From Chryseobacterium sp. G0186 (GTDB taxonomy: Bacteria > Bacteroidota > Bacteroidia > Flavobacteriales > Weeksellaceae), in NCBI RefSeq assembly GCF_003815675.1, contig NZ_CP033918.1, positions 868,001 through 932,000 on the forward strand: a stretch of 64,000 bases of DNA, read 5' to 3'. Below are positions 1-64,000 of this stretch, piece by piece (the first letter of the stretch is position 1; every line of letters starts with the position of its first letter). The notes below the pieces were generated by a model that was given only the letters and a program-made list of their open reading frames with translations, did no database searches and had not been told where the DNA came from. The position numbers and the translations under genes were made by a program.

Positions 1-255
1 AATAGGTTCTGGCTGAGTCCCATAGGTAGGTTCCCTAACGAGTTTCAGGGAGCTATTTCCATGAGTAGCATTGTCTGTGCAGATAATCTGATGGGTTACA
101 TTTTCAGGAGTTCCTCCTGTTGGAGTACTGATCCACGCCCCTTGTCCGTGGATATTTCCGTCTGTAAATCCCTCGTTATTCTCAAAGGAAGTCATTTGCT
201 GGGCAAAAGAGAATGCCGCAAATAAGGAAAATGCGATTGAGTAGTATTTTTTCAT
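1..255 (-). CDS. Secreted protein, N-terminal part only (window edge)
   Basis: The first 85 codons of a minus-strand gene whose 3' part lies outside the window. The start ATG is at 253-255 and translation opens with MKKYYSIAFSLFAAFSFAQ, a clear Sec signal peptide with a likely cleavage before or near the Q of FAQ. The mature part begins QMTSFENNEGFTDGNI and is rich in Thr, Asn and Gly, as in exported surface proteins of this phylum. The visible part shows no catalytic domain. A C-terminal type IX secretion sorting domain is possible but outside the window. The product is exported; its function is unknown. Confidence 0.7.
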   Translation of the reverse strand, partial: MKKYYSIAFSLFAAFSFAQQMTSFENNEGFTDGNIHGQGAWISTPTGGTPENVTHQIICTDNATHGNSSLKLVREPTYGTQPEPI

Positions 256-464
256 ATGATTACAAGTTTGGAATAAAAATATGAACTTTCCACATAAGGT
301 GAAATATCTATTGATAAATAAATAGTAAATATTTTATTATCAATGAATTTAATTTTAAAATTCACTAAAAACCTTATTTAAATCGCAATATAGCCTTGAA
401 AATAAACAAAAAAATAAGACATCTCTTTGCAGAAATGCCTTATTCTATATTATGTATACTCTAA

Positions 465-1844
465 TTACTTTGAATAATTTTCAAAAAACAATGGAATACT
501 TTCAATTCCTTTATAGAAATTAAATAATCCATAGTGCTCGTTCGGAGAGTGAATCGCATCTGAATCCAACCCAAAGCCCATCAATACTGATTTAGCGCCA
601 AGAACCTTTTCAAACATGGATGTAATTGGAATACTTCCTCCACTTCTGTAAGGTAATACTTCTTTACCAAATGCAGTTTCCATGGCTTTCTTAGCTGCCA
701 AGAATTCCTTGGTATCACTTTGCAATACATAAGGCATACCTCCGTGATGAGGAGTTACTTTAACCTTTACTGTATCTGGTGCAATTTTTTCAAAATACTT
801 CGTGAACTTCTCGGTAATTTCCTCCGGAGTCTGGTAAGGAACCAAACGCATTGAAATTTTAGCAAAGGCCTTTGATGGAATAACTGTTTTAGCTCCTTCT
901 CCGGTATATCCGCCCCAAATACCATTACAGTCTAACGTAGGTCGAATGGAAGCTCTTTCAAGGGTAGTATATCCTTTTTCACCTTCTATATTGCTTAATC
1001 CTATTGATTTTTTATATTCTTCAGGATTGTCTTTCAACTTATTCATTTCTGTTCTGTCTGAATCAGATACCACTTCTACATTGTCATAGAAACCATCAAT
1101 GGTAATATGACCATCTTCATCAATCAGATTGGCAATCATTCTGGAAAGTACATGGATAGGGTTTGGAACTGCACCACCGTAAAGTCCTGAATGCAGGTCT
1201 CTATTAGGTCCTTCTACTTCTACTTCCACATAGCTTAATCCTCTTAATCCCGTTGTCACAGTAGGCTGTTCATTGCTATAAATATGAGTATCTGAAATCA
1301 GGATACAGTCGCAAGATAACTTTTCTTTATTTTCATTCACAAAGTCACCCAGGCTTACAGATCCTACTTCTTCTTCCCCTTCTAAGATAAACTTAACGTT
1401 GCAAGGAAGTGTATTGGTTCTCATCATCGCTTCAAATGCTTTAAGGTGCATAAAGAACTGCCCTTTATCATCTGCTGAACCTCTTGCAAAGATTGCTCCC
1501 TCAGGATGAAGTTCAGTTTTTTCAATATATGGTTCAAAAGGAGGTTTTCTCCATAATTCCAATGGATCTGCCGGCTGCACGTCATAATGTCCGTATACCA
1601 GTACCGTTGGCAGGGTTGAGTCAATAATTTTTTCTCCAAAAACAATAGGATATCCTTTTGTTTCGCATATTTCAACATTATCAGCTCCTGCATTTTTAAG
1701 GAATCCTGCGCATACATCTGCACACTTCAACACGTCATTTTTATAAGCAGGATCTGCAGAAATGGAAGGAATTCTCAATAACTCAAATAATTCATCTACG
1801 AAACGCTGTTTGTTTTCGTTAATATAATTTAATGTCTCTTGCAT
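465..1844 (-). CDS. M20-family metallodipeptidase
   Basis: A dinuclear zinc peptidase of the M20 family (CNDP/DapE-like dipeptidases), 459 residues from the chosen start, the family's usual length. Visible signatures are GHYDVQPAD (metal ligand His about residue 86 and Asp 88), GSADDKGQ (about 122-129) with the bridging Asp, and EGEEEVGS (about 155-161) with the catalytic Glu pair. A dimerisation-domain signature follows (DLHSGLYGGAVPNP), and a late metal His sits in DAIHSPNEHYG. It probably hydrolyses di- or short peptides in the cytoplasm. The reading frame runs 25 codons further upstream, but that stretch is a random-looking hydrophobic segment and homologues begin near MQETLNYINENK, so I chose ATG 1842-1844. 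It stands alone, followed by an unrelated secreted-protein gene. Confidence 0.9.
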   Translation of the reverse strand: MQETLNYINENKQRFVDELFELLRIPSISADPAYKNDVLKCADVCAGFLKNAGADNVEICETKGYPIVFGEKIIDSTLPTVLVYGHYDVQPADPLELWRKPPFEPYIEKTELHPEGAIFARGSADDKGQFFMHLKAFEAMMRTNTLPCNVKFILEGEEEVGSVSLGDFVNENKEKLSCDCILISDTHIYSNEQPTVTTGLRGLSYVEVEVEGPNRDLHSGLYGGAVPNPIHVLSRMIANLIDEDGHITIDGFYDNVEVVSDSDRTEMNKLKDNPEEYKKSIGLSNIEGEKGYTTLERASIRPTLDCNGIWGGYTGEGAKTVIPSKAFAKISMRLVPYQTPEEITEKFTKYFEKIAPDTVKVKVTPHHGGMPYVLQSDTKEFLAAKKAMETAFGKEVLPYRSGGSIPITSMFEKVLGAKSVLMGFGLDSDAIHSPNEHYGLFNFYKGIESIPLFFENYSK

Positions 1845-1969
1845 TGTAAAGATTTGTTTGGTTAAAATTAAAAAAAAAGCACTGTAGAGCCAAGCAAAAA
1901 CAGAGGATTTTATAAACAAGCAGCTTACTTCCCTGTAATTAACCCATTAGCTATTTTTTTAATAAAAAT

Positions 1970-1989
1970 GCCCTGTGTAGAAACAGGGC
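1970..1989 (-). terminator. Intrinsic terminator of the small lipoprotein gene
   Basis: GCCCTG (1970-1975) pairs with CAGGGC (1984-1989) around an 8-base loop. Read on the minus strand the stem is followed by a T-rich tract. It lies 24 bases past the lipoprotein stop codon. Confidence 0.75.
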
Positions 1990-2012
1990 AATTGTATATT
2001 GTATACTTATAA

Positions 2013-2288
2013 TTAGTGCTTAGCTTCCGGAGCTTTTTCTGTAGTTTCAGCAGGCTTTGCAGTAGCAGTACTATCTGTTTTTGGAGCCGCTGCTTCAGGT
2101 TTTGCAGACTCTTCTTTGTGTTCAGCAGTAGCAGCATGCCCGTGAGCTTCTCCTCCTCCCTGTACATCATCAGAATATCTTTCTACTCCTTCTTCCAATT
2201 TCAGAGTATTCTTATTTCCTCCTGCCGCTACTTTTTTACAGCTTACAGCTACCGTTGCAATCGCTAAACATATAATTAATTTTCTCAT
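2013..2288 (-). CDS. Small Ala/Lys/Glu-rich lipoprotein
   Basis: A 91-residue predicted lipoprotein. The signal MRKLIICLAIATVAVSCKK has a lipobox ending at Cys17 followed by Lys-Lys. The mature chain is low-complexity and hydrophilic, rich in Ala, Lys, Glu and Thr with a Gly-Gly-Gly turn and several His, so it is probably disordered. No enzyme motif is visible. A well-formed promoter lies directly upstream and a terminator directly downstream, so it is a monocistronic transcript, which argues that it is a real expressed gene despite its composition. Function unknown; an envelope lipoprotein is the safe reading. Confidence 0.75.
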   Translation of the reverse strand: MRKLIICLAIATVAVSCKKVAAGGNKNTLKLEEGVERYSDDVQGGGEAHGHAATAEHKEESAKPEAAAPKTDSTATAKPAETTEKAPEAKH

Positions 2289-2307
2289 GCTTAAATTTTA
2301 GATTGCC

Positions 2308-2338
2308 CAAAATTAAGAAATCCTGCTTTTTTCGGCAA
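2308..2338 (-). promoter_or_regulatory. Bacteroidota-type promoter for the small lipoprotein
   Basis: Minus strand: TTG at 2336-2338, a 20-base spacer, then TAATTTTG at 2308-2315. This matches the -33/-7 consensus of the phylum. It lies 19 bases before the start ATG. Confidence 0.7.
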
Positions 2339-2343
2339 CATTT

Positions 2344-3507
2344 TCATACTGATTTTAAAATTATTTTCCCTTTTTTGGATTGTGTAAAAATAAGGTAGTC
2401 ATTTCCTCCATCCTTTAAGCTATATTTTTTCTTAATATCTTCCGGCTTCAAAGGATAGTTTTTTGAAATAATATTAAACTGACTTTTCTTTTTAACACTT
2501 TTAGAATCAATCACTTCCATTTCTAAAACACGTCCAGGAAAGTCTTCTTTTTTTTCAGCTGATGTATAAATATGAGTATTGGGGTGAAGTTTTTTTAACC
2601 CAATCTTTTCTGAAATTAAATTAAAGATTCCAGCCTTTAAAATGGAATTGTTGGGGATATAAATGAACTTTTCAGGTTCGGAATACTCAGATTTTGCATT
2701 TTCTTCTTCCCCAAAAGTAAAACTAAAAGCGGGTTCACCACTTTCAAGGTTCACGCAATGGCAAATAATTTCGGCTTTATTTTCTTTGGATAAAAAGAGA
2801 ATGATTTCCTTTACATCATTTTTCAGGGCAATAATATCCATCCTAAAAATCTGGGGTAACACTGAAACAAGATACTTCAGATCAATTAATGGAGAGAGTT
2901 TAACAACAACCTGACCTGAAACAGAAAGTAATTTTTCCTTAATTTCAAGAATATTTGGCGAAAGGTCCTCCAAAAGGAAGACTTTATTTTTATTTTGATC
3001 TCTTCGGGCCGGATCCAGGTAAACCGTATCAAAATTCTCCTGATTTTCATTCAAAAAATCCTCCAGCTTTTGGTTGACAAATCTTGCTTTTCTTCCTAAA
3101 ATATTCCAATTATGCCCTACAATCTTTAAAAGCTCTGTATTTTGCTCTATCAAGGTTATATCATCGAAATTTTGAGACAGGTAATAGGCATCAATCCCAA
3201 AACCACTTGTGAGATCAATAAACTTTTTACCTTTTAAAATTTCAGATTTATAAAGGGCGGTGTTCTCTGAGGACGACTGCTCAAGATTAAGCTGTGGCGG
3301 AAAAACAATACCCTCTTTCAGCAAGAAGGGAAATTTTCTCTCGGCAACCTGCTTTCCCTTGATCTGTTGTACAATTTCCTGCATAGAGAGCTCCGGAAAC
3401 GGGGATTTTTTTAATAGCAACGAGTGCAAGTCTGTAGTCAGATTTGCATTGATATAGTCTTGAACTTCTTTATTTAGTAATTTATTTCCCACAACTTCTG
3501 TCAACAT
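2344..3507 (-). CDS. Class I SAM-dependent methyltransferase with THUMP-like domain
   Basis: A 387-residue protein with a Rossmann methyltransferase core in the middle. Motif I, DLTSGFGIDAYYLS (about 98-111), binds SAM, an acidic residue follows in TLIEQN, and the DPARRD motif (about 167-172) is in the post-motif-IV position. The N-terminal 90 residues are helical and the C-terminal third resembles the THUMP-like/PG_1098 ferredoxin-like arrangement known from Bacteroidota. The substrate is not established for this family; an RNA substrate is an inference from the THUMP-like fold. It is the last gene of a minus-strand run that includes udk, divIC and mutA, but an imperfect palindrome separates it from mutA. 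Confidence 0.8.
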   Translation of the reverse strand: MLTEVVGNKLLNKEVQDYINANLTTDLHSLLLKKSPFPELSMQEIVQQIKGKQVAERKFPFLLKEGIVFPPQLNLEQSSSENTALYKSEILKGKKFIDLTSGFGIDAYYLSQNFDDITLIEQNTELLKIVGHNWNILGRKARFVNQKLEDFLNENQENFDTVYLDPARRDQNKNKVFLLEDLSPNILEIKEKLLSVSGQVVVKLSPLIDLKYLVSVLPQIFRMDIIALKNDVKEIILFLSKENKAEIICHCVNLESGEPAFSFTFGEEENAKSEYSEPEKFIYIPNNSILKAGIFNLISEKIGLKKLHPNTHIYTSAEKKEDFPGRVLEMEVIDSKSVKKKSQFNIISKNYPLKPEDIKKKYSLKDGGNDYLIFTQSKKGKIILKSV

Positions 3508-3529
3508 TTACATTCATTTGATTAAAATG

Positions 3530-3598
3530 CTTCGACTCCGCTCCGTATGACAGCGCTAATATTATATCTTAACAGTATCATACGGAGCGGAGCCGAAG
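3530..3598. repeat. 21-bp inverted repeat (REP-like palindrome)
   Basis: Left arm 3530-3550 begins CTTCGACTCCGCTCC. The right arm 3578-3598 is its reverse complement with one mismatch. The arms flank a 27-base AT-rich loop in the mutA-methyltransferase gap. GC-rich arms in an AT-rich genome and the CTTCGACTCCGCTC core suggest a dispersed extragenic palindrome. Confidence 0.8.
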
Positions 3599-3621
3599 TA
3601 TTTCAGTAATTTTAAAGTGTT

Positions 3622-4785
3622 CTATTCAAACATTTCTGCCCAACGAACGGCTTTTATTTCTTTGGCATTGTAAAGGTCTTCAATAGACTTTTTAACGTCT
3701 AGTTTTGGATATAAGTTCACTCCGATCAGCTTAATTTTACCCTCTTCTATCCATTGTTGTTCCTGAACGGCATGTTCATAGATTTTTTTCTGAATAATCC
3801 CTTGCTTTAAAAGTTCAAGATATCCTCCTGCATCTTCAATTTCAACGAATAAAGCCCAAGATTTTTCTGCAATCTGCCGGGTAATATCTTCAACATAATA
3901 GCTTCCATTGGATGCATCCTCAAATACATTGATAATACTTTCGTAAGCCAGAACAATTTGTTGTTTGAAAGAAATTTCTTCGGAATTGTCTGTACTTTTT
4001 TCTACAAGATAATTATTTGTAAAAACGGCATCTGCCCCTGCAATCATAGCTGAAGCAAGCTCCAATGTAGAACGGATTAAGTTATTTTCATTATCGGAAA
4101 CAGCCTTGTTTCTAAGGGAAGTTTCTGCAAATATGTATGGAACCTCATTCAATCCATATTCTTTGGATAATTGATTGAAAACGACCTTAAAGGCTCTCAA
4201 TTTTGCCATTTCGAAGAAGTAATTACCTCCGACTGCTATTTTAAAAATAAGCTTATTTAAAATATCTGCTCCATAGGCTTCAACCAATTCCTTGGTTTTT
4301 GCCAAAGCAATACCTAATTGCTGATAGATCGCTGCTCCTGCATTCTGATGCAGTGAAATATCAACACAAATACTTCTTTTAAATTCTTTTGCCAATAATT
4401 CTTTTGCCAGCTGATCGTCTATTGTCCCATTCTTTTCATCAAAAATGTCAATAAGGGAGAAATATTGATCTTCTTCTTTAGGGCTGATATGTCCGGCAAG
4501 TTCTTTATTATTAACAAAGATTGTTTTTTCCTCCAGATTTTCTACGTTCTGATCCAGGATGAATGCAAATACTTCTTCTTCTAAACTTTCGTGGTATCTG
4601 GCTACCAAATGAGTGCTTTCTTCCACTCTTGGCAGGTTTACCAAAGGTTTCTGAACTTCTGTGTAAAAAGGCCTTACAACTATTCCCTCAAGGTTTTCCT
4701 TTTCCAGGATAGGATAAATATCCTCTGTTTTAAGTTGCTTTTTTACTAATTTTTCCCAGTTTGGAAGAATATCTGTATTTGACAT
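3622..4785 (-). CDS. mutA: Methylmalonyl-CoA mutase small-subunit-like protein
   Basis: A 387-residue protein resembling the small (beta) subunit of methylmalonyl-CoA mutase as found in Flavobacteriia. It has the TIM-barrel portion (for example PFYTEV about residues 39-44 and the IAVGGNYFFEMAKLRA segment near 190-205) but ends in the barrel and has no cobalamin-binding DxHxxG motif, as expected for the non-catalytic partner of MutB. In the heterodimer it supports the large subunit that interconverts methylmalonyl-CoA and succinyl-CoA. The length is somewhat short for the family. The large-subunit gene is not next to it or anywhere in the window; a methyltransferase occupies the downstream place. 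Upstream are divIC and udk. Confidence 0.8.
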   Translation of the reverse strand: MSNTDILPNWEKLVKKQLKTEDIYPILEKENLEGIVVRPFYTEVQKPLVNLPRVEESTHLVARYHESLEEEVFAFILDQNVENLEEKTIFVNNKELAGHISPKEEDQYFSLIDIFDEKNGTIDDQLAKELLAKEFKRSICVDISLHQNAGAAIYQQLGIALAKTKELVEAYGADILNKLIFKIAVGGNYFFEMAKLRAFKVVFNQLSKEYGLNEVPYIFAETSLRNKAVSDNENNLIRSTLELASAMIAGADAVFTNNYLVEKSTDNSEEISFKQQIVLAYESIINVFEDASNGSYYVEDITRQIAEKSWALFVEIEDAGGYLELLKQGIIQKKIYEHAVQEQQWIEEGKIKLIGVNLYPKLDVKKSIEDLYNAKEIKAVRWAEMFE

Positions 4786-4809
4786 TAGTTTTATTTAGTT
4801 GGGTGAATT

Positions 4810-4891
4810 GTCAATAGTCAATTTTGCTTTACAAGTACATTTCAGATTAAAAATCTGACGAGCATTATAAAATTAACTATTTACTATTGAC
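4810..4891. repeat. Imperfect inverted repeat in the divIC-mutA gap
   Basis: GTCAATAGTCAATTTT (4810-4825) faces AAAATTAACTATTTACTATTGAC (4869-4891), whose reverse complement begins GTCAATAGT. A smaller hairpin (CAGATT..AATCTG) lies inside. On the minus strand this forms the untranslated region before mutA. Confidence 0.6.
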
Positions 4892-4909
4892 GTTTTTGGA
4901 TTACACTCT

Positions 4910-5266
4910 TTATTTTTTAGCGACTTTTGTACTGTCTACCACCAAAATGAAGATTTCTTCATTCGGCTTTTTCATAAAATAGTTTTCTCTTGCGTATTTT
5001 TCTTTTTCTGACTTGTTGTTCATCAGTTTTTTATAAAAAGCATCATTCTTTTCGTATTCTTTTTTGTAATACTCCAGTTGCTCTTCGTTCTTATGAATCT
5101 CACCATTCAGTTCGTTAATTACAAGAAATGAGGTTTTGTCAAAGAAAATCATCCATACCAAAAACAGACAGATCGTAATGGTATACTTATTCAGAATATA
5201 GGTCTGGATAAGTTTGAACGTTTCAGATTTCGGCTGAATGTCTTTGATAAGGTTATTTTCTTCCAT
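4910..5266 (-). CDS. Septum formation initiator (FtsB/DivIC-like)
   Basis: A 118-residue bitopic membrane protein: a short polar N-terminus, one transmembrane helix (about residues 29-50, around TICLFLVWMIFFDKTSFLVI), then a Glu/Lys-rich coiled coil (about 55-90) and the ENYFMKKPNEEIFILV tail typical of FtsB/DivIC proteins in this group. In the divisome FtsB/DivIC pairs with FtsL and FtsQ/DivIB to activate septal peptidoglycan synthesis. It starts 4 bases after the udk stop codon, so the two are almost certainly co-transcribed. Assignment rests on size, topology and the C-terminal motif. Confidence 0.8.
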   Translation of the reverse strand: MEENNLIKDIQPKSETFKLIQTYILNKYTITICLFLVWMIFFDKTSFLVINELNGEIHKNEEQLEYYKKEYEKNDAFYKKLMNNKSEKEKYARENYFMKKPNEEIFILVVDSTKVAKK

Positions 5267-5270
5267 TTTT

Positions 5271-5885
5271 TTAATGTTTTTTCAACGAGTTTTTAATAAC
5301 AGTAGTTAAAAAGTCAATCGCTACGGAATTCTGCTTCATATTAGGGATAATAAGATCGGCATCATTTTTAGATGGCTCAATAAATTCCTGGTGCATTGGT
5401 TTTAAAGTAGTCTGATAACGGTGTAATACCTCGCTCAGATCTCTTCCTCTTTCCTGAGTATCTCTTCTGATCCTCCTGATTAGTCTTTCATCAGAATCTG
5501 CATGAACAAATACCTTCAAATCAAATTCTTTCAGTAATTCTTTGTTGGTCAAAACTAAAATTCCCTCTACCACCAATACATTCTTAGGTTCTACAGTGAC
5601 ATGATCTCCTGTTCTGGAATGCGTTACAAAGCTGTAAATGGGCTGTTCAATAGGCTCATTGTTCTTTAAAGCTTTAACGTGTTTTATTAATAATTCAAAA
5701 TCTATCGATTTCGGATGGTCATAATTTAAAGCCTCTCTTTCTGTAAGGGTAAGACCTTGGTTATCATGATAATAATTATCCTGGGAAAGGATATTCATTC
5801 CTTCAATATCAAGCTGCTGAAGTATCTTGTCAACAACTGTAGTTTTGCCGGATCCTGTTCCACCAGCAATTCCTATTACAAGCAT
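5271..5885 (-). CDS. udk: Uridine kinase
   Basis: A 204-residue P-loop kinase with GIAGGTGSGKTTV at residues 5-17 (Walker A), the SQDNYYHD substrate-loop segment (about 35-42), NYDHPKSIDFELL, and the RRIRRDTQERGRD lid (about 136-148). It phosphorylates uridine and cytidine in pyrimidine salvage. Full length for the family. It is the promoter-proximal gene of the udk-divIC-mutA run, with a good promoter 28 bases upstream. Confidence 0.93.
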   Translation of the reverse strand: MLVIGIAGGTGSGKTTVVDKILQQLDIEGMNILSQDNYYHDNQGLTLTEREALNYDHPKSIDFELLIKHVKALKNNEPIEQPIYSFVTHSRTGDHVTVEPKNVLVVEGILVLTNKELLKEFDLKVFVHADSDERLIRRIRRDTQERGRDLSEVLHRYQTTLKPMHQEFIEPSKNDADLIIPNMKQNSVAIDFLTTVIKNSLKKH

Positions 5886-5912
5886 TATTTTTTTGTTTCT
5901 TTATAGTTGGTA

Positions 5913-5943
5913 CAAATATACTATTTTAGATAAAATATGGCAA
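5913..5943 (-). promoter_or_regulatory. Bacteroidota-type promoter for udk operon
   Basis: Minus strand: TTG at 5941-5943, a 20-base spacer, TATATTTG at 5913-5920. Leader of about 27 bases before the udk ATG. Confidence 0.75.
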
Positions 5944-6060
5944 TGTAAGAGTATTGAGAAATTGAAAGATTAAACAATTTAAGTAGTAAAAGATTTTCAG
6001 ATGATCTCCTATTGTTTGTCATTTATGGTCATTACTGATCTTTCCTCTCCTGATTCAATA

Positions 6061-6091
6061 AAAAATCCGACCAATATATTGTCGGATTTTT
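6061..6091 (-). terminator. Intrinsic terminator after clpS
   Basis: AAAAATCCGAC (6061-6071) pairs perfectly with GTCGGATTTTT (6081-6091) around a 9-base loop. The A and T tracts make it potentially bidirectional. It begins 3 bases beyond the clpS stop codon. Confidence 0.85.
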
Positions 6092-6094
6092 ATT

Positions 6095-6400
6095 TTATAC
6101 GATTTCGCTTGTTAATTCGCGCGAAATTAATTTTTCATGCATAGGCTTTAAAATATCAATTGAGCCTGTTTTTACAGTGCATTTACCTTTATAGTGGACA
6201 AGCATCGTGCATTGTTCTGCTTGTTCCAATGTATGTTTGCATATTTCTATCAAACTGTCAATCACATAATCGAATGTATGAATATCATCGTTATGCAGTA
6301 CAAGTTTGTAGACATCATCCGTATCATCCAGCACAAGGACTTCCTCCTCATATTGGCGTTTTGGATTTTCGTAATCTTTTATGGTATTATAAAAATTCAT
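6095..6400 (-). CDS. clpS: ATP-dependent Clp protease adaptor ClpS
   Basis: The N-end-rule adaptor that delivers substrates to ClpAP/ClpC. Visible are the VLHNDDIHTFDYVID segment, carrying the Asn-Asp motif that binds the N-degron amino group, and the following helix with conserved His residues (EICKHTLEQAEQ). From the chosen start MNFYNTIKDYENPKRQ it has 101 residues, normal for the family. The frame is open for 8 more codons upstream, but that would overlap the preceding gene; starting at 6400 leaves a 10-base gap after the CBS-domain protein and fits homologues. Likely co-transcribed with that gene. Confidence 0.85.
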   Translation of the reverse strand: MNFYNTIKDYENPKRQYEEEVLVLDDTDDVYKLVLHNDDIHTFDYVIDSLIEICKHTLEQAEQCTMLVHYKGKCTVKTGSIDILKPMHEKLISRELTSEIV

Positions 6401-6410
6401 TCTAAGCTTT

Positions 6411-7769
6411 TTAAACTTCTCCAATTTTATCTGCTAAACTGTCAATAGAATTGGGTTCCTGATAGATCAATTCAACAAGCTCAACACTCTTATTGTTCAT
6501 TTTCAATATTTTGAAATGATAATTATTAAGATCAAATTCCTGATTTTCCTCCGGAATTTCCTCTAACTCATAAAGAATAAAACCTGCTAATGAGTTGTAT
6601 TCACTTTCTTCGGAAAGGGGTAATTTTTTAGGTAAAAATTCATTGATTTCATCCAAAGGCTGCGTCGCCTGTACCCAATAGGTATCTTCAGCTATTTTAT
6701 CTACAATCTTTTCTTCGTCATCCTCTTCATCCTGAATTTCACCTACAAGCTCTTCAAGGATATCTTCCAGGGTGATAATTCCCTCTGTACCACCAAATTC
6801 ATCAATAACAATGGCAAGGTGCTGTTTTTTCTGCTGGAAAGTTTTTAATAAGTCGGAAACTTTTTTGCTTTCAACCACGAAAAATGCATCACGCATAAGA
6901 TCTTTAAGGTCTTGATGATCCAGGTTACCTTTTCTTTTCACGAATTCCCTGATAATTTCCTTGGTATAGAAAATTCCTATCACATTATCAATAGAGTCAA
7001 GATATACGGGAATACGTGAATATCCACTATCCATAATCTTATTGATAATATCGTTCACGTCCTCTTCAAAATCAATTGACGTAATATTCTGTCTCGGAAC
7101 CATGATCTGTTTGGCAGAGTGATCTGTAAAATCAAATGCATTTTTAATGATCTCATAGTTCTCTTCTTCAATCTCTCCACTATCCGCACTTTGCTTTACC
7201 AAAAGCTGAAGCTCTTCTGTAGAGTGAATCTCCTGTTCTGAAGCAGGGTGAATTTTAATTAATCTTAAAAAGCCATTTGACATTAGATTCATCAACCAGA
7301 TAAATGGCTTGAAAACCGTATAGAAAACCCTCAGGGGAACCGCAGTTGCCATGGTGGTTGCTTCTGATTTTCTGATGGCTATGGATTTGGGGATAAGTTC
7401 ACCAAATACAATATGCATAACGGTAATCAGTACAAAGCTGGTGGCTACCGAAATGGTGGTAATCGTTGTCTGAGTTAAATCAACACTCAAAGACGTAAAA
7501 ATATTTTCAAAAATATGATGCAGAGCGCTCTCTCCTACCCATCCAAGGGCAAGTGATGCCAATGTAATACCTAATTGTGTAGCGGAAAGATATTCATCAA
7601 GATGCTTGATGATATGTTCTGCCTGCTTAGCCATAGAATCACCCTCTGCGGCTTTTATTTGGATTTGTGAGTAACGAACTTTAACAATTGAAAATTCTGC
7701 GGCTACGAAGAAGCCATTTAGTAAAACAAGAAATAAGGCCAGCAAAAGCCTGACTATGTCCGAGTCCAT
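6411..7769 (-). CDS. Hemolysin-family membrane protein (DUF21-CBS-CorC/HlyC)
   Basis: A 452-residue protein with the CNNM/hemolysin-C layout: a DUF21 membrane domain (helices about 5-27, 65-85, 100-125 and 140-160), a CBS pair starting near IMVPRQNITSIDF (about 220) and including DEFGGTEGIITLEDILEELVGEI (about 323-345), then a C-terminal CorC_HlyC domain. Family members are implicated in Mg/Co transport or its regulation; the hemolysin name is historical. The gliding protein GldE has the same architecture and cannot be excluded from layout alone, but nothing nearby is gliding-related. It precedes clpS with a 10-base gap. Confidence 0.85.
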   Translation of the reverse strand: MDSDIVRLLLALFLVLLNGFFVAAEFSIVKVRYSQIQIKAAEGDSMAKQAEHIIKHLDEYLSATQLGITLASLALGWVGESALHHIFENIFTSLSVDLTQTTITTISVATSFVLITVMHIVFGELIPKSIAIRKSEATTMATAVPLRVFYTVFKPFIWLMNLMSNGFLRLIKIHPASEQEIHSTEELQLLVKQSADSGEIEEENYEIIKNAFDFTDHSAKQIMVPRQNITSIDFEEDVNDIINKIMDSGYSRIPVYLDSIDNVIGIFYTKEIIREFVKRKGNLDHQDLKDLMRDAFFVVESKKVSDLLKTFQQKKQHLAIVIDEFGGTEGIITLEDILEELVGEIQDEEDDEEKIVDKIAEDTYWVQATQPLDEINEFLPKKLPLSEESEYNSLAGFILYELEEIPEENQEFDLNNYHFKILKMNNKSVELVELIYQEPNSIDSLADKIGEV

Positions 7770-7797
7770 TTAGAAGTTGTATAAATTTTATTAGCTA

Positions 7798-7805
7798 CAA
7801 AGATA
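7798..7805 (-). promoter_or_regulatory. Candidate -7 box before the CBS-domain protein
   Basis: TATCTTTG on the minus strand, 28 bases before the ATG at 7769. I see no clear upstream TTG, so the call is tentative. Confidence 0.4.
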
Positions 7806-7991
7806 TGCAAAATATAAATAACCTGAATCTGTATAAGTTATTTCAATGGAGGATTTTTTGAAGAAGAAAAACAGGGTCATATAAGGTAGCTATTTTAGAA
7901 TAAAAAAAATAATTGGACCCTGTCTTCAATTTGATCCTAAAAAGAAGATTTTTGTATACCCAATAGCCTTTTTAAACTTTTAAGCACCAAA

Positions 7992-8018
7992 AAAAGCACC
8001 GATAGAATCGATGCTTTT
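7992..8018 (-). terminator. Terminator of the ATP synthase operon
   Basis: On the minus strand AAAAGCATCGAT pairs with ATCGGTGCTTTT (one G-T wobble) around a 3-base loop and is followed by more T. It lies 21 bases past the atpG stop. Confidence 0.85.
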
Positions 8019-8039
8019 GATAGTATATTAAAATAATTC

Positions 8040-8903
8040 TTACGAATTTTTCAAAGCTTCTGCTCCGGAAACAATTTCCAAGATTTCGTTGGTAATTGCA
8101 GCCTGTCTTGCTTTGTTGTAGAAGATCTTCAGATCATTTCTAAGGGCCTCTGCATTGTCTGTTGCCTTGTGCATTGCAGTCATTCTCGCTCCATGCTCAG
8201 ATGCTACTGAATCTAAAATTGCCTTGAAAACCTGAGTTTTGATAGACTTTGGAATCAAATTATCCAAGATCTCCGCTCTGTTTGGTTCAAAGATATAATC
8301 TGTTTCAACCTGTGGCTCTGTAGTTTCGGGCATTGAGATTGGAAGAAGTTGTTCTGTAGTTACTTCCTGGGTTGCAGCATTAACGAATTTATTGTAAATA
8401 ACATACACTTCATCAAATTTACCTTCTTTAAAGCTAGTCATTACCCCTTCTGTAACATTAGCAACCATATCAAAGTTCAGATTATCATAAACAGAACTTC
8501 CGTTAGTATATACTGTACGGGTTCTTCTTACGGCATCATATACTTTTTTACCTACAGGAAGAACTTCAACCTCATATTGAGAATTGTTCTGAAACTGTTG
8601 GTTAAGTTCTTTTACAATTGATGAGTTAAAAGCTCCTGCAAGACCTCTGTTTGAAGTAACAGCGATAAAAAGGACTCTTTTAACCTCTCTTTTCTGAGCA
8701 TATACAGAAATCTGATCAGGATCAGAGCTAGAATTTACATTCTGGATAAGCTCCTGTAATTTTTCAGAATAAGGTCTCAACATTACAATTGCGTCCTGTG
8801 CTTTTTTAAGTTTCGCAGCGGAAACCATTTTCATAGCACGGGTAATCTGCATCGTAGATGAAATTGACGTAATTCTGCCTCGTATTTCTTTTAAGTTTGC
8901 CAT
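8040..8903 (-). CDS. atpG: F1 ATP synthase gamma subunit
   Basis: A 287-residue central-stalk subunit. The N-terminus MANLKEIRGRITSISSTMQITRAMKMVSAAKLKKAQ and the C-terminal helix with TDNAEALRNDLKIFYNKARQAAITNEILEIV are the two family signatures; they form the coiled-coil rotor that turns inside alpha3beta3. Full length. It is the last gene of the operon and is followed by the terminator. Between it and atpA lies an 11-bp inverted repeat, unlike the tight spacing elsewhere in the operon. Confidence 0.95.
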   Translation of the reverse strand: MANLKEIRGRITSISSTMQITRAMKMVSAAKLKKAQDAIVMLRPYSEKLQELIQNVNSSSDPDQISVYAQKREVKRVLFIAVTSNRGLAGAFNSSIVKELNQQFQNNSQYEVEVLPVGKKVYDAVRRTRTVYTNGSSVYDNLNFDMVANVTEGVMTSFKEGKFDEVYVIYNKFVNAATQEVTTEQLLPISMPETTEPQVETDYIFEPNRAEILDNLIPKSIKTQVFKAILDSVASEHGARMTAMHKATDNAEALRNDLKIFYNKARQAAITNEILEIVSGAEALKNS

Positions 8904-8912
8904 ATTGGGTTA

Positions 8913-8975
8913 GTTGTTGGTTGTCGGCTGTTGGTTGCTAGTTTTAGAAAATTCTGTCAACTATCAACCAACAAC
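8913..8975. repeat. 11-bp perfect inverted repeat between atpA and atpG
   Basis: GTTGTTGGTTG (8913-8923) and CAACCAACAAC (8965-8975). The whole 84-base gap is built of GGTTG/CAACC-type repeats. It could fold in the polycistronic mRNA between the alpha and gamma cistrons. Confidence 0.75.
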
Positions 8976-8987
8976 CATCAACTAATT

Positions 8988-10565
8988 TTAGTTGTATTTA
9001 GAAGCTAAATCGTTAGCTGCCTGCTTAAGAACACCTGTAATATCGTTATCAATTTTTCCAGATTTAATTGCAGCCATTGTATCAGGGTGCTTAGATCTTA
9101 GGAACTCGATATATTCGTGTTGGAATTCTTTAATCTTGTTCAATGGAACGTTTCTCATTAAGTTTTCTGTTCCAGCGTATACGATTGCCACCTGACTGTC
9201 TACAGGAAGCGGAGCATTTACCGGCTGCTTAAGGATTTCTACGTTTCTTTCTCCTTTAGAGATAACTGCTAAAGTAGAAGCATCAAGATCAGAACCAAAC
9301 TTAGCAAACGCTTCAAGTTCTTTATATTGAGCCTGGTCTAATTTAAGAGTACCAGAAACTTTTTTCATTGATTTGATCTGAGCATTACCACCTACTCTCG
9401 ATACAGAGATCCCCACGTTGATCGCTGGACGAACTCCTGAGTTGAATAGATCAGACTCCAAGAAGATCTGTCCGTCTGTAATAGAGATTACGTTTGTAGG
9501 AATATATGCAGAAACGTCACCAGCCTGAGTTTCGATGATTGGAAGAGCGGTTAATGAACCACCACCTTTCACGATTGGTCTAAGAGACTCTGGTAAGTCA
9601 TTCATTTGCTTAGCAATGTTATCATCAGCGATTACTTTTGCAGCTCTTTCCAATAGTCTTGAGTGAAGATAGAAAACGTCTCCAGGATAAGCTTCACGGC
9701 CCGGTGGTCTTCTTAATAGTAGAGAAAGCTCACGGTAAGCAACAGCTTGTTTAGATAAATCATCATAAACGATCAATGCTGGTCTACCAGTGTCTCTGAA
9801 GAACTCTCCAATAGAAGCTCCTGCCATTGCAGAATATACCTGCATTGGAACTGGATCTGATGCGTTAGCCGCAACAATTACAGTATATGCTAAAGCTCCT
9901 TTATCAGAAAGTGTTTTAACGATTTGTGCTACTGTAGAAGCTTTTTGACCGATCGCAACATATATACAATATACAGGCTTACCTGCATCAAAAAATTCTC
10001 TTTGGTTGATGATGGTATCAATCGCAACAGTAGTTTTACCTGTCTGTCTGTCACCAATGATAAGCTCTCTTTGTCCTCTTCCTACAGGAATCATCGCATC
10101 AATTGCAACGATACCTGATTGTAAAGGTTCAGTTACGGGTTGTCTGAAGATAACCCCAGGAGCTTTTCTTTCTAATGGCATTTCGTATAATTCCCCTGTG
10201 ATAGGACCTTTACCATCGATAGGGTTACCAAGAGTATCTACTACTCTTCCTAACATTCCTTCTCCTACTTTGATAGAAGAGATTCTGTTTGTTCTTCTTA
10301 CTGTATCCCCTTCTTTTACTAATTTACTTTCACCTAGTAAAGCAACACCTACGTTGTCTTCTTCAAGGTTAAGTACAATACCTTCTACATCACTAGAAAA
10401 TTTCACCAACTCTCCGTATTGTACGTTTTCTAACCCGTATACACGAGCAATACCATCACCGATGGTTAAAACTGTACCTACTTCCTCAACGTTTGATTGA
10501 GTATCGAAGTTGGCCAATTGCTGTTTTAAGATCGCAGATACTTCTGCCGGATTTATTTCTGCCAT
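8988..10565 (-). CDS. atpA: F1 ATP synthase alpha subunit
   Basis: A 525-residue non-catalytic nucleotide-binding subunit. The P-loop GDRQTGKT is at about 171-178, [10 protein letters not shown] and the [13 protein letters not shown] segment follow, and the alpha/beta signature [14 protein letters not shown] lies near 380. The N-terminal beta barrel ([21 protein letters not shown]) is intact. It assembles with the beta subunit, whose gene is not in this operon. It starts 16 bases after the atpH stop. Confidence 0.97.
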
Positions 10566-10581
10566 TGTATGGTTGTTTTTC

Positions 10582-11121
10582 TTAATTTAATTGAAAATCT
10601 TTTTTAACTTGGTTCAATTTTGTCTTTACAGACGCGTCTACCTGCTGATCTCCTACTCTTAGGATGTATCCTCCTAAAATATCCTGGTTGATATTTACTT
10701 TCAAATCGAAGTTTGAATTAGCATTTACCAAGTCCGTAGATCTTAGGATTTGATCTATATTCTCTTTGGAAAGAGGAGTTGCTGTAGTAAGTGTTACTCT
10801 TTGTACTCCGTTGATATCTTCAACTTTGTTGATGAATTCCTGAGCGATATTTCTTAATTGGCTTTCACGTCCGTGCTTAATAACCAATTTGATCAAATTC
10901 TGGGAAGATGTTGATAAACCTTTGAAAATTTCGTTTGCTACCTCTATTTTCTTTTTTGCATCAATGTAAGGCGTAAGAAAGAACTTGTTTAAATCCTTAG
11001 ATTCAATCATGATCTTTACTACATCTTTCATTTCAGAAAACACGGCAGCTGTCTGACCTGATTCATTAGTGAAATCAAGTAAACCCTGTGCGTATCTTTT
11101 CGCTACTTTAGATGTAAGCAT
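10582..11121 (-). CDS. atpH: F1 ATP synthase delta subunit
   Basis: A 179-residue peripheral-stalk subunit joining F1 to the b subunits. The N-terminal helical domain starts with [18 protein letters not shown], and the C-terminal part contains the family signature [31 protein letters not shown] near residues 138-168. It begins 2 bases after the atpF stop, indicating tight translational coupling. Confidence 0.93.
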
Positions 11122-11123
11122 TC

Positions 11124-11618
11124 TTAGTTAAGGTTAGATTTGTTGATATAATTTTGAACTAATTCGTTTTGAGCCTCAGTGTTATCTAACTTTTGTTTCA
11201 AGATAGATTCTGCTATGTTTACAGATAAAGCACCGATCTGAGTTTTGATATCTGCCATTGCAGCATTTTTCTCAGCGTTGATAGTTTGCTTAGCAGCTTC
11301 GATTAATTTATCTCCTTCAGTTTTAGCAGCATCTTTAGCTTCACCTACGATTCTGTCTTTAATTTCTCTAGCTTCTTTAAGGATAGCGTCTCTTTCGATT
11401 TTAGCTTCACGAATGATTCTTTCGTTGTCAGCTTTAAGGTCTTCCATCTCTTTTTTAGCCAATTTAGCTTGGTTTAATGCATCAACAATAGAAGTTTCTC
11501 TTTCATTAATAGCATTTACAATTGGTTTCCAAGCGAATTTAGCTAGAAGAAATAATAGGATAACAAAAGTAAGGGTCATCCAAAACAAAAGTCCAATTCC
11601 AGGTTCAATAATTCCCAT
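11124..11618 (-). CDS. atpF: F0 ATP synthase b subunit
   Basis: A 164-residue subunit b. It has a short N-terminus, one transmembrane helix (about residues 8-27, LLFWMTLTFVILLFLLAKFAW), then a long charged Ala/Glu/Lys-rich helix forming the peripheral stalk dimer. KFAWKPIVNAINERE is the usual membrane-exit segment. Located between atpE and atpH in the canonical order. Confidence 0.93.
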   Translation of the reverse strand: MGIIEPGIGLLFWMTLTFVILLFLLAKFAWKPIVNAINERETSIVDALNQAKLAKKEMEDLKADNERIIREAKIERDAILKEAREIKDRIVGEAKDAAKTEGDKLIEAAKQTINAEKNAAMADIKTQIGALSVNIAESILKQKLDNTEAQNELVQNYINKSNLN

Positions 11619-11721
11619 ATCTGTAAATTCTTTTTTTAAATGTTATTTTATGGATTGTTTTTTTAAAAATTCTTAGCAGCAGCCAACCGCTTTACTGCTA
11701 AGAATGTTTTTTGAGGATAGA

Positions 11722-11940
11722 TTACTTGATGAAAGCACCAAAGATGATCGCGATAAGACCAGCACCTTCAATAAGACCAGCAGCGATAAGCATTGCTCCT
11801 TGAATCTTACCAGCTTGTTCTGGTTGTCTAGCGATAGCGTCCATTGCGTGACCACCGATTTTACCGATACCTAGACCTACACCTAGTACTGCTAAACCGA
11901 TACCTACGTAAATTAATCCTGCTCCTGTTGATAAATCCAT
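11722..11940 (-). CDS. atpE: F0 ATP synthase c subunit
   Basis: A 72-residue hairpin of two transmembrane helices that forms the proton-driven c-ring. Helix 1 is Gly/Ala-rich (GLAVLGVGLGIGKIGG), the polar loop has ARQPEQ, and helix 2 (AMLIAAGLIEGAGLIAIIFG) carries the ion-binding Glu in GLIEGAG, about residue 59. I see no obvious sodium-type residue set, so a proton ring is assumed. The 100-base gap to atpF is longer than elsewhere in the operon and AT-rich. Confidence 0.95.
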   Translation of the reverse strand: MDLSTGAGLIYVGIGLAVLGVGLGIGKIGGHAMDAIARQPEQAGKIQGAMLIAAGLIEGAGLIAIIFGAFIK

Positions 11941-11991
11941 AATAAATAAATTATATTAGTTAAAAAATTATTTTTAAATTCTTTCTTTTAA

Positions 11992-12972
11992 TTAGTGAGC
12001 GTGTTCTTCGTGACCGTGCTCATGGTCGTGTTCTGCAACTGCAATACCGATAAATAGTGCGGATAATACAGTGAAGATGTATGCTTGTAGTGCTGCTACC
12101 AATAATTCCAATACTGAAACGAATAATGCTAATGGCACAGATGCAAATCCTAATAATGGAGTTTTGAAAATGAAGATCAATGAAACGATCGCCAAGATCA
12201 TAATGTGTCCTGCTGTAACGTTAGCGAAAAGTCGCATCATTAAAGCGAAAGGCTTTGTAAAGATTCCGATAATCTCAATTGGAACCATGATTGGATACAG
12301 TAAGATTGGAACCGGCGGCATAAAGATGTGTTTCCAGTAATCTTTATTCGCACTGAATAATGTAATTAATAATGTAATAACTGCTAATACTGCTGTAATC
12401 GCAATGTTACCTGTAAGGTTAGCTCCGAATGGGAAGAAAGGAATCAACCCAAATAAGTTGTTAATCCAGATAAAGAAAAATGCAGTTAATAAATAAGGCA
12501 TATATCTTTTGTACTTAACAGACCCAATGTTTGGAATAGCCACCTCGTCTCTGATAAATACAATCACTGGCTCCATGAATTTTCCAATACCTTTTGGAAG
12601 TTGTGATTTTTTATAGTTTCTTGCCATTCCCATAAACACTACTGCCATGAAAAGTACTGACAAGAACATTGAAGCTGCGTTTTTTGTTACTGAAAGATCA
12701 AAAAACACTTCGTTTGATTTTTGCTTCCCACTGATGATTGAAAACAATGTAGCTTTTTCAACACCTTTAGTAGAAACTACCTGTCCGTGCTCTAAAGTAT
12801 ACCCATCATGTTCGTGTCCGTGAGCAATACTGCTAGAAAGAAAAGTATGCCATCCTTCATTATCTTTAATGATAACAGGCAAAGGGATAGAAACGTGATG
12901 CTCTTCACCACTGTCATCTTTTGTAGTCCATAAATGCCATTCATTAGAATCACCAATGTGTTCCATGATCAT
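11992..12972 (-). CDS. atpB: F0 ATP synthase a subunit (body; leader out of frame)
   Basis: The 326-residue in-frame body of subunit a, which carries protons past the c-ring. The conserved helix with the essential Arg is ALMMRLFANVTAGHIMILAI (about 245-264), preceded by PIMVPIEIIGIFTKPFALM. The C-terminus is His/Glu-rich. In Bacteroidota this subunit has a cleaved signal peptide and an exported N-terminal domain. Here the in-frame ATG (MIMEHIGDSNEWHLW) gives no signal peptide. A typical signal peptide is encoded just upstream (13011-13112) but in a different frame, and the residues between the two (QPAQHESEGEVSAEKVENKE...) are in frame with the body. The gene therefore looks shifted by one base near 13055-13058. 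The coordinates given are only the uninterrupted ATG-initiated part. Confidence 0.85.
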   Translation of the reverse strand: MIMEHIGDSNEWHLWTTKDDSGEEHHVSIPLPVIIKDNEGWHTFLSSSIAHGHEHDGYTLEHGQVVSTKGVEKATLFSIISGKQKSNEVFFDLSVTKNAASMFLSVLFMAVVFMGMARNYKKSQLPKGIGKFMEPVIVFIRDEVAIPNIGSVKYKRYMPYLLTAFFFIWINNLFGLIPFFPFGANLTGNIAITAVLAVITLLITLFSANKDYWKHIFMPPVPILLYPIMVPIEIIGIFTKPFALMMRLFANVTAGHIMILAIVSLIFIFKTPLLGFASVPLALFVSVLELLVAALQAYIFTVLSALFIGIAVAEHDHEHGHEEHAH

Positions 12973-13010
12973 TGTGGTCGCATTGAAGCCGTCTTTCGCT
13001 TCTTTGTTCT

Positions 13011-13112
13011 CTACTTTTTCCGCTGATACTTCTCCTTCCGATTCGTGTTGTGCAGGCTGCTTATAAACACAAATAAAAATGCGAAAAATAATGAAGAAAT
13101 TTTTCTGTTCAT
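13011..13112 (-). other. Out-of-frame signal-peptide leader of atpB
   Basis: ATG at 13110-13112 opens a 33-codon frame beginning MNRKISSLFFAFLFVFIS, a textbook signal peptide, then running into LHNTNRKEKYQ and a TAG at 13011-13013. One extra base after the FIS codons would join it to the atpB body as FIS-Q-PAQHESEGE, a normal cleavage site plus mature N-terminus. It is best read as the true N-terminus of atpB separated by a one-base deletion, a sequencing error, or a recoding site. Confidence 0.7.
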
Positions 13113-13194
13113 ATCTCTTTTTTAATCGTGTGCAAATATATCGATTTTATTAAACTTTACCAATAGTAAAAATTGATTTTTATCATCAAAAAAA

Positions 13195-13464
13195 TCAAGA
13201 CTTATTAATGAGTTTTATTATAGGCAAGTAAATAAGGAATGATGCTATAATAAAGCAGATCACTACAAAGAGAAAATTATCTTTGGTCTTTTCTATAATT
13301 ATTAAGGAAATAGCCAGCCAAATAACATCTTTAGCGATATTGACAACAAGAAATTTCATTCCGGCATCAGGCTTTCCAAATAAATACTTTTTAAATACCA
13401 TATATACTATTATATTAAAAAGCATCAATAATAATACGATAATGAAACAATCTAGAAAATTCAT
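13195..13464 (-). CDS. Small membrane protein at the head of the atp operon (AtpI-like?)
   Basis: An 89-residue, very hydrophobic protein with three probable transmembrane helices (about 5-25, 36-57 and 65-85) and a short polar loop FGKPDAGMKF. Position directly upstream of atpB, small size and topology match the AtpI-type assembly or Mg-channel proteins that often lead ATP synthase operons, but sequence similarity to AtpI is not obvious to me. An alternative is an unrelated flavobacterial membrane protein. A strong promoter ends 4 bases before the ATG, so the transcript may be leaderless and begin at this gene. Confidence 0.6.
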   Translation of the reverse strand: MNFLDCFIIVLLLMLFNIIVYMVFKKYLFGKPDAGMKFLVVNIAKDVIWLAISLIIIEKTKDNFLFVVICFIIASFLIYLPIIKLINKS

Positions 13465-13468
13465 GCTG

Positions 13469-13498
13469 CAAAAATAAGATTATAATTTTTTAAACAAA
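13469..13498 (-). promoter_or_regulatory. Promoter of the ATP synthase operon
   Basis: Minus strand: TTTG at 13495-13498, an 18-base spacer, TATTTTTG at 13469-13476. The box ends 4 bases before the ATG at 13464, so initiation would fall at or next to the start codon. Confidence 0.75.
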
Positions 13499-13620
13499 GA
13501 ATAAGTAGAATGTATGTAATATATATTATATAGATGGTATAGGAAAAATACTAAAAGGAGATCATAAAAGTTATGGAGCGTCATTATTAAAAACCTATTT
13601 GTAATTCTTCAGGAAACTAT

Positions 13621-13716
13621 TTAGTTCGTCCATCCCACAACTTTATCCGTTTTCTCAGCCAGGAAAACACGTTTCAATCCTCCTCCATCTTTCAACTTGA
13701 ATAAAATATCAATCTA
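13621..13716 (-). pseudogene. Possible gene remnant in the atp-ffh gap
   Basis: The 331-base gap 13465-13795 holds the two divergent promoters and little else. A short minus-strand open stretch without a start codon ends at the TAA at 13621-13623 and reads FKLKDGGGLKRVFLAEKTD then KVVGWTN. Its composition is protein-like, so it may be the 3' tail of a decayed gene. I cannot name a family. Confidence 0.2.
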
Positions 13717-13764
13717 ATCCTTATAATATTAAGTCTATCATACTCAGGTTTCTTAAAAATTCCC

Positions 13765-13772
13765 TATTTTTG
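13765..13772 (+). promoter_or_regulatory. Candidate -7 box for ffh
   Basis: TATTTTTG, 23 bases before the ffh ATG. No clear TTG at the expected upstream distance. Confidence 0.45.
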
Positions 13773-13795
13773 CAAACCTATAATTTACAATAAAT

Positions 13796-15157
13796 ATGTT
13801 TAATAGTTTACAGGATAAATTAGACAAGGCATTACATAATATTTCCGGACGTGGAAAAATTACTGAAATCAATGTAGCGGAAACCGTAAAGGAAATCCGC
13901 AGAGCATTGGTAGATGCCGACGTTAACTATAAAGTTGCAAAGGATCTTACTAAAAGAGTTCAGGATAAGGCATTGGGAGAAAACGTTCTTACTTCCCTTA
14001 CTCCAGGACAGCTGATGACAAAAATCGTTCATGACGAATTGGTACAGCTAATGGGAGGTTCCCAAGAGGGAATCAACCTTTCGGGAAAACCATCTGTGAT
14101 CCTTATTGCAGGTCTTCAAGGTTCCGGTAAAACCACTTTCTCCGGAAAGCTTGCTCATTATTTACAAACAAAAAGAAATAAAAAACCTCTATTGGTAGCT
14201 TGTGACGTTTACCGTCCTGCTGCCATTGATCAGCTTAAAGTATTAGGAGGACAAATAAATGTTCCTGTCTATACGGAAGAAGGAGCTACCAACCCATCTA
14301 CGATTGCTGAAAATGCAATCAATTTTGCAAAAGCCAACAATCACGATGTAGTAATCGTGGATACTGCCGGTCGTTTAGCCATTGATGAGCAGATGATGAA
14401 CGAGATTAAGTCTGTACATTATTTCATCAAGCCACAGGAAACGCTTTTCGTAGTGGACTCCATGACAGGTCAGGATGCTGTGAATACTGCCAAAGCATTC
14501 AATGATGCTTTGAATTTTGACGGAGTTGTTCTTACTAAACTAGATGGTGATACAAGAGGGGGTGCTGCATTAACGATCCGTTCTGTTGTTGAAAAACCAA
14601 TCAAATTTATATCTACAGGAGAAAAAATGGAAGCCCTGGATCTTTTCTACCCAGAAAGGATGGCAGACAGAATCCTGGGAATGGGAGACGTTGTTTCCCT
14701 AGTAGAAAGAGCTCAGGAGCAATTTGATGAGGAAGAAGCAAAAAAACTTCACAAGAAAATCGCCAAAAATGAATTTGGTTTTGACGATTTCCTTAAGCAG
14801 ATCAATCAGATCAAGAAGATGGGTAACATGAAAGACCTTATGGGAATGATTCCTGGAGTTGGAAAAGCAATTAAGGATGTTGAGATCAGCGATGATGCAT
14901 TTAAGCATATTGAAGCTATTATCTACTCGATGACTCCAGAGGAAAGAAGAAAGCCATCTATCATCAATACTCAGAGAAAGAATAGAATTGCACGAGGAGC
15001 AGGAAGAAAGATTGAAGACGTTAACCAGTTGATGAAACAATTCGATCAGATGGGGAAAATGATGAAGATGATGCAGGGGCCTCAAGGAAAGCAAATGATG
15101 CAGATGATGAGCAAAATGCCAAATATGCCTGGAATGGGCGGAATGTTTGGAAAATAA
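13796..15157 (+). CDS. ffh: Signal recognition particle protein Ffh
   Basis: A 453-residue SRP54 GTPase. The N-terminal four-helix domain is followed by the G domain with GLQGSGKTT (about 105-113), DVYRPAAIDQL, DTAGRLAIDEQ and TKLDGDTRGG (about 248-257). The C-terminal Met-rich M domain (MMKMMQGPQGKQMMQMMSK) binds 4.5S RNA and hydrophobic signal sequences. It targets nascent membrane proteins to FtsY and the translocon. Full length. An IS3-family element sits 15 bases after the stop, so the terminator hairpin that probably served ffh (16579-16599) is now about 1.4 kb away. Confidence 0.97.
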   Translation: MFNSLQDKLDKALHNISGRGKITEINVAETVKEIRRALVDADVNYKVAKDLTKRVQDKALGENVLTSLTPGQLMTKIVHDELVQLMGGSQEGINLSGKPSVILIAGLQGSGKTTFSGKLAHYLQTKRNKKPLLVACDVYRPAAIDQLKVLGGQINVPVYTEEGATNPSTIAENAINFAKANNHDVVIVDTAGRLAIDEQMMNEIKSVHYFIKPQETLFVVDSMTGQDAVNTAKAFNDALNFDGVVLTKLDGDTRGGAALTIRSVVEKPIKFISTGEKMEALDLFYPERMADRILGMGDVVSLVERAQEQFDEEEAKKLHKKIAKNEFGFDDFLKQINQIKKMGNMKDLMGMIPGVGKAIKDVEISDDAFKHIEAIIYSMTPEERRKPSIINTQRKNRIARGAGRKIEDVNQLMKQFDQMGKMMKMMQGPQGKQMMQMMSKMPNMPGMGGMFGK

Positions 15158-15220
15158 TTTAAATCAAATAGATGACTAGTCCTGAAAATCTGATACAGAT
15201 TATAGGACAAAAATAAATAA

Positions 15221-16090
15221 TTAAACCAGAGCAAATTTTCTTTTGCTTTGGTTTTTATTTTTATAAGTTCTCATTTTAATTTTTGTCTGTTTATGCATTT
15301 GATTTGGGGTTAGATAATAATTTGAAAAATGAGGACGTAGATTATTATAGGTTTCAATGGATTCATCCACTAATTTTCTTCTTAACGCATTGTTTATATG
15401 ATGTCTATCAATATTAAATTCATGCTTTAAAATACCATTTATCCTCTCTGCTATTGCATTTTCATAAGGATCTGAGTTTTGTGTCATGCTGCATTTTAAT
15501 TGATGTTTTTGCAAGACTTTCTGATATTCATTCGAGCAGTATTGTAAGCCACGATCAGAATGATGAATTAATGGGCCTACCATACCTTTGTGTTTCTTTA
15601 AAGCTCTTTTCAATGCGATAAGACTACTTTCTGTATTTAAATTATCTGCTACAAAATGTCCCACTATTTTCTTGGAATAAGCATCCGTTATTAAGCTTAA
15701 ATAGCTTGGGCTTTTTCTGTCCCCTATGTAAGTAATATCAGCAACCCAAACCTGGTTGGGTTTTGTGATCTGATAGTCCAGAATCAAATTTTTATGCTTT
15801 CTGAAGCGATGATGGGAGTTGGTCGTAACATGGTAATTTTTCCTGGGGACAATCAATAAATGATTCGCTCTTAGGATGTCAAAGAATTTATCTCTTCCTA
15901 CTTTGATAGAACCTAGGGATTCTTTTAAAATAAAATATAGTTTTCTGCCTCCTAATCGGGGCATTTTAATACGAACACACTCTACCAGTTCTACAACCTC
16001 TGAAGCCCTATTCCTACAAACTTCTGTACGCTTGATACTTCTATAATAGATTTGTCTATTTAACCCTAACAATCCACAAGTAAAAATCAA
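15221..16090 (-). CDS. IS3-family transposase OrfB (copy 1)
   Basis: A 289-residue DDE integrase-core protein. The catalytic triad is visible: Asp in VWVADITYIGD (about residue 119), Asp in HHSDRGLQYCS (about 178) and Glu in NAIAERINGILKHEF (about 214), followed by the family's K/R. The frame opens with TTG overlapping the TGA stop of orfA. In this family OrfB is usually made as an OrfAB fusion by -1 frameshifting; OrfB lies in the -1 frame and an A-rich stretch (GGAAAAAGAAAC) precedes the orfA stop, so the same is likely here. Same predicted protein as in copy 2. Confidence 0.92.
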   Translation of the reverse strand: MIFTCGLLGLNRQIYYRSIKRTEVCRNRASEVVELVECVRIKMPRLGGRKLYFILKESLGSIKVGRDKFFDILRANHLLIVPRKNYHVTTNSHHRFRKHKNLILDYQITKPNQVWVADITYIGDRKSPSYLSLITDAYSKKIVGHFVADNLNTESSLIALKRALKKHKGMVGPLIHHSDRGLQYCSNEYQKVLQKHQLKCSMTQNSDPYENAIAERINGILKHEFNIDRHHINNALRRKLVDESIETYNNLRPHFSNYYLTPNQMHKQTKIKMRTYKNKNQSKRKFALV

Positions 16091-16500
16091 AGTTTCTTTT
16101 TCCTTACTGCGGAAGTCATCGATTGTTCGGGTGGTGAGTTTTTTCGAATATCAATGCGATATTCTTTCTCTGCAAGATCAATCATCATATCAAAAAATAT
16201 AGCTTTTTTATCAGCAATATAAGCCTGTTTTTCCAAGAAGGCTTTCTGTTTTTCAAGAAGCTTAACTTCAGCTTCCAATTCCATAATACGTTGTTCAGGT
16301 GTCTTTTCCATGGCATAAGGTCTTTGGTTTTCCCAATCAAAGTTACCATATTTTCTGAGCCAATTTAAAATAGTCCCGTGGGATTGTATACCATATTTCT
16401 TGCGACAAGTACTAATGGTCGATTCACCAGATTCAACTTCTTTTACTATTTGAAGTTTTAAACTTAAACTGTAATCTTTCTGTGTACGCTTGATGTACAC
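16087..16500 (-). CDS. IS3-family OrfA, start codon mutated (copy 1)
   Basis: The helix-turn-helix DNA-binding protein of the element, with DYSLSLKLQIVKEVESGE, STISTCRKKYGIQSHGTILNWLRKYG (HTH about 25-50) and a C-terminal leucine-zipper-like coiled coil (RIMELEAEVKLLEKQKAFLEKQ). In copy 2 the frame begins with ATG seven codons upstream (MEEQLRSV). Here that ATG is ACG, so translation would have to start at GTG 16498-16500, as given. This copy may be poorly expressed or inactive on its own. Confidence 0.85.
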   Translation of the reverse strand: MYIKRTQKDYSLSLKLQIVKEVESGESTISTCRKKYGIQSHGTILNWLRKYGNFDWENQRPYAMEKTPEQRIMELEAEVKLLEKQKAFLEKQAYIADKKAIFFDMMIDLAEKEYRIDIRKNSPPEQSMTSAVRKKKL

Positions 16501-16578
16501 TGACCTTAATTGTTCTTCCGTAACGTTTTGTTTTTGTGTATCGCTATTTCAGGACTAGACAAGATTATCCATAAAAAA

Positions 16579-16599
16579 ACTCTCAGAAATTCTGAGAGT
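16579..16599. terminator. Bidirectional terminator between ffh and the barrel genes
   Basis: ACTCTCAGA (16579-16587) and TCTGAGAGT (16591-16599) with an A tract before and a T tract after. It serves the minus-strand barrel gene ending at 16625. It probably also served ffh before the IS3 insertion. Confidence 0.85.
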
Positions 16600-16624
16600 T
16601 TTTTATTTTTTATATGAACGCGGA

Positions 16625-17296
16625 TTATTTAAACTTATATCCTACTCCAATCTGAAAAAAGTTCATCTTTAGTTTTTCACCATTAACAGGATTCTTGATC
16701 ATATTGGTTAAACCAAAACTATAACGTGCGTCCAAAAATAGCCCTTTGTAAACCTTGTAATCAGCACCTAAGAACAAACCAAAGTCTGTAGATTTTAAGG
16801 AATTATCAAAATAGTTTTCTAATTGTCTTTCTCCCTCACTCAATGCTGCCGGATCAGAAACTACCGCACCACTTACTTCAATTTTGGCCTTATTACTTGC
16901 CTTAAAACTTACGTAAGGACCTCCATATACAGCCAATTCAGGCATTGCATAATATCTTGCAGACACAGGAATTACAATTCTGTTAAAATGCATTTTTTCA
17001 ATTATTTTAACGCCTGGCAATCCTAATCCAGACATTGAAATATCTAACTTCCCTCCCAGATTAGCATATTCTACCTCTCCCTGAAGCGCAAACTTGTTAT
17101 TAAGCTTATGTTCAACCAATGCCCCGATATAGAATCCGGACTTAGACTTAAAACTACCTCCTGTCCCCTCAAATTCAAGATTGGTTTCATTGGAGTTCAG
17201 TGTAGATAATGCATATCCTGCTTTTACCCCGAAAGTGGTTTGTGCATTTAATCCAGCAAATAAAGCAATTGCAGATGCCAATAAGATTTTTTTCAT
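16625..17296 (-). CDS. Outer-membrane beta-barrel protein (type B)
   Basis: A 223-residue exported barrel protein (porT/OMP_b-brl family). The signal peptide is MKKILLASAIALFAGLNAQ, then GVKAGYALSTLNSNE and alternating amphipathic strands, ending in an aromatic-rich last strand (MNFFQIGVGYKFK) suited to BAM recognition. It resembles the 225-residue protein at 21642-22319 in the GVKAGY/GPKAGY opening, the AALVEHK/AMAEYK strand and the end, so the two are paralogues now separated by other barrels and an IS. No promoter box is visible directly upstream; it may rely on read-through from 17370-18032. Function unknown. Confidence 0.8.
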   Translation of the reverse strand: MKKILLASAIALFAGLNAQTTFGVKAGYALSTLNSNETNLEFEGTGGSFKSKSGFYIGALVEHKLNNKFALQGEVEYANLGGKLDISMSGLGLPGVKIIEKMHFNRIVIPVSARYYAMPELAVYGGPYVSFKASNKAKIEVSGAVVSDPAALSEGERQLENYFDNSLKSTDFGLFLGADYKVYKGLFLDARYSFGLTNMIKNPVNGEKLKMNFFQIGVGYKFK

Positions 17297-17327
17297 GATT
17301 ATTATTTAAATTTTTTAATTAGAAAAA

Positions 17328-17350
17328 GCCTCAGAATACTATTTCAAGAC
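17328..17350 (-). terminator. Weak terminator between barrel genes
   Basis: On the minus strand GTCTTGAAAT (17341-17350) can pair with ATTCTGAGGC (17328-17337) through several G-T pairs and one mismatch, followed by TTTTTC. Likely only partial termination. Confidence 0.5.
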
Positions 17351-17369
17351 TTATTTTTTTGATTATTTA

Positions 17370-18032
17370 TTACTTTGCAAATATATATTTAACTCCGAAA
17401 GTTACAGAAGATAAATTCAATCCGAATTTATAATCGTTTACTCTCTTAGCTCCGTCAAAATCATAATTGTATGTACCATATCCGAATTCACCGATAGTAG
17501 CTTCAATAGACCAGTTTTTGCTTAAGAAATAATCTAAACCTGGCTTAATGTTAACTCCGATTGAAGTGTAGTTAGAGGTACTGGAAATAGAGGCCGTATT
17601 TACAGCTCCTGTTGCAGTTGTAAGCGCAGTAAATGCTTCAATTTTGTTTTGTCCAAATGCCATTGGGACCTCCAATTGACCAAAGAGGAAGAATTTGTCT
17701 GATACAGTCCAGTATTTTCTTACGAATGGAGCAACAACAAATGCTGATTCAGTATCTTTATATTCAGCCACAGATAAAGGGTTAGCACCTGTAGTTTTAG
17801 TCATTTTTTCATTATTGCTTCTATAACCTACTGCTAAACCTACTGCTAAATTAGTGTTTACAAAATAACCTACCGTGGGAAGAACTTTAAAGCTCTCTAT
17901 TTTAGTATCATTATTCTTATTTTCGTTCTGAGAATACCCTAATTGCCCTGAAATATAGGCAGTACCTTTAGAAATTTGAGCATTTGATAACCCGAAAAGT
18001 GCAACTGCACCTGTCAATAAGATTCTTTTCAT
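17370..18032 (-). CDS. Outer-membrane beta-barrel protein (type A)
   Basis: A 220-residue exported barrel. The signal peptide is MKRILLTGAVALFGLSNAQ, and the mature chain starts ISKGTAYISGQLGYSQNENK. It is a close paralogue of the next gene upstream (18109-18771): the two share long stretches, including VLPTVGYFVNTNLAVGL and the C-terminal GAKRVNDYKFGLNLSSVTFG. The last part of the coding region is identical in DNA over about 68 bp (17389-17456 against 18128-18195). Variation is concentrated in what should be surface loops. No separate promoter is seen, so expression may come through the weak terminator after its paralogue. Confidence 0.82.
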   Translation of the reverse strand: MKRILLTGAVALFGLSNAQISKGTAYISGQLGYSQNENKNNDTKIESFKVLPTVGYFVNTNLAVGLAVGYRSNNEKMTKTTGANPLSVAEYKDTESAFVVAPFVRKYWTVSDKFFLFGQLEVPMAFGQNKIEAFTALTTATGAVNTASISSTSNYTSIGVNIKPGLDYFLSKNWSIEATIGEFGYGTYNYDFDGAKRVNDYKFGLNLSSVTFGVKYIFAK

Positions 18033-18062
18033 GATGTATTATATAGTTTTTTAATCTAAAAA

Positions 18063-18085
18063 AGCCCCAAGAAAATCTTAGGGCT
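18063..18085 (-). terminator. Terminator after barrel gene 18109-18771
   Basis: AGCCCCAAGA (18063-18072) and TCTTAGGGCT (18076-18085), a 10-bp stem with one wobble on the minus strand, followed by T-rich sequence. Confidence 0.75.
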
Positions 18086-18108
18086 CTAATTTTTATATGC
18101 TTTGTTTA

Positions 18109-18771
18109 TTACTTAGCAAATACATACTTAACTCCGAAAGTTACAGAAGATAAATTCAATCCGAATTTATAATCGTTTACTCTCTTAGCTCCGTCTACGT
18201 TTAATTTGTTTGTGTTGTAACCAAACTCACCAAAAGTAGCTTCGATAGACCAGTTCTTGTTTAGGAAATAATCTAAACCTGGCTTAATGTTAACTCCAAT
18301 TGAAGTATAGTTAGCTTTATCAGAGCTAGAAGTGTTAGTTGTAGTAGAACCAATTGTAGAAGTAGATTCTTTCTCTGACTTATACTGACCAAATTCCATT
18401 GGAACTTCTAATTGACCGAAGATGTATAATTTGTCAGCTAAAGTCCAGTATTTTCTTACGAAAGGAGCAACAACAAATGCAGATGTAGTATTTTTGTTTT
18501 CGTTAACAAAGTTTGCACCCGCGATAGAACCTTCTGTAGTTACAGTAGTTTTATCGTTTTTGTAACCTACACCTAGACCTACAGCTAAGTTAGTGTTTAC
18601 GAAATAACCTACAGTTGGAAGAACTTTGAAGCTCTCAATTTTAGTATCGTTATTGTTGTTTTCGTTCTGAGAATACCCTAATTGTCCTGAAACATATGTA
18701 GTACCTTTAGCAATCTGAGCGTTTGATAAACCAAAAAGTGCAACAGCACCCGCTAATAATATTTTTTTCAT
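18109..18771 (-). CDS. Outer-membrane beta-barrel protein (type A)
   Basis: A 220-residue exported barrel with signal peptide MKKILLAGAVALFGLSNAQ and the terminal strand SSVTFGVKYVFAK. It is the promoter-proximal member of the 18109/17370/16625 series and has its own -7 box. It differs from its neighbour mainly in Ser/Thr/Asn-rich segments near residues 70-90 and 135-155, expected to be extracellular loops. No ligand or role can be inferred beyond a small outer-membrane barrel. Confidence 0.82.
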   Translation of the reverse strand: MKKILLAGAVALFGLSNAQIAKGTTYVSGQLGYSQNENNNNDTKIESFKVLPTVGYFVNTNLAVGLGVGYKNDKTTVTTEGSIAGANFVNENKNTTSAFVVAPFVRKYWTLADKLYIFGQLEVPMEFGQYKSEKESTSTIGSTTTNTSSSDKANYTSIGVNIKPGLDYFLNKNWSIEATFGEFGYNTNKLNVDGAKRVNDYKFGLNLSSVTFGVKYVFAK

Positions 18772-18799
18772 TTTAAAAAATTTTAATACTTTCTTGGGG

Positions 18800-18807
18800 C
18801 AAATTTA
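18800..18807 (-). promoter_or_regulatory. Candidate -7 box for barrel gene 18109-18771
   Basis: TAAATTTG on the minus strand, 28 bases before the ATG. The remaining gap to the IS (18808-19186) is AT-rich; I see no gene or RNA in it. Confidence 0.5.
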
Positions 18808-19213
18808 CAGTGGTCCTCACTAATATTAAAATTTGTTAATGTGATTAATATCATTGTTAAAATTTAGCGTTTTGTAAAGATAAATCGTATCCAATAGAGG
18901 CTTTTGAGTTTTTCACAATATTATGAATAAATAAACCACAAATTGTCAATCGGAGCCTAATATGTTTAGCTTTTCAAATTTTTCAATTTTAGTGAAATTC
19001 CCGCAAATCCTCTCCATAGTGTTAAAAAAACTATTTTAAAATATTAACATTTAGGCTATTAACTCTTAAAAATTAAACAAATGTTTATGATTTGAGCTCA
19101 ATTTAACCGTTTCAAGGCGATGATAATAAGAGAGTAAGAACTGAAACTAAGAGGATATTATTATTAAATCTCTAATATTAATAAAAGAGGCTGTCTAAAA
19201 AGTCTCAAAAAAT

Positions 19214-19242
19214 ATCCCCGTCACTTAAAAAGTTTCGGGGAT
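19214..19242 (+). terminator. Hairpin upstream of the IS1182 transposase (copy A)
   Basis: ATCCCCG (19214-19220) and CGGGGAT (19236-19242), with ACTT/AAGT pairing inside, then a T run. It probably blocks outside transcription from entering the transposase gene. Copy B carries the same hairpin. Confidence 0.7.
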
Positions 19243-19300
19243 TTTTTTGTTGTTTGTCCTTTAAGATTTATCTTTAAGGTGCAGCCAAACAAACATTGAT

Positions 19301-20923
19301 ATGAAAGTACGTTTTAAATCTTTACCCTCCAATACTCCCAGCTTATTTCCTGAAGATATTTTTGATAAGATCGGTTCTGATCATCCTGTACGTCTTATCA
19401 ATGAATTAGTGGATAGCTTAAATATCGATCATATAATGAGTGAATATAAAGGCGGTGGAACGACAAGCTTTCACCCCCGTATGATGATCAAAGTTTTATT
19501 CTATGCCTATTTCAACAATATTTATTCATGCCGTAAAATAGAAAAGGCACTTGGAGAAAATATTCATTTCATGTGGCTTTCCGGGAACAGTAAGCCTGAT
19601 TACAGAACCATCAATTACTTTAGGAGCAAACGGCTTAAAAACCATATTCATCGTCTTTTTGCAGATGTTACCGTTGTTTTGCAGCATTTGGGTTACGTAA
19701 GTTTAACTGTTCAATATATAGATGGGACAAAAATAGAATCATCGGCCAACCGATACAGCTTTGTATGGAAAAAATCTGTAGAAAAGAATAAATTAAAACT
19801 GGAAGCCCAAATTCATTCCGTACTTGAAGAAATTGAATCTCAAATCAAAGAAGAACGTTATGAATCCCATGAAAAGGTCCTTCCAAAATCTATTGACAGC
19901 AGAGAGCTTCAGGATAAAATAGCAGAGCTTAATCACGATGTGGCACAGGACAATAAAACCGGTAAGAAGCTTATCAAAAAGCTTCAGCATCAGGACCTGC
20001 CCAGATTACAGAAGTATGAAGATCAGTTAAAAATACTCTCAGGCCGCAATAGTTATAGTAAGACAGATCCCGATGCCTGCTTCATGCGGCTCAAAGACGA
20101 CCATATGAAAAATGGACAGCTTAAGCCAGCCTATAATGCACAGATCAGTACTGAAAACCAGTTTATCACACATTACAGCATTCATCAGACTCCTGGAGAT
20201 ACCACTACATTGAAGGATCATCTTAACGGTTTTGAAAATCAGTACCACAAACAAAGTAAAGAGGTAGTAGCAGATGCCGGATATGGAAGTGAAGAGAATT
20301 ACGAAATGATGGCAGAAAAAGCTATAGAGGGGTATGTAAAATATAATAATTTTCATAAAGAACAGAAACGCAGTGAGAAGAACAATGCGTTTGCTGTACA
20401 GAACTTGTATTATAATAAAGAAAATAACTTCTATGTATGTCCCTTTGGACAGCAAATGAACTTTATCGGTAAAGGCAAAAGAATCAGCAGTAACGGATAT
20501 GAATCTCAGGTACATTATTATCAGGCTTTCAGCTGTCAGGGTTGTCCTCTTAGAGAAAGCTGCCATCAAAGCCAGGATAATCGGTTAATCGAAGTGAATT
20601 ATAATCTGAACCATCACAGAATGAAAGCCAGGCAAAGGCTGATATCTGAAAAAGGACATTACCACAGAAGTAAACGGCCTATAGAAGTAGAAGCTGTATT
20701 CGGACAACTAAAAAGCAATAATAAATTTTCAAGATTTACTCTAAAAGGACTTGAAAAAGTAAATATTGAATTTGGATTAATGGCATTGGCGCATAATTTT
20801 AGAAAATTAGCGAAAAACAGAAAACTTACCCGTAAAAATTGGCTACGTACGCTTAAAGGTAAAAAAACTAGACATTCTTTCACTGAGTATATAGAAAACC
20901 AAAAGTATAAATTTGCCGCATAA
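19301..20923 (+). CDS. IS1182-family transposase (copy A)
   Basis: A 540-residue DDE transposase with an N-terminal DUF772 region (IGSDHPVRLINELVDSL and GGTTSFHPRMMIKVLFYAYF), first catalytic Asp in YIDGTKIES (about residue 141), a central insertion rich in Lys and Glu, second Asp in VVADAGYGSEENYE (about 326), a Cys-rich zinc-like patch (CPFGQQ, SCQGCPLRESC, about 390-430), and Glu in RPIEVEAVFGQLK. The frame is intact. It differs from copy B at one residue (Tyr here, His in copy B, base 20411). The copies are therefore very recent. Confidence 0.92.
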   Translation: MKVRFKSLPSNTPSLFPEDIFDKIGSDHPVRLINELVDSLNIDHIMSEYKGGGTTSFHPRMMIKVLFYAYFNNIYSCRKIEKALGENIHFMWLSGNSKPDYRTINYFRSKRLKNHIHRLFADVTVVLQHLGYVSLTVQYIDGTKIESSANRYSFVWKKSVEKNKLKLEAQIHSVLEEIESQIKEERYESHEKVLPKSIDSRELQDKIAELNHDVAQDNKTGKKLIKKLQHQDLPRLQKYEDQLKILSGRNSYSKTDPDACFMRLKDDHMKNGQLKPAYNAQISTENQFITHYSIHQTPGDTTTLKDHLNGFENQYHKQSKEVVADAGYGSEENYEMMAEKAIEGYVKYNNFHKEQKRSEKNNAFAVQNLYYNKENNFYVCPFGQQMNFIGKGKRISSNGYESQVHYYQAFSCQGCPLRESCHQSQDNRLIEVNYNLNHHRMKARQRLISEKGHYHRSKRPIEVEAVFGQLKSNNKFSRFTLKGLEKVNIEFGLMALAHNFRKLAKNRKLTRKNWLRTLKGKKTRHSFTEYIENQKYKFAA

Positions 20924-20950
20924 ATATAACGCAGCCTGAAAACATAAAAA

Positions 20951-20977
20951 AGAGGCTGACCTTTTTGGACAGCCTCT
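20951..20977. terminator. Hairpin at the IS1182 right end (copy A)
   Basis: AGAGGCTG (20951-20958) and CAGCCTCT (20970-20977), with inner CC/GG pairing around TTTTT. It is made partly of the terminal inverted repeat itself. It may also stop minus-strand transcription from the barrel gene that ends at 20997. Confidence 0.6.
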
Positions 20978-20996
20978 CTGTTATATTCAACTTTCC

Positions 20997-21494
20997 TTAT
21001 TTAATAAAGAAGTTATATCCTAAGTTTACAGCACCAATATTCCAGCTATCTCTATACCAACCGTGGTCACGTCTGTTACTTACAGACTGATATCCTAGGT
21101 ATAGCTCACCTTTAGACATTTGGTATCCAAATTTTGGCTGAGCGTAGAACCCACCATCAATTCCGTCTTTTGTAGAAATTCCGTATCCTAGGTCTAATCC
21201 TACAAAAATAGGAGCTCCTTTAAATTTATATTTACCGGAAACTGCTACAGGAATAAATCCGAAATCATCAAAGTTATCTTTCCCAAAGAAATGAGAATAC
21301 CCTGTTGTTACCCCAAGGTCAAGACCTTTAGCGATGTTCCACATATAAGCAGCATCTACTCCTAATGTAAATGAAGAGACATTGCTTGCATCAGATACAG
21401 GAACACCAATGTGTCCACCTAATTTTAAACCTTCCTGCGCCTGGGCAGCACCTCCTAAAAGTGCAAAAGCACCCACTAATAATAGCTTTTTCAT
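20997..21494 (-). CDS. Small outer-membrane beta-barrel protein (type C)
   Basis: A 165-residue exported barrel with signal peptide MKKLLLVGAFALLGGAAQAQ, then LGGHIGVPVSDAS and about eight amphipathic strands, ending IGAVNLGYNFFIK. It is smaller than the other four barrels in the cluster and not closely similar beyond the general pattern. It has its own promoter box. The IS1182 element lies immediately downstream, so its native terminator may be lost or replaced by the IS hairpin. Confidence 0.8.
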   Translation of the reverse strand: MKKLLLVGAFALLGGAAQAQEGLKLGGHIGVPVSDASNVSSFTLGVDAAYMWNIAKGLDLGVTTGYSHFFGKDNFDDFGFIPVAVSGKYKFKGAPIFVGLDLGYGISTKDGIDGGFYAQPKFGYQMSKGELYLGYQSVSNRRDHGWYRDSWNIGAVNLGYNFFIK

Positions 21495-21517
21495 TTTTTT
21501 AAGTTAAAATTACCGTG

Positions 21518-21525
21518 CAAAAATA
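21518..21525 (-). promoter_or_regulatory. Candidate -7 box for barrel gene 20997-21494
   Basis: TATTTTTG on the minus strand, 23 bases before the ATG. Confidence 0.5.
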
Positions 21526-21583
21526 CTAATTATTTACATTATGAGCATCTATTACCCCTCTATGCTATTTTTTATAACAAAAA

Positions 21584-21608
21584 AATCAGGACAATATTTG
21601 TCCTGATT
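21584..21608 (-). terminator. Terminator of barrel gene 21642-22319
   Basis: AATCAGGACAA (21584-21594) and TTGTCCTGATT (21598-21608), a perfect 11-bp stem; on the minus strand it runs into a T tract. Confidence 0.85.
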
Positions 21609-21641
21609 AGTATTATGATTTTTAATTGTAAAATCTCAGAA

Positions 21642-22319
21642 TTAGTTTCCTCCGAATTTGAAACCAACACCTACCTGAACGAAACTATTTTTCAACGTTC
21701 CATTTTCTCCGTCTTGTTTTTTCATAAGGTTAGAAACACCCAGGTTATATCTTGCATCAAAGAATAATCCATTTTCAAGAGTATATTCAGCACCCGCAAA
21801 CGGAGCCAGGTTTAGTTTATTCATTTCACTTTTCACGTCATGAGTTTCACTTGTGGAATCAGAGAAAGGTTGTCCCATAGCTGTTCCTGATAACTCTGCT
21901 GTCGCTTTTATTTTAGCAGAAATGATAATCCCGACATTAAGACCTACTCCAAAAGCTAAGTTTTCAGTAACATAATATTTAGCACTAACAGGAATTTGCA
22001 CTGTTCCCAGTTTCCAGTCAGACTTTTCAACACCCGTCACTTCAGCTCCCATCAAATTATAAGAAACAGATTCTTCTTGCTTACCCCCTATTGGAGAGTA
22101 AAGAACTTCCCCTTGTACCGCAATTTTATCGTTGAACTTATATTCAGCCATTGCTCCAGCGTAGAAAGTAGATTTTGCATCGAATTTATAAGTAGTTCCC
22201 TCACCGGTTGCTTTAAGCATTGATAAAGAATAACCTGCTTTAGGTCCAAATTTAAATTCTTGTGCGTTTACAGAAATTCCCAATACAGCGACTGCTGCAA
22301 TAAGTAAAAGTTTTTTCAT
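21642..22319 (-). CDS. Outer-membrane beta-barrel protein (type B)
   Basis: A 225-residue exported barrel with signal peptide MKKLLLIAAVAVLGISVNAQ, then FKFGPKAGYSLSMLK and strands such as STFYAGAMAEYKFNDKIAVQ and FFDARYNLGVSNLMKK, ending FVQVGVGFKFGGN. It is a paralogue of the 223-residue protein at 16625-17296 (shared KAGY start, EYKFNDK-type strand, DARY.LG...M.K near the end). It is transcribed alone from a full promoter and ends at a strong terminator. Function unknown. Confidence 0.82.
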   Translation of the reverse strand: MKKLLLIAAVAVLGISVNAQEFKFGPKAGYSLSMLKATGEGTTYKFDAKSTFYAGAMAEYKFNDKIAVQGEVLYSPIGGKQEESVSYNLMGAEVTGVEKSDWKLGTVQIPVSAKYYVTENLAFGVGLNVGIIISAKIKATAELSGTAMGQPFSDSTSETHDVKSEMNKLNLAPFAGAEYTLENGLFFDARYNLGVSNLMKKQDGENGTLKNSFVQVGVGFKFGGN

Positions 22320-22348
22320 TGTTATTAGTTATATCTCTTTAAGGATTG

Positions 22349-22379
22349 CAAAACTAACTATTTTTTTCAAATTAACAAA
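22349..22379 (-). promoter_or_regulatory. Bacteroidota-type promoter for barrel gene 21642-22319
   Basis: Minus strand: TTTG at 22376-22379, a 19-base spacer, TAGTTTTG at 22349-22356. The leader is about 29 bases. Confidence 0.7.
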
Positions 22380-22437
22380 TTTTAATAAAAATTTAAAGGT
22401 TAATAAAAGGTTAACGGAAACTTTTACTTATTTGAGA

Positions 22438-23397
22438 TTATTCATTTCTCAGTCTTTTATCTTCATCATTGTAGGCCAGGATAATTTTTCTAACCACAGG
22501 GTGTCTTACTACATCTTCCTCTGTTAAATGCACAAAACCAATTTCTTTTACGCCACTCAGGATCCTCATGGCTTCCTTCAATCCGGATTGCTGGTTTTTC
22601 GGAAGGTCAATCTGGCTTGGATCTCCTGTAATGATAAACTTAGCATTCATCCCCATTCTGGTCAGAAACATCTTCATTTGTGCATGTGTGGTATTCTGAG
22701 CTTCATCAAGAATCACAAAGGCATCATCAAGGGTACGTCCTCTCATAAAAGCCAACGGTGCTACCTCAATTACTTTTTTCTCCATAAAGCCCTCCAGTTT
22801 CTCATGGGGGATCATATCGCGAAGAGCATCATACAAAGGCTGTAAATACGGATCCAGTTTTTCCTTAAGGTCTCCCGGTAAAAATCCAAGGCTCTCCCCT
22901 GCCTCTACAGCTGGTCTTGTAAGGACAATTCTTTTCACTTCCTTGTCTCTTAAAGCTCTTGCTGCCAATGCTACACTGGTATATGTCTTTCCGGTTCCGG
23001 CAGGGCCAATGGCAAAAACCATATCCTTTTTCTCCGTTTCCTTTACAAGCTTTTTAAGATTGGTAGTCTTCGCTTTGATGACTTTTCCGTTTACTCCTTT
23101 TACAATAATATCCTGATCGAAAATCAAATGTTTCTCATTTTCGTCTTTAATATTGAGGATATTTTCTACGTCTTTTAGTGCTATTGAGTTGTTTTTAGAG
23201 ATAAAACTGACAATATCGTTCAATTTTTGCTTGAGTATGTCTAAAGCTTCCTGATTTCCCATGGCAAAGATAAAATGATCTCTTCCTGTAATTTTAATCG
23301 TTGGAAAGCTTGATTTTATTAAGTTGAAATATTGGTTATTAACTCCATAGAAGATTTTCAAATCCGTATCTTCCAAATCATATGTTAATTCAAACAT
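22438..23397 (-). CDS. phoH: PhoH-family P-loop ATPase
   Basis: A 319-residue PhoH/PhoL-type protein: an N-terminal KH-like region (to about 120), then the ATPase with GPAGTGKTYTSVALAARAL (Walker A, about 135-142), RPAVEAGESLGFLPGDLKEK, and FVILDEAQNTTHAQMKMFL (Walker B, about 228-232), then ITGDPSQIDLP (sensor motif). Family members act in RNA metabolism and ribosome quality control and are induced by phosphate or other stress in some bacteria; the precise role here is unknown. Divergently transcribed from the SAM hydrolase-like gene. Confidence 0.92.
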   Translation of the reverse strand: MFELTYDLEDTDLKIFYGVNNQYFNLIKSSFPTIKITGRDHFIFAMGNQEALDILKQKLNDIVSFISKNNSIALKDVENILNIKDENEKHLIFDQDIIVKGVNGKVIKAKTTNLKKLVKETEKKDMVFAIGPAGTGKTYTSVALAARALRDKEVKRIVLTRPAVEAGESLGFLPGDLKEKLDPYLQPLYDALRDMIPHEKLEGFMEKKVIEVAPLAFMRGRTLDDAFVILDEAQNTTHAQMKMFLTRMGMNAKFIITGDPSQIDLPKNQQSGLKEAMRILSGVKEIGFVHLTEEDVVRHPVVRKIILAYNDEDKRLRNE

Positions 23398-23438
23398 GCA
23401 GTATTTTATTTTTAGAATTTAAATTTAAAGCTTTTTTT

Positions 23439-23446
23439 CAAATTTA
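23439..23446 (-). promoter_or_regulatory. Candidate -7 box for phoH
   Basis: TAAATTTG on the minus strand, 41 bases before the ATG. TTG triplets occur further upstream but the spacing is short. Confidence 0.4.
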
Positions 23447-23492
23447 TATCAAATTCTTTTCAACAATCTTTCGGGCTTTCTTTTTATTTAAA

Positions 23493-23500
23493 TAACTTTG
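23493..23500 (+). promoter_or_regulatory. Candidate -7 box for the SAM hydrolase-like gene
   Basis: TAACTTTG, 28 bases before the ATG at 23529. No clear TTG upstream. Confidence 0.4.
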
Positions 23501-23528
23501 CAATACTACACTATTCTAGAAATTGCTC

Positions 23529-24356
23529 ATGTCAATTATTACCCTTACTTCGGATTTCGGAAATTTAGATTACAGAGTTGCCGCTGTGAAAGGCCAGATT
23601 CTGTCTCTAAATCCTGAGGTTAATATTATTGATATAACCCACGACATCCAGGCATTCAACCTTATACAAACTTCATATATTGTAAGAAACGCTTATAAAT
23701 ATTTTCCTAAAGGAAGTATTCATATCCTTGCTGTAGACAGCTTTTATCATAAATCAAGAAAAAATATCCTTTACAAGGCAGACGGCTCCTACTTTCTGGC
23801 AGCAGACAATGGTTTGATGAGTCTTATTTTTTTTGATATTAAACCTGAAGCGATCTATGAACTGACTCTCAACAATCGTTTTGACGATATCATTGACTTC
23901 ACTTCTACAGATATTTTTGTACCGGCAGCGGTACACTTAGCCAACGGAGGTCTTCCTGAGGTTATCGGAAGAAAAATAGAGACCTCCAAGCAATTAATGT
24001 TCCCCAGGGCAGTTTACAATGAGTCTGAGGGAATGATCATTGGCGAGGTTACCTATATTGATAATTTCGGAAATATAATTTCAAATATCAACAAAGATTT
24101 CTTTGAAAATATAAGCAAAGGATATAACAGTTTCACCATAAAATTCAGAAACTTGAGTCTTTCAAGAATATTTTCCAGCCATACAGAAGTGGTTTCGGAT
24201 TGGGAAAGAGAGACTGAATTTCATGGGCAGTCTGCTGCTATTTTCAATGACAGTCAGTTATTGGAGCTTACCATCTACAAAGGAAGTAAGAAAAATGGTG
24301 CTAAAAGCCTGTTTGGATTGAATGTAGGCGAAAATATCTATATTGAATTCAGCTAA
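23529..24356 (+). CDS. SAM hydroxide adenosyltransferase (DUF62) family protein
   Basis: A 275-residue protein of the SAM hydrolase/halogenase family, which cleaves S-adenosylmethionine to adenosine and methionine using water (halide in the fluorinase/chlorinase branch). It has the family opening ITLTSDFGNLDYRVAAVKG with the conserved Asp, DITHDIQAFN, the AVDSFYH strand, FLAADNGLMSL, and the C-terminal IDNFGNIISNI. These features match the hydrolase side. I chose ATG 23529, which gives the usual MSIITLTSDFG start; a TTG two codons upstream is less likely. Physiological role uncertain. Confidence 0.85.
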   Translation: MSIITLTSDFGNLDYRVAAVKGQILSLNPEVNIIDITHDIQAFNLIQTSYIVRNAYKYFPKGSIHILAVDSFYHKSRKNILYKADGSYFLAADNGLMSLIFFDIKPEAIYELTLNNRFDDIIDFTSTDIFVPAAVHLANGGLPEVIGRKIETSKQLMFPRAVYNESEGMIIGEVTYIDNFGNIISNINKDFFENISKGYNSFTIKFRNLSLSRIFSSHTEVVSDWERETEFHGQSAAIFNDSQLLELTIYKGSKKNGAKSLFGLNVGENIYIEFS

Positions 24357-24391
24357 AATTATATATTTCATAAAAAAACCGATTTTTTTTA

Positions 24392-24399
24392 TATATTTG
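24392..24399 (+). promoter_or_regulatory. Candidate -7 box for the E2 gene
   Basis: TATATTTG, 20 bases before the ATG at 24420. Confidence 0.45.
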
Positions 24400-24419
24400 T
24401 CAAAATCTAAAAATCAAAA

Positions 24420-25727
24420 ATGGCAGAATACAAATTATTGCTTCCTTCCATGGGAGAAGGGGTTATGGAAGCGACAATTATCACTTGGTTATTCAATGAA
24501 GGTGATAACGTAAAAGAAGATGACTCTGTAGTAGAAATTGCAACAGATAAAGTAGATTCAGACGTTCCGACACCAGTTTCGGGAAAAATCGTGAAAATTT
24601 TAAAGCAAAAAGACGAAGTTGCAAAAGTAGGTGAGGCCATTGCTATTTTAGAAATTGAAGGAGAGGGCACTGCATCAGAAGAAGTACAAACTGAGGCTCC
24701 AGCTGCAACTCCTGATACTGAAACTTTAACAACCATTGAACAGCCTTTACAAACTGTAGCTGCTTCAAACGTAGAATTCTCAGGAGATCTTTACCTATCT
24801 CCACTTGTAAAATCAATTGCACAACAGGAAAACATTTCTGAAACTGAGCTGAAAACCATCAAAGGAAACGGTTTAGAAGGAAGAATTACCAAGGAAGATA
24901 TATTAGCATACGTTGCTAACAGAGGAAGCCAACCTGCTCAACAGGCTGCTCCGGTACAGGTAGCTGCGACTCCAAAACCTGCTGTTTCTGCGCCGGCAGC
25001 AACAATTCCTGTAGGAGCCGGTGATGAAATCATTCCAATGGACAGAATGAGAAAGATCATCGCGGAGAACATGGTGAAAGCAAAACAAATTGCTCCTCAC
25101 GTAACTTCCTTTATTGAAACTGACGTTACCAACGTTGTAAAATGGAGAAATAAAAATAAGGCGATCTTCGAAAAACGCGAAGGAGAAAGACTTACCTTCA
25201 TGCCAATCTTCGTAAAAGCTGTAGTAAAAGCAATCCAGGACTTCCCAATGATCAATGTTTCGCTTAACGGTGAAAATATTATCAAGAAGAAGAACATCAA
25301 CATCGGTATGGCGACTGCTCTTCCAGACGGAAACCTTATTGTTCCTGTGATCAAGAATGCAGATCAGTTATCACTTTCAGGTCTTGCAAAAGCGATCAAC
25401 GATTTAGCTTACAGAGCAAGAAACAAGAAATTAAGACCAGAAGATACGCAGGGAGCTACTTATACAATCTCTAACGTAGGAAGCTTCGGAAACCTTATGG
25501 GAACACCGATTATTCCTCAGCCTCAGGTTGCTATTTTAGCCATCGGAGCTATTGTAAAGAAACCTGCTGTTCTTGAAACTAAGGACGGTGATGTGATTGC
25601 CATCAGAAACTTAATGTTCATGTCTCACTCTTATGATCACAGAGTGGTAGACGGTTCTCTGGGAGGAATGATGCTGAAACATGTTCACGACTACCTTGAA
25701 AACTGGGATCTGAACACTGAAATATAA
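24420..25727 (+). CDS. 2-oxoacid dehydrogenase E2 (dihydrolipoamide acyltransferase)
   Basis: A 435-residue E2 protein. The N-terminal lipoyl domain has the lipoylation Lys in EIATDKVDSDVPTP (about residue 42). An Ala/Pro/Gln-rich linker is followed by a peripheral subunit-binding domain (LSPLVKSIAQQENISETEL and GNGLEGRITKEDI, about 120-160), a second linker and the catalytic domain with SHSYDHRVVDGSLGG (His and Asp near 400-405). It most resembles branched-chain 2-oxoacid dehydrogenase E2, but pyruvate dehydrogenase E2 cannot be excluded. No E1 or E3 gene is beside it. It is distinct from the 2-oxoglutarate-type E2 at 43600-44853. A terminator follows. Confidence 0.88.
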   Translation: MAEYKLLLPSMGEGVMEATIITWLFNEGDNVKEDDSVVEIATDKVDSDVPTPVSGKIVKILKQKDEVAKVGEAIAILEIEGEGTASEEVQTEAPAATPDTETLTTIEQPLQTVAASNVEFSGDLYLSPLVKSIAQQENISETELKTIKGNGLEGRITKEDILAYVANRGSQPAQQAAPVQVAATPKPAVSAPAATIPVGAGDEIIPMDRMRKIIAENMVKAKQIAPHVTSFIETDVTNVVKWRNKNKAIFEKREGERLTFMPIFVKAVVKAIQDFPMINVSLNGENIIKKKNINIGMATALPDGNLIVPVIKNADQLSLSGLAKAINDLAYRARNKKLRPEDTQGATYTISNVGSFGNLMGTPIIPQPQVAILAIGAIVKKPAVLETKDGDVIAIRNLMFMSHSYDHRVVDGSLGGMMLKHVHDYLENWDLNTEI

Positions 25728-25783
25728 ATAAATATTGATAAGTGATCTGTAATGGAATACTTCTCAAAATATTATTAGATATA

Positions 25784-25809
25784 AAACCTTCGATTTCTAT
25801 CGGAGGTTT
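25784..25809 (+). terminator. Terminator of the E2 gene
   Basis: AAACCTTCGAT (25784-25794) and ATCGGAGGTTT (25799-25809), with one mismatch or wobble, followed by TTT. Confidence 0.8.
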
Positions 25810-25864
25810 TTTGTTGCATTTATGCCCGAATAATTTTATCTTTAAAACAAACTATTATAAGTAA

Positions 25865-26494
25865 ATGGATCTAGATTTCAAAAAATTATCTGCAGCCAAG
25901 TTATTTGATTTTTCCAAAGAAGAGGAAGAATTAATTACGACTGTTTATGATCGGCTCTATAAAATCTATAGTATTTCGGTGGTTGACATTAAAGATTCCC
26001 CTTATGACCTGTTTATTTCAGATGATGCCAATCCTTTAAAAACACTAAAAATATGTTACTGCATAACCAATGAAGGCAAAACCAATACGTTCTATCTTTT
26101 TATTGTTCGTATGATGGGGCTCTCAGCTAAAGGGATTTATACGACTGCTGATAACAACAGATATGAATCTTTAGAAATCTGGGGATTAAAAAAACTAGAG
26201 GCTGATTTTGGATCTATTTCTCTTAATAAAAAGACTCTGGCAGATAAAATTACAGGAATATTTAACCCTATTAATTTGAAAGAGACTCAAGATTTTAAAG
26301 ATTTTCATATTCTGGGAACTGATTCTCACAAAACTCAGGCGTTTTTAAATACGAAGAGAAAGGAAACCATACAATCTTTTCCCGATAAGGATTTTAAATT
26401 TGAAATTAAAAATAATATTTTAGTTTTTGGATTGCCCAAAACACTCAACCTACATAACGCATTAATCGTCTCAAAGTTTTTGAACGAAATATAA
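25865..26494 (+). CDS. Uncharacterised cytoplasmic protein
   Basis: A 209-residue protein I do not recognise. It has no signal peptide or membrane segment. It opens MDLDFKKLSAAKLFDFSKEE and has a mixed alpha/beta pattern with a hydrophobic strand pair near 62-90 (LKICYCITNEG and FYLFIVRMMGLSAKGIY) and a Lys/Asp-rich second half. Codon use looks like its neighbours. It lies between a terminator and the ClC gene (42-base gap), so co-transcription with the channel is possible. No function proposed. Confidence 0.65.
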   Translation: MDLDFKKLSAAKLFDFSKEEEELITTVYDRLYKIYSISVVDIKDSPYDLFISDDANPLKTLKICYCITNEGKTNTFYLFIVRMMGLSAKGIYTTADNNRYESLEIWGLKKLEADFGSISLNKKTLADKITGIFNPINLKETQDFKDFHILGTDSHKTQAFLNTKRKETIQSFPDKDFKFEIKNNILVFGLPKTLNLHNALIVSKFLNEI

Positions 26495-26536
26495 TTTTTA
26501 AAACCTTATCATAATTTCATCCCACAAAACCTACAA

Positions 26537-27889
26537 ATGCTGAAAATCCTTATCCTTATTCGGAAATCCGTTAAAAAATCCTTCGACAACATTCGGAATG
26601 AACAACTGAAGTATAATCTGCTTCAGGCCATTCCCTTTTGGATAGGCTCTGTAATTACCGGTTTTTTTGCAGTATTGTATGCTCAGGTTTTTGCCTGGGG
26701 GGAAAATTTGATGAACTTTATCTTTAACTGGCATGCATGGATGATTTTCATTATTGCACCCATCGGATTTGTACTTTCCTGGTGGCTGGTAAAAGAATTT
26801 GCCCCCAATGCTAAAGGAAGCGGAATTCCACAGGTAATGGCAGCTGTAGAACTGGCTAATCCAAAGGAACATAAAAAAATCAGAAATCTTCTAAGTCTTA
26901 AAATTATCTTCTTTAAAATTCTGTCTTCTGTAATATTGGTTATTGGAGGTGGTGCTGTAGGTCGTGAAGGTCCCACCATTCAGATTGCCGGTTCCGTTTT
27001 CAGAAAGGTTAATGAATACCTTCCTGAGTGGTGGCCGAAAATATCCAAGAAAAATATGATTATGACCGGAGCTGCAGCAGGACTTGCTGCGGCATTCAAC
27101 ACTCCGTTGGGAGGAATTGTATTTGCTGTGGAGGAACTTTCAAAGACCCATATCAATTACTTTAAAACCGCTTTGTTTACGGCCGTAATCATTGCCGGTT
27201 TAACCGCTCAGACGCTAGCCGGATCTTATTTATACCTTGGCTATCCAAAAACCAATGATGTCTCTTTAATGGTCATGTTTCCTATTGTACTTGTGGCTGT
27301 CACAGCAGGTATTTTTGCCAGTCAGCTTTCTGTGGTCATGCTGAAAATAAATACATGGAAAAAGAAAAAACTGAAAACAGACAAGGCTAATATTATATTT
27401 TTAGTGATCTGTGCCTTAATTATTGCCTCCATTGCCTATTTTATCAACAGGGAAATTTTAGGTTCAGGGAAAGAGATCATGGAACGTGTTCTTTTTACGA
27501 AGGATAAACATGAAGATTGGTATGTTCCTATTTTAAGAATGCTTGGTCCTGCCCTATCCTTTACCTCCGGAGGTGCAGGAGGTATTTTTGCACCGGCCCT
27601 GACTGCAGGAGCAAGTATTGGATCTGTCATTTCAGGAATCATACATTTAACACCCAACGAAACCAATGTGGTGATCCTTGGCGGGATGGTGGCTTTTCTT
27701 ACAGGAATTACACGCGCTCCCTTTACTTCAGCCATTATCGTGCTGGAAATGACTGACAGACATTCATTAATCTTTCACCTGATGTTAGCCGGTATGGTTT
27801 CTTCCATTGCCTCTATTCTGGTAAGCAGACATTCGTTGTATGATGTATTGAAAGTGAATTTCTTGACGGAAATCAGATCAAAAGATTAA
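26537..27889 (+). CDS. ClC-family chloride channel or Cl-/H+ antiporter
   Basis: A 450-residue integral membrane protein with the ClC signatures in order: KGSGIPQVMAA (about 95-105), the gating GREGPTIQIAGS (about 146-157, with the gate Glu), AAAGLAAAFNTPLGGIVFAVEEL (about 178-200, including the Glu-Glu pair) and GGAGGIFAPALTAGASIG (about 348-365). Ten or more hydrophobic segments are visible and it ends without a CBS domain. Such proteins move chloride or other small anions; whether this one is a channel or an exchanger cannot be settled here. Confidence 0.9.
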   Translation: MLKILILIRKSVKKSFDNIRNEQLKYNLLQAIPFWIGSVITGFFAVLYAQVFAWGENLMNFIFNWHAWMIFIIAPIGFVLSWWLVKEFAPNAKGSGIPQVMAAVELANPKEHKKIRNLLSLKIIFFKILSSVILVIGGGAVGREGPTIQIAGSVFRKVNEYLPEWWPKISKKNMIMTGAAAGLAAAFNTPLGGIVFAVEELSKTHINYFKTALFTAVIIAGLTAQTLAGSYLYLGYPKTNDVSLMVMFPIVLVAVTAGIFASQLSVVMLKINTWKKKKLKTDKANIIFLVICALIIASIAYFINREILGSGKEIMERVLFTKDKHEDWYVPILRMLGPALSFTSGGAGGIFAPALTAGASIGSVISGIIHLTPNETNVVILGGMVAFLTGITRAPFTSAIIVLEMTDRHSLIFHLMLAGMVSSIASILVSRHSLYDVLKVNFLTEIRSKD

Positions 27890-28017
27890 TTGGGACTAGG
27901 CTGGTTATTACGTTGAAAAAACAATACTTTTAACGATGAATAAGATTGTATTTTTATAATCCCATGTCTTAACACTCAAGGATTAATCTATAACCAGCAA
28001 TAAATTCACCAATAGTA

Positions 28018-28048
28018 TTGTATATTACAAATATATTTTCTAATTTTG
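28018..28048 (+). promoter_or_regulatory. Promoter of the rpsF-rpsR-rplI operon
   Basis: TTG at 28018-28020, a 20-base spacer, TAATTTTG at 28041-28048. The leader is about 34 bases. Confidence 0.75.
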
Positions 28049-28082
28049 CACCTCGAAATAATTAACAAATTCATTTAACATT

Positions 28083-28424
28083 ATGAACAATTACGAAACT
28101 GTTTTCATTTTAACTCCCGTTCTATCTGAGGCACAGGTAGAGGAAGCAGTGAACAAGTATGTAGATCTTATCAAAGAAAAGAACTGCGAAATCGTTGCTA
28201 AAGAAAACTGGGGATTAAAAAAACTAGCTTACCCAATCCAATTGAAAAAGAATGGATTCTACACTTTAATCGAATTTAAAGGTGAAGGTACTGTAGTAGC
28301 TGACTTAGAATTAGCATTTAAGCGTGACGAAAGAGTAATCCGTTACCTTACTACAAAACTTGACAAGCATGCTGTTGAGTACGCTGTAACTAGAAGAGCT
28401 AAAGTAAAAGCGGCTAAAGCTTAA
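28083..28424 (+). CDS. rpsF: 30S ribosomal protein S6
   Basis: A 113-residue protein with the S6 ferredoxin-like fold. It opens [16 protein letters not shown] and contains [20 protein letters not shown] (about 41-60) and the [17 protein letters not shown] segment (about 80-96). S6 binds S18 on the platform of the small subunit, and the two genes are adjacent here. First gene of a three-gene ribosomal operon. Confidence 0.96.
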
Positions 28425-28456
28425 TTATTAACCCTATTTTTTAAAAAAGACAAGAC

Positions 28457-28759
28457 ATGGCAATAGATGAAATGGCTAAACAAGCCTCTGCAGGAGGAGA
28501 ATCAGAAGTAAAATTCCTTACTCCACTTGATATCAATACAAAATCTGAAAAGAAATATTGTAGATTCAAAAAATACGGAATTAAGCACGTTGACTACAAA
28601 GATGCTGATTTCTTATTACAGTTTGTAAACGAGCAAGGTAAAATCTTACCAAGAAGATACACTGGAACTTCTTTAAAATATCAAAGAAAAGTTTCTGCTG
28701 CTATCAAAAGAGCAAGACACCTTTCTTTACTACCTTACGTAGCTGACTTATTGAAATAA
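28457..28759 (+). CDS. rpsR: 30S ribosomal protein S18
   Basis: A 100-residue protein with [21 protein letters not shown] (about 32-52) and the core [33 protein letters not shown]. An N-terminal extension of about 20 residues ([18 protein letters not shown]) precedes the conserved part, as is usual in this phylum. Lies 32 bases after rpsF. Confidence 0.96.
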
Positions 28760-28869
28760 GACAAAAAATAAATAAAAGAAGAGAGCAATCTCTTCTTTTG
28801 TTGCTGAATAAATAATTAATTCTAACTTGATTTTAGAACACTCTAAAATCTTAAAAAAGGACAACAACA

Positions 28870-29376
28870 ATGGATATCATCCTAAAACAAGACGTAGAAA
28901 ACTTAGGACTTGAGTTTGATACAGTAAGCGTAAAGCCAGGTTATGCTAGAAACTTCTTACTTCCTCAAGGAATTGCACTTTTAGCTACACCTAAAAACAA
29001 AGCGGCTCTTGAAGCTACTTTAGAAGCTAGAAAAGAAGAAGAAGCTAAATTAATTGCTGCTGCTAACACTGTAGTAGATCAATTAAAGAAAACTTCTATC
29101 ACTATCCCTGCAAAAGTAGGTTCTGGTGACAAATTATTCGGATCTATCAACAATGCAGATCTTTCTGAGGCTCTTGCTAAAGCTGGAGTTTCTGTAGAGA
29201 AAAAATACATCAAAATTCCAGGGAACACTATTAAGAGAACTGGTAAAGTAACTGCAAACATCAGACTACACAGAAACGTTGAATACAACTTCGAATTCGA
29301 TATCGTATCTGACGCTCCAGTTGTAGCTGCTGCACCTGCTGCAAAGAAAGAAGAAGCTAAATCTGAAGAAGCTTAA
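28870..29376 (+). CDS. rplI: 50S ribosomal protein L9
   Basis: A 168-residue protein. The N-terminal domain DIILKQDVENLGLEFDTVSVKPGYARNFLLPQGIA carries the L9 signature, a long connecting helix runs from about 40 to 75, and the C-terminal domain (IPAKVGSGDKLFGSI) follows. A low-complexity Ala/Lys/Glu tail of about 20 residues ends the protein. Last gene of the operon, followed by a terminator. Confidence 0.96.
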   Translation: MDIILKQDVENLGLEFDTVSVKPGYARNFLLPQGIALLATPKNKAALEATLEARKEEEAKLIAAANTVVDQLKKTSITIPAKVGSGDKLFGSINNADLSEALAKAGVSVEKKYIKIPGNTIKRTGKVTANIRLHRNVEYNFEFDIVSDAPVVAAAPAAKKEEAKSEEA

Positions 29377-29407
29377 TTAAGCAACTGAGATTTTCTCACC
29401 ATACAAG

Positions 29408-29435
29408 AACCACTTCAATTTAATTTGGAGTGGTT
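29408..29435 (+). terminator. Terminator after rplI
   Basis: AACCACTT (29408-29415) and GAGTGGTT (29428-29435) with one wobble, followed by a T run. Confidence 0.75.
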
Positions 29436-29600
29436 TTTTTGTGTAATATGGAAAGAGGAATCAAGAATCAAGAGCTATTTGTAAAAGAATTAATATCAGC
29501 GTAAAATCTTTCCATCAATCCTGAAACTCTCAAATACATCAGCTCCCCACATCATTAAACTCTACCTCACTCCCCTACTCTAAAACTCTAAAACTCAATA

Positions 29601-30479
29601 TCACTTATTACCTCTCAATTTCCGTTGATATTCAGTGGGAGCAACTCCAATGATCTTTTTAAAAATATTGCTGAAAGAAGACAGGCTGTTGTACCCTACC
29701 ATCATTGCGATTTCATACATATTATATTTCCCTTCCAGCATGAGTTCAAGAGAACGGGTAATTCTTAATGCTCTTAGAAAACGAACGTAATTCATCCCCA
29801 GAATCTCTTGAAATTTCCTCGAAAGCGTTCTGGTACTCATTCCGAATTCTTTCGCTGTAGAATCTATTGTAAGAGGCTTTTCAAGATTAGCATGAATATA
29901 CTTTGCAATCTTAAGCAATGTTTCATCCTTGGGAAAAGGATGCTGAATCGGGAAAGCTACATGTTTATGCTTTTTTTCCTGTAAAACACTTTTAAGGGCT
30001 TTGAGAAAATAATATTGAGAACTATCATTTTTTGTGATTTTCCCATTCCATTCTTTAGTGTATAAAATCATTTCCCGAAGCAGGTTATTAACAGAATAAA
30101 TATTGATTTCATCAAAAAAGCCACTTTCATTTTCTTCTTTTTTAAAATAAAAGTTATATAAATCAACTTTCGGACTGGTAGAAAAAATGTAGTGAGGGGT
30201 TCCGGCCGGCACCCACATAAAGTGTCTCGCAGGAAGATACCAATGTTTCTTATCTGTAAAAACATGTACAATACCGCCCTCTGCATAAACTAACTGTGCA
30301 GAACTGTGATAATGAATATCTGTTGTAATATTTCCTGTAAGAACATGATACACGTAAAATTCTGTATCATCCTCTTCTACTATTTTAAAATGGCTGTCAT
30401 CCATAGGATAAAGATAAGAAGAATTTTCAAAATGGCGTAAATGAGCAAATCTTTTTCTGTTTTCACAAATAGACTCCAC
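29601..30479 (-). CDS. AraC-family transcriptional regulator
   Basis: A 292-residue regulator. It has an N-terminal cupin (about 45-115; HYHSSAQLVYAEGGIVHVF and WVPAGTPHYIF) for ligand sensing and a C-terminal double helix-turn-helix (about 190-288): PLTIDSTAKEFGMSTRTLSRKFQ and IAMMVGYNSLSSFSNIFKKIIG. The start codon in this frame is GTG (30477-30479); the next ATG is 25 codons in and would still leave the cupin, so the exact start is uncertain. Divergent from the TolC-HlyD-MFS set 61 bases away, it is the likely regulator of that efflux system. Confidence 0.88.
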   Translation of the reverse strand: MESICENRKRFAHLRHFENSSYLYPMDDSHFKIVEEDDTEFYVYHVLTGNITTDIHYHSSAQLVYAEGGIVHVFTDKKHWYLPARHFMWVPAGTPHYIFSTSPKVDLYNFYFKKEENESGFFDEINIYSVNNLLREMILYTKEWNGKITKNDSSQYYFLKALKSVLQEKKHKHVAFPIQHPFPKDETLLKIAKYIHANLEKPLTIDSTAKEFGMSTRTLSRKFQEILGMNYVRFLRALRITRSLELMLEGKYNMYEIAMMVGYNSLSSFSNIFKKIIGVAPTEYQRKLRGNK

Positions 30480-30491
30480 CCTTTGCCGTTG

Positions 30492-30499
30492 TACCTTTG
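30492..30499 (+). promoter_or_regulatory. Candidate -7 box for the efflux operon
   Basis: TACCTTTG, 41 bases before the tolC-like ATG, inside the short region shared with the divergent AraC gene and so within reach of its regulation. Confidence 0.45.
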
Positions 30500-30540
30500 C
30501 TGTATCAAAATCATTCTAGCAAAAATCCTTTAATTAATTT

Positions 30541-31875
30541 ATGAATATGATATTTAACGCATGCCGATATCAGTGCATGGCGTTGTGCTTACTATTGAGC
30601 TGTTTTTTACATTCACAGATGATAGATTACCCTCACCTTGGCCTGCAACAGGCTATAGAGATAGGTTTGAAGAACAACAAGAACATTCAGATCAGCCATC
30701 TGAAACAGGAAATGTCCGTTACCAAAGAGAAAGATCTCAAAATGGAAAAGCTGCCGGACATCGAATTTCATACAAGTTACAATCAGGTAACCAATCTTTT
30801 TCAATATCAGGATGGTGTATTTAATAAACCCACAAAATATGATGCCATCAACGGGATGTATGACTTTACGCTATCAGCCTCCATTCCGGTGTATATGGGT
30901 GGAAAGATTAAAAATACAGAGAAGAAAGCATCCCTTGATACCGAAATTTCAGCCTTAAGAACACATCTTGATGAAAGACAACTTAAGATGGAGATCATTA
31001 CAGCATTTTTACAGATTCATCACCTAAAGGAACAGCAAAGTCTCATCAATGATAAAATGAAAGAGGACTCCGTTAATATCAAACAGGTAAAAGCCCTGAA
31101 AGCAAATGGTGTGGTAACGGTAAATGAAGTGCTAAGAACATCTTTACAACTTTCGAATCATAAAATGAGCTGGACGGAGCTGGATAATGACATACAGATT
31201 GCTGAACATCAACTTAAAACGATTCTTTCGCTTCCTGAAAACCAGGAAATGCACGCCAATACTGAAGATCTGATCTCGGATAAAACAACCATTCCCTATA
31301 TTGAAGAACTTACAGAAACAGCATTAAGCCAAAATGAATCTGTTGGGATTACACACAAGAACCTGTCATTAAAGGAACTGGATCAGAAAATCACCAAGGC
31401 CAATTATTTACCGAAAATAACTGCCGGAGGAGAATATTTCCTAAAGTATCCGAATATGATGTTTTTCCCTCCCGAACCTTATGCCTATCGTCTGGGAATG
31501 CTCGGAGTAAACCTAACTTATCCCATAGAAAATCTGTATAAAAATAAATACAGAATGCAGGAAGCAAGGGAAAATATTGACCTGGCAAAGCTTCAGATCG
31601 AAGAAAATGAGGAAAAAATAAGACATAAGGTATATGAAGCTTATAAAAAGTTTGAAGAAACAGACCAAAAGGTAAAAATCGCTGAGGAAGCCATTAATCA
31701 GGCCAAGGAAAACTATCGTATTGTAAGAACAAAATATGCCAATAAGCTCAGTCTCATTACGGAACTTATTGATGCCGACAACACCTATCTGGAAGCAGAA
31801 TCTAATTTAATTTCCGTAAAAATCAACCGACAACTAAAATACTATCAACTCCAATACACTATTGGAAACTTATAA
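30541..31875 (+). CDS. TolC-family outer-membrane efflux channel
   Basis: A 444-residue exported protein with a signal peptide ending near CLLLSCFLHSQ. It then shows the duplicated TolC pattern: GLQQAIEIGLKNNKNIQI in the first repeat, long amphipathic helices, and a second repeat around residues 250-440 with the NYLPKITAGGEYF strand region and VRTKYANKLSLITELIDADNTYLEAE. It forms the outer-membrane duct for the adaptor and pump encoded next. The HlyD gene begins 5 bases after its stop, indicating one operon. Confidence 0.9.
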   Translation: MNMIFNACRYQCMALCLLLSCFLHSQMIDYPHLGLQQAIEIGLKNNKNIQISHLKQEMSVTKEKDLKMEKLPDIEFHTSYNQVTNLFQYQDGVFNKPTKYDAINGMYDFTLSASIPVYMGGKIKNTEKKASLDTEISALRTHLDERQLKMEIITAFLQIHHLKEQQSLINDKMKEDSVNIKQVKALKANGVVTVNEVLRTSLQLSNHKMSWTELDNDIQIAEHQLKTILSLPENQEMHANTEDLISDKTTIPYIEELTETALSQNESVGITHKNLSLKELDQKITKANYLPKITAGGEYFLKYPNMMFFPPEPYAYRLGMLGVNLTYPIENLYKNKYRMQEARENIDLAKLQIEENEEKIRHKVYEAYKKFEETDQKVKIAEEAINQAKENYRIVRTKYANKLSLITELIDADNTYLEAESNLISVKINRQLKYYQLQYTIGNL

Positions 31876-31880
31876 AAACT

Positions 31881-32927
31881 ATGGCACAGAAACAACTGAC
31901 ACAAAAGGAAAAAAGAATCAACAGAAGCATTACTCTACTGGCATGGATCCTCATTATCAGCGGAATCACGGGGATGGTAAGTTTTTATCTTTTCTCAAGA
32001 AAAAATGTTACAACCAATGATGCACAGATAGAACAGTACATCACTCCCGTATCCAGTAAGGTTTCAGGATTTATCAAAGCCATACAATTTAATGAAAATC
32101 AATTTGTACATAAAGGAGATACCTTAATCATCATTGACAATAGGGAATTTGTCAATCAGGTACACATGGCAGAAGCCGGTCTCAACGCCAATACTGAGAA
32201 TATTGCAACCATTCAGAGCAGTGTAAATACCAAGGAAAGTGATACCAAGATCATTGATGCCAGAATTGCATCTGCTAAAATTGATATCTGGAAAACTGAA
32301 CAGGACTATAAAAGATACAAAAACCTATTGACAGAAGATGCTGCTACAGAACAGGAGTTTGAAAATGTAAAGGCCTCTTATGAACAGTCCAAAGCTAACC
32401 TATTAGCATTGGAACAACAGAAAAATGCAGTGAGAGCAGGTGCCAGCGAACAACAGACTAAAGTAGCTCCAGCTAAAAGCCAGATTCAACAGAGCTCTGC
32501 AAGCCTTAACAATGCTAAGCTTTTCCTTTCCTATACTGTGATCACAGCTCCGTATGACGGTTGGGTAGGTAAAAAAACGATTCAGGAAGGACAGTTGATT
32601 AAAGAAGGGCAAGCCCTGGTCCAGATTGTAAGCAAAGAAAAATGGATTATTGCCAATTATAAGGAAACTCAGCTTGGACAGATCGACCAAAAGCAGGAAA
32701 TTACCATTACTGCAGATGCCTATCCCGGTATTGAATTTAAAGGAAAAATCATTTCTATCTCTCCGGCATCAGGATCTCAGTTTTCTCTGGTAAAACCGGA
32801 TAATGCTACAGGGAACTTCGTGAAAATAGAACAAAGGTTTCCGGTGAAAATTATTCTTGATAACAATAAAGACAATGACAAACTGCTTTCCGGAATGAAT
32901 GTTCTGGTGAGCGCGAAGAAGATTTAG
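31881..32927 (+). CDS. HlyD/EmrA-type membrane fusion protein
   Basis: A 348-residue periplasmic adaptor with one N-terminal transmembrane helix (about 17-40, TLLAWILIISGITGMVSFYL), an EmrA-like strand TTNDAQIEQYITPVSSKVSGFI, a lipoyl-like half (NENQFVHKGDTLIIID), a long coiled-coil hairpin (about 85-200, Gln/Ala/Ser-rich), and the second lipoyl half with FLSYTVITAPYDGWVGKKTI. It bridges an inner-membrane MFS pump to TolC. Such adaptors pair with 14-helix DHA2 pumps like the next gene. Confidence 0.9.
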   Translation: MAQKQLTQKEKRINRSITLLAWILIISGITGMVSFYLFSRKNVTTNDAQIEQYITPVSSKVSGFIKAIQFNENQFVHKGDTLIIIDNREFVNQVHMAEAGLNANTENIATIQSSVNTKESDTKIIDARIASAKIDIWKTEQDYKRYKNLLTEDAATEQEFENVKASYEQSKANLLALEQQKNAVRAGASEQQTKVAPAKSQIQQSSASLNNAKLFLSYTVITAPYDGWVGKKTIQEGQLIKEGQALVQIVSKEKWIIANYKETQLGQIDQKQEITITADAYPGIEFKGKIISISPASGSQFSLVKPDNATGNFVKIEQRFPVKIILDNNKDNDKLLSGMNVLVSAKKI

Positions 32928-33050
32928 GTTTGAGAGTGAGAGTGTTTGAGGGTATTAGAGTATTAGAGTATTAGAATGCAAAGATATTCTGGTAATTATT
33001 ATTTTCAAACCGTCTTACTTTTAGGTTTTTAAAATTAAATTATTTTTTTT

Positions 33051-33150
33051 TGCGAAAAGGCAAAACAGCAAAATAGCGGATCTGCAAATTTTTTCTTTTA
33101 GCATATTTGCCATTTTACCTTTTACACCTTTGCCCTTTTGTCTTTTCGCA
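33051..33150. repeat. Inverted repeat in the 300-bp HlyD-MFS gap
   Basis: TGCGAAAAGGCAAAA (33051-33065) faces TTTTGTCTTTTCGCA (33136-33150), 15 bp with one mismatch. The gap 32928-33227 also holds a direct repeat of GTATTAGA units near 32952-32975. The space between is made of GCAAAA/TTTTGC-like motifs. No gene seen here. Confidence 0.75.
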
Positions 33151-33227
33151 TTTTTATTCAAACAAAATCACTAAAAAGCAAAACTCAAACCTTAGTTATT
33201 TATTTGCTTTTCAGCTTTCAAAAAATT

Positions 33228-34790
33228 ATGCAACATAACACAGTCTATCATAAATGGGTTCCACAGTGGCTAAAGCTGCCACTTCTTGTGCTGGCATTGT
33301 TTCCCCATCTGATGTTGTTGTCGCTGCTCCATTCCAACAGTGCCTTCACATCTTCCTTTATGGATGTAGATTCAGATGACATCCAATACCTAATGATTTT
33401 GATGTATGGGACATTTGTGGTTACCCTTTTGGTTTTACAGCGATTCATGGCTTATTTCAGCGTGAAATATTACGTGCTGCTGATGTCTTCCATCTCGGTA
33501 ATTATCCTTTACATCTTATCCGTCACCAATGATTACCATGTTATTTTGGTCATCCGCTTTCTGGAAGGAATTTTTGGATTACTGGAAGGGGCTATTTTTC
33601 TCCCTTTGATTATTGCCGAATTAAAAACCAGACACGCCAAGGTTCTTGCCTACCTGTTTATGTATTCCATTATGCTGACAGGTGGAACAGTAACGACCTC
33701 TTTATTAAAATCGAGCATCGAAGACTATAATTTTCAGCATATGGTTTTAATGATGGTCTATTTTCACGTTTTTGTACTCATCATTGGAATAGCCATTTTT
33801 AATAAGAACAGATTTTTTCCCAAAAAACCACTGTATCAATTGGATATTTCGAGTTGGTTTCTGCTTTGGGTATGTTTACAGGCCGGAGGATACGCCATTA
33901 TTTATGGAAAAAGATTGATGTGGCTTGAGTCTGATACCATTATCATGTGTCTGTTTATATTTTTACTTTTCGGGGGATTATTTATTCTGAAACAGAGAAA
34001 TTCTAAAAGACCGTTATTCCATTTTGAGGTTTTCAGTTCCAAAAATGTTATTGCAGGGATGATCCTTTTTTTTATTTTTTACCTTATCCGATCAGGACTG
34101 AATAATGTCTACAGCATTATGGCAACCGTTTGGAAATGGCCGTGGGACTATATTGTGAACATTCAGTATTGGAATGTTGCAGGAACACTTCTGGGTGTAT
34201 TTTTATCAGGAATATGTCTGATGAAAGGCATTTCATCGAGGATTGTTTTCTTTACCGGATTTCTTTTACTGGCTATAGACTGTGCCTGGTTTACCTATAC
34301 CTTTTATCCGGACACTACCCTTTCCACAATTTGTCCGCCTTTATTTTTGCAGGGCCTAGCACAAGGATTGCTATTTACACCTCTTGTTTTCTTTTTAATT
34401 TCAAGAACACCTGAGGAATATGTAGCCAATGCCACAGCTCTCGGAACGACAACCCGTTTCTGGACCACCGCTATTGGATATGCCCTAATGCAAAACCTTA
34501 TGCTATTTCTAACCTTAAAACATGCGGATGCCTTAAGTTTCAACCTTACAGACACCAATCCTATCTTCTACAGCCAGTGGAATCAGATTTTCGGATCCAA
34601 TATTTCAAAACTCCCCGTTAATGAATCCCTTTCTATGACTGCCGGAGCATTTAAAGCAAAAATAGCCGCCCAATCCATACTACTTTCCAATATGGAAATT
34701 TTTACCGGATTATTTTGGCTGGCATTCATTACAGCTCTTTTATTACTGCTTTACCATCCTGTAAAAATAGCCGTGAGAAATATTATGTAA
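33228..34790 (+). CDS. MFS multidrug efflux transporter (DHA2-like)
   Basis: About 520 residues with some 14 hydrophobic segments, the topology of EmrB-like drug/H+ antiporters. Visible segments include LPLLVLALFPHLMLLSLL near the start, RFLEGIFGLLEGAIFLPLI around 105-125 (motif-C-like helix 5 area) and a last helix FWLAFITALLLLLYHPV. I chose ATG 33228 (MQHNTVYHKWVPQW); the frame is open 30 codons upstream but through low-complexity repeat sequence with only a TTG start. It works with the HlyD adaptor and TolC channel upstream. The 300-bp repeat-rich gap before it is unusual for such a set. Confidence 0.82.
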   Translation: MQHNTVYHKWVPQWLKLPLLVLALFPHLMLLSLLHSNSAFTSSFMDVDSDDIQYLMILMYGTFVVTLLVLQRFMAYFSVKYYVLLMSSISVIILYILSVTNDYHVILVIRFLEGIFGLLEGAIFLPLIIAELKTRHAKVLAYLFMYSIMLTGGTVTTSLLKSSIEDYNFQHMVLMMVYFHVFVLIIGIAIFNKNRFFPKKPLYQLDISSWFLLWVCLQAGGYAIIYGKRLMWLESDTIIMCLFIFLLFGGLFILKQRNSKRPLFHFEVFSSKNVIAGMILFFIFYLIRSGLNNVYSIMATVWKWPWDYIVNIQYWNVAGTLLGVFLSGICLMKGISSRIVFFTGFLLLAIDCAWFTYTFYPDTTLSTICPPLFLQGLAQGLLFTPLVFFLISRTPEEYVANATALGTTTRFWTTAIGYALMQNLMLFLTLKHADALSFNLTDTNPIFYSQWNQIFGSNISKLPVNESLSMTAGAFKAKIAAQSILLSNMEIFTGLFWLAFITALLLLLYHPVKIAVRNIM

Positions 34791-34884
34791 AAGCTTTTTT
34801 TAATACAACTTTGGCCGGTTTATTGTTCACTATTTTAGCCTGCAATATTGCATAAATACTTACGTTTAATACAAAAGCTTACGC

Positions 34885-36246
34885 ATGGACACTGAAAAAA
34901 TTGTACAAGGTCAAAGGGATTTTTTTAAAACACAGCAAACCAAAAGTCTTGCTTATAGAAAAATGTACCTCGAAAAGCTCCGAAATCTTATCATTTCCAA
35001 TGAAACCATGCTGTATGAAGCTATCGACAAAGATTTTGGAAAGTCTAAATTTGATACCTTAACAACAGAGCTTTCCTTTGTTTTGAATGATATTGATTAT
35101 TATCTGAAGCATATAAAATCTCTCGCCAGACCTAAAAAAGTAGGCACCAACCTGGTCAATCAGCTCGGAAATAGTAAAATTTATGCAGATCCGCTAGGCT
35201 GTATTTTGGTTATAGGAGCATGGAATTATCCTTATCAGCTGTCCCTTTCTCCTATTGTTGCTGCAATGGCTGCAGGAAACTGCTGTATTCTGAAACCCAG
35301 TGAAATTGCAGAAAACACAATGAAAGCAATGGCAAAGATCATCAATGATAATTTTCCGCCCGAATATTTGTATGTATACGAGGGAGGAATAGATGAGACA
35401 ACGGCCTTGTTGCAATTAAAATTTGATAAAATATTCTTTACAGGAAGTACTAAAGTTGGAAAAATCATCTATAAAGCTGCTGCAGAACATTTAACACCTG
35501 TTGTCCTTGAATTGGGTGGAAAATCTCCCGCTATTGTAACCAAAAATGCCAATCTTGAAATTGCGGCCAAAAGAATTGTCTGGGGAAAATTTTTAAATGC
35601 CGGACAAACCTGTGTAGCTCCCGATTATTTATTGGTAGAAGAAACCATTCAGGAGCAGTTTCTGGAAATGCTGAGAAAATATATTCAGGAGTTTACTTAT
35701 GAAGCCGATTCGGAACAGTATACAAGAATTATTAATCAAAGAAACTTTCAGCGATTGGCTCATCTGATTGATAAAGATAAAATATACTTTGGAGGAAGCC
35801 TCAATGAAAAAAAACTATTTATAGAACCTACCATCCTTAATCAGGTTGATTGGAAAGATGAAATCATGCAGGAAGAAATTTTTGGACCTATTCTTCCTGT
35901 CATTAGTTTTAAAAATTATAATATCGCTCTCAATGCTATTCTGGAACTGGAAAAACCTCTCGCAGCCTATCTTTTCACCAACAATACAGAAGAAAAGGAA
36001 CAGTTTACTCAAAAGCTCTCCTTTGGCGGTGGATGCATTAATGATACCATCATGCACTTAAGTAATGATAACTTACCCTTTGGAGGTGTGGGAAGCTCAG
36101 GAATAGGAAATTATCATGGAAAATATGGTTTTGATACTTTCTCGCATCAGAAATCTGTGCTTGAAAAAGCAACATGGGGCGAACCCAACATTAAATACCC
36201 GCCCTATTCTGAGAAAAAATTAAGTTGGATCAAGAAATTACTTTAA
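34885..36246 (+). CDS. Aldehyde dehydrogenase (class 3-like)
   Basis: A 453-residue NAD(P)-dependent aldehyde dehydrogenase. Cofactor and catalytic motifs: GAWNYPYQLSLSPIVAAMAAGN (about 112-133), FTGSTKVGKI (about 187-196), the general-base Glu in LELGGKSPAIV (about 211-221), and the nucleophile Cys in NAGQTCVAPDYLLV (about 239-252). The size and the N-terminus without an extension fit the ALDH3/coniferyl aldehyde group that oxidises medium-chain or aromatic aldehydes. It stands alone between the efflux operon and the GG-leader peptide. Confidence 0.92.
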   Translation: MDTEKIVQGQRDFFKTQQTKSLAYRKMYLEKLRNLIISNETMLYEAIDKDFGKSKFDTLTTELSFVLNDIDYYLKHIKSLARPKKVGTNLVNQLGNSKIYADPLGCILVIGAWNYPYQLSLSPIVAAMAAGNCCILKPSEIAENTMKAMAKIINDNFPPEYLYVYEGGIDETTALLQLKFDKIFFTGSTKVGKIIYKAAAEHLTPVVLELGGKSPAIVTKNANLEIAAKRIVWGKFLNAGQTCVAPDYLLVEETIQEQFLEMLRKYIQEFTYEADSEQYTRIINQRNFQRLAHLIDKDKIYFGGSLNEKKLFIEPTILNQVDWKDEIMQEEIFGPILPVISFKNYNIALNAILELEKPLAAYLFTNNTEEKEQFTQKLSFGGGCINDTIMHLSNDNLPFGGVGSSGIGNYHGKYGFDTFSHQKSVLEKATWGEPNIKYPPYSEKKLSWIKKLL

Positions 36247-36312
36247 TTTATCCCTATTTGGTGATTTTAAATATAAAATAATATATTTAAAACCTAAACC
36301 AAATTCTAACTT

Positions 36313-36507
36313 ATGAAAAATTTAAAAAAATTATCGAGAGAAAGATTAAGTAAACTAACAGGAGGATTGTCATGTGCTTCATCCTGCTCAGATGGAGGTA
36401 TGGTATATATAAGCTCTTGCTCTTCATGCATTCAATATTCGGGTGGAGCCACTTGCTATGATGCTAATGGAAGAGGTGCAATACGGGTAGAAAATTGTGC
36501 TGCTTAA
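36313..36507 (+). CDS. GG-leader Cys-rich peptide (bacteriocin/RiPP-like precursor)
   Basis: A 64-residue peptide with a basic leader MKNLKKLSRERLSKLTGG ending in a double-glycine processing site at residues 17-18. The 46-residue core holds six Cys in the order C..C..C..C..C..C (SC, SC, SSC, SC, TC, NC) plus many Ser and Gly. The leader closely matches the N-terminal pattern of bacteriocin-like precursors in Chryseobacterium, where the GG site is cut by a C39-type peptidase transporter during export. No such transporter, radical enzyme or other maturase is in the window. An IS3 copy begins 6 bases past the stop codon. Function is inferred only from the leader and composition. Confidence 0.75.
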   Translation: MKNLKKLSRERLSKLTGGLSCASSCSDGGMVYISSCSSCIQYSGGATCYDANGRGAIRVENCAA

Positions 36508-36560
36508 TATATTGACTAGTCCTGAAAATCTGATACAGATTATAGGACAAAAATAAATAA

Positions 36561-37430
36561 TTAAACCAGAGCAAATTTTCTTTTGCTTTGGTTTTTATTT
36601 TTATAAGTTCTCATTTTAATTTTTGTCTGTTTATGCATTTGATTTGGGGTTAGATAATAATTTGAAAAATGAGGACGTAGATTATTATAGGTTTCAATGG
36701 ATTCATCCACTAATTTTCTTCTTAACGCATTGTTTATATGATGTCTATCAATATTAAATTCATGCTTTAAAATACCATTTATCCTCTCTGCTATTGCATT
36801 TTCATAAGGATCTGAGTTTTGTGTCATGCTGCATTTTAATTGATGTTTTTGCAAGACTTTCTGATATTCATTCGAGCAGTATTGTAAGCCACGATCAGAA
36901 TGATGAATTAATGGGCCTACCATACCTTTGTGTTTCTTTAAAGCTCTTTTCAATGCGATAAGACTACTTTCTGTATTTAAATTATCTGCTACAAAATGTC
37001 CCACTATTTTCTTGGAATAAGCATCCGTTATTAAGCTTAAATAGCTTGGGCTTTTTCTGTCCCCTATGTAAGTAATATCAGCAACCCAAACCTGGTTGGG
37101 TTTTGTGATCTGATAGTCCAGAATCAAATTTTTATGCTTTCTGAAGCGATGATGGGAGTTGGTCGTAACATGGTAATTTTTCCTGGGGACAATCAATAAA
37201 TGATTCGCTCTTAGGATGTCAAAGAATTTATCTCTTCCTACTTTGATAGAACCTAGGGATTCTTTTAAAATAAAATATAGTTTTCTGCCTCCTAATCGGG
37301 GCATTTTAATACGAACACACTCTACCAGTTCTACAACCTCTGAAGCCCTATTCCTACAAACTTCTGTACGCTTGATACTTCTATAATAGATTTGTCTATT
37401 TAACCCTAACAATCCACAAGTAAAAATCAA
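36561..37430 (-). CDS. IS3-family transposase OrfB (copy 2)
   Basis: A 289-residue DDE transposase with the same predicted sequence as in copy 1 (catalytic Asp in ADITYIGD, Asp in HSDRG, Glu in AIAERING). It overlaps the orfA stop in the -1 frame, consistent with an OrfAB fusion made by frameshifting. With an intact orfA upstream, this copy is the more likely source of active transposase. Confidence 0.92.
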   Translation of the reverse strand: MIFTCGLLGLNRQIYYRSIKRTEVCRNRASEVVELVECVRIKMPRLGGRKLYFILKESLGSIKVGRDKFFDILRANHLLIVPRKNYHVTTNSHHRFRKHKNLILDYQITKPNQVWVADITYIGDRKSPSYLSLITDAYSKKIVGHFVADNLNTESSLIALKRALKKHKGMVGPLIHHSDRGLQYCSNEYQKVLQKHQLKCSMTQNSDPYENAIAERINGILKHEFNIDRHHINNALRRKLVDESIETYNNLRPHFSNYYLTPNQMHKQTKIKMRTYKNKNQSKRKFALV

Positions 37431-37861
37431 AGTTTCTTTTTCCTTACTGCGGAAGTCATCGATTGTTCGGGTGGTGAGTTTTTTCGAATATCAATGCGAT
37501 ATTCTTTCTCTGCAAGATCAATCATCATATCAAAAAATATAGCTTTTTTATCAGCAATATAAGCCTGTTTTTCCAAGAAGGCTTTCTGTTTTTCAAGAAG
37601 CTTAACTTCAGCTTCCAATTCCATAATACGTTGTTCAGGTGTCTTTTCCATGGCATAAGGTCTTTGGTTTTCCCAATCAAAGTTACCATATTTTCTGAGC
37701 CAATTTAAAATAGTCCCGTGGGATTGTATACCATATTTCTTGCGACAAGTACTAATGGTCGATTCACCAGATTCAACTTCTTTTACTATTTGAAGTTTTA
37801 AACTTAAACTGTAATCTTTCTGTGTACGCTTGATGTACACTGACCTTAATTGTTCTTCCAT
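37427..37861 (-). CDS. IS3-family OrfA (copy 2, intact start)
   Basis: A 144-residue helix-turn-helix protein starting MEEQLRSVYIKRTQ, with the HTH around STISTCRKKYGIQSHGTI and a C-terminal coiled coil. From residue 9 onward it is the same as copy 1. The ATG present here is ACG in copy 1, so this copy defines the original start. Confidence 0.9.
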   Translation of the reverse strand: MEEQLRSVYIKRTQKDYSLSLKLQIVKEVESGESTISTCRKKYGIQSHGTILNWLRKYGNFDWENQRPYAMEKTPEQRIMELEAEVKLLEKQKAFLEKQAYIADKKAIFFDMMIDLAEKEYRIDIRKNSPPEQSMTSAVRKKKL

Positions 37862-37916
37862 AACGTTTTGTTTTTGTGTATCGCTATTTCAGGACTAGAC
37901 ATATATAAAAAACAAA

Positions 37917-37943
37917 AGAGGCTGTCCAAAAAGGTCAGCCTCT
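37917..37943. terminator. Hairpin at the IS1182 end (copy B)
   Basis: AGAGGCTG (37917-37924) and CAGCCTCT (37936-37943), with CC/GG pairing inside, flanked by A-rich sequence on the left and TTTTT on the right. It can act in either direction. Confidence 0.65.
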
Positions 37944-39707
37944 TTTTTATGTTTTCAGGCTGCGTTATATTTATGCGGCAAATTTATACTTTTGGTTTTC
38001 TATATACTCAGTGAAAGAATGTCTAGTTTTTTTACCTTTAAGCGTACGTAGCCAATTTTTACGGGTAAGTTTTCTGTTTTTCGCTAATTTTCTAAAATTA
38101 TGCGCCAATGCCATTAATCCAAATTCAATATTTACTTTTTCAAGTCCTTTTAGAGTAAATCTTGAAAATTTATTATTGCTTTTTAGTTGTCCGAATACAG
38201 CTTCTACTTCTATAGGCCGTTTACTTCTGTGGTAATGTCCTTTTTCAGATATCAGCCTTTGCCTGGCTTTCATTCTGTGATGGTTCAGATTATAATTCAC
38301 TTCGATTAACCGATTATCCTGGCTTTGATGGCAGCTTTCTCTAAGAGGACAACCCTGACAGCTGAAAGCCTGATAATAATGTACCTGAGATTCATATCCG
38401 TTACTGCTGATTCTTTTGCCTTTACCGATAAAGTTCATTTGCTGTCCAAAGGGACATACATAGAAGTTATTTTCTTTATTATGATACAAGTTCTGTACAG
38501 CAAACGCATTGTTCTTCTCACTGCGTTTCTGTTCTTTATGAAAATTATTATATTTTACATACCCCTCTATAGCTTTTTCTGCCATCATTTCGTAATTCTC
38601 TTCACTTCCATATCCGGCATCTGCTACTACCTCTTTACTTTGTTTGTGGTACTGATTTTCAAAACCGTTAAGATGATCCTTCAATGTAGTGGTATCTCCA
38701 GGAGTCTGATGAATGCTGTAATGTGTGATAAACTGGTTTTCAGTACTGATCTGTGCATTATAGGCTGGCTTAAGCTGTCCATTTTTCATATGGTCGTCTT
38801 TGAGCCGCATGAAGCAGGCATCGGGATCTGTCTTACTATAACTATTGCGGCCTGAGAGTATTTTTAACTGATCTTCATACTTCTGTAATCTGGGCAGGTC
38901 CTGATGCTGAAGCTTTTTGATAAGCTTCTTACCGGTTTTATTGTCCTGTGCCACATCGTGATTAAGCTCTGCTATTTTATCCTGAAGCTCTCTGCTGTCA
39001 ATAGATTTTGGAAGGACCTTTTCATGGGATTCATAACGTTCTTCTTTGATTTGAGATTCAATTTCTTCAAGTACGGAATGAATTTGGGCTTCCAGTTTTA
39101 ATTTATTCTTTTCTACAGATTTTTTCCATACAAAGCTGTATCGGTTGGCCGATGATTCTATTTTTGTCCCATCTATATATTGAACAGTTAAACTTACGTA
39201 ACCCAAATGCTGCAAAACAACGGTAACATCTGCAAAAAGACGATGAATATGGTTTTTAAGCCGTTTGCTCCTAAAGTAATTGATGGTTCTGTAATCAGGC
39301 TTACTGTTCCCGGAAAGCCACATGAAATGAATATTTTCTCCAAGTGCCTTTTCTATTTTACGGCATGAATAAATATTGTTGAAATAGGCATAGAATAAAA
39401 CTTTGATCATCATACGGGGGTGAAAGCTTGTCGTTCCACCGCCTTTATATTCACTCATTATATGATCGATATTTAAGCTATCCACTAATTCATTGATAAG
39501 ACGTACAGGATGATCAGAACCGATCTTATCAAAAATATCTTCAGGAAATAAGCTGGGAGTATTGGAGGGTAAAGATTTAAAACGTACTTTCATATCAATG
39601 TTTGTTTGGCTGCACCTTAAAGATAAATCTTAAAGGACAAACAACAAAAAAATCCCCGAAACTTTTTAAGTGACGGGGATATTTTTTGAGACTTTTTAGA
39701 CAGCCTC
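37918..39707 (-). mobile_element. IS1182-family insertion sequence, copy B
   Basis: A 1790-bp element inverted relative to copy A. The ends are GAGGCTGTCCAAAAA at 37918 and TTTTTAGACAGCCTC ending at 39707. No target-site duplication is visible. The hairpin at its transposase-downstream end (37917-37943) is followed by TTTTTT and reads as a terminator toward the element's interior. The other end is 6 bases from the stop codon of the thioredoxin-like gene. Confidence 0.9.
37971..39593 (-). CDS. IS1182-family transposase (copy B)
   Basis: A 540-residue intact transposase differing from copy A at a single residue (His in NLYHNKENNF where copy A has Tyr). It has the same DUF772-type N-terminus, catalytic Asp in YIDGTKIES and VVADAGYGSEE, Cys-rich patch and RPIEVEAVFGQ Glu. 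Both copies could be active. Confidence 0.92.
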   Translation of the reverse strand: MKVRFKSLPSNTPSLFPEDIFDKIGSDHPVRLINELVDSLNIDHIMSEYKGGGTTSFHPRMMIKVLFYAYFNNIYSCRKIEKALGENIHFMWLSGNSKPDYRTINYFRSKRLKNHIHRLFADVTVVLQHLGYVSLTVQYIDGTKIESSANRYSFVWKKSVEKNKLKLEAQIHSVLEEIESQIKEERYESHEKVLPKSIDSRELQDKIAELNHDVAQDNKTGKKLIKKLQHQDLPRLQKYEDQLKILSGRNSYSKTDPDACFMRLKDDHMKNGQLKPAYNAQISTENQFITHYSIHQTPGDTTTLKDHLNGFENQYHKQSKEVVADAGYGSEENYEMMAEKAIEGYVKYNNFHKEQKRSEKNNAFAVQNLYHNKENNFYVCPFGQQMNFIGKGKRISSNGYESQVHYYQAFSCQGCPLRESCHQSQDNRLIEVNYNLNHHRMKARQRLISEKGHYHRSKRPIEVEAVFGQLKSNNKFSRFTLKGLEKVNIEFGLMALAHNFRKLAKNRKLTRKNWLRTLKGKKTRHSFTEYIENQKYKFAA

Positions 39708-39713
39708 TTTCTT

Positions 39714-40280
39714 TTAAAGGACTTTTCCTTTTTCCAAAAATTCTTTTACTTTCTCTTTACTATATCCTTTTCCCTCTTCCAAGACCTCACTCTGCTGAAC
39801 ATGAATCTTTTTACCATCTTTATCTAAAATGATGAAGAAAGGATAGAATTGCTGTTCTTTGATATTGATATATTGAGCAAAAACCTTTTCATTCTTATTA
39901 TCCGGAGAATAATTCAAATGATAATATAAGTAGTTTTTATCTACAAGATTCTTCAGTTCAGGAGTTTCCTGTACAAAGTTATTGAAACGAAGACACCAGA
40001 TACACCAGTTTCCTCCGGCCTGGATCATAATATTTTTCCCTTCTTTTTTAGCTTGTGCAACCAATTTATTAATATCTGCCTGAGCATCTGCTTTTGGATT
40101 ATAGGGTTTGGGAAGTTTAGCTTTTTCTTCAGCTGCTTTCTTCTTTGCTTCCAACTCTTTCTGTTCAGTTGGTACAATAAGAGCTGTTTTTTGATTCCCT
40201 TTATTTGGTAAATTCTTTACATCCTGTGAAAAAGCAAGACTGCTTAGTCCCAGAAAAGCGATCAATGTCAATTTTTTCAT
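39714..40280 (-). CDS. Periplasmic thioredoxin-like protein
   Basis: A 188-residue exported protein with signal peptide MKKLTLIAFLGLSSLAFSQ, a Lys/Ala/Glu-rich linker (about 35-65), then a thioredoxin fold with the redox motif in GGNWCIWCLRF (Cys-Ile-Trp-Cys, about residue 95), a long helix, and YPFFIILDKDGKKIH (cis-Pro region). It most resembles the thioredoxin_7/DUF255-like exported proteins that reduce or isomerise envelope disulfides. IS1182 copy B begins 6 bases after its stop codon, so any native terminator has been displaced; the protein itself is complete. Confidence 0.85.
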   Translation of the reverse strand: MKKLTLIAFLGLSSLAFSQDVKNLPNKGNQKTALIVPTEQKELEAKKKAAEEKAKLPKPYNPKADAQADINKLVAQAKKEGKNIMIQAGGNWCIWCLRFNNFVQETPELKNLVDKNYLYYHLNYSPDNKNEKVFAQYINIKEQQFYPFFIILDKDGKKIHVQQSEVLEEGKGYSKEKVKEFLEKGKVL

Positions 40281-40344
40281 AACATAAAAATAAAAAAATA
40301 ATACTTATCCCCCTGCAAAAATAGAACCATAATTTTATTATTAC

Positions 40345-40352
40345 TAAATTTG
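40345..40352 (+). promoter_or_regulatory. Candidate -7 box for the acyltransferase gene
   Basis: TAAATTTG, ending 8 bases before the ATG at 40361, giving a very short leader. No TTG at the expected distance. Confidence 0.4.
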
Positions 40353-40360
40353 CCTGTTTT

Positions 40361-41245
40361 ATGAGCTTCTTAATTAAAATATTATATTTCATCTCGAAAC
40401 TTCCGCTTAGAATATTATATGTTTTCTCGGATGTTATGTTCTTCCTAAACTACTATTTGGTAGGTTACAGAAAAACGGTGATTACCCAAAATCTAAAAAA
40501 TTCTTTCCCGGATAAGTCTGAGGAAGAGATTCGTAAAATCCGAAAGAAATTCTATCGTAATTTCTCCGATTATCTGGTGGAAACAATAAAGTCATTCAGT
40601 ATTTCTGAAACGGAATCCAGAGTGAGAATGCAGCACATCAACCAGGATCTGTTTCACGAAATTCAAAAGGAAAATAAAAATATTATTTTACTGGCAGGGC
40701 ATGTCTTTAATTGGGAATGGATTAATGCATTGGCAAGAATTGTCCCTCAAAAGCACTGTCACCCTGTCTACAGAAAAGTAAACAGTGATTTTTGGGAGAA
40801 CCAAATGAAAAATGTCCGTAATAAATTCGGAAACGAAGCACTGGAAGCCAATGAAGTGATCCTTAATATTTTCAGGAAAAAAAATGACGGGGATTCTATA
40901 TATATGTTTGTGGCAGACCAGACGCCGCACTCTTCCCATGTCAATTACGGATTGGAATTCCTTAATCAAAGAACTCCTGTTTTTGTAGGGTATGATAAAC
41001 TGGCAACAAGAATGGATCTGGCCTTTATTTACTGCGAAATGAAGAAGGTAAAAAGAGGTCACTATCAGGTTAATTATTACAGAATCTACCCAGATGGTGA
41101 AAAATTCGTAGAGCATGAAGTGGTAAAAAAGTTCCATAAATTACTGGAAAACACATTGCATAAACATCCGGATAACTACCTTTGGTCTCACAGAAAATGG
41201 AAGTATCAGAATTCTATTAAAAATTTTGATTCTGAAAAAAATTAG
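40361..41245 (+). CDS. Lipid A-type (LpxL/HtrB) acyltransferase
   Basis: A 294-residue membrane-associated acyltransferase. The N-terminal hydrophobic anchor (LPLRILYVFSDVMFFLNYYL, about 14-33) is followed by QNLKNSFPDKSEEE, the catalytic His-x4-Glu motif in LAGHVFNWEW (about 109-118) and VADQTPHSS (about 184-192). It most likely adds a secondary acyl chain to lipid A or another envelope lipid. The next gene, a glycosyltransferase, follows after 6 bases, so they form a two-gene envelope operon. Confidence 0.88.
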   Translation: MSFLIKILYFISKLPLRILYVFSDVMFFLNYYLVGYRKTVITQNLKNSFPDKSEEEIRKIRKKFYRNFSDYLVETIKSFSISETESRVRMQHINQDLFHEIQKENKNIILLAGHVFNWEWINALARIVPQKHCHPVYRKVNSDFWENQMKNVRNKFGNEALEANEVILNIFRKKNDGDSIYMFVADQTPHSSHVNYGLEFLNQRTPVFVGYDKLATRMDLAFIYCEMKKVKRGHYQVNYYRIYPDGEKFVEHEVVKKFHKLLENTLHKHPDNYLWSHRKWKYQNSIKNFDSEKN

Positions 41246-41251
41246 ATTTAC

Positions 41252-42229
41252 ATGCAGAAAAAACTGGCCGTTGCCATCTTAAACTGGAATGGGAAAAACT
41301 GGCTTGAGAAATTTCTTCCAAGTGTAGTTCAATTTTCTCAAAATGCAGATATTTATGTCATTGATAATCTTTCTACAGATGATTCCCTGAAATTTTTGAA
41401 TACACATTTCCCCACGGTAAAAGTGATTAAAAATAGTAAGAATCATGGTTTTGCGGGGGGCTACAATGAGGGATTGAAAGACATTAAAAATGAATATTAC
41501 TGTCTTCTTAATTCTGATGTAGAAGTCACAGAGCGTTGGATAGAACCAGTATTGGAGCTTCTTGACAGTCATCCTTCAATTTCTGCAGTTCAACCGAAAA
41601 TCTTGTCTTATACTCATAAAAGTCATTTTGAATTTGCCGGAGCTGCCGGTGGACTGATTGATAATCTGGGGTATCCCTATTGCCGGGGACGTGTTTTCGA
41701 TGATCTGGAAGAAGATAAAGGACAATATGATGACGAAACAGAGATTTTCTGGGCTTCAGGATGCTGTTTTTTTATCCGTTCCAAGGATTTCTGGGAACAG
41801 AATGGTTTTGATACAAGATTCTTTGCTCATCAGGAAGAAATTGACCTTTGCTGGAGACTTATCAATTCAGGGAAAAAGATTTTTTATACCGGAAAGTCCA
41901 AGGTATATCATGTTGGTGGCGGAACTCTGAACAAACAAAGCGCACAAAAGACTTTTTTAAATATCAGGAACAACTTGTCCATGATGCTTAAAAATCTTCC
42001 TTTTCCAACATTAATCTGGCTCATTTTTTTTAGACTTTGTCTGGATGGGGTTGCAGGAATTTACTTTGGTTTAAAAAATGGATTTCCTCACCTTTGGGCA
42101 GTAGTAAGGGCTCATTTTGGGTTTTATGCTCAACTTCCGGGAACATGGAAACTTCGTCAGAAACATCAGAAAAAGTTTTTCTATCAGTCAAAATGGTTAA
42201 TCTTTAAACATTTCTTAGGTGGCAGGTAA
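41252..42229 (+). CDS. Family 2 glycosyltransferase
   Basis: A 325-residue GT-A enzyme. It opens VAILNWNGKNWLEKFLPSV, with YVIDNLSTDDS (nucleotide-binding Asp), NHGFAGGYNEGL (about 68-79), LLNSDVEVTERW carrying the metal-binding DxD-like Asp (about 90-95) and HQEEIDLCWRLINSG (about 195-209). A C-terminal hydrophobic segment (LIWLIFFRLCLDGVAGIYFG) may attach it to the membrane. It resembles rhamnosyl/glycosyl transferases of surface polysaccharide or glycolipid pathways. Sugar and acceptor unknown. Co-transcribed with the acyltransferase upstream. Confidence 0.88.
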   Translation: MQKKLAVAILNWNGKNWLEKFLPSVVQFSQNADIYVIDNLSTDDSLKFLNTHFPTVKVIKNSKNHGFAGGYNEGLKDIKNEYYCLLNSDVEVTERWIEPVLELLDSHPSISAVQPKILSYTHKSHFEFAGAAGGLIDNLGYPYCRGRVFDDLEEDKGQYDDETEIFWASGCCFFIRSKDFWEQNGFDTRFFAHQEEIDLCWRLINSGKKIFYTGKSKVYHVGGGTLNKQSAQKTFLNIRNNLSMMLKNLPFPTLIWLIFFRLCLDGVAGIYFGLKNGFPHLWAVVRAHFGFYAQLPGTWKLRQKHQKKFFYQSKWLIFKHFLGGR

Positions 42230-42348
42230 TAGATGATCATTTTGATCATTAATACAAATATCTGTAATAATAACTGGAGCTTGTTAAAAGAAAAGTTTTT
42301 AGCTTTCATCTAAACAACCATCAACAAATAACAAAAAAATTTACAACA

Positions 42349-42906
42349 ATGGATTTCTGCGCAATAGATTTTGAAACGGCAACTCATGAGAAAAGCTCGG
42401 CATGCGAAATGGGAATTTGTGTGGTACAGGATTCCAAGATTGTAGAGACTAAAACCTGGTTAATTAAACCGCCCAGCTTTCCCTATTTTAATAAGTTTAA
42501 TGTTGCAGTTCACGGAATACAGCCGGAAGATGTGAAAGATGCTCCTACTTTTGATGAAATATGGCATGAAGCCCAGGAGCTGATGTATGGCACATTAATG
42601 ATTGCTCATAATGCCAGTTTTGACGCCTCTGTTTTAAGAGGTTGCTTTGAACATTATGGAATGTTTCCTCCTAAGCTAAACTATCTGTGTAGTATACAGC
42701 TGGCAAAAAAATCATGGAATTATCTGCCAAAATATGGTTTAAAGCCTTTAGCAGAATATCATCAAATTAATTTTAATCACCATAGAGCAGGTGCTGACGC
42801 CGAAGTTTGCGCAAAAATTTCACTGCTGGCGTTCGAAAAATTAATCATTACAAGAAATGATGAAATAGAGGATTCAGTCTTAAAAAAGCATATCAAGAAA
42901 CTATAA
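42349..42906 (+). CDS. DEDDh 3'-5' exonuclease (Pol III epsilon-like)
   Basis: A 185-residue exonuclease domain. Exo I is AIDFETATHEKSSACEMG (Asp7 and Glu9), Exo II is in MIAHNASFDASVL (Asp near 87), and Exo III epsilon is HHRAGADAEVCA (His and Asp near 146-151), giving a full D-E-D-h-D set. It could be a free-standing proofreading or repair nuclease, or a nuclease with an RNA role. The lack of a longer C-terminal domain argues against the dedicated replicative epsilon. It is preceded by 119 bp without a gene and followed by 220 bp in which I see only weak hairpins. Confidence 0.87.
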   Translation: MDFCAIDFETATHEKSSACEMGICVVQDSKIVETKTWLIKPPSFPYFNKFNVAVHGIQPEDVKDAPTFDEIWHEAQELMYGTLMIAHNASFDASVLRGCFEHYGMFPPKLNYLCSIQLAKKSWNYLPKYGLKPLAEYHQINFNHHRAGADAEVCAKISLLAFEKLIITRNDEIEDSVLKKHIKKL

Positions 42907-43126
42907 TTTTAAAACAAAGACTATACAATGCTTGTCCCTTTTATTGGGTAAAGCAAGCAGCTGTTTATCTTTCTGCCAATTTTTAAGAGTGAACAACCAA
43001 TAAGGAACCTACTGCCTCAATTTTTTCAGAAATTTCGGTTTGACAATTATCTTTCCTTTGTCCTAAACTCTTATTTATGACAGAATAAACATAATACAAT
43101 GTACATTTTACCTTGTACAAAAAAGA

Positions 43127-43516
43127 TTAGTTACTTAAAACTTCCGAGAGCAGATTGAATTTTGGGATATCAATCTCAAAAGTCTCTTGCGTCTCAAGGT
43201 TTTTAACCAGGTATTTTCCGCTCATACTTCCGACACCGGAACGAAGCATCACATTAGAAAAATAAGCGAAATTTTCGCCAGTCCCGATCTCAGGAGTCAG
43301 ACCTATTATTCCGTCACCTATGATCTCTGTGTATCCAAATCCTACATCGAAGATTAACCATTTTCTTTTCAATACTTTTATAGGAAAGCTTCCGTCATTT
43401 TCTATAGTAATATTGTATTTGAAAACATAACGGTTTTCGGATGGATAACTATTCTTACTATCATATTCAGGTATTACTGAAACTTTGATATTGGAAGTCA
43501 TTTTTGATAACATCAT
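43127..43516 (-). CDS. apaG: ApaG-domain protein
   Basis: A 129-residue protein made of one ApaG/DUF525 beta-sandwich: NRYVFKYNITIENDGSFPIKVLKRKWLIFD, GDGIIGLTPEIGTGENFAYFS and GVGSMSGKYLVKN are the conserved strands. ApaG has been linked to Co/Mg homeostasis and Ap4A metabolism, and similar domains occur in eukaryotic FBXO3; the biochemical role is not settled. Two start ATGs occur in tandem; the first is used here, but MTSNIK five codons further in is also possible. It lies 30 bases beyond the 2-oxoglutarate dehydrogenase terminator. Confidence 0.9.
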   Translation of the reverse strand: MMLSKMTSNIKVSVIPEYDSKNSYPSENRYVFKYNITIENDGSFPIKVLKRKWLIFDVGFGYTEIIGDGIIGLTPEIGTGENFAYFSNVMLRSGVGSMSGKYLVKNLETQETFEIDIPKFNLLSEVLSN

Positions 43517-43545
43517 TGTGTAGTATTTTCTTAATGAAATACAAA

Positions 43546-43570
43546 AATCTCGCCTTTTTAAGGCGAGATT
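43546..43570 (-). terminator. Terminator of the sucA-sucB operon
   Basis: AATCTCGCCTT (43546-43556) and AAGGCGAGATT (43560-43570), a perfect stem; on the minus strand it continues into TTTTGT. It lies between sucB and the apaG start. Confidence 0.85.
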
Positions 43571-43599
43571 ATATATTTATATTATAAATTTATTAAAAA

Positions 43600-44853
43600 C
43601 TATAATCCAAGGCCTTTTCTTTCGTCACCTCCCATCAATATTTCAACAGGATTGTCGATACCTTCTTTTACTGCAACAAGGAATCCTACAGATTCTTTAC
43701 CGTCAATAATTCTGTGGTCATAAGACATTGCAACATACATCATTGGTCTGATTACTACCTGTCCGTCAACAGCAACTGGTCTCTGGATGATATTATGCAT
43801 TCCAAGGATCGCAGATTGAGGAGGGTTGATAATTGGTGTAGATAGCATAGATCCGAAAGTACCACCATTGGTAATTGTGAAAGTACCACCAGTCATTTCG
43901 TCAACAGTAATCTTACCGTCTCTTACTTTTGTAGCAAGATCTTTAATGTTTGCTTCAACTCCGCTGAAAGACATATTTTCTGCATTTCTCAATACAGGAA
44001 CCATTAATCCTTTAGGACCTGAAACTGCAATTGAAATATCGCAGAAGTCATAGTTGATTTTGAAGTCTCCGTCGATAGATGCATTTACATCCGGATACAT
44101 TTGTAATGCTCTTGTAACAGCTTTTGTAAAGAAAGACATGAAACCAAGTCCAACTCCGTGCTTTTGAGCAAATTCTTCTTTATATAGTTTTCTTAATCTG
44201 AAGATTTCAGACATGTCAACTTCGTTGAAAGTAGTTAACATTGCTGTTTCATTCTTCACAGAAACTAATCTTTGAGCGATTTTTCTTCTTAAAACTGAAA
44301 GTTTAGTAGTCGTAGTAGTTCTAGCACCTGTAGCAGTCATAGGGCTTCCTCCTAATGCAGGAACTGCCGCTAATTCAGCATCAGTCTTAGTGATTCTACC
44401 GTCTCTTCCTGTTCCTGATACCTGACCACCATTAATTCCTTTTTCATCAAGGATTTTCTTAGCAGCCGGAGATGGAGCACCTGTTGCATACGTTTGTGGA
44501 GCAGCAACCGGAGCAGCCGGTTTTGGAGCTTCTTGTTTAGCAGGCTCAGCAGCTTTCGGAGCTTCTTGTTTTGGAGCTTCAGCAGCTGGTGCAGCACCAC
44601 CTTCTGGTTTTGCAGCATCCATATCAATTAAACAAACTACCTGACCTACTTGTACTACTTCGCCTTCTTCTGCTTTTAAAGTGATAACACCACTTTGCTC
44701 TGCTGGTAATTCAAGAGTCGCCTTGTCTGAGTCTACTTCAGCGATAGGTTGATCTTTTTCTACATAATCACCATCTTTTACAAGCCAAGTTGCAATTTCA
44801 ACTTCTGTAATTGATTCGCCCGGTGAAGGTACTTTCATTTCTAAAACTGACAT
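43600..44853 (-). CDS. sucB: 2-oxoglutarate dehydrogenase E2 (dihydrolipoyl succinyltransferase)
   Basis: A 417-residue E2. The lipoyl domain starts [19 protein letters not shown], with the lipoylated Lys in [14 protein letters not shown] (about residue 43). A long Ala/Pro/Glu/Lys linker (about 85-125) precedes the E1/E3-binding domain ([20 protein letters not shown]) and the catalytic domain with [17 protein letters not shown] (His and Asp near 375-380). It transfers succinyl groups to CoA in the TCA cycle. The E1 gene sucA lies directly upstream in the same operon. The E3 gene is not in the window. Confidence 0.95.
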
Positions 44854-44892
44854 ATTGAGTATTTTTTATTTTTTAATGGATTATTATTTTAA

Positions 44893-47706
44893 TTAAGCTG
44901 TAACAGGTCTTTTTGCAGGAGCATCATCTCTGTCGAAAACTCTGTTGATTACTGCATTTTGGTTTTTCTCAAACATTTTGTGACTACCTGGAGCCGGAGC
45001 ACCACTTGGTACCGGAGATACAACCTGAATTCCTGTGTCTCTGAAGTTTCTTAGAATATAAGACCAAGCCCCCATATTTTCTGGTTCTTCCTGAGCCCAA
45101 ACCAATTGTTTTCTGTTCTCATATTTGTTGAAGATAGCTTCAATAGCATCTGTCTGAAGCGGATACAACTGCTCAAATCTTACCAATGCAATATTTTCAC
45201 AGTTTAGTTCTTCTTTTTTAGCCAATAATTCAAAATATAATTTACCTGAACACAGCACTAATTTTTCAACTTTTTTAGGATCTGCAGTTGGATCGTCCAG
45301 GATTGGCTGGAATGAACCTGTTGCAAAATCTTCAAGTGGAGAAACTACTTTCGGGTGTCTCAATAAAGATTTAGGGCTCATTACGATCAATGGCTTTCTG
45401 AATGCCCACTTCAATTGTCTTCTCAATAGGTGGAAATAGTTCGCAGGTGAAGTAATGTTTGCAACGACCATATTTTCATTAGCACAAAGGGTAAGGAATC
45501 TCTCCAATCTTGCTGAAGAGTGTTCTGCACCCTGGCCTTCTGAACCGTGAGGCAATAGCATTACCAATCCGTTTTGAAGTTTCCATTTTTCTTCTGCAGC
45601 TGCTAAATACTGGTCAACAATAATCTGAGCACCGTTTACGAAGTCTCCAAACTGAGCTTCCCAGATCGTTAATGTATTTGGAGAAGCCATTGCATATCCA
45701 TAATCGAAACCTAGAACACCGTATTCTGAAAGGTGAGAGTTGAATACATCAAATCTGCTTTCTGAAACATGTCTTAACGGGATATATTCTTCTTCTGTAT
45801 CTTCTGTCTTTACCACAGCATGTCTGTGAGAGAATGTACCTCTTTCTACATCTTCACCAGAGATTCTTACGTTGTGACCTTCTACAAGTAGTGTAGCATA
45901 CGCTAACCACTCTCCTAGTGCCCAGTCTAATGAATTTCCTTCAATAGCCTTGATACGGTTTTCGAAAAGCCTTGTAATTTTATTGATGAATTTTTTATCT
46001 GCAGGAAGTGTTGACATTTTAAGAGCCAGCTCTTTCAATTGAGTCAGGTCATATTTTGTATCAACCGGTAACTGAACTACGCCTCTTTTTCCGATTGGAT
46101 AGTTTACCCAATCTTCAGACATAAATAAATCCATTACGTTTTTCTCAATCTCCTTGGAAGCATCAAAGTCTTTATCTAGAAGCGCCTTGAAGTCAACTTC
46201 CATCTTCTTAATGATATCGTTAGAGATTACACTGTCGTTGATTAATTTATCTTTATAAATTTCTCTTGGATTCTGGTGCTTAGAAATCGCCTTATATAGG
46301 TTAGGTTGAGTAAATCTTGGCTCATCCCCTTCGTTATGACCATATTTTCTATACCCTAAAAGATCGATATATACATCTTTTCCGAACTTCGCTCTGAAAT
46401 CAGCCGCAAAGTGAATGGCATGAACTACCGCTTCAGCATCGTCAGCATTAACGTGCATTACAGGAGATTCTGTAACTTTTGCAATGTCTGTACAATAAGT
46501 TGAAGATCTTGCATCGTGGAAGTTTGTGGTGAAAGATACCTGGTTGTTTACAACGATATGAACAGTACCTCCCGTTCTATATCCTTCCAGTGTCATCATC
46601 TGTGCCACTTCGTAAGCAATACCTTGTCCTGCAATAGCACCATCACCGTGGATGATGATCGGTAACACTTTAGAATAGTCTTTATACTTATCATCTACTT
46701 TTGCACGACAGATTCCTTCTACTAGAGCTGCCACTGTTTCAAGGTGAGATGGGTTTGGAGTTAGGTTAATGCAAACCTCTTCTCCTGAAGCCGTCTTAAT
46801 CTTTTTAGATGATCCTAAGTGATATTTAACGTCACCTGAGAATACATCCTCCTCAAATTCTTTTCCTTCAAATTCTGAGAAGATCTGCTTGTATGATTTG
46901 CCGAAGATGTTTGATAAAACATTTAATCTTCCTCTGTGTGCCATCCCTAATACCACTTCATCCACTCCTAATTGAGAAGATCTTGAGATCAACTGATCTA
47001 AAGCCGGAATTAAAGACTCTCCTCCTTCTAGTGAGAATCTTTTCTGACCTACAAATTTTGTATGAAGATAATTTTCAAAGGCAACAGCCTGATTCAATTT
47101 TAATAAGATCTCTGTTTTTTCGTTCGCAGAAAGACTTGGGTGGTTTTCATTTACCTGAAGCCATCTTTTGATGAAATCTTTTTCTTCAACATTGTTGATG
47201 TATGTATATTCTACCCCAATAGAATCGCAGTAGATATTTTCTAAATGTTTGATCAAATCTGCTAATGTAGCAGGCTCTTTCATTCCTGTTTCAACAGCAC
47301 AGTTGAATTTTGTATTTAAATCCTCCTTAGAAAGACCGAAGTTTTCGATATCTAAAGTTGGTGTATAATGTCTTCTTTCTCTAATTGGGTTTGTTTTTGT
47401 AAACAGGTGCCCTCTTGTTCTGTAAGCCTCAATAAGGTTTACTACCTTAAATTCTTTCTTGATGTGCTCAGGAACCTCTCCGTTTGATACTGCCTGAGAA
47501 ATTTGTTGTACTGCAGGAGCAGCGTTGGCCGGAGCCTGAATAAATTGAACGTTATCGTCATCTCCGTAGTTCTCTAAAGCGAAATCGAAGCCTTGAAAGA
47601 AGGCTTTCCATGATGGTTCTAAAGAATCCGGGAATTTTAAGTACTGTTGGTATAAATCCTCAATTAACTGAGAATGAGCTGCGTTTAGGAATGAAAATCT
47701 GTCCAT
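44893..47706 (-). CDS. sucA: 2-oxoglutarate dehydrogenase E1
   Basis: A 937-residue thiamine diphosphate-dependent decarboxylase, full length for the family. Visible motifs: the N-terminal E2-binding start FLNAAHSQLIEDLYQQYL, GMAHRGRLNVL (about 258-268), GDGAIAGQGIAYE (about 357-369, TPP/Mg motif) with NNQVSFTT shortly after, RKYGHNEGDEPRFTQP, and the C-terminal LPHGSEGQGAEHSSARLERFL. It decarboxylates 2-oxoglutarate and loads succinyl groups on SucB. sucB follows after 39 bases. Confidence 0.97.
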   Translation of the reverse strand: MDRFSFLNAAHSQLIEDLYQQYLKFPDSLEPSWKAFFQGFDFALENYGDDDNVQFIQAPANAAPAVQQISQAVSNGEVPEHIKKEFKVVNLIEAYRTRGHLFTKTNPIRERRHYTPTLDIENFGLSKEDLNTKFNCAVETGMKEPATLADLIKHLENIYCDSIGVEYTYINNVEEKDFIKRWLQVNENHPSLSANEKTEILLKLNQAVAFENYLHTKFVGQKRFSLEGGESLIPALDQLISRSSQLGVDEVVLGMAHRGRLNVLSNIFGKSYKQIFSEFEGKEFEEDVFSGDVKYHLGSSKKIKTASGEEVCINLTPNPSHLETVAALVEGICRAKVDDKYKDYSKVLPIIIHGDGAIAGQGIAYEVAQMMTLEGYRTGGTVHIVVNNQVSFTTNFHDARSSTYCTDIAKVTESPVMHVNADDAEAVVHAIHFAADFRAKFGKDVYIDLLGYRKYGHNEGDEPRFTQPNLYKAISKHQNPREIYKDKLINDSVISNDIIKKMEVDFKALLDKDFDASKEIEKNVMDLFMSEDWVNYPIGKRGVVQLPVDTKYDLTQLKELALKMSTLPADKKFINKITRLFENRIKAIEGNSLDWALGEWLAYATLLVEGHNVRISGEDVERGTFSHRHAVVKTEDTEEEYIPLRHVSESRFDVFNSHLSEYGVLGFDYGYAMASPNTLTIWEAQFGDFVNGAQIIVDQYLAAAEEKWKLQNGLVMLLPHGSEGQGAEHSSARLERFLTLCANENMVVANITSPANYFHLLRRQLKWAFRKPLIVMSPKSLLRHPKVVSPLEDFATGSFQPILDDPTADPKKVEKLVLCSGKLYFELLAKKEELNCENIALVRFEQLYPLQTDAIEAIFNKYENRKQLVWAQEEPENMGAWSYILRNFRDTGIQVVSPVPSGAPAPGSHKMFEKNQNAVINRVFDRDDAPAKRPVTA

Positions 47707-47753
47707 TATTACAGTTTATCTATTTATTAAAATTTATTTGTAGAATTAATCTT

Positions 47754-47761
47754 CAAATTTA
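47754..47761 (-). promoter_or_regulatory. Candidate -7 box for sucA-sucB
   Basis: TAAATTTG on the minus strand, 47 bases before the sucA ATG. No TTG at the expected upstream distance. Confidence 0.4.
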
Positions 47762-47831
47762 ATAAAAAAAACCGAGTTAGAACAGTCTGAAACCGTTAAA
47801 AAAAATTAAGAAAAAAATTAAGAAAAAAAAA

Positions 47832-48872
47832 TTACTTATACACTGATAATGAGAGCTTCATATTCACCTCCTGTCCTTCCATTGGACGTTCAATAAAGGT
47901 CTGACGGATATCTCCGAAGCGCATCTCATCTTTTTTGGCTTTCAGAATAAGCTGCTGAATTGCCTTAATTCTGCCTTCGTAGCTTCCTTTGTAGTACATC
48001 ACGTAGTTTTGAGATGGATTTACAGACCTAAAATTAAAATTATTGTCAGACACTCCAATTTTCTTGGAAAGCGGAATTCCGAGGAAGTAAGAAACCTCCT
48101 TGTCTTTGTAATTATCGGCATCGGTCATCAGAACGGGATATCCAAATTCATCATCTCTTTTTCCAAGATCCATCGTTACAAAATTATACACCTTGTTGTA
48201 ATTCATAACGATATTTTTGTAGAGAGCATCTTTCTTGTTGGAGGTACTTACATTGATCCCCAACAAAAGCTTGTCCTCTTCATTTTCCACCATCAGACTG
48301 TCGTACTTAATAGCGGCCATCTGATTGTCTTTTTCAACCTTATTTCCCAAGGAATTTTTAAGATTCACCATACTTTTGGTGATATTTTCTGCAAAACGAT
48401 CCTCAGTCCAAAAGTTTTCTACTCTTCTCCAGACAGAAAGTTTCGGAGTATGTACATACCAAGTAATTTTTGTTTTTTCAGCAGAAATGGGCTTAAATTT
48501 AACATCCACCAGTGTTGGATTTTCATTTTTATCCTCGAAAAGCTGATATTTTAAAGTCTTATTGGGATTTTCATATCTGATGAACATTTCCCCATCGGTA
48601 TCGTTTTTAGGATCTACATAGCTGATAGCACTTCCCTGCCCCTCATAAGGCGTATAATAATCTATATCGATAGACTGTGAACTGGTAAAAAAATTGTTCC
48701 ATCGGGTAAAATGCTGAAGGTTATTAAACTGTGAAAAGACTTTATCCACAGGATAATCAATCTCTTTTTCAACGGTAAAATTTTTGCTTTCATCCACGAA
48801 ATAATACATGGAAGCAGCATAAGCTCCCCCCAAAAGAACAAGAATTACAGTTACTATTTTAAAAATACGCAT
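47832..48872 (-). CDS. SRPBCC/START-like membrane-anchored protein
   Basis: About 346 residues with one N-terminal hydrophobic anchor (FKIVTVILVLLGGAYAASMYYF) followed by a polyketide-cyclase/START-like domain (about 30-175: VEKEIDYPVDKVFSQFNNLQ and TRWNNFFTSSQ). A second half (about 185-346) resembles the AraC-effector/GyrI-like fold only vaguely. A hydrophobic-ligand or regulatory role is possible but not shown. I chose ATG 48870-48872 (MRIFKIV), because the promoter box at 48877-48884 lies inside the longer in-frame extension, which therefore cannot be translated from this promoter. It is followed by sucA in the same direction, but a full promoter separates them. Confidence 0.7.
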   Translation of the reverse strand: MRIFKIVTVILVLLGGAYAASMYYFVDESKNFTVEKEIDYPVDKVFSQFNNLQHFTRWNNFFTSSQSIDIDYYTPYEGQGSAISYVDPKNDTDGEMFIRYENPNKTLKYQLFEDKNENPTLVDVKFKPISAEKTKITWYVHTPKLSVWRRVENFWTEDRFAENITKSMVNLKNSLGNKVEKDNQMAAIKYDSLMVENEEDKLLLGINVSTSNKKDALYKNIVMNYNKVYNFVTMDLGKRDDEFGYPVLMTDADNYKDKEVSYFLGIPLSKKIGVSDNNFNFRSVNPSQNYVMYYKGSYEGRIKAIQQLILKAKKDEMRFGDIRQTFIERPMEGQEVNMKLSLSVYK

Positions 48873-48876
48873 CGCA

Positions 48877-48907
48877 CAAAAGTAATACAAATAAAAAAAG
48901 TGAACAA
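48877..48907 (-). promoter_or_regulatory. Promoter of the SRPBCC gene, overlapping the glg terminator
   Basis: Minus strand: TTG at 48905-48907, a 20-base spacer, TACTTTTG at 48877-48884. The box ends 4 bases before the ATG, so the transcript is probably leaderless. The TTG lies inside the terminator stem-loop of the upstream glycogen operon. Confidence 0.7.
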
Positions 48908-48920
48908 TATGCTGTTCACT
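48899..48920 (-). terminator. Terminator of the glycogen operon
   Basis: On the minus strand AGTGAACA, the loop GCATAT, and TGTTCACT are followed by a T run. Perfect 8-bp stem, 60 bases past the glgC stop. Confidence 0.85.
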
Positions 48921-48979
48921 CTAGTTGTATGTTTAACAATAATTAACCTAAGGAAAGGTTTTAAAGATTGCTTTTTACT

Positions 48980-50248
48980 TTATCCAATATGAGTTCCCGG
49001 AGGAAGTATGGCTCCTTTTTTCACCACAACAATTCCATCCTGTACAGAATGGGTTCCGTAGTCACCATCCGGAATATGTTTTCCGCCGATGATCTTTACG
49101 TTGTCTCCGATATAGCAGTTTTTATCGAGAATGGCCTTTTCAATATAGCAGTATTTTCCGATTCCCATATTAGGACGGCCTGCTCTGTCATTCAGAACAA
49201 TTTCTGTGGTGTTCTGATAAAAATCGGCTCCCATTACGTAGGAATTAACAATGGTACTTCCTTTATCTATTCTTGTTCTGTTTCCGATCACGGAGTTTTC
49301 AATTTTGTCTGCCATGATGATGCATCCGTCTCCAAAAACCGCCTTGCTTACATAAGAACCATTAATTTTTGATGGTGGCAGCATCCTTGCTCTTGTGTAA
49401 ATTGGTGAGGAAGAGAACAGGTTAAATTGCGGAAGATCAAGGCAAAGATCAAGGTTTGCTTCGTAGAATGACTCTATCGTCCCAATATCCGTCCAATATC
49501 CTTCATACTGATAGCTTAATGTCTTGTATTTTCCGATGGAATTAGGGATAATATCTTTTCCAAAGTCATCTCCCGCTCCTTCATCAAACATTTTTTTAAG
49601 AATAGTCTTGGTAAAAATATAAATTCCCATAGAGGCCAGGAATTCCTTTCCTTTATGTTTATTTTCATCTGAAACCTCAGACTTTAAGCCATCAAGTGTA
49701 TCATACCCCGGTTTTTCATAGAAAGAGGTGATATTTCCTTCATCGTCAGATTTTAAGATCCCAAAACCAGTGGCATCCTTAGCATTAACTGGGATGGTGG
49801 CAATGGTAAGATCACCTCCGTTTTCAATATGAAAATCAAGCATTTCTCTAAAATCCATCTGATAAAGCTGATCTCCTGAAAGAATTAGAATATAGTCATA
49901 ATCATATTTTTCCAGGTGCTTCATGGATTGACGCACGGCATCTGCTGTCCCTTGATACCAGCTTTCATTTTCCACATTCTGCTCTGCAGCCAGAATATCT
50001 ACAAATCCTTTGCTGAAAATATCAAAGTGATAAGAATTTTTAATATGTGAATTGAGAGACGCTGAATTAAACTGAGTCAATACCAGGATTTTATTCAGTC
50101 CTGAATTAAGGCAGTTTGAAATGGGAATATCCACCAATCTGTATTTTCCTGCGATAGGTACAGCCGGTTTTGATCTTGAATACGTTAAAGGGAATAATCT
50201 TGTTCCTCTGCCTCCTCCCAATACAATAGAGATTACATTTCGGTTCAT
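48980..50248 (-). CDS. glgC: Glucose-1-phosphate adenylyltransferase
   Basis: A 422-residue ADP-glucose pyrophosphorylase making the sugar donor for glycogen. It has the nucleotide-binding VLGGGRGTRLFPLTYSRSKPA (residues about 10-30), ILSGDQLYQMD (about 122-132, metal-binding Asp), FYEKPG, and a C-terminal left-handed beta-helix (about 300-420, GKYCYIEKAILDKNCYIG). It is usually the regulated step of the pathway. Last gene of the operon glgB-glgA-lipoprotein-glgC, 17 bases after the lipoprotein. Confidence 0.95.
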   Translation of the reverse strand: MNRNVISIVLGGGRGTRLFPLTYSRSKPAVPIAGKYRLVDIPISNCLNSGLNKILVLTQFNSASLNSHIKNSYHFDIFSKGFVDILAAEQNVENESWYQGTADAVRQSMKHLEKYDYDYILILSGDQLYQMDFREMLDFHIENGGDLTIATIPVNAKDATGFGILKSDDEGNITSFYEKPGYDTLDGLKSEVSDENKHKGKEFLASMGIYIFTKTILKKMFDEGAGDDFGKDIIPNSIGKYKTLSYQYEGYWTDIGTIESFYEANLDLCLDLPQFNLFSSSPIYTRARMLPPSKINGSYVSKAVFGDGCIIMADKIENSVIGNRTRIDKGSTIVNSYVMGADFYQNTTEIVLNDRAGRPNMGIGKYCYIEKAILDKNCYIGDNVKIIGGKHIPDGDYGTHSVQDGIVVVKKGAILPPGTHIG

Positions 50249-50265
50249 AATTATATTGCGTTTTT

Positions 50266-50802
50266 TTATTTTATTAAGTTTACGGTTCGGTTCTTAGTGT
50301 TTACTGCTACTTTAAAGCATTCTTTATTTTCATATTTCAGATTTGAATTGACTACGGCCACCTCGTATTTTCCCTGATCATTAAGTTCTTTAACCTGTTT
50401 ATCCACATCATCAATAGGAATATTGTGGTCCCTCAATTTATTTCTGAACATTTTATTTACAATCAGCACATCCATTACATCTGCGCTTTTCATTGCAAAA
50501 TTTTCTATATCCTTATCATATTTTGCTTCCCAGCCCTTACCATATCTCTTTGTAATGGCGGCCAGTGTTTTTTTATTCGCCCTGTTTATCTTTTTTCCCA
50601 ATTCACCATCAATAATGCATCCGCCGGCATGTACTGTTTTTATTTTCCATTTTTCAGAAATGCCATTGGCTGCTTCTTCGCCATACATATCTTTAAGACC
50701 AGATCCGTAAAGCCAGAAATAGCCATTACGAAGTCCTTCATCTTCTTTTTTACAGGAAGAGATCATAATTATTATTAATAGAAAGGAAAAAAACTTTCTC
50801 AT
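50266..50802 (-). CDS. Lipoprotein of unknown function inside the glycogen operon
   Basis: A 178-residue predicted lipoprotein: the signal MRKFFSFLLIIIMISSCKKED has its lipobox Cys at residue 17. The mature part has a Tyr/Gly-rich start (RNGYFWLYGSGLKDMYGEEA) and an overall Lys-rich alpha/beta pattern. I do not recognise the family. It starts 2 bases after the glgA stop codon and is followed by glgC, so it is translated from the glycogen mRNA, yet it should sit on the cell envelope, where no glycogen is expected. A link to carbohydrate handling is only a contextual guess. Confidence 0.75.
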   Translation of the reverse strand: MRKFFSFLLIIIMISSCKKEDEGLRNGYFWLYGSGLKDMYGEEAANGISEKWKIKTVHAGGCIIDGELGKKINRANKKTLAAITKRYGKGWEAKYDKDIENFAMKSADVMDVLIVNKMFRNKLRDHNIPIDDVDKQVKELNDQGKYEVAVVNSNLKYENKECFKVAVNTKNRTVNLIK

Positions 50803-50804
50803 AT

Positions 50805-52211
50805 TTAGCTATTATATAAAGCTATATATTTTTCTGCAGATTTCTCCCATGCAAAATCAAAATTCATATTGGCATGAATAAGTTCTTTCATGACTCCTTT
50901 TTGATTATAGATTCCCAGCGCCCTGTTCATCGCATGAACAATATCATCCACTCCTGCATAGGTAAAATTCAGTCCTGCTCCCCCTGTTGAAATATCTTCT
51001 ACGGTATCTCTAAGGCCGCCTGTATATCTTACCACGGGAACTGTGCCGTATCTCATGGAGTACATCTGATTCAGGCCACATGGCTCTACTCTTGATGGCA
51101 TCAACAGAAAATCCGCTGAGGCATAGATCTTATGGGAAAGATGTTCTTTATATCCTAAATCCAGGGCAAAATTGGTATAGGTATAATCATATTCTTTCAG
51201 TTTATTTTCAACATAGGTATTTCCTGAACCTAAAATCATGATATTTAAGCCTCCATAGTTTTGCTTGATGCTTCGCCATACTACATCCGGAAGCAGATCG
51301 GCTCCTTTTTCGGTGGCAAATCTTCCAATGAATGCGAATAATGGAAGTTCAGGCTTTAAACCATATTCCTTGCACAGTTTTTCTTTATTCTTCTTCTTTT
51401 GAGCAACCGCATTTTTGCTATTAAAATTAAAATCCAGCATAGGGTCAGTTTCAGGATTCCAGACTTCTGTATCAATCCCGTTGATAATTCCGTAGGCCTT
51501 TCCGAATTCCTGACGGACCAAACTTTCTAATCCGCGGAAGCTTATGAAAAGTTCTTCCAGATATCCCTCGGAAACAGTGGTGAAAGCATGAGAACATTTG
51601 ATCATACTGGCCAAAGGATTCATGAAGCCGTTCCAATCCATCAATCCCCATTTATAGGAATCGAAAGGCGGCATATAATTCGCCATATTCCAGCTCATCA
51701 TTCCCTGATACTCTCCATTATGAATGGTTCCAATGGTTTTTACGCCCTGTAAAAATTCAAATTCAGGACAGTGTTCCACCATAAAAGGAACTAATCCGGT
51801 GTGATAATCGTGACAGTGTAAAACATCCGGACGGATCTCCATGGCACACAACCAATGCAGTATTCCTTGCTGGAAAGCCAAAAACTGAAAACTCTCATCC
51901 TGATAACCATAAGGATTATCTCTGTCTAATAACCCGGGAATTCTCACCATATAGAGTTCAAATCCCAGAACATCAGATTTTTCTTTCATTACCTGAACCT
52001 GCAGCATATTGGATCCCTGATGGATAAATCCGTCGAAAACAACCTCAAATTCATGATCATAGACAAAGGTTTTATTATACCATGGCATTACTACCTTAGC
52101 ATGTATTCCTTTTATTTTATTCTGGTACTTCGGTAATGCCCCGACTACATCTGCAAGGCCTCCTACTTTTGCTACAGGATAACATTCTGTACTTAAATGA
52201 TAAATAACCAT
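50805..52211 (-). CDS. glgA: Glycogen synthase
   Basis: A 468-residue GT5-family ADP-glucose starch/glycogen synthase. N-terminal substrate-binding KVGGLADVVGALPK (about 15-28), CHDYHTGLVPFM (about 133-144), NGIDTEVWNPETDP, FIGRFATEKGADLL (about 293-306) and the C-terminal catalytic PSRVEPCGLNQMYSMRYGTVPV (about 376-397). It elongates alpha-1,4-glucan chains. It lies 2 bases downstream of glgB and 2 bases upstream of the lipoprotein gene, a tightly coupled unit. Confidence 0.95.
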   Translation of the reverse strand: MVIYHLSTECYPVAKVGGLADVVGALPKYQNKIKGIHAKVVMPWYNKTFVYDHEFEVVFDGFIHQGSNMLQVQVMKEKSDVLGFELYMVRIPGLLDRDNPYGYQDESFQFLAFQQGILHWLCAMEIRPDVLHCHDYHTGLVPFMVEHCPEFEFLQGVKTIGTIHNGEYQGMMSWNMANYMPPFDSYKWGLMDWNGFMNPLASMIKCSHAFTTVSEGYLEELFISFRGLESLVRQEFGKAYGIINGIDTEVWNPETDPMLDFNFNSKNAVAQKKKNKEKLCKEYGLKPELPLFAFIGRFATEKGADLLPDVVWRSIKQNYGGLNIMILGSGNTYVENKLKEYDYTYTNFALDLGYKEHLSHKIYASADFLLMPSRVEPCGLNQMYSMRYGTVPVVRYTGGLRDTVEDISTGGAGLNFTYAGVDDIVHAMNRALGIYNQKGVMKELIHANMNFDFAWEKSAEKYIALYNS

Positions 52212-52213
52212 TT

Positions 52214-54163
52214 TTATCTTTTGTGTTTAATTCTGTGTAATTTATACTTTTTATCTTTTTTCTGTCTTAAGATAATTCCTGCTAAAGGAGATAGCTTTAC
52301 AGTCATCGTTTTTGGGTATCCCCTCCATTCTTCATATTGTTCATTCATAATTTCAGGCTGCACTCCACTGCCGCTGTATATTTCATCATCGGAGTTTAAA
52401 ATAACCTCCCAGTGTGTTCCTGCCGGAATCCCAATTTTATAATCCAATACCTGTGGGGCCAGATTCAGGACTGTCATTACAACATCTTCTCTTTTCTTCC
52501 CTTTCCTAAGATACACATAAACCGAATTCTCAAGATCATCTGCCTCTACCCATTCAAAACCGTTTTTATCAAACTGATTTTCATACAAAGCAGATTCTGA
52601 TTGGTATAGATGGTTGAGTTCTTTAACGAGATCCTGCAATCCTTTATGAACAGGATACTTCAGTAAATGCCAATCCAGACTTTGGGTAAAGTTCCATTCA
52701 CTGGTCTGCCCAAATTCATCTCCCATAAAAAGCAATTTCGCTCCCGGATGGGTATACATATATACATACAAGGTACGAAGGTTGGCGAACTTCTGCCACT
52801 CATCGCCTTTCATTTTATAGATTAAACTTGCCTTTCCGTGTACCACTTCATCATGAGACAAAGGCATCATATAATTTTCATTATACATATACATGGAAGC
52901 AAAAGTAAGTTTATGATGATGGAACTTTCTGTTAGCAAAATCCTCTTTAAAATAATCCAAGGTATCATGCATCCAGCCCATCATCCATTTCATTCCAAAG
53001 CCTACTCCACCGTCATGCACAGCTTTGGTCAATAGAGGAAAGTCAGAGCTTTCTTCAGCAATAGTTATAATACTGTTTCCAAACTCCTTGTAAACAGCAG
53101 TATTGAATTCCTGTAGAAAAGCCTTTGCTTCAAGATTTACATTTCCACCATATATATTAGGCTCCCACTCGCCCTCATTTCTTGAATAATCCAAATGAAG
53201 CATTGAGGTTACGGCATCTACACGCAGCCCGTCTGCATGATATCGGTCCAGCCAGAACATTGCATTGGAAATCAGAAAAGATTTCACTTCATTTCGTCCA
53301 TAATTGAAAATATGTGATTTCCAATCGGGATGAAATCCTTTTTTCGGATCTTCGTGCTCATATAAACTGGAGCCATCAAAAAGATACAGTCCATTGGCAT
53401 CACCCGGAAAATGAGACGGCACCCAATCCAGAATAACGCCGATATTGTTTCTATGAAGTTCATCAATCAGAAACATCAGGTCCTGCGGAGAACCGAAACG
53501 TGAGGTTGCCGCATAAAAACCCGTAATCTGATATCCCCAACTCGGGTCATAGGGATACTCCATCACCGGCATAAACTCTACATGGGTAAACCCCATTTCC
53601 TTGACATAAGGAACAAGTTTCCTTGCTATATCCCGATAATTTAAAAAACGGTCAGGTGTCTCTTCCTCTCTTACCCATGAGCCCAAATGCAGCTCATAAA
53701 CAGAAATCGGAGCATTCAGGTTGTTTCTCTCCCAACGATTCATCATCCAATCCTCATCATTCCATTCATACCAAGTGGTAGAAACCAATGATGCTGCCTG
53801 AATATTCTGTTCCCAGCTTAATGCATAGGGATCACTTTTCTCCAGGATCTCGCCTCTTTCTGTTTCAACAGCATATTTATATAAGGTTCCCCAGGTAAGT
53901 CCGTCAATGAACCCTTCCCAGATTCCAGATCCGTCCCATCTTGGAAATAAAATATGATCCTTGTGATTCCAGTTATTAAAGTTCCCAATAACAGAAACTT
54001 TTTTTGCATGGGGTGCCCAAACTGAAAAATAAACTCCTTTTACCCCTTCTTTCTCCACCGAATGTGCCCCAAATTTACCATACAGCTTATAATGTCTACC
54101 CTCTTTAAAAAGGTACACGTCATGATCAGTGAAAAGCGTATAGGTTTTAACAGAATTCATCAA
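52214..54163 (-). CDS. glgB: 1,4-alpha-glucan branching enzyme
   Basis: A 649-residue GH13 branching enzyme. It has an N-terminal CBM48 with VSVIGNFNNWN, then the (beta/alpha)8 catalytic domain: GVILDWVPSHFPGD (about 229-242), GLRVDAVTSMLHLDY (nucleophile Asp about 302), TIAEESSDFPL (acid Glu about 358) and MPLSHDEVVHGK (about 424-435). It makes alpha-1,6 branches. First gene of the operon. Two ATGs occur in tandem at the start. The divergent region 54164-54358 (195 bp) to the esterase gene is AT-rich; I see no consensus promoter box in it. Confidence 0.95.
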   Translation of the reverse strand: MMNSVKTYTLFTDHDVYLFKEGRHYKLYGKFGAHSVEKEGVKGVYFSVWAPHAKKVSVIGNFNNWNHKDHILFPRWDGSGIWEGFIDGLTWGTLYKYAVETERGEILEKSDPYALSWEQNIQAASLVSTTWYEWNDEDWMMNRWERNNLNAPISVYELHLGSWVREEETPDRFLNYRDIARKLVPYVKEMGFTHVEFMPVMEYPYDPSWGYQITGFYAATSRFGSPQDLMFLIDELHRNNIGVILDWVPSHFPGDANGLYLFDGSSLYEHEDPKKGFHPDWKSHIFNYGRNEVKSFLISNAMFWLDRYHADGLRVDAVTSMLHLDYSRNEGEWEPNIYGGNVNLEAKAFLQEFNTAVYKEFGNSIITIAEESSDFPLLTKAVHDGGVGFGMKWMMGWMHDTLDYFKEDFANRKFHHHKLTFASMYMYNENYMMPLSHDEVVHGKASLIYKMKGDEWQKFANLRTLYVYMYTHPGAKLLFMGDEFGQTSEWNFTQSLDWHLLKYPVHKGLQDLVKELNHLYQSESALYENQFDKNGFEWVEADDLENSVYVYLRKGKKREDVVMTVLNLAPQVLDYKIGIPAGTHWEVILNSDDEIYSGSGVQPEIMNEQYEEWRGYPKTMTVKLSPLAGIILRQKKDKKYKLHRIKHKR

Positions 54164-54358
54164 GATCAGTTTGTATTTATAATTTCGCTGAAACTACGAA
54201 AAATACTGACATTCGTGATTAATTATTCGTCAAATAATTATCAAGTTAGTTTTCTTCCTTCGTCTATCTATCAAATATATCATTTTTTAACTCACTTTTT
54301 TATGATTTCAAAACAATCTTTTTTTATAAATTTAGCAACCTAATTTTTATTAAACACT

Positions 54359-55483
54359 ATGATGAGGTTTGAACTTTATACGGAAGAAAAAGATGACAGA
54401 CCGGTATTTATCACCGGAAATTTCAACAACTGGAACCCCAAGGACTACAATTATCAGCTTACACAGCAGGATTCCGGCAATTATTTCATTGAAATTGATA
54501 ACCCAATACTTCCGGATGAAATTGAGTATAAATTCACGAAAGGAGGCTGGGAAAATGTTGAACTGGACAAGTATGGAAATATTACCCCCAACCGAAAAAT
54601 TAAAAAATCCTTAGGAAAAGCTTCAGATACTGTAGAAAAATGGAGGTTAAACTGGGGACCATTTAAGGAAGAGTTTTTTCCCATTGCAGAAGTGATTTCT
54701 GAAAAATTTTATATTCCACAGCTTGATCGCTACCGTAAAGTTTGGGCGGTACTTCCCTACGATTATCATACTTCAGATAAGTATTATCCCGTTTTATATC
54801 TTCAGGATGCACAAAATCTATTCAACGAAGGAAGTGGTTTCGGAAATTGGGAAATAGACAAAAAACTTTCCATCCTTGCTGAATATGGACGAGGAGATGT
54901 CATCATCATTGCCATAGAACATGGAAGTGAAGACAGAATCAAGGAATATATTTTTGATAACGACAATATCGCCAATGGTTCTGAAGGCAAGAAGTACATC
55001 CGCTTTATCACCGATACCTTAAAGCCTTTTGTGGATGAAAATTACCGAACCAAAAAGGACCGCAACAATACAGGAATTGGTGGTAGTTCACTGGGTGCAC
55101 TGATCAGTATTTACAGTGGTTTTCTTTATCCTGAGGTCTATTCAAAATTATTGATATTCTCCCCTTCTCTTTGGGTAGAACCGAATAATAATTTCCCCAT
55201 GATGAACTTCAGGGTTCCTTTTAAAACAAAGATATATTTATATGGTGGTGCCCAGGAAGGATCCAAAATGGTAAAAAGGATTCATATTTTTGAGGAGTAT
55301 CTGAAAAGATGGGAGAAGAAGAACCTTTTTGACTTTGAATTCAGAACCAATATCAATCCGGAAGGTACACACAATGAGTTTTATTGGTCACAGGAGTTCC
55401 CTAGGGCCATTGAATGGCTGTTCTATGACAATACAGAAAACCCTGTAGAAGTAAAACCACAACAACAAAGCATTAAGAATTAA
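54359..55483 (+). CDS. Esterase-D-type hydrolase with N-terminal CBM48-like domain
   Basis: A 374-residue two-domain protein. The first ~85 residues (RPVFITGNFNNWNPKDYNY and PDEIEYKFTKGGWENVELD) match the AMPK/CBM48 glucan-binding E-set fold, close in appearance to the GNFNNWN of GlgB. The rest is an alpha/beta hydrolase of the esterase D/Fes-like group with the nucleophile Ser in GIGGSSLGALIS (about 240) and a putative catalytic His in EGTHNEFYW (about 342). No signal peptide, so cytoplasmic. It is divergent from glgB. A role on acylated or glycogen-bound substrates is a context-based guess. Confidence 0.85.
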   Translation: MMRFELYTEEKDDRPVFITGNFNNWNPKDYNYQLTQQDSGNYFIEIDNPILPDEIEYKFTKGGWENVELDKYGNITPNRKIKKSLGKASDTVEKWRLNWGPFKEEFFPIAEVISEKFYIPQLDRYRKVWAVLPYDYHTSDKYYPVLYLQDAQNLFNEGSGFGNWEIDKKLSILAEYGRGDVIIIAIEHGSEDRIKEYIFDNDNIANGSEGKKYIRFITDTLKPFVDENYRTKKDRNNTGIGGSSLGALISIYSGFLYPEVYSKLLIFSPSLWVEPNNNFPMMNFRVPFKTKIYLYGGAQEGSKMVKRIHIFEEYLKRWEKKNLFDFEFRTNINPEGTHNEFYWSQEFPRAIEWLFYDNTENPVEVKPQQQSIKN

Positions 55484-55561
55484 GTTCATGAAATCCTCAT
55501 TCATAAGCCAATATAAATAAATATGGAGATTCTACATGATCTAAAAAAATAACATCTATCT

Positions 55562-56977
55562 ATGAAATTAATCAACAAAAAAAATAAAAATTATACTCAG
55601 GTTTTTCATTTATTCACTGAAGAAGAATGGGCAAAAACAAGTAAAAACTTCAATAAAAACATTCCTGTTTTCTTTACAGGAAAAAAGCATGAGGTTTTTG
55701 TAAACGCACATGAAGAGGGAATCACTTATTTTATTGGCCTGGGAAAATCTACATTAGAAAACTTCGAGTTTCAGCAGGTAGGTGTAAAATTTTCACAAAA
55801 TCAAAAAGAAAAACTACAGGCAATTCCTACTCTAATGCTTGCTGATTTCCTTAATGAAAAACAGTTTGAAGAATTTGTAAAAGGACTATTCATGGGAACT
55901 TACAATTATCCTTTTGAAAAGAATCATCCTTTCTGGAATACTAAATTTGAACTTCACTTTGAAAATATAAGCCAGAAAAGACTGGATCATATCAGCCAAA
56001 AAACAGAAGCATTGAGTAACGGTCAAATCGCCTGTCAGGAGTGGCTAAACAAACCGGCCAACCTTAAGAAACCCGATATTTTCAGCGCATACCTTAAAAA
56101 TATTGCTAAAAAATACGATTTAAAATATACTTCCTTCAACAGGAAGAAATGTGAAGAACTTGGACTGGGGGCTTACCTTGCCGTTAATCAGGGAAGTGCC
56201 TATGATGCTGCATTCACTATTTTAGAATACAAAACCACCGTTAAAAATGCCAAAACATTCGGATTGGTCGGAAAGTGCGTATTGTTTGATACCGGCGGAG
56301 TCTCATTAAAAAACTCAGCCAATCTGCATTACATGAAATCTGATATGGGCGGTGCCACAGCAGTGCTTGGAACATTAATCTATGCTGCAGAAATGAAACT
56401 TCCGGTTAATATCACAGTGATTCTTCCCATCACAGATAATGCCATTTCCGAGAAAGCTCTCCTGCCAAGTGATGTCATTACAGCTTATAATGGAAAAACG
56501 ATTGAAGTTCTTGATACCGATGCAGAGGGCAGACTGATCCTTGCTGACAGCCTATCCTATCTTGCTAAAAATTATAAAACAGATTTTCTGATTGATCTTG
56601 CCACTTTAACGGGAAGCTCGGTAAGGATGTTTGGAGATACCTGTGCAGCCTTATTTTCCAATGATGAAGAACTGAAAAATACATTAATAAAAACCGGAGA
56701 TCATACCAATCAAAGGCTTTGGAATCTTCCTTTATGGGACGTATGGAAAGATGAGATTCAATCTGATGTAGCCGACCTGAAAAACATGTCCCTGAAACCT
56801 TTGGGAGACTGTATCATTGCCGCAAAATTCCTAGAGCATTTCATTGAAAATCATCCTAAATGGGCCCATTTGGATATTGCAGGTGTCGCCTTTGGAAGTG
56901 TAGGCTACGCCAAGGAAAAAGCAGCAACCGGTTTTGGGGTTCAGTTACTCGTGGATTTAATTGAAAATTATCACTAA
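55562..56977 (+). CDS. M17 leucyl aminopeptidase
   Basis: A 471-residue cytosolic aminopeptidase. The C-terminal catalytic domain has the two-zinc signatures: FDTGGVSLKNSANLHYMKSDMGG (about 243-265), the M17 motif in LDTDAEGRLILADSL (about 319-333) and LIDLATLTGS (about 344-353). The N-terminal domain (1-160) is divergent, as usual. It releases N-terminal residues from peptides and may process peptide products. It ends 141 bases before the ATP-grasp cluster and is separated from it by a new promoter box. Confidence 0.92.
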   Translation: MKLINKKNKNYTQVFHLFTEEEWAKTSKNFNKNIPVFFTGKKHEVFVNAHEEGITYFIGLGKSTLENFEFQQVGVKFSQNQKEKLQAIPTLMLADFLNEKQFEEFVKGLFMGTYNYPFEKNHPFWNTKFELHFENISQKRLDHISQKTEALSNGQIACQEWLNKPANLKKPDIFSAYLKNIAKKYDLKYTSFNRKKCEELGLGAYLAVNQGSAYDAAFTILEYKTTVKNAKTFGLVGKCVLFDTGGVSLKNSANLHYMKSDMGGATAVLGTLIYAAEMKLPVNITVILPITDNAISEKALLPSDVITAYNGKTIEVLDTDAEGRLILADSLSYLAKNYKTDFLIDLATLTGSSVRMFGDTCAALFSNDEELKNTLIKTGDHTNQRLWNLPLWDVWKDEIQSDVADLKNMSLKPLGDCIIAAKFLEHFIENHPKWAHLDIAGVAFGSVGYAKEKAATGFGVQLLVDLIENYH

Positions 56978-57081
56978 AAATTAGTTTATTACAAAAATTC
57001 TCTGTATACTTGATTAGTAGTTTCTCAAAAGCATACCATATTTCAATTTTTGATATTAATCAAATAATAAAAATATACTTT

Positions 57082-57089
57082 TATTTTTG
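57082..57089 (+). promoter_or_regulatory. Candidate -7 box for the ATP-grasp cluster
   Basis: TATTTTTG, 29 bases before the first ATP-grasp ATG. The upstream TTG is not at the usual spacing. Confidence 0.45.
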
Positions 57090-57118
57090 AAAATTTACTA
57101 AAATTAAAAAAACATTAT

Positions 57119-58333
57119 ATGGAGGAGAAAATCATAGTATGTATTTCATGCTATTACAAGGGCTATGACTTCATGGATGAAATGAAGAAGCTTGGTAATA
57201 AAATAATCTTAGTAACATCAGAAAATCTTAAAGAAAAAAACTGGCCCTGGCATGCCATTGATGAGGTATTTTATATGCCTGAACTAAAGCCCTCTGTCTG
57301 GAACCTTGAGCATCTGATTCAGGGATTTTCACATCTGATGAAAACCAGAAAGGTAGATGCTGTTGTAGCCCTTGATGACTACGACGTGGAAAAAGCGGCC
57401 CTGATCCGGGAAACTTTTCGTATTCCCGGTATGGGACAGACTACCCATCGTTATTTCAGGGACAAGCTGGCTATGCGACAAAAGGCAAAGGATTCAGGAA
57501 TTAATGTCCCTGAATTTACCGCCGTGTTTAATGATGATGTAGTGAATGATTTTGTAGACAAAGTTCCTGCACCATGGGTGTTAAAGCCCCGTTCAGAGGC
57601 TTCTGCATCAGGAATAAAGAAAATCACATCCAAAGAACAGCTTCATGAAGCCCTGGATACCCTTGGAGAAGAACGTCATCTTTTCTTATTGGAAAGTTTT
57701 AAGCCGGGAGATGTTTATCATGTAGATAGTCTTACCTTTAATAAGGAAATTGTATTCACTTCTGCCTCAAAATATTTAGCTCCTCCTATGCAGGTTTCCC
57801 ATGAAGGCGGTGTATTCAGATCTAAAACATTGGGAAGATATTCAGAAGAATTTAAAGCGCTTGAAGACATCAATGCTAAGGTGCTTTCCAACTTCGGATT
57901 AGTGAATGGAGCAACCCATACAGAATTCATAAGAGGCAAAGAAGATGGCAAATGGTATTTCCTTGAAACTTCCTCAAGGGTTGGTGGTGCCCATATTCCT
58001 GATCTGGTTGAAGCTTCAAGCGGAATCAATATATGGAGAGAATGGGCCAAAATTGAAGATGCTCTTTTAAGAAATAAAAGCTATAGCGTCGCTCCTCCCA
58101 CAGGATATTATTCAGGGTTGATTGTTGCCCTGATTAAAGATAAAGAGCCCGATTACAGCAAATTTGAATGCAAAGAAGTCGTAAAATTTATTCCTATAGA
58201 CTATCATGTTGGAATTGTTTACAAATCCAGTGATGCTTCAGTTGTAGAGGAAAAATTAGATAGTGCTGCGGAAATGATTAATGCAGAAATGCTTAATATT
58301 TTGCCTCCAAAAAGCAGTAAACTGAGTAGTTAG
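57119..58333 (+). CDS. ATP-grasp ligase 1
   Basis: A 404-residue ATP-grasp protein. A Rossmann-like pre-ATP domain (about 1-115, KIIVCISCYYKGYDF and VDAVVALDDYDVEKAALI) is followed by the grasp: PWVLKPRSEASASGIKKI (ATP-binding Lys about 156), LLESFKPGDVYHVDSL, and the metal-binding FLETSSRVGGAHIPDLVEAS (about 280-299). It belongs to the carboxylate-amine/biotin carboxylase-like group that joins a carboxylate to an amine through an acyl phosphate. Substrate unknown. First gene of a six-gene co-directional cluster; the hydrolase follows after 34 bases. Confidence 0.85.
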   Translation: MEEKIIVCISCYYKGYDFMDEMKKLGNKIILVTSENLKEKNWPWHAIDEVFYMPELKPSVWNLEHLIQGFSHLMKTRKVDAVVALDDYDVEKAALIRETFRIPGMGQTTHRYFRDKLAMRQKAKDSGINVPEFTAVFNDDVVNDFVDKVPAPWVLKPRSEASASGIKKITSKEQLHEALDTLGEERHLFLLESFKPGDVYHVDSLTFNKEIVFTSASKYLAPPMQVSHEGGVFRSKTLGRYSEEFKALEDINAKVLSNFGLVNGATHTEFIRGKEDGKWYFLETSSRVGGAHIPDLVEASSGINIWREWAKIEDALLRNKSYSVAPPTGYYSGLIVALIKDKEPDYSKFECKEVVKFIPIDYHVGIVYKSSDASVVEEKLDSAAEMINAEMLNILPPKSSKLSS

Positions 58334-58367
58334 AATACCTATAACCATTAAAAGTAAAGATATCTCA

Positions 58368-59081
58368 ATGCCTCATATAGAACATACAGAGTATTATTCG
58401 AATATACTGGGAATGAGCCTTAAGGTGGAAGTAACCGGACATTATGGTCATCCTATCATTATGTTTCCTACTTCTCAGGGACAATATACCCAGAACCATG
58501 ATTTTCATCTCAACGGAAGTATTAACTGGTTTATTGAACAGGGAAAAGTAAAGCTTTATAATATCCAAACCATCGATAGCTGGAGCTTTTATGATGAAAA
58601 AATAACACCACAGCAAAGGATAAGAAATTACGAAAGATATGTGCAGTTTCTGATTAAGGAGTTTGTTCCCTACATCCAGAAACTTCATAAAACCCATCGT
58701 GTAGCAGTGGCCGGAGCCAGTTTTGGAGGCTACCATGCTGCTAACTTTGCCTTTAGGTTTCCCGATGTGGTTTCTCATCTGTTTTGCCTTTCAGGGGCAT
58801 TCAGTATAAGGAACTTTATGGATGGTTATTCTGATGAACTCGTCTACTTCAACTGCCCAAGGGAGTTTGTAAGAAATGATGAAGCCTGGAAGTACAAGCA
58901 TATGCATATTATATTGAGTACCTCTGATCAGGACATCTGTAAGGACAAAAATATTGAGATGGCTGAAATCCTGAGAGTAAAGGGCATCGATTTTTGGTAT
59001 GACGAAAGAAAGTGGATCGGTCATGACTGGCCTCTATGGAGAATGGTATTTCCTACATTTATAGGAGCTTACTTCTCTTAA
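58368..59081 (+). CDS. Esterase-family alpha/beta hydrolase in the ATP-grasp cluster
   Basis: A 237-residue cytoplasmic hydrolase. The nucleophile elbow is VAGASFGGYHAANFA (Ser about 119), a candidate acid is in TSDQD (about 185), and the His is in KWIGHDWPLWRM (about 219). The N-terminal GHYGHPIIMFPTSQGQ resembles the esterase D group. In this setting it could remove an ester or release an acyl group from a pathway intermediate. That role is inferred only from its neighbours. Separated from the next gene by 126 bp without a clear promoter box. Confidence 0.82.
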   Translation: MPHIEHTEYYSNILGMSLKVEVTGHYGHPIIMFPTSQGQYTQNHDFHLNGSINWFIEQGKVKLYNIQTIDSWSFYDEKITPQQRIRNYERYVQFLIKEFVPYIQKLHKTHRVAVAGASFGGYHAANFAFRFPDVVSHLFCLSGAFSIRNFMDGYSDELVYFNCPREFVRNDEAWKYKHMHIILSTSDQDICKDKNIEMAEILRVKGIDFWYDERKWIGHDWPLWRMVFPTFIGAYFS

Positions 59082-59207
59082 AATATTTACGTGGGTTGTT
59101 TGATAAATACCCTTAAACCTATTGAAAATATAATGAGGTGGTTTAAGAAACGATCATTTAACAAAAGATAAAATAAACAAAAATACAGACCCTTAAAAAC
59201 AGAAATT

Positions 59208-60161
59208 ATGACAAAAAAAGTAGGAATTCTATTCGGTATGGAAGACACATTTCCCTGGGCATTTATAGATAAGGTAAATGAACTGGGTGGCGGAGATATC
59301 GTGGCAGAACCTGTTACCATTGACAAACTGGAACAAGGTGCAGATTATGGCTATGCAGTGATTATTGATAGAATTTCACAGGACGTTCCCTTTTACAGAG
59401 CCTATCTGAAAAATGCAGCATTGAATGGTACTTATGTAATCAATAATCCGTTCTGGTGGAGTGCTGACGAAAAGTTTTTCAACAATGCCCTTATGAGCAA
59501 ACTCGGAATTCCATTGCCCAAAACGGTACTGCTTCCATCACATGAAAGACCAACCGATACTTCTGAAACTTCATTCAGAAACTTGAAATTCCCCCACGAT
59601 TGGGAATATATCTTTAACTACGTTGGCTTCCCTGCCTATATGAAACCTCATGATGGCGGAGGATGGAAAAGCGTTTACAGAGTGGAAAATCCTGATGATC
59701 TTTGGAGTAAACTGGGAGAAACTGAGCAACTGGTTATGATGGTTCAGGAAGAGATTGTCTTTGATGACTATTACAGAGTTTATTGTCTGGGCCAAAAATA
59801 CGTTCATATCATGCCCTACGAACCAAGAAACCCTCATCATCTGAGATATGCTACCACCCATCAGACACAGGGTGAAGAACTCGAAAAACTATTGAAAACC
59901 ATCCATGACTATACGATCAAAATGAATAAAGCATTAGGATATGATTTCAATACTGTAGAATTTGCGGTAAGAGATGGTATTCCTTACGCCATCGATTTCT
60001 GTAATCCTGCACCTGATGCAGATAAAAACTCTGTAGGAGAAGAGAATTTTGCATGGATCATTGAGCATGCTGCTAAACTGGCTATAGAAAAAGCTAAGGA
60101 ATATGTTCCGGGGAAACCGAATATCACTTGGGGAACCTTTGTGAAAGATTCCATAAAATAA
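59208..60161 (+). CDS. RimK-like ATP-grasp ligase 2
   Basis: A 317-residue ATP-grasp protein. The N-terminal domain (KKVGILFGMEDTFPWAFIDK and YAVIIDRISQDVPFYRAYL) leads to the ATP-binding FPAYMKPHDGGGWKSVYRV (about 144-162) with Gly-rich loop, VQEEIVFDDYYRVYC, and the metal-binding tail AIDFCNPAPDAD (about 265-276). It is not closely similar to the first ATP-grasp protein of the cluster, so they probably act on different substrates. The amine ligase gene follows after 31 bases. Confidence 0.83.
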   Translation: MTKKVGILFGMEDTFPWAFIDKVNELGGGDIVAEPVTIDKLEQGADYGYAVIIDRISQDVPFYRAYLKNAALNGTYVINNPFWWSADEKFFNNALMSKLGIPLPKTVLLPSHERPTDTSETSFRNLKFPHDWEYIFNYVGFPAYMKPHDGGGWKSVYRVENPDDLWSKLGETEQLVMMVQEEIVFDDYYRVYCLGQKYVHIMPYEPRNPHHLRYATTHQTQGEELEKLLKTIHDYTIKMNKALGYDFNTVEFAVRDGIPYAIDFCNPAPDADKNSVGEENFAWIIEHAAKLAIEKAKEYVPGKPNITWGTFVKDSIK

Positions 60162-60192
60162 TATTGAAAAAGAAATAAAAAAACACAAGAAA

Positions 60193-61311
60193 ATGCATCA
60201 ATTTACTATTGGAATCGAAGAAGAATATCAAATCATTGATGTTGAGAGCAGAGACCTCATTTCTCATGTTTCAAAGATTATTGAAGGGGGAAAGGCTGTA
60301 TTAAGTGAAAATTTAAAGCACGAAATGCACGAATCCATGATTGAAATGGAAACAGGAATCTGCCAGAACATCCAGGAAGCCAGAGCTGAATTAACCAATT
60401 TAAGAAGACACCTGATTAACACAGCCCATGAACAGGGACTACGTGTTTCAGGAGGAGGTACTCATCCTTTTTCGCATTGGTCTGATAATAATATCACTCA
60501 GGGAGAAAGATACATCAAAATTGTTGATGATATGGGAGATGTAGCCCGGGAAAACCTTATTTTCGGACTTCACGTACACATTGGAATTCCCAATCGGGAA
60601 GAAGGAGTAAGAATTCAAAACGTAATGCGTTACTTTTTGCCCCATGTCTATGCCTTATCTACCAATTCTCCATTTTGGATCGGCAGATATACCGGTTTTA
60701 AATCCTACAGACAGGAAATTTTTGTAAAATTCCCTAGAACAGGTATTCCAAGTTATTTCAACTCCCTGGCTGAATTTGACAGTTACGTTGATCTTCTGGT
60801 AAAAACCGGCACCATTGACAATGCCAAGAAAATATGGTGGGATTTGAGGGTTCATCCTTTCTATCCTACGATAGAATTCAGAATTTGTGATATGCCGATG
60901 AGAATTGATGAAACCGTGTGTCTTGCTGCCATCATGCAGAGTTTAGTGGCTAAAATCTATAAGCTGCACCAGCAAAACCTGAGCTTCAGGAGCTATAGAA
61001 GACTGCTGTTAAATGAAAATAAATGGCGTGCTTCCAAAAGTGGCATTGAGGCTCATCTGATTGATTTCGGAAAAGAAGAATCTGTTCCCTATCCTATTTT
61101 ATTAAAGGAACTTTTAGAGTTTATTGATGACGTTGTAGATGATCTGGGATGCCGCCATGAAGTGGAATACGCTTGGAAAATTCTGGAAAACGGAACGGGG
61201 GCAGACCGACAGCTTCAGATCTTCAAAGAGACAGGAGATCTGACGAAGGTTGTAGATTATATGATCTCAGAAACTGAGTATGGTATAACACACGGCGAAC
61301 CCGCTTCATAA
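60193..61311 (+). CDS. YbdK-type carboxylate-amine ligase (GCS2 family)
   Basis: A 372-residue member of the glutamate-cysteine ligase family 2 fold. It starts FTIGIEEEYQIIDVESRDL (metal and ATP-binding Glu cluster, residues about 8-11), with HEMHESMIEMETGIC, RVSGGGTHPFSHW (about 95-107), FGLHVHIGIPN (about 118-128) and ALSTNSPFWIGRYTGF. E. coli YbdK has weak glutamate-cysteine ligase activity in vitro; the cellular substrates of cluster members like this are unknown. The full set of Glu and His ligands appears present, so the enzyme is probably active. Confidence 0.85.
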   Translation: MHQFTIGIEEEYQIIDVESRDLISHVSKIIEGGKAVLSENLKHEMHESMIEMETGICQNIQEARAELTNLRRHLINTAHEQGLRVSGGGTHPFSHWSDNNITQGERYIKIVDDMGDVARENLIFGLHVHIGIPNREEGVRIQNVMRYFLPHVYALSTNSPFWIGRYTGFKSYRQEIFVKFPRTGIPSYFNSLAEFDSYVDLLVKTGTIDNAKKIWWDLRVHPFYPTIEFRICDMPMRIDETVCLAAIMQSLVAKIYKLHQQNLSFRSYRRLLLNENKWRASKSGIEAHLIDFGKEESVPYPILLKELLEFIDDVVDDLGCRHEVEYAWKILENGTGADRQLQIFKETGDLTKVVDYMISETEYGITHGEPAS

Positions 61312-61344
61312 TATTTTTGGTAACTTTACAAAAAATATGATGTA

Positions 61345-62178
61345 ATGAAAGATATTCGAATTGCTCTGTTGGACATGAACAACAACCATGTTAATCAAGG
61401 CTTTAGAAACATTAAAGAAATTTCTGAAGCGTTCCGGCAGAATTCTGAAGAAAACGTAATCATTGAGACATTTGATGTAAGATTTAAGGATGAAATGCCA
61501 AAAATTGAGGACTTTGATATTTTCATTTCTTCAGGCGGACCCGGAACTCCACACAGAGAAGGTTTTGAATGGGAAGAAAGGTTTGCTCATTTTTTAGATA
61601 CCGTTTTTGAACACAATCAATACAATGAAGATAAAAAGTATCTCTTTCTGATTTGTCATTCATTTCAATTGGCAAGCATTCATTGGAAGCTGGGCAATAT
61701 CTGCAAAAGAAAATCCTATTCCTTTGGCGTAATGCCTGTTCACAAAACAAAGGAAGGCAGAAATGAGTTTTTATTTAAGAATCTTCAGGATCCTTTCTAT
61801 GCCGTAGATTCCAGAGCTTATCAATTCATTGAACCTGATCATGATCGTTTTGAAGAATTGGGAATGACGGTGATGGCTATTGAGAAATTCCGTCCCCATA
61901 TCAATCTGGAAAGAGCGGTAATGGCTGTTCGTTTTTCAGATGAGATATTCGGGACACAGTTTCATCCGGAAGCAAATCCTCATTCATTAATTGAGAACCT
62001 GAAAGATGATAAGAACAGAGAAGCTATGATCGAAAACTTCGGGATGGAAAAATATCTTGAAACCATGGACAGAATAGATGATGAAGATAAAATCATTCTG
62101 ACCAGACACCAGATTCTTCCAAGATTTCTTCAGTTCGCAAAAAAAAACATTTTGAGAGAAGTTGAGTCCCTGGCTTAA
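61345..62178 (+). CDS. Class I glutamine amidotransferase-like protein
   Basis: A 277-residue protein of the class I GATase fold. The oxyanion segment is SSGGPGTPH (about 56-64), the nucleophile Cys is in LFLICHSFQLAS (about 109), and the catalytic His-x-Glu is in GTQFHPEANPHS (about 207-209). The triad is intact, so it could release ammonia from glutamine or, as in some relatives, hydrolyse gamma-glutamyl bonds. No synthetase partner domain is fused; ATP-grasp partners lie in the same cluster. Last gene before the hairpin at 62306-62331. Confidence 0.83.
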   Translation: MKDIRIALLDMNNNHVNQGFRNIKEISEAFRQNSEENVIIETFDVRFKDEMPKIEDFDIFISSGGPGTPHREGFEWEERFAHFLDTVFEHNQYNEDKKYLFLICHSFQLASIHWKLGNICKRKSYSFGVMPVHKTKEGRNEFLFKNLQDPFYAVDSRAYQFIEPDHDRFEELGMTVMAIEKFRPHINLERAVMAVRFSDEIFGTQFHPEANPHSLIENLKDDKNREAMIENFGMEKYLETMDRIDDEDKIILTRHQILPRFLQFAKKNILREVESLA

Positions 62179-62305
62179 AAGATCAAATTAACATCAACCG
62201 CAAAAGTCTGTATCAATATGAAAGCCAATGGTTTTCAAAAACTTAATTATTCAGTTTTTTTGTGACTTTTGTGGTTCAAATTTATTTCCATCATTAATAC
62301 AATAC

Positions 62306-62331
62306 AAAATCGAGCTTTCCCGCTCGATTTT
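62306..62331 (+). terminator. Terminator-like hairpin just upstream of the last cluster gene
   Basis: AAAATCGAGC (62306-62315) and GCTCGATTTT (62322-62331), a perfect 10-bp stem with a 6-base loop, then TT. It lies 22 bases before the ATG at 62354, so it ends the upstream transcript or acts as an attenuator. Confidence 0.7.
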
Positions 62332-62353
62332 TTACCCTCACAAAAGAAAAAAT

Positions 62354-63538
62354 ATGATCCCAAAATACAGAAAACAGTTTAATCAAGAGTTTTCACAAGA
62401 AAAATATAATCAACTCAAAGATATTCTGAAGCAAAAAGGAAATATAGAACCGGGCTTTAGAATATCTGAAAGTCCCATTTTCCTTACCAAAGAATTTGAA
62501 GGCAAATTGCTTGATGCCAGCGAAAGTATTATCAGCCAGATTAAGGCACTTCCATCTGAAACTCTTAAAAAAGCAGTCCCTGAAAACTGCAAGGTTCCCA
62601 ATGATACAGACCAACCTCATTTTTTCACTATCGATTTTGGAGTCTGCAAAAGTGAAAATGGAGAGATCGAGCCTCAACTGATAGAGCTCCAAGCTTTCCC
62701 ATCGTTATACACTTTTCAAAAAACCTTTGAAAATACGTTCTGTGAAGTCTATCCTTTCCTTTCAGATATTCGGAATACCATGCCGGCTGAAACCTTTCAA
62801 CAACATTTGAAGGACTTAATCGTAGGCGATGAAAATCCTGAGCATGTTATTCTCCTTGAAATTTTCCCTGAAAAACAGAAAACAGCAATTGATTTTGCTT
62901 TAACAGAGCAATTGTTAGGGATAAAAACAGTCTGTCTGACAAAAGTAAAGAAAGAGGGTAGAAAACTGTACTATGAAAACAATGGCAAGCTTACTGAGAT
63001 TAAAAGAATCTACAATCGGGTGATATTTGATGAATTGGACAGAATTCCTGATCTTGTCACTGAATTTGATTTCCGCGAAGAGGTGGATGTAAAATGGATC
63101 ACTCATCCCAACTGGTTCTTTAAAATTTCAAAATTCCTTTTACCTTTATTAAAGCATCAATTTGTTCCGAAAAGCTATTTCCTAGATGAATTTCCTGAAA
63201 CTGAAAAGCTTGAAGATTTTGTATTGAAGCCTTTATTTTCATTTGCAGGAAGCGGCGTCAATTTAAATCCGACAAAAGAAATCACCGATGGTATTGAGGA
63301 TAAAGAAAATTACATTTTACAGAGAAAAGTAACCTACGAACCCATCTTTGAAGACATTCATGGCGAGTTTTCAAAAGCAGAGATCCGTTTGCTGTATATC
63401 TGGAAAGAAAATGAAGACCGCCCTATTCTATTGGAAAACCTGGGAAGAATGACAAAAGCTGCTATGGTGAATGTAGACTTTAATAAAAAAGATGCCATCT
63501 GGATTGGAAGCTCCAATGCTTTTTTTACTGTAGAATAA
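62354..63538 (+). CDS. Divergent ATP-grasp-like ligase 3
   Basis: About 394 residues. Two stretches fit an ATP-grasp enzyme of the circularly permuted type: an N-terminal acidic substrate region (FFTIDFGVCKSENGEIEPQL and IELQAFPSLY) and a C-terminal FVLKPLFSFAGSGVNLNPT (Lys and Gly-rich loop, about 287-305), then ILQRKVTYEPIF. It has no fused amidase domain. I chose ATG 62354 (MIPKYRKQFNQEF). The frame is open 42 codons upstream, but that stretch includes the hairpin and an unconserved-looking segment. Distant similarity to glutathionylspermidine-synthetase-like ligases is an impression only. Confidence 0.72.
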   Translation: MIPKYRKQFNQEFSQEKYNQLKDILKQKGNIEPGFRISESPIFLTKEFEGKLLDASESIISQIKALPSETLKKAVPENCKVPNDTDQPHFFTIDFGVCKSENGEIEPQLIELQAFPSLYTFQKTFENTFCEVYPFLSDIRNTMPAETFQQHLKDLIVGDENPEHVILLEIFPEKQKTAIDFALTEQLLGIKTVCLTKVKKEGRKLYYENNGKLTEIKRIYNRVIFDELDRIPDLVTEFDFREEVDVKWITHPNWFFKISKFLLPLLKHQFVPKSYFLDEFPETEKLEDFVLKPLFSFAGSGVNLNPTKEITDGIEDKENYILQRKVTYEPIFEDIHGEFSKAEIRLLYIWKENEDRPILLENLGRMTKAAMVNVDFNKKDAIWIGSSNAFFTVE

Positions 63539-63665
63539 ACATAAAAACCAATGGTTATGAAAGAAGAACCAATAATATGAATTGACAAAATATGGACTCA
63601 TGTAACATAAATCATCTTGGAGTACCTCTTGAATACAGCATCTTTACATTATCATATAGAAAATA

Positions 63666-64000
63666 ATGCACTTAAAGACCATTGAAGAACAACTATTTCA
63701 GCCATTGGGTTTGACCTGTTCAACTATTGTAGAAGATCCGGAATGCAGGGAATATTCAGGTTTTAGCTTTACTTTAAACGATTTAAAAATCAAATTCAGA
63801 ACCTCAAAAATAACCCCTACCAAAACAGGGCAGTTTGTAACCATCTGGAAACGGAATGAAAATGGAGAAACAACTCCTTTTGAAACCACTGATACTATTG
63901 ATTTTTTTCTTATAGCAGCTTTTAAGGATAATCTTTCCGGAATATTTATTTTTCCTAAAAATATATTAGTAGAAAAAGGTATTGTGTCTGATGGTAAAAA
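63666..64000 (+). CDS. mepB: MepB-family protein, N-terminal part (window edge)
   Basis: A reading frame from ATG 63666 through the window end (111 full codons). It reads MHLKTIEEQLFQPLGL, REYSGFSFTLNDLKIKFRTS, KITPTKTGQFVTIWKR and FFLIAAFKDNLSGIFIFPKN. This matches the MepB family (YSGFSF, KFR.AKITP.K.GQFV.WKR). In Staphylococcus aureus mepB lies beside the mepA efflux gene, but its function is unknown. A link to the ATP-grasp cluster upstream is not shown; the 127-bp gap has no clear promoter or terminator. Confidence 0.75.
   Translation, partial: MHLKTIEEQLFQPLGLTCSTIVEDPECREYSGFSFTLNDLKIKFRTSKITPTKTGQFVTIWKRNENGETTPFETTDTIDFFLIAAFKDNLSGIFIFPKNILVEKGIVSDGK

Follow-up and report, generated by a model that had tools for sequence, protein, structure and literature searches.

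Plant glutamate-cysteine ligase belongs to the GCS2 family, YbdK of E. coli has weak glutamate-cysteine ligase activity, and the Puu pathway gamma-glutamylates and deglutamylates amines. Iyer et al. (2009; 10.1039/b917682a) reportedly predicted amidoligase neighborhoods whose ligases, GATase, and hydrolases are of the types described here. Part of the text of PMC12568646 describes YjfC and YgiC of E. coli as peptidylpolyamine synthetases. The cluster in Chryseobacterium sp. G0186 analyzed here can be set beside each of these systems. As in the plant-type glutathione or homoglutathione pathway, one member falls in the GCS2 Pfam family (D in Table 1) and another has a synthetase fold (F), but D resembles YbdK, which it matches over 334 residues, far more closely than it does the plant model, the identity of F to glutathione synthetases is only 8–15%, and that pathway has no counterpart for C, E, B, or A. 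In this genome (G000) canonical GshB (TIGR01380), of bacterial glutathione synthesis, gave no hit at E 1e-20. The glutamate-cysteine ligase activity of YbdK is not known for D. Against YgiC, YjfC, and glutathionylspermidine synthetase, F is without the amidase domain and its sequence match is only E 0.006–0.011. C has the fold of RimK, LysX, and ArgX over residues 3–298 but is 14–18% identical to them, lies under the curated TIGR00768 (RimK family) cut-off at 37.7 versus 143.4 bits, and has lineage-specific Lys-rich tails. Among the open-licence literature matches listed, no title or beginning of an abstract described the cluster, which is real, widely shared in Bacteroidota, and uncharacterized.

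The window, i.e. the whole stretch of 64,000 nucleotides that was analyzed, covers positions 868001–932000 of one contig (C1) in a genome of 5.0 Mb in two contigs. The initial annotation had described six consecutive plus-strand genes at 57119–63538, and all six open reading frames were found there. The true start of F is most likely 62354 rather than 62228 (394 instead of 436 aa), since 90% or more of 63 aligned sequences, window included, keep M1 of the shorter version. The first genes had been called tightly spaced, which holds for A–B, C–D, and D–E (34, 31, and 33 bp) but not for B–C, with a gap of 126 bp. Likewise the terminator-like hairpin lies in the 175-bp E–F gap but does not set the last gene apart, because a perfect stem of at least 10 pairs occurs in that gap in only 3 of 32 related loci (L021–L053 minus L051) and because E overlaps F in other lineages, such as L054. 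Although all six genes are real, linkage extends beyond them on the upstream side, to a second esterase and an M17 aminopeptidase, both of which go with A. Just upstream of the second esterase, on the minus strand (50805–54163), are glycogen synthase-like and branching enzyme-like genes, as judged by eye from translations, and at 63666–63998 the beginning of a MepB-like gene runs off the window end.

Table 1. Coordinates in the window of the cluster genes, linked upstream genes, and hairpin.
Feature	Position	Strand	Evidence
Second PF00756 esterase, 374 aa	54359..55483	+	Pfam Esterase E 3.1e-23; linked to M17 aminopeptidase and A
M17 leucyl aminopeptidase, 471 aa	55562..56977	+	Peptidase_M17 E 1.6e-103; adjoins A
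A: predicted ATP-grasp, L-amino acid ligase-like, 404 aa	57119..58333	+	Pfam ATP-grasp_4; PDB 4wd3 E 3e-17
B: small PF00756 esterase, 237 aa	58368..59081	+	Pfam Esterase; Ser118, Asp189, His219 conserved
C: predicted RimK/LysX-fold ATP-grasp ligase, 317 aa, most conserved member	59208..60161	+	AlphaFold fold match
D: candidate GCS2/YbdK carboxylate-amine ligase, 372 aa	60193..61311	+	PRK13515 533.2 bits; YbdK 1r8g E 1.6e-48
E: class I GATase-fold protein, 277 aa	61345..62178	+	Pfam GATase; Cys104, His207, Glu209; Ser106 in elbow
Terminator-like hairpin between E and F, poorly conserved	62306..62331	.	10 bp stem, loop 6, T-run
F: predicted ATP-grasp, eukaryotic glutathione synthetase / GspS / YgiC fold, 394 aa	62354..63538	+	AlphaFold fold; start corrected from 62228

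The enzyme classes assigned initially, i.e. three ATP-grasp ligases, a GCS2/YbdK ligase, and an esterase, were upheld. A scores 35.6 bits over the Pfam ATP-grasp_4 cut-off of 27 and is related by sequence to solved L-amino acid alpha-ligases (BL00235-like), with a further match to 3vot at E 2.6e-9. C has no Pfam match at E 0.001, and F is below the Pfam gathering cut-off for GSP_synth (PF03738) at 19.4 versus 29.3 bits; that they too are predicted to be ATP-grasp ligases comes from confident AlphaFold models (mean pLDDT 93.0 for C and 93.6 for F), which match solved ATP-grasp ligases nearly full length, in F over residues 1–393. The conserved ATP-grasp residues of C (K146, P147, G150–G152, E181, E251, D263, and N266, in at least 90% of 62 sequences) presumably have the roles of their analogs in ATP-grasp enzymes. 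D exceeds the Pfam GCS2 cut-off (219.5 versus 21 bits) and that of the curated NCBIfam model PRK13515 for YbdK-type carboxylate-amine ligases (371 bits), a model over cut-off in 0 of 14 control genomes, and by this score is a candidate ligase of that type. Both D and A retain long conserved stretches in alignments. No family model with an assigned pathway in Pfam or NCBIfam exceeded its cut-off for the cluster proteins; an assignment of each gene to a separate known pathway, which would have contradicted the first description, was thus not obtained.

Catalytic residues, whose absence would also have told against it, are conserved in the alignments of C, E, and B. E exceeds the Pfam GATase cut-off (37.1 versus 22.8 bits), and its supposedly intact class I triad indeed shows no substitution in any of the 92 aligned sequences, that of the window among them; the elbow is atypical. 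The canonical class I elbow is C-x-G-x-Q, and E departs from it in having Ser, two after the Cys, at the normal Gly position in all 92 sequences, with the Gln of the motif in 91. B exceeds the Pfam Esterase cut-off (37.6 versus 22 bits), with Ser118 in 69, Asp189 in 72, and His219 in 69 of 72 sequences, and these three plausibly constitute a catalytic triad.

Conservation of the genes as a group was examined first around C, for which a scan of one genome per species gave at least 592 confirmed relatives, the best 80 being kept. By profile searches of six-frame translations, the order B-C-D-E-F on one strand occurred in 71 of these best 80 loci, a set biased toward close relatives of the query, and 32 of the 80 read M17-A-B-C-D-E-F with no other gene recognized. 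Record titles of the 80 included Chryseobacterium, Elizabethkingia, other Weeksellaceae, Maribacter, Polaribacter, Winogradskyella, Dyadobacter, Cyclobacteriaceae, and Saprospiraceae; in the named Chryseobacterium loci C was 94–97% identical to that of the window. One locus, L052 (CP078104.1), has M17, B, C, E, and F each aligning in two frameshift-like pieces, suggesting poor assembly or decay. In an even sample, described below, the next recognized gene after C was D, E, F, or a permuted ATP-grasp gene in 51 of 71 hits outside the window genome and none of these in 20, fragmented contigs being retained in the 80- and 71-locus counts. Three weak C hits are among these 20, and in many of the rest D and F lie at other places in the genome; co-occurrence thus tends to hold even without adjacency.

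Co-inheritance was assessed in 198 genomes drawn evenly from the Bacteroidota phylum, with thresholds of E 1e-50 for A and E 1e-15 for D, E, and F; at the thresholds used, the window genome contains a single match to each of A, C, D, E, and F. Matches were found for C in 72 genomes, D in 62, F in 60, E in 50, and A in 43, and 122 genomes had none of the five. The partners fell almost entirely in C genomes (A 43/43, E 49/50, F 58/60, D 58/62), compared with expected joint counts of 15.6 for A with C, 18.2 for C with E, 21.8 for C with F, and 22.5 for C with D. D and F, with 56 shared genomes (expected 18.8) and 10 discordant, were the tightest of the ten pairs, and the company F keeps with C and D also speaks against its separation by the hairpin. 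Hypergeometric p values over the ten pairs were 2.7e-12 to 2.4e-37, treating genomes as independent and ignoring shared ancestry. A control ATP-grasp family, TIGR01380, was depleted with C (9/45, expected 16.4, lower-tail p 0.0065). Exceptions to the linkage with C were G199 (D and F), G209 (D, E, and F), and G062 and G222 (D only). In G209 (locus L192), D, E, and F are adjacent, yet there is no C match at E 0.001. Neither D nor E is obligatory, since D is missing from 11 and E from 20 of 69 C-ortholog genomes, a count taken at C identity of at least 50% that excludes the weak hits G065, G142, and G215 (32–42% identity), which still count among the 72; another, incomplete C place in G079 (31%, 65 residues) was left out of the C loci.

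Within the genus, C is present in 33 of 35 sampled genomes, and in the other two, G028 and G029, the cluster was lost as a unit. When the 9.2-kb DNA running from the second esterase through F was used as query, these two gave only one 32-base match, in G028, and G009 and G031 matched at 76–80%; for G028 and G029 the scoring covered the best 40 of 131 and 166 candidate places, and more diverged esterase or aminopeptidase copies may escape such a search. The set of A, C, D, E, and F is co-inherited and sporadically lost, and the expectation of group conservation was borne out across Bacteroidota. That these are unrelated genes, neighbors by chance, might be argued from genomes in which D, E, and F are unlinked, but co-occurrence persists there and order is conserved across families, so this scarcely credible reading already fails against the co-inheritance data.

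Two further patterns concern the composition of the set. First is that F is present in 58 of the 69 C-ortholog genomes and the other 11 have a permuted ATP-grasp gene (G) directly after C, in the order C-G-E. G contains the circularly permuted ATP-grasp domain PF14403 (36.7 versus 32 bits in the one member scanned) and occurs in 12 of the 198 genomes; the twelfth, G192, also has F, and its G copy is 39% identical and on another contig. To judge from sequence, this looks like non-orthologous replacement of one enzymatic step, in which F and G would share a reaction. Secondly, A adjoins the M17 aminopeptidase in Weeksellaceae-type loci, 38 of 151 C loci having M17 and A in that order on one strand, and lies next to it away from C as well, in 5 of 20 A loci fetched (an esterase-M17-A run in L193, L194, and L196; no esterase recognized in L197 and L199), A being unrecognized among called open reading frames in 3 of the 20. 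A and M17 are downstream of F in L090, L095, L100, L093, and L096, and one distant lineage (L158, L161, L164) reads C-G-E-esterase-A.

By linking amino acids with amines, the cluster probably makes a small compound that is glutathione-like or a peptide-amine. We prefer, at a probability of roughly 0.48, the explanation that its genes, inherited together and sporadically lost, encode the assembly and turnover of a small oligo-amide of gamma-glutamyl type. What the data show are the genes themselves, the C and F folds, the conserved catalytic residues, the co-inheritance, and the exchange of F for the permuted ATP-grasp; the reactions, their order, and the product we infer. D would form a gamma-glutamyl (or similar acyl) amide via an acyl phosphate, and F or its substitute would activate the free carboxylate of that product and add a second amine or amino acid, as do glutathione synthetase, glutathionylspermidine synthetase, and YgiC/YjfC. 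C may then add a third unit or pass the chain to an acceptor, like RimK and LysX. With its triad intact and its elbow altered, E would more likely hydrolyze a gamma-glutamyl bond than supply ammonia. B and the second esterase may strip ester or thioester adducts, and A with the M17 aminopeptidase could be a side module making and cleaving a dipeptide building block or breakdown product. The original proposal of a ribosome-independent, amide-linked molecule or a protein or cofactor modification fits, as a broad formulation with an inferred product.

Several observations weigh against the oligo-amide pathway. BshC, of bacillithiol synthesis, is in 196 of the 198 genomes, the window genome included, and bacillithiol is probably present in those 196; there is then no empty thiol niche being filled, and the set can be explained without a glutathione-like thiol. 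GshB (TIGR01380) is over cut-off only in G131 and G249 of the 198, both of which also have the cluster. The dispensability of D and E, the 20 sampled loci with no partner after C, the genomes with D, or D and F, in the absence of C, and the neglect of shared ancestry in the p values count against it as well. A bolder and rather doubtful version is that of a phylum-wide Bacteroidota low-molecular-weight metabolite parallel to bacillithiol, with D and F recreating plant-type glutathione synthesis at the fold level, C extending it, and the permuted ATP-grasp having taken over the second ligation in some lineages.

Among 141 C proteins, 44 carry a C-terminal tail that is 25 residues or longer and consists of 15% Lys or more, a feature seen in 0 of 33 Weeksellaceae-type loci (L021–L053). 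Histone H1-like, Lys/Ala/Pro-rich tails are seen on the RimK-like C of L089 (8998–10377), L095 (8998–10350), L055, L059, and others. Of three tails scanned, the two from Winogradskyella had a helix-hairpin-helix-like domain (L089, HHH_5, 27.3 versus 27 bits; L095, DUF4332, 26.4 versus 23.2) and that of L064 had no Pfam match. Such tails suggest that C contacts a polyanion, or else a complex with protein or nucleic acid, and that in many lineages its acceptor is a polyanion or protein rather than a free small molecule, which is a further point against the oligo-amide pathway. They are also the best argument for protein modification, in which C would attach amino acids to a carrier or to the C-terminus of a protein, D and F would make or extend the tag, and E and the peptidases would remove it; we consider this doubtful but tenable.

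Other genes accompany the set in some loci. In L173 (6637–9240; 867 aa, SSF E 2.4e-36) F and a sodium:solute symporter form one fused protein, and in L176 (8984–10369) F lies beside such a symporter, hinting at the class of its substrate; an M29 peptidase separates D from F in L149, and in L189 D is followed by an S10 carboxypeptidase. Such repeated association with peptidases and an uptake carrier would suit metabolism of peptides or amines, although each partner is in few loci. In a group of small genomes a histidine ammonia-lyase family gene follows C, identified in L143 and by clustering in L145, L147, L151, and L153. A class III aminotransferase 3′ of F in several Cytophagales or Dyadobacter-type loci (a cluster of 12 loci, of which L064 was scanned) would suit conjugation or turnover of polyamines, with F joining a peptide to spermidine or another polyamine and D and E gamma-glutamylating and deglutamylating amines. 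The top VIA matches of F, YjfC and YgiC, are the peptidylpolyamine synthetases of the part of PMC12568646 cited above, but glutathione synthetases trail them by a Z of about 1, so the two are nearly tied; moreover the aminotransferase is confined to certain lineages, and no Puu-type oxidase or dehydrogenase was among the neighbor families scanned, a minority of all. Polyamine conjugation is an unlikely explanation. Graspetide biosynthesis, with C or F as a cyclizing ATP-grasp on a ribosomal peptide, is brought to mind by the fold match of C to the graspetide ligase PsnB and by the graspetide loci, such as chryseoviridin, that part of PMC8939145 records in Chryseobacterium. It is very improbable. 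In the gaps of this one window no obvious precursor gene was seen, the open reading frames touching them being of only 26–37 aa, and the terms "GCS" and "glutathione" are absent from the main text of PMC8939145.

With C in about a third of sampled Bacteroidota genomes (72/198, or 69 without the three weak hits), nearly always together with partners of the set, identifying the product of the preferred oligo-amide pathway, or of whichever process the cluster serves, would fill a metabolic gap of a major phylum. It would reveal what YbdK-like and YgiC-like ligases do together, and would give substrates for a standalone amide-forming enzyme family useful in biocatalysis.
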